Origin: a virus
Direction: 5' to 3' (one strand)
DNA: 41,116 bases
IMG/VR virus record: IMGVR_UViG_3300026130_000010
Location: 1-41,116 of that record
The notes under the pieces were generated by a model. The model made no database searches. It was not told where the DNA came from and worked only from the letters and a program-made list of their open reading frames with translations. Each line of letters begins with the position of its first letter. The stretch's first letter is position 1. A program made the position numbers and the translations under genes. Of this stretch, positions 1 to 41,116 are shown piece by piece.

Positions 1-1
1 A

Positions 2-580
2 ATTAATCGTGTTGATGTTGACTTTATCGATCCAATATTTAATAATGTAGCTGAAATAATGGTCGCTATTGCACTTAACGTAGGCACTGATGGTATTGCA
101 GTACTAGATCCAACTGATGATTCATACAATTCACGTTACGTGGTCATTAAAGATGATCTTTTAGCAAACTCAAACTACGGTCTACAGTTAGATACTGACA
201 GCGAAGACAGCTATCAAGTACAAGCATTTAATTATTTAAAAGCTAACCTGCCTGATAGAATCGCAGAAGAGATAGTACGCATTCCACCTAAAGATGAATT
301 GAAGCAAGCGTTTGATGTTGTAGCATGGACGCAATCAAAAGATCCCTCTATCACTCGTAATATTGTTGAATATCGTAACGAGAACAATGAAGGCGAGTTT
401 GAAGAAGTTGCTATTAGTCGTTTAACGTATCAAGCACTAGAGACAGTAGAAGGCTGGAGAGACATTCGTATTTACGACTGGGAGTTTGAGCAGAACGAAA
501 ATAAACGTCAAATTAAATTGGTTAACGAAGCATTTGTAGAGCAAGTGAAAACTGATCTGGCGAGAGTGATAAATGAGTAG
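2..580 (+). CDS. 53: Baseplate wedge protein, gp53-like (5' end missing)
   Basis: The reading frame is open from base 2, so the true start lies outside the window; the ATG at 59 is internal. The visible 192 residues are acidic and soluble, with no signal peptide or membrane segment. The C-terminal part (WEFEQNENKRQIKL, then a helix ending in LARVIN) resembles the C-terminal tail of gp53-type wedge proteins in T4-like phages, where a patch of Asn/Glu/Lys/Arg precedes a short strand and a final helix. gp53 is a late-added T4 wedge component that helps join wedges around the hub. The position directly before hub and spike genes fits. It overlaps the next gene by 8 nt, which suggests translational coupling. 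The diagnostic N-terminal gp53 region is off the window, so another wedge or tail-completion protein is possible. Confidence 0.5.
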   Translation: MNRVDVDFIDPIFNNVAEIMVAIALNVGTDGIAVLDPTDDSYNSRYVVIKDDLLANSNYGLQLDTDSEDSYQVQAFNYLKANLPDRIAEEIVRIPPKDELKQAFDVVAWTQSKDPSITRNIVEYRNENNEGEFEEVAISRLTYQALETVEGWRDIRIYDWEFEQNENKRQIKLVNEAFVEQVKTDLARVINE

Positions 581-1874
581 TTTGACTAAAGCAGGTGCTT
601 ACAGTCTTAAAGCATTTAAGATTTATAAGCTAGAAGATGATAGCAAAGATCCTATCGACTTAAAAGGTAAAATCGCTGGTTTTACTGTTAACGAGTCTAT
701 GGGTTCTACATACATTTATGGTAGCGCAACTGTTTACGATACTGCTAACACTATTGAGAATTATCCTATCAGTGGTGAAGAAGTACTAGAGATTACATAC
801 GTTGACTTCTTTGGTGATGAGCGCACAGAGAAAATGTTTGTTTATTCTGTGACTAATCATAAACTAGCAAAAGAAGGTAATGATCAATTAATCCAGTATA
901 CACTTAATTACTGTTCACTTGATAAGTTTTACACTGACACTGTGACTGTCGAAAAGTCATACACTGGTACCACATCTGAAATTGCAGAAGTTATTTTTGA
1001 AGAATTCTATCGTGCGGCAGGTGCAGAAAAACCATTTGAAGCAGAAGAGAGTGATAATCTACAGACACTAGTTATACCGTCTTATCGACCAGACGAAGCA
1101 ATGAACTTTCTTAGCAAGCGTTCTGTATCGACTGAAAGCTATTCTTCTTTCTATCGTTTCTTTGAGACACGTGAAGGCTTCTTCTTCACTACACCTGAAT
1201 ATCATGTACGTAAAAGCGAACAATCAAATACACCCCCAGTAAAATACATTTATGATATGCAAGCTGACAGTACGCCCGAGGGTCAAATTCAGCATATGAA
1301 CTCTATCATAGAAGTTGACTTTGGAACACGTGTTGATACAATGAGTGATTTAAAAAGTGGTGGCTATCATCGAAGTGTTGTAGAGCTAGACATATTAAAT
1401 CGCACACCGATATATCGTGAGTATAATCACCACGATGCTATTGATAGCATTCATGCACCAGGCGGTCGTAAGAAAATTAAATTAGCGCATGAAGAATCTT
1501 TTTCTAATAAGCACTTGACAGATGGCCCGACTATTTACGTAATTAAAGACTATCCATCTGAAGGTATGAATACAGGCGTAGGAAATAGCCTAAGAAAGAA
1601 TACCTCTTATGCAGAAACTTACACACGTAAAGTAGCTTATGCATATCATTACATGCAGAACTCTATCAGTGTAAAGATATATGGTAGAACAAAAGGAGTC
1701 AAGCCTGGAGATATCATTGAACTTGATTTGTACAAGTTCCAATTCCAAGTAGGGCAGACTCAATCTAATATTGAGAGATCGGGTAAATATATTGTTGAGA
1801 GTGTTCAGAACATTTTTGACAAAGACGAATATTATCAGACTCTTACAGTAACTAAGGGAGCACTTGGCGCATAA
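573..1874 (+). CDS. 27: Baseplate hub protein, gp27-like
   Basis: This 433-residue protein has the make-up of a gp27/gpD-type hub subunit, the trimeric ring at the centre of the baseplate that joins tail tube to spike. The N-terminal half is beta-rich with an SGEEVLEITYVD strand of the tube-like fold. The middle (about residues 170-215) has a stretch of the form IPSYRPDEAMNFLSKRS followed by an aromatic YRFFETREGFFF segment, typical of gp27/VgrG-type hubs. The C-terminal part (about 360-425) contains GVKPGDIIELDL and GKYIVESVQN, the beta-barrel motif found near the end of such hubs. T4 gp27 is 391 residues. The gene lies immediately before the spike gene, as its partner should, and its TAA shares one base with the next ATG. 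Family membership rests on motif pattern and context. Confidence 0.65.
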   Translation: MSSLTKAGAYSLKAFKIYKLEDDSKDPIDLKGKIAGFTVNESMGSTYIYGSATVYDTANTIENYPISGEEVLEITYVDFFGDERTEKMFVYSVTNHKLAKEGNDQLIQYTLNYCSLDKFYTDTVTVEKSYTGTTSEIAEVIFEEFYRAAGAEKPFEAEESDNLQTLVIPSYRPDEAMNFLSKRSVSTESYSSFYRFFETREGFFFTTPEYHVRKSEQSNTPPVKYIYDMQADSTPEGQIQHMNSIIEVDFGTRVDTMSDLKSGGYHRSVVELDILNRTPIYREYNHHDAIDSIHAPGGRKKIKLAHEESFSNKHLTDGPTIYVIKDYPSEGMNTGVGNSLRKNTSYAETYTRKVAYAYHYMQNSISVKIYGRTKGVKPGDIIELDLYKFQFQVGQTQSNIERSGKYIVESVQNIFDKDEYYQTLTVTKGALGA

Positions 1875-3337
1875 TGTCATTGATTAGTAATCCATTATAT
1901 TTTATTGGCGTTGTAGAAGACAATCGTGATCCCACGAATGCTGGTCGTGTACGTGTACGTGCTTTTGGTGTACACCCACCTGTTACTGGTGACGATACTA
2001 ATGCAAGTCCTAACTATGTACCCACTGAAGACTTACCATGGGCATTGCCTGTAAATGGTACTATGGGTAGTCTACACAATATTCCCGAATTAGGGGAATG
2101 GGTCTTCGGTATGTTTCTTGATGGTCGTGATGCTCAGCATCCGATTATTCTTGGCACTATGCCTGGCTCTAACTTATCAGCGCCAGCGGGTACTGGATTA
2201 GAAGGTGAAGACCCTTATCTCCGTCCAACTAAGTCTGTTGTTGACTCATATGGTAATCTAGCTATTCCGCCTTATATGTCTGGTGAGCAAGCTGAAAAGA
2301 CAGCGGCTATTCTACAATTAGCAGGTAAGAACTATGATGTAGAAACGTCTAACGAAAAGAAGTGGAGCGAGCCTGATGTAATTCCGCCTACTAATAGTCC
2401 AGAGCATACGACTGTATGGCAAGGCAAGTACGCTGGTAACACTATAGCAATTAATGATGCTGGCGATGGCGTCGGTGGCTATATGTTGATCACTCACAAC
2501 ACAGGTACCGTTGTACAGATTGACGATGATGGTAATGTCTTTATTAAATCATTTGGTGATCGCTACGATGTGACAGAAGGTTACGAATATCGTAAAACAA
2601 AAGGCGACACTAACACTAATATTGGACAAGACTATAATTTAAAAATCGAAAACGGTTCAAATAATGTTTGGATCGCTAACGATATGAATATTGAATGTAA
2701 TGATTTTAATATTACTGCCCGTGGTAAAATGCGTGTTAATGTAGCGCAGGGTATCGAAATGAAAGGCGCTAAAGTAAGTGTTGAAGCGCATACAGAAAAT
2801 ATTGATATGGTAGCAACTAAGAAAATGAAAATTGCTACTGGCGAATCATTTACATTAAAAGCCCTTACAGAAATATATGCAGAGTCGATTGAATCTACTA
2901 TCTCTATGCGAAGCTTAAAAGGCATTTATGCAGAATCGCTTGAGGATATTATTTCGATTCGCAGTAATCAGAATATGTTTATTGAATCTACTGATGCTGA
3001 TACACATATTAAGACAAAATCTAATATGAAGTTAACCGCTGTTGATTCATCATTTGATGTGAAAGCAGGTAGCACAGCACTTATTACATCTGGTGGTCAG
3101 ATGGACTTGAATGCTGGTGGTAACGTATACATAGAAGGTCCTGAAGTACGTATGGCAGAAGGTGCTGATACCGCAACAGCCGCTACTGACTCTAACGAAT
3201 CACTAGAGAGTCCAGAGAATGCCGCAGTACCTTCAATGCCAGAACCACCAGGATTGCGTCCACCTAAGACTGGCTTCGGTGGAGTGAGAGCAAATGGTGG
3301 GCCTATCACTGGCGTAGCATCGGATGATGAGGAGTAA
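1874..3337 (+). CDS. 5: Baseplate spike protein, gp5-like, lacking the lysozyme domain
   Basis: This 487-residue protein is predicted to be the trimeric cell-puncturing spike below the hub. Residues 8-100 form an OB-fold of the gp5/VgrG type (FIGVVEDNRDPTNAGRVRVR, then LPWALPV, PELGEWVFGMFLDG and HPIILGTMPG). In T4 gp5 a lysozyme domain follows; here there is only a linker of about 80 residues with no lysozyme-like sequence. Residues about 190-425 are repetitive short strands (VQIDDDGNVFIKSFG, NVWIANDMNIEC, then many alternating hydrophobic repeats), consistent with a triple-stranded beta-helix needle. The last 45 residues are Pro/Gly-rich and probably disordered. No PAAR tip gene (gp5.4-like) was seen nearby. 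The M15 peptidase gene follows after 4 nt with a strong GAGGAG ribosome site. Confidence 0.8.
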   Translation: MSLISNPLYFIGVVEDNRDPTNAGRVRVRAFGVHPPVTGDDTNASPNYVPTEDLPWALPVNGTMGSLHNIPELGEWVFGMFLDGRDAQHPIILGTMPGSNLSAPAGTGLEGEDPYLRPTKSVVDSYGNLAIPPYMSGEQAEKTAAILQLAGKNYDVETSNEKKWSEPDVIPPTNSPEHTTVWQGKYAGNTIAINDAGDGVGGYMLITHNTGTVVQIDDDGNVFIKSFGDRYDVTEGYEYRKTKGDTNTNIGQDYNLKIENGSNNVWIANDMNIECNDFNITARGKMRVNVAQGIEMKGAKVSVEAHTENIDMVATKKMKIATGESFTLKALTEIYAESIESTISMRSLKGIYAESLEDIISIRSNQNMFIESTDADTHIKTKSNMKLTAVDSSFDVKAGSTALITSGGQMDLNAGGNVYIEGPEVRMAEGADTATAATDSNESLESPENAAVPSMPEPPGLRPPKTGFGGVRANGGPITGVASDDEE

Positions 3338-3341
3338 TTAA

Positions 3342-5102
3342 ATGTCTTGTAGTAATACAACACCTCTTGTAAGTAGAGCATCTTCACTGATTCTGACTAC
3401 AGACAGTGAGGTGTTTCTTAACCTAGATTTTCCAAGCGTTGTCTCGGGTGAATTAAATCCAGCGAGTGACTATGATAGTACTCAGTTAGGTAATATCACT
3501 GATGCTATTTCAGCAATTACATCTAATGTTGATTTATCGAATTATCCTACACTAAGCAATAAGCTAAGTCAAACGCCTTTAACGAAAGTTGAGGTTGCTG
3601 ACTTTCTTACGACTACTGGGTTTGATCCTGACATTGCAGAAGAAGACTTGAATAAGTTTATTGAAGATAATGTCATACCACCTCAGACGAAATATGACGC
3701 TAACACTAATTTGCCAGTGTTCACTACTATTTCTATACCGATTGCTAACATTCTAGGTCAACTAGATTTCTATCTTGATCAGAACTTTGGTAAGACTATC
3801 TCTGCTGGCTTCTGTTCTATTCTAGCGAATCCGTTTCAGAATATTATGAAGCTTGTAGCACAGATTGAGATTGCTAAGGGTCTAGTCAATGAGCTATCTA
3901 ACTTTAGTCTAGATGATTTTCTAAGTGGTCTTGCCGCTAAGATTCTTGGTCCACTGAATCAATTAAAAGATATGATTCTCGGCATTGTAGATAGCATTAA
4001 ATCTAATTTAACAAATATGGTTGAGAATGTCAAGAAGAAATTTAATAAAATTGCGAAAGACCTTAAAGCTGGTGCTGCTAAGCTAGAGCGCAAGATTAAT
4101 AAGATGGTTAATGGTATTAAAGATTTCTTCTCTGATTCTTCTACTGCTACTCTTAAAGAGAAACTAGAAAAGCTTATCTCTGGTGCTGCCTCACAGTTTG
4201 AAAAGCTAACTACTGATGCTCTAGCCTTTTTGTTGTTTAGTTTCTGTAAATTAACTGAGGGTATCCAAGACTTTTTGAAGTCGCCTGTAGACGCATTTGC
4301 TGACTTTGTGCAAAGCATTTCAGCCGCTTCACTTGCAGTTGAGAATATGTCTAAAAGCGAAACTCAAAAAGCAGTAGAAGCTGGCGCCGTACGCATTTCA
4401 CAAGAAGACGTTACACAACGTCAAACTCAAATGCGAGAAACGATTAATCAAGTTTATAAAGCTTCACAGTCTGCACAGACTACAGCACAAGTACCATCAA
4501 GAACAGAAGGTAGTATTACACCTACAGAACAACAAACACCTGCGCCTGTTGCAGTTGGTTCACTACCGTATATACCAAGTCGTGAACTAACAGACGATGA
4601 AAGAGATGCGCTAGATGGTATGAATGAAAGCGGTGTACCAGGATTTATTCGCTTTGAGCCATCTGTTCAAAATATGGGCAAGAGCGTTTCAGACGCTAAC
4701 GATGAAGATGGATGGAGACAAGTTGATCCGCTAGTATGGGTCAAGCTACTCAAGATTAAAGCACGTATGGGAGATATGGGTTATCCGCTTGTTATTAACA
4801 GTGCTTATCGATCACCAGATTATAATAAAAATATAGGTGGCGCCAAACAATCAATGCATATGAGTGGTAAAGCAGTTGATGTATCGACTACATTTATGAC
4901 AGAAGCTCAAAAGCAACAATTTATTCGTTATGCAAGTGAAGAGGGTTTCGGTGGCATCGGTGTGTACGCAACATTTGTACACGTTGACCTACGACCAGCT
5001 AGAGTTGGTTGGTATAAGATTAGACTCAATCGAGATATCTACATATCATTACTAAAAGCACATAAGCGTGGTGATTTCGTAGACGGGATTTCTAGAAGTT
5101 AA
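3342..5102 (+). CDS. Virion-associated M15-type zinc peptidase with a long N-terminal structural region
   Basis: This is a 586-residue protein. Residues about 455-575 look like a peptidase M15 (M15A/VanY-like, Peptidase_M15_3 type) domain, a zinc enzyme that cuts peptide cross-bridges of peptidoglycan. Visible signatures are SAYRSPDYNKNIGG (487-500), SMHMSGKAVDV (504-514), and FVHVDLR (545-551). Predicted zinc ligands are His506, Asp513 and His547. The N-terminal region has a conserved-looking structural part, then a Lys-rich helical section (about 204-290) that may form coiled coil or touch membrane or DNA, then a Gln/Thr/Pro-rich linker (about 365-410). There is no signal peptide. It sits between the spike gene and gp25, so it is probably carried in the baseplate or tail and cuts the wall during injection, replacing the missing gp5 lysozyme. 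The catalytic assignment is by motif; the virion location is inferred. Confidence 0.8.
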   Translation: MSCSNTTPLVSRASSLILTTDSEVFLNLDFPSVVSGELNPASDYDSTQLGNITDAISAITSNVDLSNYPTLSNKLSQTPLTKVEVADFLTTTGFDPDIAEEDLNKFIEDNVIPPQTKYDANTNLPVFTTISIPIANILGQLDFYLDQNFGKTISAGFCSILANPFQNIMKLVAQIEIAKGLVNELSNFSLDDFLSGLAAKILGPLNQLKDMILGIVDSIKSNLTNMVENVKKKFNKIAKDLKAGAAKLERKINKMVNGIKDFFSDSSTATLKEKLEKLISGAASQFEKLTTDALAFLLFSFCKLTEGIQDFLKSPVDAFADFVQSISAASLAVENMSKSETQKAVEAGAVRISQEDVTQRQTQMRETINQVYKASQSAQTTAQVPSRTEGSITPTEQQTPAPVAVGSLPYIPSRELTDDERDALDGMNESGVPGFIRFEPSVQNMGKSVSDANDEDGWRQVDPLVWVKLLKIKARMGDMGYPLVINSAYRSPDYNKNIGGAKQSMHMSGKAVDVSTTFMTEAQKQQFIRYASEEGFGGIGVYATFVHVDLRPARVGWYKIRLNRDIYISLLKAHKRGDFVDGISRS

Positions 5103-5128
5103 CATAAATACAAATAAAAGGTTTGCAG

Positions 5129-5539
5129 ATGGCCAGAGTAACACCTCTAAGATCAATACCAGAATTGTATTCTGATTTTCACAAAGACTTGACACTGAAT
5201 CCAGTGAGCAATGATTTAGCACGTAAGCGCAATGAAGAGGCTGTGAAAGAGTCTATCAAAAACTTGATTCTCACAAATAAGGGTGAGCGCAAGTTTCAGC
5301 CTTATCTAGGTAGTGATGTTCAAAACTATTTGTTTGAAAATATCACGCCTGATATTATACTCGTTATTGAAGAAAACATCAAGTCTTTAATTAGTCAATA
5401 TGAGCCGAGAGCTAATGTGATTGAAGTTGTTGCACAGGCAGCCGCAGACGATAACTATGTAGATATCACCATTGTGTTCAACGTAATAAATAGTGAGACA
5501 CCAGTTACATTTACCACGACTCTAAGTAGGATCAGATAA
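5129..5539 (+). CDS. 25: Baseplate wedge protein gp25-like (GPW/gp25 family)
   Basis: The 136-residue protein is the size of T4 gp25 (132). The central segment (about residues 33-70), with AVKESIKNLILTNKGERKFQ followed by PYLGSDVQNYLFE, is the hallmark of the GPW/gp25 family: a helix, the loop carrying a conserved GER, and a P..G helix. The C-terminal half (EPRANVIEV...VDITIVFNV) is the expected beta-strand pair. gp25 is the wedge component that contacts the first sheath ring and acts with gp6 as the sheath-contraction core. I chose the ATG at 5129 over the in-frame TTG at 5123 because AAAGG lies about 7 nt upstream of the ATG. The stop overlaps the gp6 ATG by one base. Base use matches its neighbours. 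Confidence 0.9.
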   Translation: MARVTPLRSIPELYSDFHKDLTLNPVSNDLARKRNEEAVKESIKNLILTNKGERKFQPYLGSDVQNYLFENITPDIILVIEENIKSLISQYEPRANVIEVVAQAAADDNYVDITIVFNVINSETPVTFTTTLSRIR

Positions 5540-7290
5540 TGTCAGATATTAAGCCTATCAATGAACTTGACTTCTTTGAAGTAAAGGACTCGCTAAAAGA
5601 GTTTCTAAGAAATCAAGACCAATTCAAAGACTATGACTTTGAAGGCTCTAACATGAATGTACTGCTAGACGTTCTAGCATACAATACATTCTATAATCAG
5701 TTTTACAACAACATGGCTATCAGCGAAATGTTTCTTGATAGCGCACAGTTGCGTAATAGCGTTATTAGCCACGCAAAAGAATTGAACTACTTGCCTCGAA
5801 GCGTTAAATCTGCCGCACTTAATGCAACTATTCGCATTGTGTCTAATCAGGCAGATTCATCTTTCGTGATCCCAAAGAACTTCAAAATCAATGCTCGCTG
5901 TGGTAGCAAGACTTACACATTCTTGACTGATAAGCAGTACATCGCTACACGTGTTAGTGGTAACGTGTTTGAAGCAAGTGTACGTCTTAACGAAGGTCGT
6001 CTTGTAACTGAAATTGTAGATATCAATGATCCTATTCTAAGCAATTCAGATATTGACACTGACTCAATTGAAGTGTTTGTAAACGATGTTCAATACAAGT
6101 TTATGACTGATATCTTCGGTGTTGATGAAACAGCACAAGTATTCTATCTAGAACCAGAAGAGAATGGTCGCTACAGTCTACAGTTTGGCGACAACCAGTT
6201 TGGTTATCAGCCTACACAGACAGACGTAATTAGAGCAGTGTATCGTATCTCTCACGGTGAAGAAGCAAACGGTATTAATAGTTTCAATGCAGCGAATCAA
6301 AACTATGGTGGCGCAAGCTCTATGGTCGTGATCCCAGTTGGCACTTCTGCTGGTGGTGCTGATGCAGAGAGTATTGAGCGTATTCGTAAGTATGCACCAA
6401 AAGCGTTGCAAGTACAAGAGCGTGCCGTAACACGTACTGACTATGAAGTACTATTGAAACAGCGTTTCCCTGAAATTGAAGCTATCTCTGTATATGGGGG
6501 TGACGAAGTTGTACCACCTCTATACGGTCGTGCAATTATCTCTGTTGACGTTAAAGGACTACAAGGCGCAGGTCAGTCGCAAATTGATGAATATCGTGAG
6601 TACATTTCTGATAAGACTCCGCTTGCTATTGAGCCAGTCTTTGTACCTGCTAAATTCCTGTACGTGAAAGCTGATGTATCAATCAACTACAACAGACGTT
6701 TGACTGCTAAGCCTGTGTCTCAGCTAGTAACAGAAGCTAAGGCAACAATTCGCAACTATTTTGATAGCAACAATCTAAACGACTTTAACTCTAAGTTGCG
6801 TATTTCTCGCTTGGCATCTGCTGTAGATGATTCTGAACAAGCATTTAATAATACAAGCGTATCACTAATACCATACGTTGTATATGAGCCTGTACTAGGT
6901 GTTGTAGAGACACCATATTTTGACTTCACGAATGAACTAGAGCAACCATATGTGTTTGATGAAACTAAAGGCTTTGAAAACTATGTACCATGCATAACTA
7001 GTTCAGTATTCAGCTTGAGCGGTGAAGATGTAACAATGATGGACGATGGTCAAGGTAACATTTATGCAATCACTGCTAAAGTAACTGCTAAGTCTGTCTT
7101 TAGAAAGAATATTGGTACTGTAGATTATGCAACAGGCGCAGTGCGTTTGTCAAGCATTGTAATCGATTCATATGTTGGTACAGGTATCGAAATCTATGCA
7201 AGAACCGTAGACAAGAACATTTACAGTCGTAGAGATAAGATTCTTTCTCTACTTGATAAAGATATTTCAGTAAGCGTGGTAGCAGAGTAA
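5539..7290 (+). CDS. 6: Baseplate wedge protein gp6-like (baseplate J-like)
   Basis: The 583-residue protein begins with the gp6 N-terminal signature: a short acidic helix, then DFEGSNMNVLLDVLAYNTFY and an AISEMFLDSAQLRNSVISHA helix followed by KELNYLPRS (residues about 34-95). This is the helical region that makes the gp6 dimer around the baseplate ring. Residues about 195-270 contain the LQFGDNQFG motif and the glycine-rich loop typical of baseplate J/gp6 proteins. Residues about 275-320 carry the AESIERIRKYAPKALQVQER and AVTRTDYEVL motifs diagnostic of the J-like core. T4 gp6 is 660 residues. gp6 dimers form the inner continuous ring and bind gp25, gp53 and gp7, all of which are predicted here. 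The start overlaps the preceding stop as TAATG. Confidence 0.92.
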   Translation: MSDIKPINELDFFEVKDSLKEFLRNQDQFKDYDFEGSNMNVLLDVLAYNTFYNQFYNNMAISEMFLDSAQLRNSVISHAKELNYLPRSVKSAALNATIRIVSNQADSSFVIPKNFKINARCGSKTYTFLTDKQYIATRVSGNVFEASVRLNEGRLVTEIVDINDPILSNSDIDTDSIEVFVNDVQYKFMTDIFGVDETAQVFYLEPEENGRYSLQFGDNQFGYQPTQTDVIRAVYRISHGEEANGINSFNAANQNYGGASSMVVIPVGTSAGGADAESIERIRKYAPKALQVQERAVTRTDYEVLLKQRFPEIEAISVYGGDEVVPPLYGRAIISVDVKGLQGAGQSQIDEYREYISDKTPLAIEPVFVPAKFLYVKADVSINYNRRLTAKPVSQLVTEAKATIRNYFDSNNLNDFNSKLRISRLASAVDDSEQAFNNTSVSLIPYVVYEPVLGVVETPYFDFTNELEQPYVFDETKGFENYVPCITSSVFSLSGEDVTMMDDGQGNIYAITAKVTAKSVFRKNIGTVDYATGAVRLSSIVIDSYVGTGIEIYARTVDKNIYSRRDKILSLLDKDISVSVVAE

Positions 7291-10106
7291 TGCCTAATTC
7301 TGATATTCGTCAAACAGTAGCTATCGATATTCCTGATCAGTTTCCAGCGCTCTACCGAGAAGAAGGTAGTGTGCTGGTTGACTTTGTTCAAGAGTACTAT
7401 AAATTCGTTGAAGAGAATATTACTAATACCCGTGAAGCATTTATTATTCGTGATGTTGATAGCACTTACGAAAGATTTCTAAATTTCTTCAAAACAAAAT
7501 ATCTCAATAACTTACCGACTTCTAGTGATATTGATGATCGCTTTGTAATTAAACACATTCAAGACCTATACCGTAAAAAAGGCTCTAAAGAAAGTGTTCT
7601 ACTATACTTCAGATTATTCTTCAGTGAAGATGCAGAAGTATTTCTACCAGCTTCTAATATCATTAAGCCCTCTGATTCTATTTACGGCTCAAATGCTTAT
7701 TTTGAAATGGAGCCTGTTAGCTCCATTGGTGAGTACGTAATTAAGAAGGGTGACAAGATTACTGGTAGCACAACTAAATCTCAAGCATTTGTTGATAACG
7801 TTGTATTTAAAATATTCTCTGGTCAGATCATTCCAATTATTATTCTATCGAATGTTATTGGTCAGTTTAGTATTGACGATGGCGTACAGATAACTAATCG
7901 CACTATAGAAAGAGGCGTTGCTATTCCACGTATTGCAGGCTCTACTATTAGCGCCGATGTGAATAGATTGAAGCGCCGTTCTGCAAATAACAAAGTCGGT
8001 GAAGAAGTTGTACTAATATCAAGTCAATCTGGTGTTGGTGCAAAAGGTATTGTATCAAAAGTATCTAATGCACCCACGGGATCTATTGAAGTTAGCGTTG
8101 ATGATCCAGGTTGGGGTTACACTGTACCAGTTGTATTGACTGTAGGCTCTGTAGTATCTGAAGCTACTATTTCAAGCACAACAGTTGTAGTATCTAGTTC
8201 AATTAAATTGGACCATAAGCGCACATTGAAATTCTCTGGTGATAAAACATTCTATCCAATTATAAGTGCTGTTGAGAATATTCCTGCTAATCCAAATCAA
8301 TATACAGTAACACTTGCACGTGGACTAAACAGCGAAATTACTATTGCACAACAAGTAGATGTGTATCGTGCTAACTCTGTCAATGAGTTTGAAATGACTA
8401 ACCAAGTTGTTATCATTGATAAAGACTACGAAGTACAGACAACAATTAACTATGATGATCAAATAGAATTTGATTTTGATTATGCACATGCAGAAGCAGA
8501 CAACACTGGACCATACTATGTGCAAGCAACAAATACTTTAAGCTCTGAGTACGGTTACGTATATCCACTATATACAGACGAAGCAACTGCGGCATCAAAA
8601 GATCCTAGTGGTGACACTTCTACGTTTACGTTCAGCGAATATCCTGGTGTAAACTTCTACATGCCACTTAACGTAAATGGTGATTACGATTTAAATGTAT
8701 TACCACCAAAGTACAAATATAGTGCTAAGATATTCGATGCGCCTCTACCATTCATTTATTTTAATATTGATCGCTTTGCAAAAATTGATCCTATCGATAC
8801 TACTAATTTAATCGATACGCCTAAGTACGTATTTGTCAATGGCGAAAAAATTAAACTACGTACTATTGTAGAGTTTAACGATTCTGCTGATTTGCGTATC
8901 GGTGAACTATATGAACCTGAGACTGTAAATCTAATTCCTGATATTATTGAAGATTTCTTTAATACTCCTCTTACATCATCTGATTACGATATGAGTGGTC
9001 CAGGTAAAGAAACATTTACAACTAGAATTGTAGACGCATTCGAGAGACAAGAGTTTATTATCGGTGGAATTAAAACTATAGATGTAGTTGACGCTGGTAT
9101 CGATTACCGTAACAGCATTTATGTGAATGCTTTCCAACCTACTATCAGTAAGTTCAAGTATGCAGACTATGCTATAGAGTTCTCTGACCTAACATCTATC
9201 GTTACGAAAGGTGATATACTTACTCAAGAGATCGTACTATATACTGGTGAAGACTACACTGTAAGAGCAGAGTGTACTGGTCGTAATGGTAACACATACT
9301 ACTTTAGACCACTATCTTTCTACCGTCTTGATCCAGATACTCAAGTTAATGTTCGTGGTAATACTTTGACGTTAGCCTCAGTAGAAGCAGTTGAAGGAAT
9401 TTATCTTGGTGATAACGCTATAATCGATTCTACTACAAATGACAGTATAGGTCAAGTGGAATCTATAAAAATTATTGACTCTGGTTATAGTTATTCACTA
9501 AGAGAGCCTGTAGAACTACAAAAAGAAATAAAGACTCTTGTTACTGCTAGTGAGATTGTAGCTGGTTCTCGCTATGTCATTGTAAATCCAGGTACAACTG
9601 ACTTGACTGTACTAGGCGCACCTTTGAATCTAGATCGTGTTGAGTTTCTTGCTACTGCCGATGGGACCACTCTTTCACACATTGATCCAACAACCACTCT
9701 AAATGAATTGTCTTATGAGTATGTTGCTATAGCAAATGTGAATCTAGCAGGTAATGGTTTCACCGAAGGCTTCTGGAAAACTACAACGTCTTTCTTGAAC
9801 CAATCTGATCGTGTGATTCGTGACAACTACTACTATCAAGAATACTCAGTAGAGGTCTCTTCTTCAATCAGTCCAGAAAGATATGAAGAGTCTATCAAAG
9901 ATAACATTATACCTGTAGGTACTAAGCTGTTTAGCGCACCGCTTATAAATACAAGTAATAATTTAAGCGCAGAAGTTGATCTAGAAATAACTTCTTACAA
10001 TATTAACGTAGAAGATATGACAACTGAAAATGGCGAAGTAATTGTTACCGAAGCTGGTGAAGAACTACAAGCGCTTAGCGATAGCTTAATTCGAGATATC
10101 ATTTAA
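7290..10106 (+). CDS. 7: Baseplate wedge protein gp7-like
   Basis: The 938-residue protein (T4 gp7 is 1032) begins with a helical region: FVQEYYKFVEE, then a YERFLNFFKTKYLNNLP segment, then FVIKHIQDLYRKKGSKESVL and LYFRLFFSEDAEV (residues about 25-120). These match the N-terminal pattern of large wedge proteins of marine T4-like phages at this position. Residues about 115-175 have SDSIYGSNAYFE. The long C-terminal part is beta-rich with repeated GxGYT/GYSYSL-like loops. gp7 starts wedge assembly and binds gp10, gp8 and gp6; it lies between gp6 and gp8 here as in T4. The gene starts at a TAATG overlap. Identity to T4 gp7 is probably low, so the call rests on the N-terminal pattern and synteny. 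Confidence 0.75.
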   Translation: MPNSDIRQTVAIDIPDQFPALYREEGSVLVDFVQEYYKFVEENITNTREAFIIRDVDSTYERFLNFFKTKYLNNLPTSSDIDDRFVIKHIQDLYRKKGSKESVLLYFRLFFSEDAEVFLPASNIIKPSDSIYGSNAYFEMEPVSSIGEYVIKKGDKITGSTTKSQAFVDNVVFKIFSGQIIPIIILSNVIGQFSIDDGVQITNRTIERGVAIPRIAGSTISADVNRLKRRSANNKVGEEVVLISSQSGVGAKGIVSKVSNAPTGSIEVSVDDPGWGYTVPVVLTVGSVVSEATISSTTVVVSSSIKLDHKRTLKFSGDKTFYPIISAVENIPANPNQYTVTLARGLNSEITIAQQVDVYRANSVNEFEMTNQVVIIDKDYEVQTTINYDDQIEFDFDYAHAEADNTGPYYVQATNTLSSEYGYVYPLYTDEATAASKDPSGDTSTFTFSEYPGVNFYMPLNVNGDYDLNVLPPKYKYSAKIFDAPLPFIYFNIDRFAKIDPIDTTNLIDTPKYVFVNGEKIKLRTIVEFNDSADLRIGELYEPETVNLIPDIIEDFFNTPLTSSDYDMSGPGKETFTTRIVDAFERQEFIIGGIKTIDVVDAGIDYRNSIYVNAFQPTISKFKYADYAIEFSDLTSIVTKGDILTQEIVLYTGEDYTVRAECTGRNGNTYYFRPLSFYRLDPDTQVNVRGNTLTLASVEAVEGIYLGDNAIIDSTTNDSIGQVESIKIIDSGYSYSLREPVELQKEIKTLVTASEIVAGSRYVIVNPGTTDLTVLGAPLNLDRVEFLATADGTTLSHIDPTTTLNELSYEYVAIANVNLAGNGFTEGFWKTTTSFLNQSDRVIRDNYYYQEYSVEVSSSISPERYEESIKDNIIPVGTKLFSAPLINTSNNLSAEVDLEITSYNINVEDMTTENGEVIVTEAGEELQALSDSLIRDII
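9944..9951 (+). promoter_or_regulatory. Candidate internal T4-type late promoter (TATAAATA)
   Basis: An exact TATAAATA, the T4 late-promoter box read by the gp55 sigma factor with gp33/gp45, lies inside the 3' end of the gp7-like gene, 168 nt before the gp8 ATG. Chance alone would yield about two to three copies per strand in this window, so position is the only extra support. It would supply gp8 transcript. Confidence 0.3.
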
Positions 10107-10119
10107 AGGCTAATAAGAA

Positions 10120-11775
10120 ATGGCAAAGATCATAACTGAAAATTTTAGAGTCAAGAACGCAGAGGATTTTTACAATACTCTGAATACTGACGATTACTTT
10201 GTTGTTGCGTCGGCATATTCTGCTGATAGTGAAGCAGGTATCACAAATAGCTTGTACGATAAGATCAAGTTTCTTAATCGTGTTCTATTTGGTAATAGGG
10301 TAGATAAAAACGATTGCCGTTTCTTGTTTAGCAAACGTCCATGGGTAGAAGGTACCGTTTATGATCATTTCGATGATCGCATAGATGTATCAACTTTAAA
10401 TATGTTTGTGACTGTACTTGATGGTACAGACTCGGATGGTTACTATCGTGTATATAAGTGTATCGATAATAACAACGGAAGTCAATCTGTAGTTAAGCCA
10501 AATATCGTACCTAACAATTCAGAAGACGATGGTTACTTTACAACTAGTGAAGATGGCTACACATGGAAATATATGTTTAGTGTGCCATCTTCTGAATATC
10601 AAATTTTTCAGACACGTGACAATCTACCTTACGTGCCTGATGTGGACATGATCAATAATGCTAATGATGGAATCTATCGTATTGCGATAGAAAGCAGGGA
10701 CGCTAACTCTTATTCTTTATTCACTGATTATATGTTTAAGAATGAAACTGGTCTTGCTGAATATGTTCTTAATTCAGTTAGTGGCGAGATTGCTGGTGAT
10801 GATGATTCAAATTTCTACTGTGATATCACGGTAACTGCCGCACAAGTAACTGAAAATATTCGCACACTTGACAATTCTTATGTAGGCATGTATATTGAAG
10901 TAGAAGGTAAACTGTACGATATCGTACAATCAAAAACACGTAGCGCACAAGCTCCTACAGTAGAAGTTGAAATGCGTGTGCGTGGTGATTTGCGTAACTC
11001 TGCTAGAATCTGCTATCTAAGACCTAAAGTTATTGTATCTAACAGTAACAATTCAAGTGATTTTAAGTCTTCATGTAAAGCTGTTGCTATGCTAGATGAA
11101 TTTGGTGGTATCACTGGTATTCGTGTTGTTAATTACGGATATGGATACACACAAGCAGAAGCAAAACTATCATTACCTGCTGGTATAGCAGACAAGTCTG
11201 GTTCAGTGACACTAAGACCAATTATCTCTTCACTTGGCGGTCACGGTGCTAATCCAATTCTAGAATTGCAAATGAGTAAAGTTGCTGTTGTGTCTACTTT
11301 CTACTCAAGCGATGATACACTAATTCCAGCTAACGGATCATATACTCAAGTAGGTCTAGTACGTAACCCAGAGTTTACTGTAGATATGTCTACACGTTAT
11401 GACTTTGACTCACGTATCAAAGCCACACTATCTGGTGATATTTCAGCACTGGTTGAAATAGGTGATATACTAGAGCAAACTGTTAACGGAGAAATTGTCT
11501 CTGCAAAAGTTCACGAAATTAATGTAGACGGTGGTAACACTATTCTAAGTATTGCTGACTACTCTGGTGCATATTCAGGATCATTTGTTGAGGGCACCAA
11601 TGCTAATCTGAAGAAAACAGAAGATGACTTGTCACCTATCACAGTGACTATAAATAGTATTGAAACTTCAGAGTACGTAAATGGCACAGGTACATTATTG
11701 CATTTCACAGATTTTGATGCAATAACACGTGCCTCTGAAACTAAAGAAAAGATCAAGTTTATATTCGACTTTTAG
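10120..11775 (+). CDS. 8: Baseplate wedge protein gp8-like
   Basis: The 551-residue protein carries the clear gp8 pattern. The N-terminus has ENFRVKNAEDFYNTL, then DKIKFLNRVLFGNRV, then WVEGTVYDHFDD (about residues 75-86), the VYKCIDNNNGSQSVVKP motif (about 108-127), and DGYTWKYMFSVP (about 145-157). These appear in the same order in T4 gp8 (334 residues). The extra C-terminal 220 residues hold a beta-rich extension with GYGYTQAEAKL (about 345). gp8 forms a dimer in the wedge and binds gp7 and gp10. The start ATG follows AAAGG at about 11 nt. An internal TATAAATA at 11649 near the end may be a promoter for the next gene. Confidence 0.9.
   Translation: MAKIITENFRVKNAEDFYNTLNTDDYFVVASAYSADSEAGITNSLYDKIKFLNRVLFGNRVDKNDCRFLFSKRPWVEGTVYDHFDDRIDVSTLNMFVTVLDGTDSDGYYRVYKCIDNNNGSQSVVKPNIVPNNSEDDGYFTTSEDGYTWKYMFSVPSSEYQIFQTRDNLPYVPDVDMINNANDGIYRIAIESRDANSYSLFTDYMFKNETGLAEYVLNSVSGEIAGDDDSNFYCDITVTAAQVTENIRTLDNSYVGMYIEVEGKLYDIVQSKTRSAQAPTVEVEMRVRGDLRNSARICYLRPKVIVSNSNNSSDFKSSCKAVAMLDEFGGITGIRVVNYGYGYTQAEAKLSLPAGIADKSGSVTLRPIISSLGGHGANPILELQMSKVAVVSTFYSSDDTLIPANGSYTQVGLVRNPEFTVDMSTRYDFDSRIKATLSGDISALVEIGDILEQTVNGEIVSAKVHEINVDGGNTILSIADYSGAYSGSFVEGTNANLKKTEDDLSPITVTINSIETSEYVNGTGTLLHFTDFDAITRASETKEKIKFIFDF
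11649..11656 (+). promoter_or_regulatory. Candidate internal T4-type late promoter (TATAAATA)
   Basis: An exact TATAAATA lies in the last 130 nt of the gp8-like gene, 133 nt before the ATG of the 1823-residue structural gene. It is in frame as part of an Ile-Asn codon pair, so it may be coincidental. It could add transcript of the large downstream gene, which may be needed in high copy. Confidence 0.3.
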
Positions 11776-11789
11776 GGAAAGACTGACAG

Positions 11790-14700
11790 ATGAGCATCAA
11801 CACTAATTTAAACGATGATCCATATTTTGACGATTTCGATCCGTCTAAACAGTACAACCGTATTCTGTTTAGGCCAAGCCGTGCTATTCAAGCACGTGAA
11901 TTGACACAGATTCAGTCGATTCTACAAGATCAAATCGAGAAGTTTGGTTCAAACATCTATAAAGAAGGTTCAATTATTCAAGGTGTAAACATTTCACCAG
12001 TAGATAACCTTTACTTTATTAAACTTACAGATTACGTCAATCTTACTGATGAATCTGGTAACACTCTTTCACTAATCGATCTTATCCCTAGAGCTCCGAC
12101 TATTGAAGAGATTGCAGCTAACGATAATCTAACTGAAAATGACGCAGGCATTCTACGTAAGTATACTGTTACTGGTCGCTCAACTGGTCTAACTGCTGAA
12201 ATCATTCAAGCATCTGAAGGCTATGAGTCACGTAATCCTGATCTCAAAACTCTTTATATTACTTACTTGGGGTCTTCTACTACTGCTGAAGGTCAGAAAC
12301 AAGTATTTGAATCTGGTGAGGTTCTTGACGTTATTGATCCAGATGGTAATGCAATTGGTACTGTTACAGTAACATCTTTCTCTGGTCACTCTGGTCGTTC
12401 TTACGGTGTTATTTGTGAAACAGGTGTCGTGTTCCAACGTGGTATTTTTGCATTCGTTGAAGCGCAAAGCTTGATCGTATCTAAGTACGACAATCAGCCA
12501 GATAATATTTCTGTTGGTTTCGATATCTCTGAGCGTATTGTCACTTCTAGCGAAGATTCTAGTCTACTAGATAACGCACAAAACTTCAATAACAGAAACG
12601 CACCAGGTGCTGATCGCCTTAAGATTACTCCTGTACTAAGCGCATATGCTTCTGATGCTGAACCAGAAGAGTTCTTCAGTCTCATGCGCTTCAAGCGTGG
12701 TCTAGCTGTTAACATTCGTGCTACCACTCAGTTCAACTCTATCGAAAAAGAGATTGCACGTAGAACATATGATGAAAGCGGAGACTACATTGTAAGTGGA
12801 TTTAAGACTGCACTTGAAACTTTTGAAGGTGCGCCATATGCTGTAGTAGGTCCTGGTAAAGCATATGTCAAAGGCTTTGAGGTTCAAACATATGCACCAC
12901 AATATTACGAACTTGAGCCTGTACAAACTACCACAACTAAGATCAATCAACAGACTGGTGTAGAGTATGGTAATTACTTCTATGCGCCTGCGTTGAATGA
13001 CAACTATCGTCTTGACGGTACTCGTTACAATCTTAAGAACGACATTGCAGGTCTAAACACTGTAATCGGTAGCTGTAGTATTCGTAGCGTAGACAAAGTA
13101 GCTGGCGAAGATGGTTACAGAATATATGTGTATGCTGTTGAGAAGAAAGCTGAATACAAAAACACTGTTATCGATGGTGTTGGTGATACTCCTGTAACTG
13201 GCGGTATCAAGAATTCTGGTAAAGGCGCTGCTATTGCATCTGTAGGTCAACTTGGTGTAAACTCATTAAGCAACATTTCTTTTGTTCGCCGTACACGTAT
13301 TGAACCAACTATCGAAGGCGCTGTAAGCACTCTAACACTATATCACGGTAATAACACTCAAGTAGTTGATTACCCAGATGAAGAAACACGTGTTGTTGTA
13401 ATTGATCAAAACGAAAATGAAGTAGACGTATTAACAACAACTATAGCATATGATAATGAGTCGAATGAAGTTGGTGTACAAGTACAACTTGCATCTACAA
13501 TTGAGCAAGGTGCTGTAGTATACTTTGATGAGCTAGTATCTAATACTGTAGCAGATTCAAAAGTATCATACAATGTCTATGTTAACACTTCGATCTCTTC
13601 TGACACTCAACAGTCTTACAAGAGAGCGTCCTTGGGTCTACCAGACGCATATGAACTAATTTCTGTAACTGGTCTATACACTGGTACAGATTACACTAGT
13701 GACTATGTACTAATACCTAACCAGAAAGATGGTTACTACGATATCTCTTACATCGAATTGAAGAGCGGTGGTCAATCACCTCTACCTGATGAATCACAAA
13801 CTGGCAACCCACCAGAAGCACTTGTTGTAAACTTCAAAGTATTCAAGCGTGATTCTACTATCGGTGCTGGTTATCTGACTGTTGACAGTTATGTAAACGT
13901 AGAGAAATCAGATATTCCTACATACACTGCTGGTAATGGCATTGTCTATGATCTAGCCTCAGCGTTTGACTTCAGACCATATGCCACAGTTCAAGGTATG
14001 ACTTATGCTATTAGTGCATCTGGTGCACCAACAGCGCCATCATACACAGACATGGTTGACGCAACTTCTGCTAAGTCAATTAATGCAACGGTTTCGCCTG
14101 CTAACAATACATTCGTAACTGCTAATATTGAACACTACGTATCACGTATTGACTCAATTATTGCAAGTGACTCTGGTGAAATTCGCTACGTTAAAGGTAC
14201 AGAAGCAGACAATCCAAAAGCACCTATCACTAATGATGCGTTTGTATTAGCAGAGGTTGAGATTCCTTCTAACCCAGTAACTACTCGTGGTCAGTATGCC
14301 GCTGTTCTCAATAAGAAACAGTACGTACAAGGCTACACAATGAAAGAGATTGCCCGTATTGATCGTCAAGTAACTCGCTTGACAAACTTCATGCAATTGT
14401 CTATTCTTGAAATGGATGCTAAAGATGCACTCATTCTAGATGCAAACGGTAACAATCGATTCAAGAATGGTTTCATTGTAGATAACTTCAAGAATCTAAA
14501 GATTGCAGATGTAACTAACCCATACTTTAAAGCGGCTGTTGATAAAGGTCGTGAACGTTTGATGCCTGCTGTACAACAGTTCCCTGTAGAGCTACAACGT
14601 TTTTCTAGTAACAATGTTGACACGTTTGAAGATGTTATTACTGTTGCAAACAGTGGTGTTACAACTACAATCACTCAACCATACGCAACTAGCTTTAGAA

Positions 14701-17261
14701 ACTGTGTAAGTAACTTCTACAAGTACATTGGTACTGGTGATATCTTCCCGAAATATGATGGTGGCTACGATGTTATTCGTAGACCAGATTATAACATTGA
14801 TGTTGATCTAGAGACGCCATTTGCTGATCTAATTGATAACATTCAAGAGTTCGTTCCACTAACATCATCTTCTAGCAGTAGTGTTAGTAGTAGAAGTAGA
14901 AGACGAGTCTCTGGTGGCACACGTGTAACTACAACCACCAGAACTACAACTACTACTCGTTCACTTGAAATGGAATTTAATGAGTCTCAACAAAAAGTTG
15001 GTGATTTCGTTACTGATGTTGCATTCCGTCCATTCATCGAGCGTAAAAATATTCGTATTGTTGTTCATGGTTTACGTCCTAACACGCAACACTACGTCTA
15101 CTTTGAAGAAGATGATATGTCTGATAGAGTGGTCAGTGGTCTATTCCCATCTTTGAGCCGTCGTAACTCATTCAGAGACTATCTAGGTCGTTGGACTCGC
15201 AGATCAGCACGTTCAGTACGTAGAACTAGAAGCCGTGAATTGTTCACTGACGCTAAGGGTACACTATATGCAGTTCTAAGCATTCCTGGTGGTAAGTACT
15301 ACGTTGGTGAGAGAATTATCGAAATCTCTGACGTTGACACATACAACAGCATCGGTAGTGCAGGCACTTCATACGCTAAGTTTGAGTACAATGCATATAA
15401 CTTCGATGTGACTAAGCGTGGTCTAACAGTATCGACTCGTTCACCTGATTTCAGTGTTGATACAAGCGTTACTCGTTCAACTCGTACAACAAGTCGCTTT
15501 ATTGCTGATCCACCTCCACCTCCACCGCCACCAAGATCTGATGGTGGTAGCAGTGGTGGCATTGTTGGTGGTAATCAATGGACTGCTGGTGCTGGTGGTT
15601 GGAGCAACCCAACACGTGTTGACCCATTGGCTCAAACATTCGTTTTGACTAAAGAAATGTCTGCTGGTAAGTCGCACATCTTCTTGCAGTCTGTAGACGT
15701 ATTCTTTAAGACTAAGAGTAAGGCCGCTGGTATTACACTTGAAGTTCGTGAAGTCGTAAATGGCTACCCATCTAGAGAAGTTGTTCCATTTGCACGTGTT
15801 CATCTAGACTCTAGACAAGAAAACGAATCTGGTCAAACTGTAGACGTTGTATTGACTTCTGATGACGGTCAAACTGCTACTACATTTGAGTTTGCTAACC
15901 CAGTACAGCTTGCTACTGAGAAGGAATATGCAATTGTGCTTCTTCCTGACGGTAACAGCCCAGACTACAATGTTTGGACTTCTAAAGTCGGTGAGACAGA
16001 CGTATTCTCTAATGCTGCTGTCACTCAAGACTGGGGTTCTGGTGTTCTATTCACATCTACTAACAATAGTGCTTGGAAGTCTTACCAAGATGAAGATGTG
16101 AAATTCACTATTCGTAACTACGAATTTAGCGAAGATTCTGGTTACGTTGAGTTCGTAGCTAACGATATGGAATTCTTATCGCTAACTAACACAATTGGCC
16201 ACTTTGATGCTAATGAAGCTGTTTACACAACTAAAGGTTCAGTGTATGATATTAGTGTAACAATTGAATCGGATAATTTCTCTGCAACTTCGCTTGTATC
16301 ACTACCAATTAATACTGGTGACTACGTAGTTATTAAACAGGGTACAGAAACACACGTTACCCGTATTGTAGCGGCTGAAAACAACAGCACTGCACTAGAC
16401 TTTGTTGATCCAGCACCATTCTTTGGCGCTGCAACTATTCAGCTAGCAGTAGGTGGTGAAGTATCTTACTACAACCGCCGTAACCCAACTGAGCTACACT
16501 TGAAAGAGTCTTCCGCTAACGATAATGCATTGTTTGAAGTTGGTAATTACATCATAGGCGAAGAGAGCGGTGCAACAGCAACTATCTCTGCTATCAATGA
16601 TATTTCATTGAGCTACTTCCAGACTATGTGGTACAAGACTAATGTTGTTGGTACTACTACAGAGGTCGCTCTTTATGATGGTATTGTGGCAGACAAGACT
16701 ATTACATCTGATGACTCAGTATTCTTGAATGCTAACCCACGTGTGATTGAAAGTAGATCAAATCTCGTTACGAATGCTAAAGATCCAGACTTCCGTATTC
16801 GTGTGACACTAAGCAACAACGGGTTTATTACAGTGACTCCTGTACTAGACGATACAATTTCTATTATGAATGCGTATCAGTACAAACTAACATCTGACGA
16901 TGCAACCTCTTCTAACTACGTTGCGAAAGAAGTTGTACTACAAGACGGTCTACCAGCATCTGGTCTACAAGTATTCATGGATGCACACAGACCTCGTGGT
17001 ACTAATATAAATATGTACGTAAGATTTAAGTACATAGACAATGAAGAAGAGTTTACAGATTGGATTCTCCTAAGAAACAAGTCACCAGAACTATATACTA
17101 GTGGCGTTGACTTTGAAGAGCTAAGGGAGTTCCAGTATGAGATTCCAGAAGCAAATGAAGATAACGAATTTAGTTCATTCCAAGTTCGTATCGCAATGAC
17201 TTCTGATACTGTAAACGATTCTCCATACGTAGATAACTTTAGAGCAATCGCAGTAACTTAA
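11790..17261 (+). CDS. Large virion structural protein, DUF4815 type
   Basis: At 1823 residues this is the longest complete gene here. The N-terminus has DPYFDDFDPSKQYNRILFRP, then RAIQARELTQIQSILQDQIE and FGSNIYKEGSIIQG, the recognisable DUF4815 start found after gp8 in marine T4-like phages. About residues 1026-1060 are a Ser/Arg/Thr-rich hinge (SSSSSVSSRSRRR then a Thr/Arg run). About 1240-1265 hold eight prolines and a Gly/Ser-rich linker. From about 1277 a second recognisable domain begins with VDPLAQTFVLTKEM and SVDVFFKTKS, common in marine phage structural proteins. The position after gp8 is that of T4 gp9/gp10, so it may be the peripheral wedge protein carrying fibres. The domain assignment is by memory of the family pattern; the role is inferred. 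Confidence 0.7.
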   Translation: MSINTNLNDDPYFDDFDPSKQYNRILFRPSRAIQARELTQIQSILQDQIEKFGSNIYKEGSIIQGVNISPVDNLYFIKLTDYVNLTDESGNTLSLIDLIPRAPTIEEIAANDNLTENDAGILRKYTVTGRSTGLTAEIIQASEGYESRNPDLKTLYITYLGSSTTAEGQKQVFESGEVLDVIDPDGNAIGTVTVTSFSGHSGRSYGVICETGVVFQRGIFAFVEAQSLIVSKYDNQPDNISVGFDISERIVTSSEDSSLLDNAQNFNNRNAPGADRLKITPVLSAYASDAEPEEFFSLMRFKRGLAVNIRATTQFNSIEKEIARRTYDESGDYIVSGFKTALETFEGAPYAVVGPGKAYVKGFEVQTYAPQYYELEPVQTTTTKINQQTGVEYGNYFYAPALNDNYRLDGTRYNLKNDIAGLNTVIGSCSIRSVDKVAGEDGYRIYVYAVEKKAEYKNTVIDGVGDTPVTGGIKNSGKGAAIASVGQLGVNSLSNISFVRRTRIEPTIEGAVSTLTLYHGNNTQVVDYPDEETRVVVIDQNENEVDVLTTTIAYDNESNEVGVQVQLASTIEQGAVVYFDELVSNTVADSKVSYNVYVNTSISSDTQQSYKRASLGLPDAYELISVTGLYTGTDYTSDYVLIPNQKDGYYDISYIELKSGGQSPLPDESQTGNPPEALVVNFKVFKRDSTIGAGYLTVDSYVNVEKSDIPTYTAGNGIVYDLASAFDFRPYATVQGMTYAISASGAPTAPSYTDMVDATSAKSINATVSPANNTFVTANIEHYVSRIDSIIASDSGEIRYVKGTEADNPKAPITNDAFVLAEVEIPSNPVTTRGQYAAVLNKKQYVQGYTMKEIARIDRQVTRLTNFMQLSILEMDAKDALILDANGNNRFKNGFIVDNFKNLKIADVTNPYFKAAVDKGRERLMPAVQQFPVELQRFSSNNVDTFEDVITVANSGVTTTITQPYATSFRNCVSNFYKYIGTGDIFPKYDGGYDVIRRPDYNIDVDLETPFADLIDNIQEFVPLTSSSSSSVSSRSRRRVSGGTRVTTTTRTTTTTRSLEMEFNESQQKVGDFVTDVAFRPFIERKNIRIVVHGLRPNTQHYVYFEEDDMSDRVVSGLFPSLSRRNSFRDYLGRWTRRSARSVRRTRSRELFTDAKGTLYAVLSIPGGKYYVGERIIEISDVDTYNSIGSAGTSYAKFEYNAYNFDVTKRGLTVSTRSPDFSVDTSVTRSTRTTSRFIADPPPPPPPPRSDGGSSGGIVGGNQWTAGAGGWSNPTRVDPLAQTFVLTKEMSAGKSHIFLQSVDVFFKTKSKAAGITLEVREVVNGYPSREVVPFARVHLDSRQENESGQTVDVVLTSDDGQTATTFEFANPVQLATEKEYAIVLLPDGNSPDYNVWTSKVGETDVFSNAAVTQDWGSGVLFTSTNNSAWKSYQDEDVKFTIRNYEFSEDSGYVEFVANDMEFLSLTNTIGHFDANEAVYTTKGSVYDISVTIESDNFSATSLVSLPINTGDYVVIKQGTETHVTRIVAAENNSTALDFVDPAPFFGAATIQLAVGGEVSYYNRRNPTELHLKESSANDNALFEVGNYIIGEESGATATISAINDISLSYFQTMWYKTNVVGTTTEVALYDGIVADKTITSDDSVFLNANPRVIESRSNLVTNAKDPDFRIRVTLSNNGFITVTPVLDDTISIMNAYQYKLTSDDATSSNYVAKEVVLQDGLPASGLQVFMDAHRPRGTNINMYVRFKYIDNEEEFTDWILLRNKSPELYTSGVDFEELREFQYEIPEANEDNEFSSFQVRIAMTSDTVNDSPYVDNFRAIAVT
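17006..17013 (+). promoter_or_regulatory. Candidate internal T4-type late promoter (TATAAATA)
   Basis: An exact TATAAATA lies within the 3' end of the 1823-residue gene, 250 nt before the 60-residue gene. It sits in a Thr-Asn-Ile-Asn-Met codon run. It could launch a transcript for the small coiled-coil gene and the fibre gene behind it. Support is weak. Confidence 0.25.
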
Positions 17262-17263
17262 TA

Positions 17264-17446
17264 ATGATAGAAAATGATTATGTAAGAAATGATGCGGCAG
17301 TAGTGAGTGTAGATCAAAACGCTTACGCTGCCGCAAAGGCAAGAAAAAAGAAAGCGAAAGAACAGCAAGACTTGCTCAATCGCATTAGCGAACTAGAAAA
17401 AAGACTTTCAATGTTAGAACTACTTGTAGAAGAGAGAATTAAATGA
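17264..17446 (+). CDS. Small coiled-coil protein, unknown function
   Basis: A 60-residue protein squeezed between the large structural gene and a fibre gene. It starts 3 nt after the previous stop and ends in an ATGA overlap with the next gene, which supports it being real and coupled. The sequence is charged with a Lys/Ala-rich middle (AAAKARKKKAKEQQ) followed by a leucine-heptad helix (LLNRISELEKRLSMLELLVE, about 37-56). A coiled coil of this length would suit a small trimerisation or adaptor element for a fibre, by analogy with fibritin-like rods. No homologue is recognised. The ribosome site is weak. Confidence 0.75.
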   Translation: MIENDYVRNDAAVVSVDQNAYAAAKARKKKAKEQQDLLNRISELEKRLSMLELLVEERIK

Positions 17447-18597
17447 GCCGCAGTTTAACTTCACTCATTAACACGAATACCTTTGAAGATTGGTTTATTC
17501 GTACTAATGAGATTATCGACACACTAGAGAAAGTAGCAACTCTAGATAATATCTACGATGATAACGTAGGTGATCTAACTATCAACGGTACTGTTAGTGC
17601 TACAAGTATTAATGCTGATAATCTAAATCTTGGCCTCGCTACAAGCCAAGATACGATTAGTCTAAATGCTAATGCACGTATTAAAGGTGATCTTGAAATC
17701 GCAGACGATTATGGTTCTGGTCAGACTGCAAGCTTGCGTTTCTACAACGGCAAAGAAGCCGCAACCAGCTCGCCTACTTGGGCTATACAAGTTGATCCTG
17801 ATGATGAGATTCAACATCGCCGATTGACTATTGGTGTAGGTGCTGGTAACCCAAGCGCACAAACTCCTCTTCTATACATCGATGCAGAAGATGGTGAAAT
17901 CAATGGACAAAACGTTGTCATTCACGATGATCTTCTACCAGACGAAATCACTAGTAACATTACTGGTGACGTAACTGGTGATCTAAATGGTAACGCTACT
18001 ACAGCAACAACAGCGACTTACGTTACTACGCTAAGTTCTGATGCTAGCACCAAACTAAAAACTGATCTACTTGACGAAGGTACAACTAATAAGTTCTACA
18101 CCTCTGCAAGAGCGCAAGCAGACGCTAAACTTGCTATTAGCGCTAGTGGTGATCTATCATATGCTGATGGTGTAGTTTCATACAGTGGTCCAACTGATGC
18201 ACAAGTTCGCACTAAGATTTCTGTGGATGGTAGTCTTGATTATGATGAAGAAAGTGGAGTTATTAGTTACACTGAAAGAACAGATGCAGCGATTCGTGGT
18301 CTATTCTCAAGTGGCACTGGCGTAAGCATTGCCACAGACGGTAAAATTTCTATCGGACAATCAGTTAGTACCAGCGCTAATGTGACCTTTGCTTCTCACA
18401 CATCTAACAAATGGGCTTTGAAAAAAGCATCTGATGGTACAACTCTTAATGATACTGTTTACGTTGAAGTGCAACAGGCATCCAATGGTAACTATAGACT
18501 AGTGTTTAAGTATGGCAACGAAGTGCTATTCTCTATGGACGGGGACGGTAACTTTAGAGCTAAAGGTGATATCACCGCATTCGGCACACCAATATAA
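17443..18597 (+). CDS. Tail-fibre-like structural protein
   Basis: A 384-residue protein with fibre features. The N-terminus (SLTSLINTNTFEDWFIRTNE, then IIDTLEKVATL) resembles the docking segment of marine T4-like fibre proteins. Residues about 45-60 have a TINGTVSATSINADNLNL repeat. Residues about 170-195 are a glycine/threonine-rich strip (NITGDVTGDLNGNATT...) like T4 long-tail-fibre repeats. About 210-225 has GTTNKFYTSARAQAD, a variant of the NLYYTDxR fibre repeat found in other genes here. The end has FRAKGDITAFGTPI, also a typical fibre terminus. There is no catalytic motif and no chaperone domain. It overlaps the coiled-coil gene by 4 nt. The exact fibre class is unknown. Confidence 0.75.
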   Translation: MSRSLTSLINTNTFEDWFIRTNEIIDTLEKVATLDNIYDDNVGDLTINGTVSATSINADNLNLGLATSQDTISLNANARIKGDLEIADDYGSGQTASLRFYNGKEAATSSPTWAIQVDPDDEIQHRRLTIGVGAGNPSAQTPLLYIDAEDGEINGQNVVIHDDLLPDEITSNITGDVTGDLNGNATTATTATYVTTLSSDASTKLKTDLLDEGTTNKFYTSARAQADAKLAISASGDLSYADGVVSYSGPTDAQVRTKISVDGSLDYDEESGVISYTERTDAAIRGLFSSGTGVSIATDGKISIGQSVSTSANVTFASHTSNKWALKKASDGTTLNDTVYVEVQQASNGNYRLVFKYGNEVLFSMDGDGNFRAKGDITAFGTPI

Positions 18598-18606
18598 CCA
18601 ATATGC

Positions 18607-18614
18607 TATAAATA
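18607..18614 (+). promoter_or_regulatory. T4-type late promoter (TATAAATA)
   Basis: An exact TATAAATA lies in the 48-bp gap between two genes, 31 nt before the ATG at 18646. That spacing matches the other two intergenic boxes here (33 and 35 nt before their ATGs). An AAAGG ribosome site follows. It probably drives the adhesin block that starts at 18646. Confidence 0.65.
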
Positions 18615-18645
18615 GATTAAAGTATACTGATAAAGGCACAAAGAA

Positions 18646-21378
18646 ATGGCTAAAAAGTTTAGCGAATTAACATCTTTAACTACTCTAGTTAACGAAGATA
18701 TCTTTGCGGTAACTGACACTAGCGAATCGATCAGTAAGAAGGTCACTGCAAATGACCTACGAAACTATCTAGTTGGCGTTGGTACAGACGGTAATATCTT
18801 TGTTGGCACTGGTCAACAAATCGTCTCTGAGATAAACAACTACGATGGCGCTGGTTCTGGTCTAGACGCTGATAAGCTTGATGGACAAGAGGGTGCATAT
18901 TACTTAGACTACAACAACTTTACGAATGCACCACCACGTGCTGATGATCTATCTGATCTTGCGAACACAACTGGCTTCGTTAAAGTTCAAGGCGACATTG
19001 TTGTAAACTACAACACAGAAACACAATCTTTCTACAGTATTTCGACAAACTTCATTCCAGAAGGTAATAATCTATACTATACTGAGAAAAGATTTTCTGA
19101 CCATCTAGACGAATACTTCCCAATTAAATTTGCTGAGCTAACTGCCACATTTGATTCTGGTCGTGTTACAGATAGCTTGTGGGACGTTAAAGCAAACTTC
19201 CAAGATATCATCAACAATCAAACAAGTAAACTGTACATACAAAGTTCTGTTGATATTACTAAGTTCGTTGCAGGTCAGAATATTCGCATCTATGGTGCTA
19301 ACCCAGATTCTGGTGAAAATGGTGGTCTACTAGAAGAACAGACTTCTATTAACGCTAATGTTACTAAAGCAGGTTTCAATGATTTTCTAGCTGAACCAGC
19401 AAGAACATTTGAATATAAACTAGCTAAGTTTAATTCTATCACAGGTAACGTTGCTCCAGCAAGCATTGCATATTCCGTTACAGTAAATATGCCAGATGAT
19501 GGTAATGGAGAGCCTGATTACACAGTATTCGGCTCTGAGAACAATATTCAGATTGCGTTTGATACTCCGGGAGATATTGACGAAGGCTATCTATTATACC
19601 GTAGAGAACCAAACGCAGTTAACTATGTATTGATTGCAGTTCTTGGTCCACGTGATGCACAGAACCCACCTTTCATCGATTACTACACTAATGACTATGT
19701 TGCTTGGGGTGGTAAGAATCTACGTGACAATTCATACGTGACAGATCAAGGTGAAAGTCTAGTAATTCACTTCCCGCATATTGCTCCAGCTATCGCAACT
19801 TATGGCTGGATGGACACTAAGATTACTAATGTTGATACTGAAAATCAGATTTTAACTTTACAAGACACTTGCTGGGTTCGTGATGGTGGTGACGTTTGGG
19901 TTGCACACAATGACTCTGGTATTATCAACTCTGCAATCACAGTACGTAAAAACTCAGGTAACAACAGTATTCAGCTAAACGCTAAGACTTACGTTGTCGA
20001 TAGTATTCGTATGGAGAACGAGTTTGGTATTCGTGGTGTAGCAGGTGTTACTAAGATTGTCAAGCTACCTTGGAGTACAATCGGTAAAACCAATAACATT
20101 ATTCGTGGACCATACACAAGTGGTGCATCGAATATGACTCTAGTTGACTTTAACATCGATGGCAACTCTATCAATCAGTTCTTGGTTGCAGACAGTGGTG
20201 CTGGTGAAGCTAACTATGCAATCAATCTAGGTAGTAATCTAACAGACTGTACAATATCTAATGTAAACGTTAAGAACGTTATTGGTGGTGGTTTATACGC
20301 ACCTATCTCTGAAAACATGACTATCAACATTTCAGAGTTTATTAACAGTGGTTTGTCTGATAGATATGCATATGCACCTTTGATTGCATATGAGTCAACT
20401 AACCTAACTGTAACTAACAACAGATTCAATAACTTCACTGATTATGTTGATACTTCTGTTAGCACTAAGGGTATTGTAACTAATAACTCTATTATTAACT
20501 GTGGTGCTGGTCTATTTGTATACGGCTCTAAGTTCTTGCTATCTTCACCAAACATCTTGATTGGTCCTGCTGGAGAACTTTTGCCACCTGCTGATATTCT
20601 AAACACAGAATTCGATTCTGTCAACCTAGTATTAGCTCCACAAAATGAAGAAACTAGAAGCGCTGAAATTCGTTATACTGTTAACGGTAATAACTTTGAC
20701 TTCTTGCATTACAATGGTATTGTAGACGGCAACGGTAATCCAGTTGTAGCTGGTGACGGTGCAGGTAACATGAGTTACGAATTGTGGAAGCTACGCAAGA
20801 CTTCATTTGGTGAAGAGATTCTATACGAAGAAATTCCACAAACAACTATTACACTTGAAGACAACACCGATGTTACTACGGATGAAAAAGCTGAAGGTGT
20901 ATACGCATTTGTGATTTCTAGCGCTGACACTACTACATTACGCACTACATATAATGCTGATGCATTACGTCAAGTTCAAGCTGATCACGAAGGTCTAGTT
21001 TACTTTGCTAAACATACTGAATTTGTTGCTAGCGGTGACATTCTAAATGTACCTGAGCCATACCGTTCAGATGCAGATGGTGTTGCTGATGTAGCTGGTA
21101 ATCACTACACGTTCCGAGTAGAAAACTACTCTAACATTCAAACAGGCCGCAAAGTTTACTTGTACAGTCATGTTGGTATGGATAGCATAGATGCCGATGG
21201 TAATCTAAACACTGGTGAGATAGTTCGCATAAATATCATCAACAATAGTCTTGTTGAAATTACAGTTGATATGGGTACTATTACAGATATTCCAAACTTT
21301 AGTGTACCGGGCAACGGTGGAGGTATTCTCGTGGTTCGTAACAAATTTACAGTAGCGCAAGGAAGGGTGATATTCTAA
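18646..21378 (+). CDS. Tail fibre/spike protein with probable beta-helix
   Basis: A 910-residue protein. The N-terminus (KKFSELTSLTTLVNEDIFAV, then TDTSESISKKVTANDLRNYL) is a common docking segment of marine phage fibres. Residues about 75-105 carry the fibre repeat DADKLDGQEGAYYLDYNNFT, followed by a NLYYTEKRFSD motif near 140. A central part holds a fibronectin-like region. Residues about 485-640 have strand repeats of right-handed beta-helix type (CTISNVNVKNV, MTINISEFIN, LTVTNNRFNNF, GIVTNNSIINCG), as found in spikes that bind or cut polysaccharide. No catalytic residues can be assigned. It follows the promoter at 18607 and ends 1 nt before the next gene. It is a candidate host-binding or depolymerase spike. 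Confidence 0.75.
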   Translation: MAKKFSELTSLTTLVNEDIFAVTDTSESISKKVTANDLRNYLVGVGTDGNIFVGTGQQIVSEINNYDGAGSGLDADKLDGQEGAYYLDYNNFTNAPPRADDLSDLANTTGFVKVQGDIVVNYNTETQSFYSISTNFIPEGNNLYYTEKRFSDHLDEYFPIKFAELTATFDSGRVTDSLWDVKANFQDIINNQTSKLYIQSSVDITKFVAGQNIRIYGANPDSGENGGLLEEQTSINANVTKAGFNDFLAEPARTFEYKLAKFNSITGNVAPASIAYSVTVNMPDDGNGEPDYTVFGSENNIQIAFDTPGDIDEGYLLYRREPNAVNYVLIAVLGPRDAQNPPFIDYYTNDYVAWGGKNLRDNSYVTDQGESLVIHFPHIAPAIATYGWMDTKITNVDTENQILTLQDTCWVRDGGDVWVAHNDSGIINSAITVRKNSGNNSIQLNAKTYVVDSIRMENEFGIRGVAGVTKIVKLPWSTIGKTNNIIRGPYTSGASNMTLVDFNIDGNSINQFLVADSGAGEANYAINLGSNLTDCTISNVNVKNVIGGGLYAPISENMTINISEFINSGLSDRYAYAPLIAYESTNLTVTNNRFNNFTDYVDTSVSTKGIVTNNSIINCGAGLFVYGSKFLLSSPNILIGPAGELLPPADILNTEFDSVNLVLAPQNEETRSAEIRYTVNGNNFDFLHYNGIVDGNGNPVVAGDGAGNMSYELWKLRKTSFGEEILYEEIPQTTITLEDNTDVTTDEKAEGVYAFVISSADTTTLRTTYNADALRQVQADHEGLVYFAKHTEFVASGDILNVPEPYRSDADGVADVAGNHYTFRVENYSNIQTGRKVYLYSHVGMDSIDADGNLNTGEIVRINIINNSLVEITVDMGTITDIPNFSVPGNGGGILVVRNKFTVAQGRVIF

Positions 21379-21379
21379 T

Positions 21380-24300
21380 ATGTCTAGCTTAACTAATATT
21401 AATAACAATGCGGCTGTAGTCAACGTTGGTAGAACGGTGCCAGTTTCGGCTGGTCCACAAAGCGCTGCAAACTCGATTCCTGTTGTAATCGCTACTGACC
21501 AAACTGCGATTCCAGTAGAAGAACAAAACAAAGTACAATCTGAAGTGGCGCTATCACTACTCGGTATTCCACGTGCTGAGGTTGCACTTGGTATCTTTGC
21601 AGACGTTAACACATATGACGTTAACCCTACTGAGTGGTCTAGTTCACCAGAGTACTACAAAGAAGGTCACGGCATCAAGCACTTACCAGAAGAAGCTGGT
21701 GCGCTTGTAGAAGCTCCACGTAACAGCACAGCTATTCTAACATCTAAGCGTTTCTTCCGTTACCAACCTGGTCGTGTATCTGCGGCCACATTCGGTATCA
21801 AGTCTAGTACTTCTAGAGCACATTACGCTAAGAACCCAGTAATTCGCAAGTACGGCATCAACGATAAGTACGATGGTTACTACTGGGAATCTCGCCAGTC
21901 TGGACAAGGTGATAACTTTACTGTAGTTCGCCGTACACAATCTCTTCTAAAGAACCCTACTTCTATTTTCGGTAATGCAGGTCAAGAGCTACGTGGTAAT
22001 ACTTTAGCCACTGATCAACTAAACGATTATCGTATGATTGGTCAAGCACCAAAGGTTGAAGAGACTGCTGGACTTTTCATTCGTGAACGTGCAACTATTG
22101 TGCAAGAGCGTTTTGAGACTATTGATTGGGCAATCGACAATGCTGGTATCGATTATGCCGCAGTTGCTACTGCGCTAGGTGGTTCTTACACTGCTGATTC
22201 GGTAAAAGAAAAATGTCGCCGTGATGCTGATTACTGGGTAGATATGATTCTACAAGATTTGAAGCATGGTGGCGACGGACACGTAGCATTTAACACGAAG
22301 AATTTCTCGACTGCAATCATTCAGAATGCTGCTACTGAGCAAAGTCTTTACAGCGCATTGAAAACTGCTTTGCTTGCACTGTTTACACCTGCTACTAGCA
22401 TTTACACACGTGTTACAACTCTAGCTGATATTATTATCACGTTCTTTGGACAAGCTGATCCTAAGAACAATCCAATTTCACCAACAAGCTTTGGTACTAA
22501 GTCTAAGCTAGAAACTTTCTTCGATGTACGCAAGAATTTCTGGGCTTACGATGTTACACGTGATGGAAATATCTTTACATATGATGGTACTGCTGGTACA
22601 ATTAACGCTAATAATGAACTATACTACGATCAAGCTTCAGGCTACTTTACTGTAGAAGACATTAAAGCTAAATGTCACCGTGACGTTGTATATGTAGCAG
22701 ACGGGTACAAAGATGACTTGATTGCAGGTTCAAGCGTAAACGCTTCAACGAAGTATAACGCTAGCATGTTCCTACGTGGTAACGGCCTATCTGTATTCTC
22801 TCAGAAAAACGGTTCTGATCCAATAGAAATCGATGTGCATACTCAAGTTAAAGCTGATATTCTAGCTGATATGGCAGATGCATACTTTGGACTAAGCGCA
22901 TACACAACTCGACTAAGTGATCTTGCAGATATCATTATCGATAACTTTACTACTGAAGACACTTCAGTTGCTATCTATGGTACTCGTGGTGTTCTAGGTA
23001 ACTTGGTTGCAATGCGTGATGGTCTACCAATGGTACACGCCGCAGTATTCGATCCAAGCTTACTAAAAGATCAAGTTAAGATCAAAGCGATTGCAGATGC
23101 TACTACTGGTCAGTTCAAACTAACTGATGGTAACGTTACTTTCGATCAGCATGTTAAAATCTTCACTAAAAACGGTGACGATCTAAATGCTAACATTAAG
23201 AACGGTGGCGTATATCAAGTACGTAAAGTATATGGTACTAAAGGCAATAGTTTTGACATTTATAACGAAAATGGTCAGATTACATTTACTCAAGGTGAAC
23301 TAGACGCAACAAACGGTGGCGACAACACAATCTACATTCAGACTGTTGTACCATTCATGTTCCCTAAACATTACGATCCTGAGTACTACAGAACAGATGC
23401 AGAATATCTTGCTATCACCCAAGGTCTAGCTACTGATGAAGCAGATCCTCTAACTCAAGGTTTGATGTTCCCATTAATGTATAGTAATGTTAACTTGACA
23501 GAAGAGTTATCTTTCTACACTGGCTACATCAATACTACTCTTGATCCAACAACTCAAGCAGGCCTTATCCGTACACAATACGATAACGTTAACTTTACAC
23601 CAGAGTACATTAACTGGATTAAGAACAACGTTAAGCCTGAGTACTGGGGTGTATATGAATATCGTATCCCACGTTCACGTTTCAGTACTGATCAATTGAA
23701 TGGACAAGAAAACGCACAAGTATACAGTGATCTAGCAACAGGTGAAGGCGGTGTAGTACGTCCTGGTATGCCTGTTACTGATAATGGTGTACAAGTTATC
23801 AATCAGAGTGTGTATGACTTTGACTTTACTAAAGTATCGATGCTTAAGATTGAATTCTCTTGGTACGGTGCGGTAGGTGCTCTATTCTTAGCATATGTAC
23901 CAGTAGGCAATGATGAAGCACGTTGGGTACGTGTACACCATTTGAGAGCTTCGAACCAGTTGAAGATTCCTTCACTTGGTAACGCAACTCTACCAATCAC
24001 ATATACTGTTTACGGAGGCGGTGATGCTATTTCTGGCGGTGATGGAGAATCCGGCGATGACTACAACTACGGCCGTGACTCACACAACCTTGTCAAATAC
24101 GGTGCTTCGTACTATATCGACGGTGGTGACCGTGGTACTGTCCGTTTGTATAGCCACACTAACAATACTCCTGTAGATGCATACGGTCGTGACTTCCCAT
24201 TGTCTGGTACTGGGTCTACTTACAGCAACGGTGTAATCACATACGCTGGTTCTGTTGATCCTGTATTCTTCATGGGCGCTAAACTAGATACTGGTAACCG

Positions 24301-25147
24301 TGCTGACAACAACATTCGTGTGGCATGGGTAGACGGTAACGATCTAGTTCTAACTGGTAATACTGTATCTACAAACGTTTCTAACTTTGTATTGAAGCCA
24401 GAACGTACTGCTAACGTGTACGGTATAGAAACCAAGAAGCGTATTGTAAGTACACAAGGTCAACCAGTACGTAACCGTGTGCAAGTGTACCCAACTAAAC
24501 TATCTACTGCTAACTTGGGTCTAGAGCCAGTTCGTCTACGTATGCAGAAGACGCCATTGTTCCAGAACGATGTAGTACCTACTGGTACATTTACTTTAGA
24601 TAGCGACTATGCAGTAACACCAGAGAATCTACCACTAGATACAAGTTCTTCTAACTATCTAATCAATGGCGAAGGTACATATGGTTGGATGCGTGGTACT
24701 ATAGATGAAACTGGAGAAGTTATTACTGTTCTAGGTAGACTATACAAAGAAGTTGATCAATACTACTTTGAAGTGCTACAATCATATAATGGTACTCTAA
24801 CACTTAATAGTGCTGATTCTTTCCTAGTAGATAAGATTTTTGATGCACAAGGAAACATCATTTCTCATGGCAAAGGAATCGAAATTGTTGAAAATCTAAG
24901 TTCTGTTGAGATTGCTGTATCTGATCAAGTTGCAATTCCTAACACAGGAAGCACAGTAGCAACAATCTACTTGCAACCAGGTACTGAGCAGATTCAACTT
25001 AACACGTACTTCGATTACAACAAAGAGTACTTGTCATATCCATTAACTGACATTGCGGACACACTTTACCTCTCTGTTGACACAGAGATAAATAATGTGA
25101 GTACCGCCCCAGAGGTGAGCATAGGCGTAACATGGGAAGAGCAGTAG
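21380..25147 (+). CDS. Large virion structural protein, first of two tandem paralogues
   Basis: A 1255-residue protein. The N-terminus contains SIPVVIATDQTAIPV (about 32-46), a short motif frequent in phage tail proteins. Residues about 54-80 (SLLGIPRAEVALGIFADV) and FRYQPGR (126-132) align with the next gene. An inserted section of roughly 270-520 has two copies of a unit starting VKEKCRRD (275) and IKAKCHRD (428), each followed by a DL..G segment and an LADIII segment, a repeat seen in marine T4-like structural proteins. SWYGAVG (827-833), GNDEARWVRVH and SYYIDGGD (about 910) again match the next gene. The C-terminus ends with YFDYNKEYLS and a terminal EQ. It is probably a fibre or baseplate-attached adhesin. 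Biochemical function is unknown. Confidence 0.75.
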   Translation: MSSLTNINNNAAVVNVGRTVPVSAGPQSAANSIPVVIATDQTAIPVEEQNKVQSEVALSLLGIPRAEVALGIFADVNTYDVNPTEWSSSPEYYKEGHGIKHLPEEAGALVEAPRNSTAILTSKRFFRYQPGRVSAATFGIKSSTSRAHYAKNPVIRKYGINDKYDGYYWESRQSGQGDNFTVVRRTQSLLKNPTSIFGNAGQELRGNTLATDQLNDYRMIGQAPKVEETAGLFIRERATIVQERFETIDWAIDNAGIDYAAVATALGGSYTADSVKEKCRRDADYWVDMILQDLKHGGDGHVAFNTKNFSTAIIQNAATEQSLYSALKTALLALFTPATSIYTRVTTLADIIITFFGQADPKNNPISPTSFGTKSKLETFFDVRKNFWAYDVTRDGNIFTYDGTAGTINANNELYYDQASGYFTVEDIKAKCHRDVVYVADGYKDDLIAGSSVNASTKYNASMFLRGNGLSVFSQKNGSDPIEIDVHTQVKADILADMADAYFGLSAYTTRLSDLADIIIDNFTTEDTSVAIYGTRGVLGNLVAMRDGLPMVHAAVFDPSLLKDQVKIKAIADATTGQFKLTDGNVTFDQHVKIFTKNGDDLNANIKNGGVYQVRKVYGTKGNSFDIYNENGQITFTQGELDATNGGDNTIYIQTVVPFMFPKHYDPEYYRTDAEYLAITQGLATDEADPLTQGLMFPLMYSNVNLTEELSFYTGYINTTLDPTTQAGLIRTQYDNVNFTPEYINWIKNNVKPEYWGVYEYRIPRSRFSTDQLNGQENAQVYSDLATGEGGVVRPGMPVTDNGVQVINQSVYDFDFTKVSMLKIEFSWYGAVGALFLAYVPVGNDEARWVRVHHLRASNQLKIPSLGNATLPITYTVYGGGDAISGGDGESGDDYNYGRDSHNLVKYGASYYIDGGDRGTVRLYSHTNNTPVDAYGRDFPLSGTGSTYSNGVITYAGSVDPVFFMGAKLDTGNRADNNIRVAWVDGNDLVLTGNTVSTNVSNFVLKPERTANVYGIETKKRIVSTQGQPVRNRVQVYPTKLSTANLGLEPVRLRMQKTPLFQNDVVPTGTFTLDSDYAVTPENLPLDTSSSNYLINGEGTYGWMRGTIDETGEVITVLGRLYKEVDQYYFEVLQSYNGTLTLNSADSFLVDKIFDAQGNIISHGKGIEIVENLSSVEIAVSDQVAIPNTGSTVATIYLQPGTEQIQLNTYFDYNKEYLSYPLTDIADTLYLSVDTEINNVSTAPEVSIGVTWEEQ

Positions 25148-25150
25148 GAT

Positions 25151-28100
25151 ATGGCAAAACAGATAAAGATTGGACATGATAGGGTACCTGCCCCTATTAC
25201 TGAAAGATACGTGCCGCTTTACGATGTGTTTAGCGGCACCATCTTACGTGACGTAGCAGGGAACCCTGTTGTCACACCTGAAGAAACTATTCTTGGCAAC
25301 TTCATTGAATCACAAAATGCAACTCCTGTCTTTATTTCAAATAAGACTCCGGGTGAAGTGTATCAAAAATTTGAGCGTGATGGTGACACATTCATAAAGA
25401 AAGTTGATGGCGAACCTCTACTAGGTACGGCAGACCTAACAATTAAAGTTAGAGAAGTTTTTCCATCAACAACAGAAGTAAGTAATACGCTACTTGGTGT
25501 ACCACGTTCTGAAAGTCAATTAAGTCTTTTCTCTGATGTATCAACGTATGGTCTAGATGTAGATAACTGGACGTACTACACGTTTAGTGGTGCGCTCGAC
25601 TATCCTTCAGAATGGTATAGACGAAAGAACAAAACATATGGCCGTCGTGGTGGTATGGAGTTCATTGAGTACACTGAAGAGCAAGCACTAGCACTTCGTG
25701 GATATCCTGTACAATACACTTTTCCATTTGGACCTTCTCACGAAGGGGTCGGTAGGTATAGTGAAAACAGATTTAGACAGTATAAACGATTTATCGCAAT
25801 AGGTAAAGAACTTTATAGTTATTTTGCATCTAAAGGTTATCAGCAATTTGCAGAAAATAACTTTGTGCCTGATTATATTAAATTCGTAGATCAAGATCGC
25901 AATCCTATTGCATCTAATGTCGTAGTTAACGTTACTGGTGAAGATATTGAAAATCTTAATTCAGCGTATGATATCGACTATGGTGACGATTTACAGTTAG
26001 CATTCGATCAGATTGAGGCTTGGACTCAGGCATACTCTGCTATTAGAAATCAGAGATTGCTAGCTCCTATTACTCTGCCAGATAATATTGTTCGATACAT
26101 TTTAACAAACTCTACACTCATTGCTCCAGGATATAGTACTGGTGCAAATTACTACGCAATGTTAGAGAGTGTTGACACTTTCAGATATCAACCTGGTCGT
26201 ATCTCTGGTATGACGTTCGGTATTCGTGTTAAGAATGATACGTCTAACATCGAAAACGTTGTAGAGTGGGGCGGCTGTAACGATACTGATCAGTATGTTT
26301 TCCAAGTGCGTGGTGGTGAGTTTAATATCATTCGCCGTAGTACTATTCCGCTACCAGAATCTCTTCTAAAGAGAATGGGTCTAGACTCCAATTATCAGAC
26401 TGGACCTAAGTATGCTGATGGGATTAACCAGAAGTATCAGATATACGAAACAGTAGTACAGAGACAATTCTTTAACGGCGATAGACTAGATGGTAACGGA
26501 CCGTCTGGTTACAATCTACGTTTTGAAAACGTAACAATGTTTAAAATTGAATACTCTTGGTACGGTGCTGTTGGTGTAAACTTCTACGCTTATATTCCAA
26601 CTGGTAACGATGGAGCACGTTGGGTACGTATTCATACCATGATTATTGAGAACGGTCTAGGCGAACCGATTCTACAGAATCCAGAATTCAAATTCAGATA
26701 CTTTATCTCTACAAATAACACTGGTTCTATAACTGAGCCAATGTACGTTTACAAGTACGGTTCATCTTACTACATTGACGGTGGTGATGAAGGTACACTA
26801 AGATTAAATGCATCCGATTCTGTTGTTCGAGACTTCGACACTTTATTCAATAAGGGTGCATTAGGTGTTATGCCTAAAGGCTTTATCTCTAATGCTGACG
26901 GTGAATATTTACCAAACAACTTGAAAGCATATCCAGTTGAACTTTCTGCTTCGACTGACTCTAGCGCTTTGATTCAATTTAGAGAGATTATTGGTTCGCC
27001 TGATGGTATGCATTTCCATTATTCACCTTCTCTTCATAACGGCATATCAAACAAAAGTAAAAAGTTTAGACTTGCTGTTACTGATGCTGGTGGTGTTACT
27101 CTTGATTATGATGAATTTGATCCGACATTAACTAATCAAGTACTGTTTGCTGAAGAAGACAAATACAGAAAAGTTATTGCTGATGGTGTGCATAATTTAT
27201 ATCTAAACCCAACTGTTGGTACAAGTTCAGCCTCAATTCTACGTAGACAAGGTTACAATTTATCTACACAACAGTTTCCTAGTCAAATAAAATATAGTAA
27301 TGGTGATGAGATTGTAGACACTGCTGGTCTATCTTTTGTAGCCAAATGCTCTAGATATGATGAAATAATTGCATCCCCTACTGCACTTACTTCTGATACT
27401 TTCTCAGTAAACTGGTTGAATCCTGTTGCTAGAGATAGTGATGGGTACAATCACTTTGCAGATTTCTTTATAGGATTGACATACGATCAGCCTGTTAGTG
27501 CTAGCATACAAGACCCTAACGATGAGAACAACAACATTCAAGTTCTACGTTTTGGTGCAGAAGAAGAGCAGTACGATACAACTTCGGCGCTAACCGACGG
27601 TACAGTTGCGGTATACAGTCATTACAATCAGAACGTTGATCTTGATGGTTATGATAGATATGAGTGGGATCCAACATATGGAATTCGATTTGATATTGAT
27701 CCTAGACTTCCCCGACCTGCTGGTTCAGATAGCGGAATAATTTCTAAGCTTGTTGGTAATATTACTATTAACCCAATAGATGTTGTTGAAGTCGTTGAAG
27801 GTGGATCTACACCAGGTTCTACGCATACATTGAAAATACTAGCACCAATTCAAAACTTCAGAGAAGCTGATGCAGGTAAGATTGATTTGGGTGTAAACAA
27901 TGCACCTTCTGGTATTATTATAATGAGTGCACCACAACAAACAGAAGAAAACGCACAAACTATTTTCTTGATTGACGTTTACTACGATGGTGATATAACT
28001 TCAATTTCTGGTTGGAACAATGTAGTTCAGTATAAAACTGTTAGACTATCTGATGATTATCGAATCTCAGGATACGAATACATTAACGGTCAATTAGAAG

Positions 28101-28597
28101 ACAGATTTGCTTATAAGAAGTTTCAATCTGCACCTATGCCAGTTCCATTTGAGAATACTAAGATTTATGTAGTTATAGGCATGAATGATAATGCTAAAAT
28201 AAATAACATAGTATTTGAAGAAATATTCTCGCAATCTAAAATTACCAAGACTCCACAATGGATCGCTGATCAAGATAGCTCTATTGATATCGTTTTAAGC
28301 GGTGGTTCTACATTAGATAGATCACCAGCAAACTTCAATAGTAAAGATAGACTATCTGCTGTCACATTTGATAGCTCTACAGATCAGCCACTAAGACCAG
28401 GAGTCGATGTGACAGAATTATTGCTAGTAGCTGGTGAAACAAGAAGATTTGACTTATCAAATATCTTCAACTATGACAGAAAGAAATTGAGTAAAGGTCT
28501 ATTCAATAATAAAGCATATTATGTCGTAGTTCAACCAATAGGCGAAGGCAATACTGGTGGTAAGATTAGTTTAGCATTAACGGTGAAGGAACAATAA
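25151..28597 (+). CDS. Large virion structural protein, second of two tandem paralogues
   Basis: A 1148-residue protein. It shares with its upstream neighbour a TLLGVPRSESQLSLFSDV block (about 113-130), FRYQPGR (344-350), SWYGAVG (469-475), GNDGARWVRIH, SYYIDGGDEGT (about 540) and a C-terminal block with FNYDRKKLS and a final EQ. The order of shared blocks is the same, which indicates duplication and divergence. It lacks the KCxRD repeat unit and has an N-terminal extension of about 100 residues and a different middle (about 620-1000). The gap to the upstream gene is 3 nt. The ribosome site (AGGA) is very close to the ATG, so coupling is likely. It is probably a second adhesin or fibre component. 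No enzyme motif was seen. Confidence 0.75.
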   Translation: MAKQIKIGHDRVPAPITERYVPLYDVFSGTILRDVAGNPVVTPEETILGNFIESQNATPVFISNKTPGEVYQKFERDGDTFIKKVDGEPLLGTADLTIKVREVFPSTTEVSNTLLGVPRSESQLSLFSDVSTYGLDVDNWTYYTFSGALDYPSEWYRRKNKTYGRRGGMEFIEYTEEQALALRGYPVQYTFPFGPSHEGVGRYSENRFRQYKRFIAIGKELYSYFASKGYQQFAENNFVPDYIKFVDQDRNPIASNVVVNVTGEDIENLNSAYDIDYGDDLQLAFDQIEAWTQAYSAIRNQRLLAPITLPDNIVRYILTNSTLIAPGYSTGANYYAMLESVDTFRYQPGRISGMTFGIRVKNDTSNIENVVEWGGCNDTDQYVFQVRGGEFNIIRRSTIPLPESLLKRMGLDSNYQTGPKYADGINQKYQIYETVVQRQFFNGDRLDGNGPSGYNLRFENVTMFKIEYSWYGAVGVNFYAYIPTGNDGARWVRIHTMIIENGLGEPILQNPEFKFRYFISTNNTGSITEPMYVYKYGSSYYIDGGDEGTLRLNASDSVVRDFDTLFNKGALGVMPKGFISNADGEYLPNNLKAYPVELSASTDSSALIQFREIIGSPDGMHFHYSPSLHNGISNKSKKFRLAVTDAGGVTLDYDEFDPTLTNQVLFAEEDKYRKVIADGVHNLYLNPTVGTSSASILRRQGYNLSTQQFPSQIKYSNGDEIVDTAGLSFVAKCSRYDEIIASPTALTSDTFSVNWLNPVARDSDGYNHFADFFIGLTYDQPVSASIQDPNDENNNIQVLRFGAEEEQYDTTSALTDGTVAVYSHYNQNVDLDGYDRYEWDPTYGIRFDIDPRLPRPAGSDSGIISKLVGNITINPIDVVEVVEGGSTPGSTHTLKILAPIQNFREADAGKIDLGVNNAPSGIIIMSAPQQTEENAQTIFLIDVYYDGDITSISGWNNVVQYKTVRLSDDYRISGYEYINGQLEDRFAYKKFQSAPMPVPFENTKIYVVIGMNDNAKINNIVFEEIFSQSKITKTPQWIADQDSSIDIVLSGGSTLDRSPANFNSKDRLSAVTFDSSTDQPLRPGVDVTELLLVAGETRRFDLSNIFNYDRKKLSKGLFNNKAYYVVVQPIGEGNTGGKISLALTVKEQ

Positions 28598-31110
28598 TGG
28601 CTAACTTCTATTTTGGGCTTAATGCAAACAAGAACTTTTCAGAAGTTCAAGATAAGATTAAATCACTAGCTAATCTAGGTCTAGATATTGAAGACTTAGA
28701 TAAGATTCGTGGTATCAGTAACGTTGGCGTAATTGCCGCAGATATTAAGTCTCTAGCCAATCTTCAAGAAGATGCTAGAAGGGCTTTGGGTGCTTTACGT
28801 GCAGACGCAAACATTTGGGATGATATTACACGTGACTTTAAAACTGTTCGTGATATTATCAAAACAAATACAGTCATAGAAGAAGGCCAACTAAAAGCAC
28901 AGGCAGTAAAATATACATTCTATGACTACGGTACAGATACATTAAAAACTGCTGATATTTCTACTTCACGTGTTTCTGCTTGGTCGCAGTTCCCGAATAC
29001 AACTGAAATTTTTTACGGTAGTGACGTTGAAGTTGTACCCGCTCCTGCTGGCGATCCTAATGTGGGTAGAAGTTATATAGAATTCGATCATCTGTTTTTG
29101 AAGTCTGCGCCTACGCCAAAGCGTTTTAAAGCCGAAGTTCCGACTCATACTATAGATATCGAAATAAATGGTTCTATAAAGAAAGCATATGCAATGCAAG
29201 GCATCCCTCTTGTATTCAACGGCTTCTTTAAGACTGTTAGCACGTATGTAGAAATTGACGAAACAGTTAGCCCAAGTATTCCTCCCACATATCTTGTACG
29301 AGGCGTTGATGAAGAAGATGAAGATATTCGTGAAGATCAACCACTAACGTCTAGCTTACGTTTTTATGATTATCGCTATCGTGAAAAAGATATAGAATTG
29401 TATTACAGACCAGATGGGTTCAAGAGAATCGATATTGGTTATGCAAATCTAAGCGAGTTTCCGAATACTGTACTTTCTAATTTGCAGCATCTAGGTATTG
29501 CGTTTAATGATTTTCGTGAAATACCAGACTTTGCTACGCTTGCACCTAATTTGAAAAAACTATATCTAAATGGTAACGATTTAAATCGTGGTACTTTAAA
29601 TTCTGCACAGCAAGTATTGAGACTACCTTCTTCGTTGACTCACTTGAACATTACTGGTACATTTACAGATAATCAAAATCTAGATTTGACACATTTAACA
29701 AATCTGCAATATTTGTACTTTTCAGAATATGCTTCACGTTATATTAGAAGACGTATTGTAAGTCCAATTAGTCCTGCTATTGCACCAAGCATTATTCACT
29801 ATGACGTATATAATCAAGGGCATAGTAGACTACATACAACTGTTTGTGATGCCCCATTGTTAGAAGACATTACAATATACTGGAATAATATCACTAGAGA
29901 TAATTTGGATAGACCTATTGTTATGAAATCCGCACTAGGTTCTGGTGAAACTCATACTAGAGGCGCAAGTGATGTTGTGACTGGCACTGGCTCACTAAGA
30001 TACTGGAGATCAGCAAGTAACTCACACAACATATTATCAGTTAAAGGTAATGGTGGCATAGTCTATTATCAGCACTCGTATAGTCGTGGTCTAGTTAGTG
30101 ATGCGTATAACAATAATGAGTTTGGTGATAAATTTAATGGGTGCAATAAGCTAGCTACTATAAGCTTCTATGCTACAGATATTCGTGGTAACGTTGGTAC
30201 AGCTATCTCGGCTCTACCTGCAATAAGCTGGTTCGATGTTAGATTTTCGATAATGCACGGTAAGCTTACTGGCTCTTCTACTGTTGGCTCAGAGTCTTTG
30301 CGTAGTTTCTTGGTTGCTGGTGGCTACTTTGGTCGTGAGTCTGTTGGTGGTGCAGAAATTCCATACACTCAGAAAACTATTCAAGTGGAAACTCCACCTG
30401 GCTCTGGTATTTTTGAAGATCAGCTAGTAGACACTGATTATCAATTCTTTGATGAAACTTCTGGTCGCATCTTTGAGCGTTGCGCTGGATTTCAGGATCT
30501 ATATGCATACAGCACTAGAAGCATTAAAGGTACTTTGCCAGATTTGTCACGTAACTATAGTACAAGAGTTGTATATGTCCCATATACTAATTTGAACACT
30601 GGGTTAGAGTACTTAACTGCACTACCTTCTATGTATTATCTGAACATCGATAACTGTAAGTTTACATCGATGCCAAAATTTACGTCTAATGCATTAACAT
30701 ATTTCTATGCACAAACTAATTTATTCTCAGGCATTCTTCCAGAGTTTGATACACCAAGCTTAAGATACTTTTATGCCTACAACAACTCATTCAGTGGTGC
30801 AATACCTAACTTTGGTCAATGTACTAGACTGGAGCGATTACTGCTAAATAATAATAGCTTTGAAGGTTACACTCCTGGTGCATTGTCTATTAACACTAGA
30901 CTAAATCGCTTAGATTTATCTAACAATAATTTGACACGTTCTTCTATTGTTACATTGATTGATGATCTAGAAGCTAATTACAATGCAAATACTCGCAGTG
31001 GAGTGGCTGTGATTCTAACTGGTAACGGTGTTACTGCTGGTGATCTACCAGAAGCAACTGTCACAAAAATCTCGAATCTAATTAATAACGGCTGGAGCGT
31101 TTCAATCTAA
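28597..31110 (+). CDS. Leucine-rich-repeat virion adhesin-like protein
   Basis: An 837-residue protein starting at a TAATG overlap with AAGGA upstream. The N-terminus (FGLNANKNFSEVQDKIKSL, about 5-25) resembles docking segments of other adhesins here. Leucine-rich repeats are visible in two blocks. The first, about 290-385, has LQHLGIAFNDFREIPDF and NLKKLYLNGNDLN. The second, about 655-790, has LPSMYYLNIDNCKFTSMPKF, LRYFYAYNNSFSGAIPNF, LERLLLNNNSFEGYTPG and LNRLDLSNNNLT. The second block uses the FxGxIP form best known from plant and some bacterial LRRs. LRRs form curved binding surfaces, so host-surface recognition is a reasonable inference. No signal peptide or catalytic motif was seen. The C-terminus ends NNGWSVSI. 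LRR structure is supported by sequence; the receptor is unknown. Confidence 0.8.
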   Translation: MANFYFGLNANKNFSEVQDKIKSLANLGLDIEDLDKIRGISNVGVIAADIKSLANLQEDARRALGALRADANIWDDITRDFKTVRDIIKTNTVIEEGQLKAQAVKYTFYDYGTDTLKTADISTSRVSAWSQFPNTTEIFYGSDVEVVPAPAGDPNVGRSYIEFDHLFLKSAPTPKRFKAEVPTHTIDIEINGSIKKAYAMQGIPLVFNGFFKTVSTYVEIDETVSPSIPPTYLVRGVDEEDEDIREDQPLTSSLRFYDYRYREKDIELYYRPDGFKRIDIGYANLSEFPNTVLSNLQHLGIAFNDFREIPDFATLAPNLKKLYLNGNDLNRGTLNSAQQVLRLPSSLTHLNITGTFTDNQNLDLTHLTNLQYLYFSEYASRYIRRRIVSPISPAIAPSIIHYDVYNQGHSRLHTTVCDAPLLEDITIYWNNITRDNLDRPIVMKSALGSGETHTRGASDVVTGTGSLRYWRSASNSHNILSVKGNGGIVYYQHSYSRGLVSDAYNNNEFGDKFNGCNKLATISFYATDIRGNVGTAISALPAISWFDVRFSIMHGKLTGSSTVGSESLRSFLVAGGYFGRESVGGAEIPYTQKTIQVETPPGSGIFEDQLVDTDYQFFDETSGRIFERCAGFQDLYAYSTRSIKGTLPDLSRNYSTRVVYVPYTNLNTGLEYLTALPSMYYLNIDNCKFTSMPKFTSNALTYFYAQTNLFSGILPEFDTPSLRYFYAYNNSFSGAIPNFGQCTRLERLLLNNNSFEGYTPGALSINTRLNRLDLSNNNLTRSSIVTLIDDLEANYNANTRSGVAVILTGNGVTAGDLPEATVTKISNLINNGWSVSI

Positions 31111-32039
31111 TGGCACGTGGTTTTTTACAAGAGCTTAATCTAAAAGAAAGCGATACGTTTGATAAAGACGCAAAAGCGATTAACACGCTTGCTGGTGAAC
31201 CTATCGCAGAAGACTTATTGCGCTATGTAGGCAACTTGCGTAATATTAGTAGTATCACTAACTACACAATAGACGGTGACACTATCACTACTATTGAAGA
31301 CTTGCCATTTGCAAATGGTAACTTTATATTCTATAATTCTGATGTATACTACGTTTTTGATTCTGATGTTGATAGTAAGTTTAGACTAAAAGATTTAGAC
31401 GGTGTTCCTTTTTCAGAAACAGATAATAGCGTACCACTAGTACGTGCCGATGCAGTATTTACAGAAAATACATCTTTACTCAGACCAGTACGTGTCGTAG
31501 AAACAAGAACTAATGACGGCATAACTAACGATGAAGATAGATCGGATAGTATTTGGGAAGAAGAACAAGAGCGTACACTTGAAGGATTGATTGACGATAT
31601 CGAATTTGGTGTAGCTAATTTCAAATACAAAAAGCGAAACACATTTGTAAGTTTTGATGATATCAACACAAATAGAGTTATCAAACTTGATGGTTCGCTA
31701 ATGATTACGAACCCAAGTACAGTACCAACAACGTCGGATGCTGGACCAGGTCTGTTCATTACAGATGGTATTACAACTCTACGTGCATTCAGTGATAACT
31801 CGAATCCATGGGATCCAGAAGCTGGTCAATCGCCAACAGTAGCAAACACCATATCAATAAAACCTGCACTTACTGCAAGCGCAGTAAATACTATTGTATT
31901 GACTGATCCACTTATCACAATGGATCCTACTGATATTATTACAGCTAGTGGTGATATAACTGACCCGTCAACTGGTTGGACTCATAAAATCGAAGTTACA
32001 GTTAACGGGTCACCTTATTATTTACTATTTAAGCAATAG
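31110..32039 (+). CDS. Small fibre-like protein with adhesin-type C-terminal motif
   Basis: A 309-residue protein. The N-terminus (GFLQELNLKESDTFDKDAKA then a INTLAGEPI segment) has the pattern of a docking segment. The middle is acidic (about 130-155). The C-terminus reads HKIEVTVNGSPYYLLFKQ, the type of short strand pair that ends many marine phage fibre proteins. The gene starts in a TAATG overlap with the LRR gene, which suggests both are made together. Its last 15 nt overlap the convergent gene on the opposite strand. Its similar C-terminal motif to that gene (SGSDTYQLLLK) suggests both belong to one adhesin class. Function is inferred from motif and context. Confidence 0.7.
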   Translation: MARGFLQELNLKESDTFDKDAKAINTLAGEPIAEDLLRYVGNLRNISSITNYTIDGDTITTIEDLPFANGNFIFYNSDVYYVFDSDVDSKFRLKDLDGVPFSETDNSVPLVRADAVFTENTSLLRPVRVVETRTNDGITNDEDRSDSIWEEEQERTLEGLIDDIEFGVANFKYKKRNTFVSFDDINTNRVIKLDGSLMITNPSTVPTTSDAGPGLFITDGITTLRAFSDNSNPWDPEAGQSPTVANTISIKPALTASAVNTIVLTDPLITMDPTDIITASGDITDPSTGWTHKIEVTVNGSPYYLLFKQ

Positions 32040-32046
32040 TTGATAA
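32018..32046. other. Interrupted palindrome at overlapping convergent stops
   Basis: TTAT-NN-ACTATT-5 nt-AATAGT-NN-ATAA is centred on base 32032. Both convergent genes end within it: TAG on the + strand (32037-32039) and TAG on the - strand (complement of CTA at 32025-32027). It could be a weak bidirectional terminator, or a short inverted repeat left by an inversion. It has few G-C pairs, so terminator strength is doubtful. Confidence 0.4.
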
Positions 32047-34322
32047 GTGTCAGATCCACTATAAACTTTCAAAACTTCTGTATATGTTGTGCTAGACTCT
32101 TGATTAACAGTCATACCATTTAATGTTAGGTTGTTAGCCTTTAGATCAGAAGTTTTGAGTTTATAGTTTCCACTAGCATCTGTTGCTAGACCACTTAATG
32201 TACCAACAAATGGTGGAGCAGTGTTAGGTGGAATAGTACAAACTTCATAATCTGTTCCAGCTTCATACTTGTCAGAAGGGATAACAGTAACAGCAAAACC
32301 TTGACTTAAGTTTGCAGTTAAAGCACTACTCAATGTCAATGTATTACCAGATACAGTCACAGTCGCACCTGCAGGTATGATTCCACTGAACTGTACATAG
32401 TCACCGTTTGCTACATTTGAAGCATCTAGTACAGTAAATGTATTTGCACCTGAGTTAGCAGTTGCAGCAACTTCTACATAACTTACCCTCTCACACTTAG
32501 CCGCATTTGTAGTATCTTCAAGCGCTCTTCTTGCATATACCAGAACTAGCGAGTCTGGCCCTGAACTTATGCTTGCTGCACGTCCGTTGAAGTTAGAGTA
32601 TGTTGTAACTAATTGACCAGGTTGAGCGCCATTTACAGTAACTTCAGTGAGTCTTGCAAAGTCAGTACCATTGTTTTGAGTACAGACAAACATATCTGGC
32701 TTTACTCTAGTTATATCATTATAATGTGCAGGTGGTGGTACCTCGAATCCATTTGCATTAAATACTAAACTTGTTCCTAATGATGACGTAAAATTATAGA
32801 TTCCAATTAATCCGTAAGCCTTAACTAGCTTAACTGAGGAGTATGATGCAGTATTCGTGAAAGTATTTGTGTACGCATACTGTGTACCCTCTAGTTGTGC
32901 AATTTGAAGAACGTATATATCACCGCTTACGTTAAATACTAGAAAGTCACCAATCTCAGCATTAGTGAAGTCACCTTCTAACTTATACGGACCTTTTCGT
33001 GTCACTGTACCAATATCATAGTGAACATCGTCAACAGCAACGTTAAGTTGAGGTGGGTTTTGTGCTGGTGGTACAAAAGAAGACCACAAATCAAGACGAA
33101 TTGATTCGCTACTGACCATATTCTTTTGCTGCATCAAAGGCGCAGTATTTCTTAGAGCACCTTTATAGAATTGCTCAAAGCTTTCATCTGCGACACCATC
33201 TAGTGACAAAATATCATTTGGTCTAGTATACGACTCATAGAAGTTTGCGTAGTGAGTGTATGAACCAGAAGATGAAGCAAAGCGAATATATTTTCTAGAA
33301 AAAGCATTAGTTACTGGAAACTTTACAGCATTGAAACAGTTTGTAGATGTAGTTGATGGATCAGGCCACCAAACTGTGAAGCGAACTTTTAATTTATCAC
33401 CTACCGCAGTAGATGGTAGATAGCATCTTCCAGTAGTCTCTTCATTACCGAAATCGTACTCGAATACAAGAGTGTTTGTATTAATAACGAAGTCAACGGA
33501 TGTACTTAATGTTACCGTTGTGGAAGTTTCTCCTATTTCAATATCAGTAATTGTGATATTATCGTTAAATACGTCTACTGTATTAAGCGTTACAAGACGA
33601 TCACCAACCGCTAATGATATGTTGTCTATTACAGGTAGCGTAAATGTTGATTCTGTTACAGCCGCAGTTTTCTCTGTAGTTGTAGATCGTGAAACTGCTA
33701 GTCTGCTACCAACAGTGGTAAACCCATATGGATTGCTATCACCATCATGCTGATAAGTGTTATACTCTATCAAATAGAATCCAGATGTTACTATGCTAAG
33801 CGTTGTCGTGTTTGTGACATACCCTTCCCATTGAATCATACCATATTGATTAGGTAAAAATGGATGAAGCTTAGTATCAAAGAAAAAGTAACCATCATCC
33901 CAGAAATTCAACTCTTGAAAATCATATTGACCAGTAAATAGTTGATCGCCTTTTATAGAAGATGAACTAAAGTCAGATATCACTTTTGAGCCTTGAATGA
34001 ACTTTGCGGGTAGACCTTGGCCGCCACGGGCGAAGGCTGGATTACCACTAAATACTCTATAATTATTGATGTGATCCTGAATAGTAACAATCACTGGAAC
34101 TGGGTTAAAATCAGAGTCTTTAATAGCTATACCGCCTAGATTGTAGATATCTTCTAACTCAACCGAAGTGTTTTTTAGACCATCGATAGCTGACTTTACA
34201 TCTCGCCCATTAAAGTTACCTGACAAGTTGTTTAGCAAATTGTCAAGCGCAAGCGATTTGTTATCTAAGTCAGATAGATTTTTATCTTGTCTGAGGCCAA
34301 TTTTTTGATATTTTCTAAGCAT
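32025..34322 (-). CDS. Virion structural/adhesin protein on the opposite strand
   Basis: This is the only clear - strand gene, 765 residues. The N-terminus (YQKIGLRQDKNLSDLDNKSL, about 5-24) resembles a docking segment seen in structural proteins of marine T4-like phages. The next part (about 55-165) has FARGGQGLPAKFI and a FWDDGYFFFDTKL segment. A C-terminal part has a TFTVLDASNVANGDYVQFSG repeat and ends in SGSDTYQLLLK, similar to the end of the convergent gene. The ATG is preceded by GGAG at 5 nt. A TATAAATA box on the - strand (34365-34358) lies 35 nt upstream, so it has its own late promoter. It is probably a fibre or adhesin. The inverted orientation is unusual for this cluster. Confidence 0.75.
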   Translation of the reverse strand: MLRKYQKIGLRQDKNLSDLDNKSLALDNLLNNLSGNFNGRDVKSAIDGLKNTSVELEDIYNLGGIAIKDSDFNPVPVIVTIQDHINNYRVFSGNPAFARGGQGLPAKFIQGSKVISDFSSSSIKGDQLFTGQYDFQELNFWDDGYFFFDTKLHPFLPNQYGMIQWEGYVTNTTTLSIVTSGFYLIEYNTYQHDGDSNPYGFTTVGSRLAVSRSTTTEKTAAVTESTFTLPVIDNISLAVGDRLVTLNTVDVFNDNITITDIEIGETSTTVTLSTSVDFVINTNTLVFEYDFGNEETTGRCYLPSTAVGDKLKVRFTVWWPDPSTTSTNCFNAVKFPVTNAFSRKYIRFASSSGSYTHYANFYESYTRPNDILSLDGVADESFEQFYKGALRNTAPLMQQKNMVSSESIRLDLWSSFVPPAQNPPQLNVAVDDVHYDIGTVTRKGPYKLEGDFTNAEIGDFLVFNVSGDIYVLQIAQLEGTQYAYTNTFTNTASYSSVKLVKAYGLIGIYNFTSSLGTSLVFNANGFEVPPPAHYNDITRVKPDMFVCTQNNGTDFARLTEVTVNGAQPGQLVTTYSNFNGRAASISSGPDSLVLVYARRALEDTTNAAKCERVSYVEVAATANSGANTFTVLDASNVANGDYVQFSGIIPAGATVTVSGNTLTLSSALTANLSQGFAVTVIPSDKYEAGTDYEVCTIPPNTAPPFVGTLSGLATDASGNYKLKTSDLKANNLTLNGMTVNQESSTTYTEVLKVYSGSDTYQLLLK

Positions 34323-34357
34323 GAGACTCCGCCATGTTAATGAAATGTCGTTTACTG

Positions 34358-34371
34358 TATTTATATAAATA
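34358..34371. promoter_or_regulatory. Bidirectional T4-type late promoter in a perfect palindrome
   Basis: TATTTATATAAATA is a perfect 14-bp palindrome containing TATAAATA on the + strand (34364-34371) and on the - strand (34365-34358). It lies in the only divergent intergenic gap. The boxes are 33 nt before the GTG of the + gene and 35 nt before the ATG of the - gene, each with a GGAG-type ribosome site. Late polymerase could start in either direction, but the overlapping boxes should not be used at the same moment. Confidence 0.8.
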
Positions 34372-34404
34372 TGTTAGAGATTGAATAGTAACTGGAGAAG
34401 CAAA

Positions 34405-34743
34405 GTGGCAATCAAAGCAAACATCGTAATCGATCAAGGTACTGACTTTTCTTCAGTGATTGATGTGACTGATGATCAAGATCGTCCATTTGATTTGACA
34501 GATTATGTCGCTAGTTCACAGATGCGTAAGAATTATGCATCTTCAACTGCGGTGACATTCAATACTAGCGTTAACGAAGCTAGTGGTCAAATCTATTTAG
34601 AGCTTGATAAATCTACGACTAGTCAACTTGAACCTGGTCGTTATCTTTATGATGTTGAAATCACTGCCGCACTAGGTAACGGATCGACTATACGTGTTGT
34701 CGAGGGCATTGTAACTGTAACACCTGGAATGACGAGAGTGTAG
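34405..34743 (+). CDS. Small conserved structural protein, BppU/Ig-like fold candidate
   Basis: A 112-residue protein. The GTG start at 34405 is chosen over the in-frame TTG at 34381 because GGAGAA lies 5 nt upstream of the GTG and the TTG has no good site. The start then gives MAIKANIVIDQGTDF, closely like the start of the next gene. The sequence is a beta-sandwich pattern: NIVIDQGTDFSSVIDVTD, then FDLTDYVASSQMRKNY, a QIYLELDKSTTSQLEPGRYL strand and RVVEGIVTVTPG. This resembles the N-terminal domain of BppU-type baseplate proteins and similar small proteins of marine T4-like phages. It lies first in the operon driven by the + side of the bidirectional promoter. The next gene begins 1 nt after its stop. 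Confidence 0.65.
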   Translation: MAIKANIVIDQGTDFSSVIDVTDDQDRPFDLTDYVASSQMRKNYASSTAVTFNTSVNEASGQIYLELDKSTTSQLEPGRYLYDVEITAALGNGSTIRVVEGIVTVTPGMTRV

Positions 34744-34744
34744 C

Positions 34745-34960
34745 ATGGCGATCAAAGCAAAGATAACACCGCAAAATAAAATTAAAGTAACAAATTATCA
34801 AACTAATGCTTCTAAGATTAGGCTGAATGATCTAATGGACGTAAGTCGTGAAACAGCGTCAGACGGATCACTTTTAATATACAATGGACTTACTGAGGTG
34901 TGGGAGCCAAGAAGTGTTGTAGAGAACGAGAATACTGAGATCAATGGAGGAGAGTTCTGA
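34745..34960 (+). CDS. Small conserved phage protein, unknown function
   Basis: A 71-residue acidic protein. It starts MAIKAKITPQNKIKVTN, sharing its first residues with the preceding protein, followed by IRLNDLMDVS and DGSLLIYNGLTEVWEPRSVV. The motif GSLLIYNGLTEVWEPR is similar to small linker or neck-of-fibre modules in marine phage adhesins, where a DG..L.YN...W pattern is common. The gene overlaps the next by one base (TGATG), with a strong GGAGGAGAG ribosome site for that next gene inside its end. It may be a fibre accessory or linker. No firm function. Confidence 0.65.
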   Translation: MAIKAKITPQNKIKVTNYQTNASKIRLNDLMDVSRETASDGSLLIYNGLTEVWEPRSVVENENTEINGGEF

Positions 34961-36693
34961 TGGCAGGCTCAATAATTAAAATAAAACGATCTTCAGGGTC
35001 CGCCAAGCCTAATACGCTGAAGCTAGGTGAATTAGCAGTAACATACGGCCCCGGAGATTATACCAATTTTGGTGATAGACTATTTGTAGGTGCAGGTGGC
35101 ACAGACGTTAATGGTGATGCGCTTCAAATTGATGTAATTGGTGGTAAGTTCTTTACTGATCGCCTTGACCATCAACAAGGTATTCTCACTGCTGATAGTG
35201 CTATTGTAGTAGATGCTGATAAGAAAGTCAATGAGTTTTTCGTAGATACGTTAAAACTTGATGGTAATACTCTTAGCGCTACTGGTACTGGTGAAGGTGC
35301 AAATATTAATATCACTGCTAACACAAGCGGTACTATTAATCTTAACTCACCTGTTAATCTACAAGGCACCGAGCTTAATGTAAGCGGTTCAGTCGGCATT
35401 GCTAATACAGCAATTATTGCCGACCTTGTCGTTTCTGACTTGACTGAAAATCGTGTTGTACTTGCTGGCGCAAACGGTGCAATTGAAGATAGCGCAAGTC
35501 TTACATTCGACGGCTCTACTCTTGCTCTTACTGGTGATTTTGATATCACTGGTAATATTACACCTACTGCTGATAGGACTTATTCGCTAGGTACTGCTAA
35601 TAACGTATTCAGCGAAATTCACGGTTCTCAAGTATTCGTTGACGACATTAAACTTGATACTTCAGGTAACGTTCTTTCTGTTACAACTTCTGATGATTCT
35701 GTCGCTAAGATTGATGTTGATCAACTAGACGTTGCAACCACTGCTGATATTGCAGACATTCGTTTCTCGCTAAATGCAATCGAATCTATCCAACCAGGTC
35801 AAGACCTAATCTTGAACCCTAACGGTGGCAATGTAAACGTATTCGGCCACATTGTAACTGGTGCGGCAGATCCTGTTGCGAATACTGATCTAGTAACTCT
35901 ACAATATCTAGAATCAAGAACGCTTACTATCTCTGCTGATCAAGATGCTGTTGGTAACACTGCACCTGACGCAATTAATGATACTGTAGTACTTCTATCT
36001 GAGACTCTTTACTTCTTGGGTGAAACAGGTATCACTACTAAGATCACTGATAACACTATCACATTTGATCTTGATGATACTACTGTTACTCCTGGATCGT
36101 ATGGTTCAACTACACAGATTCCTACATTTACTGTTGATCAGCAAGGTCGTCTAACTTCGGCTGGTACTGTAGACGTTGCAACTGTTCTAACAATCAAAGC
36201 TGATCAAGATGAACTAGGCAACACTGCCGCAACTGATGATATTAACCTACTATCAGATACACTTGCAATCGTAGGTGGTACAGGTGTAGATACTGAGCTA
36301 GCAGATAATCAAATTACTGTAAGCATCGGTCAGCCAGTTTACACTACTTCTGATGTAACCTTTAATGATGTTACTGTAGATGGTACATTATTCTCTAACG
36401 ACATTACTGCAAACACTGTTGTAATTGCTGGTAACCTAGTCGTTGAAGGTACAACTACAACTGTTAATACAGAAGAAATTAATCTTGCTGATAACATCAT
36501 TGTACTTAACAGTAATCTAGATGCTAACACTGCACCAACACAAGACTCTGGTATTCAGATCAATCGTGGCTCGGGTAACAGTGTTCGTTTCTTCTGGGAT
36601 GAGACAAATGATTGGTGGAGCACTGGTCCTGATCCTTTAGATCCAACTCAGTACGCTAGACTAGAAGCAACCATCGATGGTGGTACATTCTAA
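34960..36693 (+). CDS. Tail-fibre-like protein with shared docking domain
   Basis: A 577-residue protein. The N-terminus (IIKIKRSSGSAKPNTLKLGE, then LAVTYG) is a docking domain also present in the gene at 36803. Residues about 55-210 hold repeats (DRTYSLGTANNVFSEIHGSQ and similar) typical of fibre shafts. About 385-400 has IPTFTVDQQGRLTSAG, a motif repeated in the last gene of the window. About 475-555 has NTVVIAGNLVVEGTTTTVNT, then EINLADNIIVLNSN and RFFWDETNDWWSTG, a widely shared end segment of fibre proteins. The protein has no catalytic signature. It begins in a TGATG overlap with a strong ribosome site and is followed by the longest intergenic gap in the window. Confidence 0.75.
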   Translation: MAGSIIKIKRSSGSAKPNTLKLGELAVTYGPGDYTNFGDRLFVGAGGTDVNGDALQIDVIGGKFFTDRLDHQQGILTADSAIVVDADKKVNEFFVDTLKLDGNTLSATGTGEGANINITANTSGTINLNSPVNLQGTELNVSGSVGIANTAIIADLVVSDLTENRVVLAGANGAIEDSASLTFDGSTLALTGDFDITGNITPTADRTYSLGTANNVFSEIHGSQVFVDDIKLDTSGNVLSVTTSDDSVAKIDVDQLDVATTADIADIRFSLNAIESIQPGQDLILNPNGGNVNVFGHIVTGAADPVANTDLVTLQYLESRTLTISADQDAVGNTAPDAINDTVVLLSETLYFLGETGITTKITDNTITFDLDDTTVTPGSYGSTTQIPTFTVDQQGRLTSAGTVDVATVLTIKADQDELGNTAATDDINLLSDTLAIVGGTGVDTELADNQITVSIGQPVYTTSDVTFNDVTVDGTLFSNDITANTVVIAGNLVVEGTTTTVNTEEINLADNIIVLNSNLDANTAPTQDSGIQINRGSGNSVRFFWDETNDWWSTGPDPLDPTQYARLEATIDGGTF

Positions 36694-36713
36694 AAGCTGA
36701 TAAATAATGATAA

Positions 36714-36752
36714 AGGAGAGGTTCTATGAGTATATACTTGTAAGCCTCTCTT
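36714..36752 (+). promoter_or_regulatory. Hairpin covering a ribosome site and a five-codon ORF
   Basis: In the 109-bp gap, 36714-36723 can pair with 36743-36752: eight canonical pairs and two G-U pairs with a 19-nt loop. The left arm contains AAGGAG, an excellent ribosome site placed 7 nt before an ATG at 36726 that opens a five-codon frame (Met-Ser-Ile-Tyr-Leu, stop TAA at 36741). The hairpin would hide that site. It may be a leader peptide, a remnant of a lost gene start, or an RNA-processing or termination element. A GATAAATA, one mismatch from the late box, lies just upstream at 36699-36706. Function is not known. Confidence 0.4.
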
Positions 36753-36802
36753 AGCTTTATATCTTATAGGCTACATAGCCATTATACAAAGAGTGAGGAC
36801 AT

Positions 36803-38131
36803 ATGTCAACCATTAAGTTAAGACGTAGTGCCGTTCCTGATAACGTCCCGTCTACTTCACAACTAGAATTGGGTGAAGTTGCTATCAACACCCATGACGG
36901 TAAGATGTTCTTTAAGAGAGATAAGGACGGAACACTTAGCATTCGTGAAGTAGGTTTATCGGACAAAGTAGATAACGTACTCTACGTATCAGAAAGCGGT
37001 GATGACACCAACAACGGCGAGACTCTAGCAGAGTCTTTTCGCACATTAAATGCCGCCTTATTAGTAGCCACTGCTGGTACAACTATTTTTCTAAAGAGTG
37101 GTACTCATACTCTAGATAACGATGCTGGTGGCGTTGACGTGCCCGCTGGTGTATCAATCGTTGGTGATAATCATAGATCAACTACACTTATTGGTTCGAC
37201 TTCAACTAACGATATGCTTTATGTTCGTAACAACTGTTATGTAACTGGCATTGGGTTTAAAGGTCACACAAACGGAGCTGCCGCAATCGCATTTAACCCT
37301 AACGGCTCTGCTGGTGAAATCATAAACAGTCCTTACATTCAAAACTGTTCTTCAATTACCACAACTGGTACAGGTATGCGAGTAGACGGTGCTCATTGTA
37401 GCGGTCTACGTTCAATGGTATCAGATGCATACACACAAATCAATGCTGGTGGCATAGGTATTCATATTAAGAATCGTGGCTATGCACAGCTAGTTTCTAT
37501 CTTTACAGTTTCTTGTGACTACGGATTTTTAGCTGAATCTGGTGGTCAATGCTCTATCTCAAACTCAAACTCTTCTTTCGGTAACTACGGTCTAAAAGCA
37601 ACTGGTTCAAGTTCTGTACTCTATAGTGGTACAGTCGGTGTTGCTGCAAGTAGAAATGACGATGTTATTGATATAGACGGATTGACTCAAGTACCAGTTT
37701 ACGGTGACGTTGTATCATTTGATGGTGGTGTAAGCTACTACACTGTTGAAGATGCTACTCCTCTAGTTGGTGGTTCATCTACTATTACAATTAGAGAAGG
37801 ACTAGATGCGGACGTTTCACTAGGCGCAACAGCTAACTTCTATGAAAGAAGCTGGATTGCGGCATCTGGACATACTTTCGAGTTTGTAGGTACAGGAACA
37901 AACGTTTACGATACGCCACGAAGCGGAGCATTCCCAGTTCCAGAGAATGAAGTGGTAGAAGACTCAAATAATCTAGGTCAGGTATACTTTACAAGTACTG
38001 ACCATAGGGGCGACTTTAGAATCGGTAGCGAGTTGCGTATTAATCGCACTACTGGAACAATTGAAGGTCAGACATTCGACCGATCACTATTCGCAGTTAT
38101 GACCCCGTACATTCTAGCTCTAGAGGATTAA
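36803..38131 (+). CDS. Tail fibre/spike protein with probable beta-helix
   Basis: A 442-residue protein. The N-terminus (TIKLRRSAVPDNVPSTSQLE, then LGEVAINTHDGKMFFKRDKDG) is the docking domain shared with the gene at 34960. Residues about 57-90 (VLYVSESGDDTNNGETLAES, then a FRTLNAALLVA segment) are the usual entry to right-handed beta-helix spike domains. About 100-290 carries helix-like coils (VDVPAGVSIVGDNHRSTTLI, YVTGIGFKGH, CSISNSNSSFGNYGLKATGS). The last part has IEGQTFDRSLFAVMTPYIL. Such proteins bind or modify cell-surface polysaccharides. No active-site residues can be named. The ATG follows GAGTGAGGA. It is probably an adhesin; enzymatic activity is speculative. Confidence 0.75.
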   Translation: MSTIKLRRSAVPDNVPSTSQLELGEVAINTHDGKMFFKRDKDGTLSIREVGLSDKVDNVLYVSESGDDTNNGETLAESFRTLNAALLVATAGTTIFLKSGTHTLDNDAGGVDVPAGVSIVGDNHRSTTLIGSTSTNDMLYVRNNCYVTGIGFKGHTNGAAAIAFNPNGSAGEIINSPYIQNCSSITTTGTGMRVDGAHCSGLRSMVSDAYTQINAGGIGIHIKNRGYAQLVSIFTVSCDYGFLAESGGQCSISNSNSSFGNYGLKATGSSSVLYSGTVGVAASRNDDVIDIDGLTQVPVYGDVVSFDGGVSYYTVEDATPLVGGSSTITIREGLDADVSLGATANFYERSWIAASGHTFEFVGTGTNVYDTPRSGAFPVPENEVVEDSNNLGQVYFTSTDHRGDFRIGSELRINRTTGTIEGQTFDRSLFAVMTPYILALED

Positions 38132-38134
38132 TCA

Positions 38135-38473
38135 ATGGCATCGCAACTTAATACATTCAAAACCGTTACAGCCGAACTAACTGATACTAATACTGTTCTT
38201 TACACTGCACCTGCAGGTGTGACTGGTATTATCTTGATGGCGCATGTTGCAAACGTGACAACTGTTCCTGCGGACGTTACATTTTCTCACTATGATACTA
38301 GTTTAGCAAACGAAACTGAGCTTGTAAAGGGATTTAGCATTCCTGAGAATGATGCTGCAAGTGTTGTAACAGGTAAGCTAGTACTTGAGCAAGGTGACAG
38401 TGTGAAAGCATTCGCTTCTGCAAACACTTCGTTGAAAATAACGCTTAGCATCTTGGAGTCACTAAATGGCTAA
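38135..38473 (+). CDS. Small conserved structural protein, unknown function
   Basis: A 112-residue protein of beta-sandwich character. It starts with QLNTFKTVTAELTDTNTVLY, then TAPAGVTGIILMAHVANVTT, and ends VKAFASANTSLKITLSILES. The TAPAGxTxIxLxxxxANV pattern is found in small fibre-associated proteins of marine phages, possibly a trimer that sits on a fibre. It is preceded by GAGGA and overlaps the next fibre gene by 7 nt, so the two are probably made together. No T4 counterpart is recognised. Confidence 0.7.
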   Translation: MASQLNTFKTVTAELTDTNTVLYTAPAGVTGIILMAHVANVTTVPADVTFSHYDTSLANETELVKGFSIPENDAASVVTGKLVLEQGDSVKAFASANTSLKITLSILESLNG

Positions 38474-41116
38474 GTTCGGACTTTTAAGTGGTAGAGTAAA
38501 AGTCAAAAGCGGTGCTGACTTAAGTGCAGATCGTAATGACTTTCTGGGGTTAGATAATGCGGAACCTAATTTAGGCTTACCCGCTTCTAATAATTCATTC
38601 GCTGCCTCTGATACTAACGGTACACGTAAGTTTATTGCACCAGGTACGGGTTTAACTGTATCTGGTGGTTCTGTTAATGTTGACGAAACTACGCTTGTAA
38701 TTGATACGACTGGTTATCAAGTCACATCTAACACCAATCTTGCAGACGTTCTATCAGACCTAGATTACAATGTTTCTCTTAAGTTTGACGCCGCTGACTT
38801 TACTGGCTCAAACATACTCACACAACTTTTAACTGTTGATGGTTCAGGATCAACTCTTGATGCAGACTTGCTTGACGGTCAAGAAGGTTCTTACTACCTA
38901 GATTGGACTAACGTAACTAACAAGCCTGATCCACAAATCACTGTTGAATTGCTTGGTAAAGTTACTGGTATCGCTAACACTACACTAACTGATCTAGCTA
39001 GCGGTACAGTTTCAATCACTACTGAATTAGAAGACACTGGTGTAACTGCTAACACTTACGGTAGTGCTTCAGAAGTACCTCAATTCACTGTAGATAGTGA
39101 TGGTCGTATTTCAAGCGTTACTAACGTAAGCGTAGCTGGCGTAGACGATGTAACATTTGACGCTAACACTGGTGTACTTACAGTATCTACAAGCGCTGGT
39201 ACTTCATACAACGTTGATCTAAACGTAGGTATTGAAGACGATTTAACAGTAACTTCTTTAAACACTGATCACATAGACTTTACTACTACTAGCGCAAACG
39301 TTGCTCATCAAGAAGGTAGACTCTTCTATAGTGAAGAGTATAAAACGTTAACTTCTTATAACGATATATCAGATGTAGCTTTACAAATTGGTTTTGAAGA
39401 ATGGGTACGTGTATATAACGGAACTGGATCTACGATCACTAACGGTACCCCTTGTAGGCCTGTAGGAATTCAAGGTGAGCACCAAAGTGTTGCTCCTGCA
39501 ATCGCAACATCTGTAGGTGGCGCACGTGTACTTGGTGTTGCTACACACGATATACCTTCAGGTACTTACGGTATTCTAACAGTACGTGGTCTACTTTCTG
39601 GTATTGACACTTCTGGTTTGACTGCTGGGCAACCAGTATACTTGAATGAAACTGGCGGTCTACAAAACTCAGCACCAACATACCCATACTTCCCAACTCA
39701 AGTTGGTGGATGTATTGTTTCGGACGCAACTAACGGTTACATCTACGTTTCTATATCATATGATACGATATCACAACTTCGTGTAACTGGCAATTCTCAC
39801 ATGGACGGCAACTTAACCGTTGATGGAGACTTGGTTGTTAGTGGCACACAGTCTATTGTAGCGCAAAATAACTTAGCTATTTCAGACTCATTCATCTATC
39901 TAAATTCTGGTGATAACATCGGGCCTTCAGGTACTACGTTCACTGGTACTGGTCTAGATGATGCTTACTTCACTGGATATTACGAAGGTACAAGCACTAC
40001 AACGTATTATGTACGTATTGATGGTGTTGGTACAGGTACAGGTGGTGTAGATACATTCGAGTGGTCTAAAGATAACTTTGCGACAACTGAAGCAACTGGT
40101 GTAGATATCACAGGTGACGATCAGCTACTAGATGATAACATTTCAGTGTTCTTCAACGCCACCACAGGTCACACATCTGGTGATGTTTGGAGCGGTACTG
40201 CTGTACCTCTTAATGTTGACACAGGCTGGTCTACTAACAGAAATACAGGTGCAACTGGACCTGGTTACACTCACATGGGTGTATTCTTTGATGTATCAGA
40301 CGAAAAATTCAAGTTCTTTGATCAGTATGCACCTGAGCCTAGTGGAACAATAAACGTCAATGACGCTTCGTTTAATTTAGCTACTATTGTTGCAGGTACA
40401 TTTGAAGGCGCTCTAACTGGTAACGTTACTGGCGATGTAAGCGGTAACGCTGGCACTGCTACTAAGCTATTAACAGCACGTACTATCTCATTGACTGGTG
40501 ATGTATCTGGTAGCACGACTTTTGACGGTAGTGCAAATTCTTCTATCACAGTTAATATCACTGCTGATACTGATGAGATTGCAGAAGGTAACACTAATCT
40601 TTACTACACGACAACACGTGCTAATACTGATTTTGATACTAGACTTTCCACTAAGACTACAACAGACCTTACAGAAGGCACAAATCTATACTACACAGAT
40701 ACACGTGTTAAAACTGTATTGTCAACATCTGCTAGTGATGGTATTGCTTGGGACGGTATCACAGAAGCACTATATCTAACTGATACTGGTGTAACTGCTA
40801 ATACATATGGTTCTGCTACTGATCCTTTAGAAGTACCAAACTTCACTGTAGATGAAAATGGTAGAATTACTGCCGCCGCAACACAGTCTATCACCAAAGC
40901 TACTATTGATGCTCTTTTAATTGATGCAAGCACTTTAGGCGCACAGAGTGGATCATTCTATCTAGACTACAACAACTTCACTAACACACCTACTATTGGT
41001 GCTGGTACAATAACTGTAGAAGGTGGCAACGGTCTTGCGAACAGTGGTTCATTCGGAGTAAACGATACTGGCGCAACTACGATCACTATTGATCACGGTG
41101 ATACGTCTTCATTTGC
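38467..41116 (+). CDS. Very large tail-fibre protein, 3' end beyond the window
   Basis: The frame is open from the ATG at 38467 to the window edge (883 codons and one base), with GGAG 8 nt upstream. The start is AKFGLLSGRVKVKSGADLSA. Fibre repeats are dense: LDADLLDGQEGSYYLDWTNV (about 136-155), EVPQFTVDSDGRISS (about 204) and again EVPNFTVDENGRITAA (about 789), NLYYTTTRANTD and NLYYTDTRVKT (about 710-745), GNVTGDVSGNAGTATKL (about 655). About 310-430 resembles a small carbohydrate-type or decoration domain common in phage fibres (GTPCRPVGIQGEHQ..., then DTSGLTAGQPVYLNETGG). About 445-475 has GDLVVSGTQSIVAQNNLAIS. It is probably a long fibre subunit. The receptor-binding tip is outside the window. 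Confidence 0.85.

Follow-up and report, generated by a model that had tools for sequence, protein, structure and literature searches.

The divergent gap in a baseplate and tail-fibre module

The window analysed here, the whole stretch of 41,116 nucleotides, is a piece of a T4-like marine virus and covers a baseplate and tail-fibre module, with matches to PHROG baseplate wedge, hub and tail-fibre families. It is a genome fragment in which gp55 is not encoded, and comparison of its nucleotide sequence with phages returned nothing beyond short fibre matches. All genes taken from the window are rightward except 32025-34322, the sole minus-strand gene, which lies head to head with a plus-strand gene at 34405-34743 across a gap of 82 bp. 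This gap (34322-34405) had been described in the initial annotation as the only divergent one, which is true among the genes taken. At its other end the inverted gene overlaps the rightward gene 31110-32039 tail to tail by 15 bp (32025-32039). Further upstream, the 837-aa product of 28597-31110 (plus strand) contains leucine-rich-repeat-like stretches (LPSSLTHLNITG..., LRYFYAYNNSFSG...), which are unusual in a phage tail module; its PHROG match is marginal.

The rightward gene, here called the AIK gene, starts with GTG and encodes a 112-aa protein of an LtfC-like beta-sandwich or 'L-shaped tail fibre assembly' family. It matches PHROG 1084 (1.4e-27) and 3304 (2.2e-24), and its match to the Pfam family LtfC is under that family's cutoff. 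Two further genes on the same strand (34745-36693), both with PHROG matches, presumably belong to the same operon.

The inverted gene encodes a 765-aa product, probably a tail fibre or adhesin, with a conserved N-terminus, a variable body and a predicted PA14-like domain. The N-terminus, KYxxxGLRxD[KR]N (KYxxxGLRxDKN in the window), defines the family, which we refer to as the 'GLRxD' fibre gene. Sequence searches of PHROG, Pfam and PDB gave no weighty match for the product, the full-length protein had no matches in viral contigs, and N-terminal queries against an annotated phage collection found none either; relatives were recovered only with a profile of the N-terminus (40 loci). The structure model, whose confidence is moderate to low (mean pLDDT 64), weakly matches PA14-type sugar-binding adhesin domains, so the name 'adhesin', given in the initial annotation, is plausible as a fair guess.

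A perfect palindrome with a late box on each strand

Within the gap lies a 14-bp perfect palindrome, TATTTATATAAATA (34358-34371). The sequence bears out the earlier description of it: each strand carries an exact T4-type late box, TATAAATA, at 34364-34371 on the plus strand and at 34358-34365 on the minus strand, with 2 bp in common. The distances from box to start codon agree as well, being 33 nt to the GTG at 34405 and 35 nt to the ATG at 34322, and a GGAG-type ribosome site precedes both starts (for the AIK gene, probably the GGAG at 34394-34397). No sigma70-like hexamer pairs were listed across 34340-34390; a T4-type late promoter needs no -35 element. For marine T4-like phages, NATAAATA has been published as the late promoter (PMC2984593), and the late box of T4 occupies positions -13 to -6 (PMC1524935). 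With the spacing seen in T4, transcription of the rightward fibre-assembly operon would begin near 34377, giving a leader of about 28 nt, and that of the inverted fibre gene near 34352, giving a leader of about 30 nt.

TATTTATATAAATA has a single exact copy in the window and none of 100 dinucleotide shuffles holds any. TATAAATA by itself is not enriched (6 observed against 4.2 expected). The window has 12 NATAAATA sites; just one of them is on the minus strand, within the palindrome and facing the one gene transcribed from that strand.

The palindrome follows the divergent layout

Relatives of the AIK gene were collected from the best 80 viral loci together with loci reached from the inverted gene; removal of duplicates left 75 distinct loci. 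The palindrome was present in 25/25 loci, the window itself included, where the AIK gene and an inverted 'GLRxD' fibre gene diverge, one locus (L222) being scored as divergent with its inverted gene cut by the contig end. It was present in none of the 50 loci with another layout, and 29 of these 50 have a NATAAATA box upstream of the AIK gene. Within the best 80 loci, overlapping boxes occur wherever there is a large divergent neighbour and in no other layout. The initial annotation named, as evidence that would count against its proposal, close relatives with the divergent layout but no palindrome; none of the 25 distinct loci is of this kind. Two registers of overlap exist among the divergent loci, a 12-mer (TATTTATAAATA, 4 bp common to both boxes) and the 14-mer TATTTATATAAATA (2 bp common).

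The association between palindrome and layout is strong (Fisher 2e-20), a value computed on the 75 loci as if they were unrelated; owing to kinship, the 25 divergent loci represent fewer than 25 independent events. The AIK protein tree needs at least five changes of layout, of which supported branches force only about two. The three loci with the 14-mer do not cluster in this tree.

The same pattern was found from the other side. Of the 40 loci retrieved with the N-terminal profile, all in which the inverted gene faces an AIK gene contain the palindrome, as does L226, whose sequence ends just past the AIK gene start. Where the inverted gene stands elsewhere (L230, L234, L236-L242), there is a single box, boxes on the same strand only, or none adjoining. 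Viewed from either gene, the second box tracks the presence of a divergent partner.

Palindromes in T4 and other T4-like viruses

Whole T4-like records contained 15 copies of the 12-mer in 40 records and 33 copies in 35 further records. Divergent ORFs flank 45/45 of the palindromes for which loci were cut out from these 75 records, which is not an unbiased rate because many of the records were picked for containing a known pair. The other three palindromes are two in Melin, at 120758 (gene 26/gene 51 gap) and 161988 (gene 253/holin), and the copy in the 26/51 gap of CF1; no palindrome examined in T4-like records fell outside a divergent gap. The flanking genes include pairs unrelated to that of the window, namely gene 26/gene 51 in Straboviridae, a MAEPTTKAEFKEYCLRKLGKP gene with a small gene, Melin 253/holin and the G040 pair. 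In six loci (L418, L421, L425, L429, L433 and L437) the palindrome is lengthened to three overlapping boxes, TATAAATATTTATAAATA.

The 14-mer was found in 2/50 T4-like records, each time in the gap between an AIK gene and an inverted gene. Across the virome as a whole it lacks this specificity: of 80 fetched loci with the 14-mer, only 14 had it in a divergent gap. The cultured Pelagibacter phage Mosig EXVC030M has the 14-mer between its divergent genes 81 and 82 (60971-60984; 4972-4985 in locus L374), whose putative products are a hydroxylase-domain protein and a nitroreductase; the rightward start lies only 5 nt from the box and is possibly misannotated for this reason.

T4 itself (NC_000866) has a single copy of TATTTATAAATA, at 116450-116461, within the 50 bp that separate gene 26 from gene 51. 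The 12-mer is exact in 17/19 distinct 26/51 loci across Straboviridae and altered in JSE and L396, and the annotation of GenBank M77695 records overlapping TATA boxes for T4 genes 26 and 51. The T4 site resembles that of the window in the logic of the palindrome and in its position between divergent late genes (baseplate genes in T4), but the genes are different, the boxes overlap by 4 bp rather than 2 bp, and the gaps from box to start are shorter (17 and 21 nt against 33 and 35 nt). Two other divergent gaps of T4 (77338-77384 and 112008-112056; L448 and L450) have late boxes face to face, and the start regions overlap there because the boxes are only 6-7 bp apart.

A probable shared bidirectional late promoter and its alternatives

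Evidence that such boxes act as late promoters was sought outside the palindromes. After masking of the palindromes in 21 sequences of divergent layout, 13 copies of TATAAATA remained at distances of 15-80 nt upstream from long genes, where 0.46 would be expected, and gp55, the late sigma factor, is encoded in both long records of this layout (131 and 144 kb). The boxes, their spacing to the starts and the strict tie to divergent pairs argue that the palindrome is a conserved, shared bidirectional T4-type late promoter, a reading to which we give a probability of about 0.87. The relatives strongly support the original proposal that each strand carries a T4-type late promoter (25/25 against 0/50; 45/45 divergent in the selected records). 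Judging from sequence comparison, symmetric late promoters of this kind very probably recur in T4-like viruses, T4 included, at divergent gene pairs.

Use of a single direction in practice, with the second box a by-product of the self-symmetry of TATAAATA, is improbable. TATA-rich boxes are indeed partly symmetric and weak two-way firing is common among bacterial promoters (PMC12825309), but TATTTA would stand ahead of TATAAATA by chance with a probability of only ~0.0003, the palindrome is absent from all 29 non-divergent AIK loci that have a box upstream, and the minus-strand gene would be left without any other NATAAATA in the window.

Another possibility is that the palindrome is the operator through which a dimeric repressor or regulator controls both genes, its likeness to late boxes being incidental. 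This would account for the perfect dyad symmetry, which is typical of dimer sites. However, either half is an exact late box, and relatives that lack the divergent partner retain one box, at its normal spacing, beside the gene that is left. The 4-bp and 2-bp registers would alter the spacing of a dimer, and the same palindrome occurs at unrelated gene pairs. We consider an operator very unlikely and rejected it on the test of layout.

The orientation of the inverted gene, opposite to all its neighbours, could also suggest an invertible tail-fibre cassette with the palindrome marking a recombination site. This was rejected as highly improbable, since strong flanking inverted repeats are absent (the long-range pairs found are imperfect, with at least one arm within the inverted gene) and in the relatives the inverted gene at the palindrome points the same way with respect to the AIK gene. 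A chance AT-rich palindrome can be dismissed almost entirely: the 14-mer is fairly common in AT-rich viromes, frequently within genes, but under a second-order Markov model 0.0004 copies would be expected in 41 kb, and the layout test and the comparative data, with a perfect association in the relatives, contradict it.

Choice of direction at the proposed symmetric promoter

If the palindrome is a bidirectional late promoter, host RNA polymerase with gp55 would read TATAAATA in both orientations. The boxes overlap and the predicted starts are just 25 bp apart (23 bp for the 12-mer), so a polymerase bound one way would be expected to exclude the other. The bacterial bidirectional promoters described by Warman, Grainger and co-workers (PMC12825309) are alike in having overlapping symmetric -10 elements on opposite strands, where opposed polymerases sterically exclude each other. 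They differ in using sigma70, with preferred start distances of 18, 10 or 23 bp, whereas in the proposed phage promoter the box is the entire gp55-type promoter. At the E. coli promoters competition is absent at basal strength and appears only under strong activation (PMC12825309); by these data, competition at the palindrome may matter only with strong initiation. The comparisons made here speak neither for nor against the fixed expression ratio of the two genes that the initial annotation suggested.

Flanking sequence may tip the balance towards one direction, as may the orientation of the gp45 sliding clamp. In T4 the orientation of the clamp is set by the strand with the 3' end, and swapping the nicked strand flips the polarity of late activation (PMC2988020). 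As the promoter is symmetric and clamp orientation decides polarity in T4, steering by replication polarity is possible; we hypothesize, although this is rather unlikely, that clamp orientation sets the direction and that the palindrome is a replication-polarity switch dividing late transcription between divergent virion genes.

The late promoter NATAAATA of the marine T4-like cyanophages S-PM2 and Syn9 (PMC2984593) has the same box and belongs to the same clade but was described as one-way, and no papers on bidirectional T4-type late promoters were found in the open-access literature. What is new is the T4-type late form of the already known bidirectional promoters, for which the T4 26/51 gap is the precedent.

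T4 late transcription is the textbook example of how a moving replication clamp activates a promoter. A late promoter with a conserved, symmetric core, which T4 also has, would offer a system for studying how polymerase chooses a direction when the core sequence has no preference, and a ready test of whether promoter overlap determines how much of each virion part is made. For T4-like genomes, the palindrome gives a simple rule for the annotation of divergent late genes.
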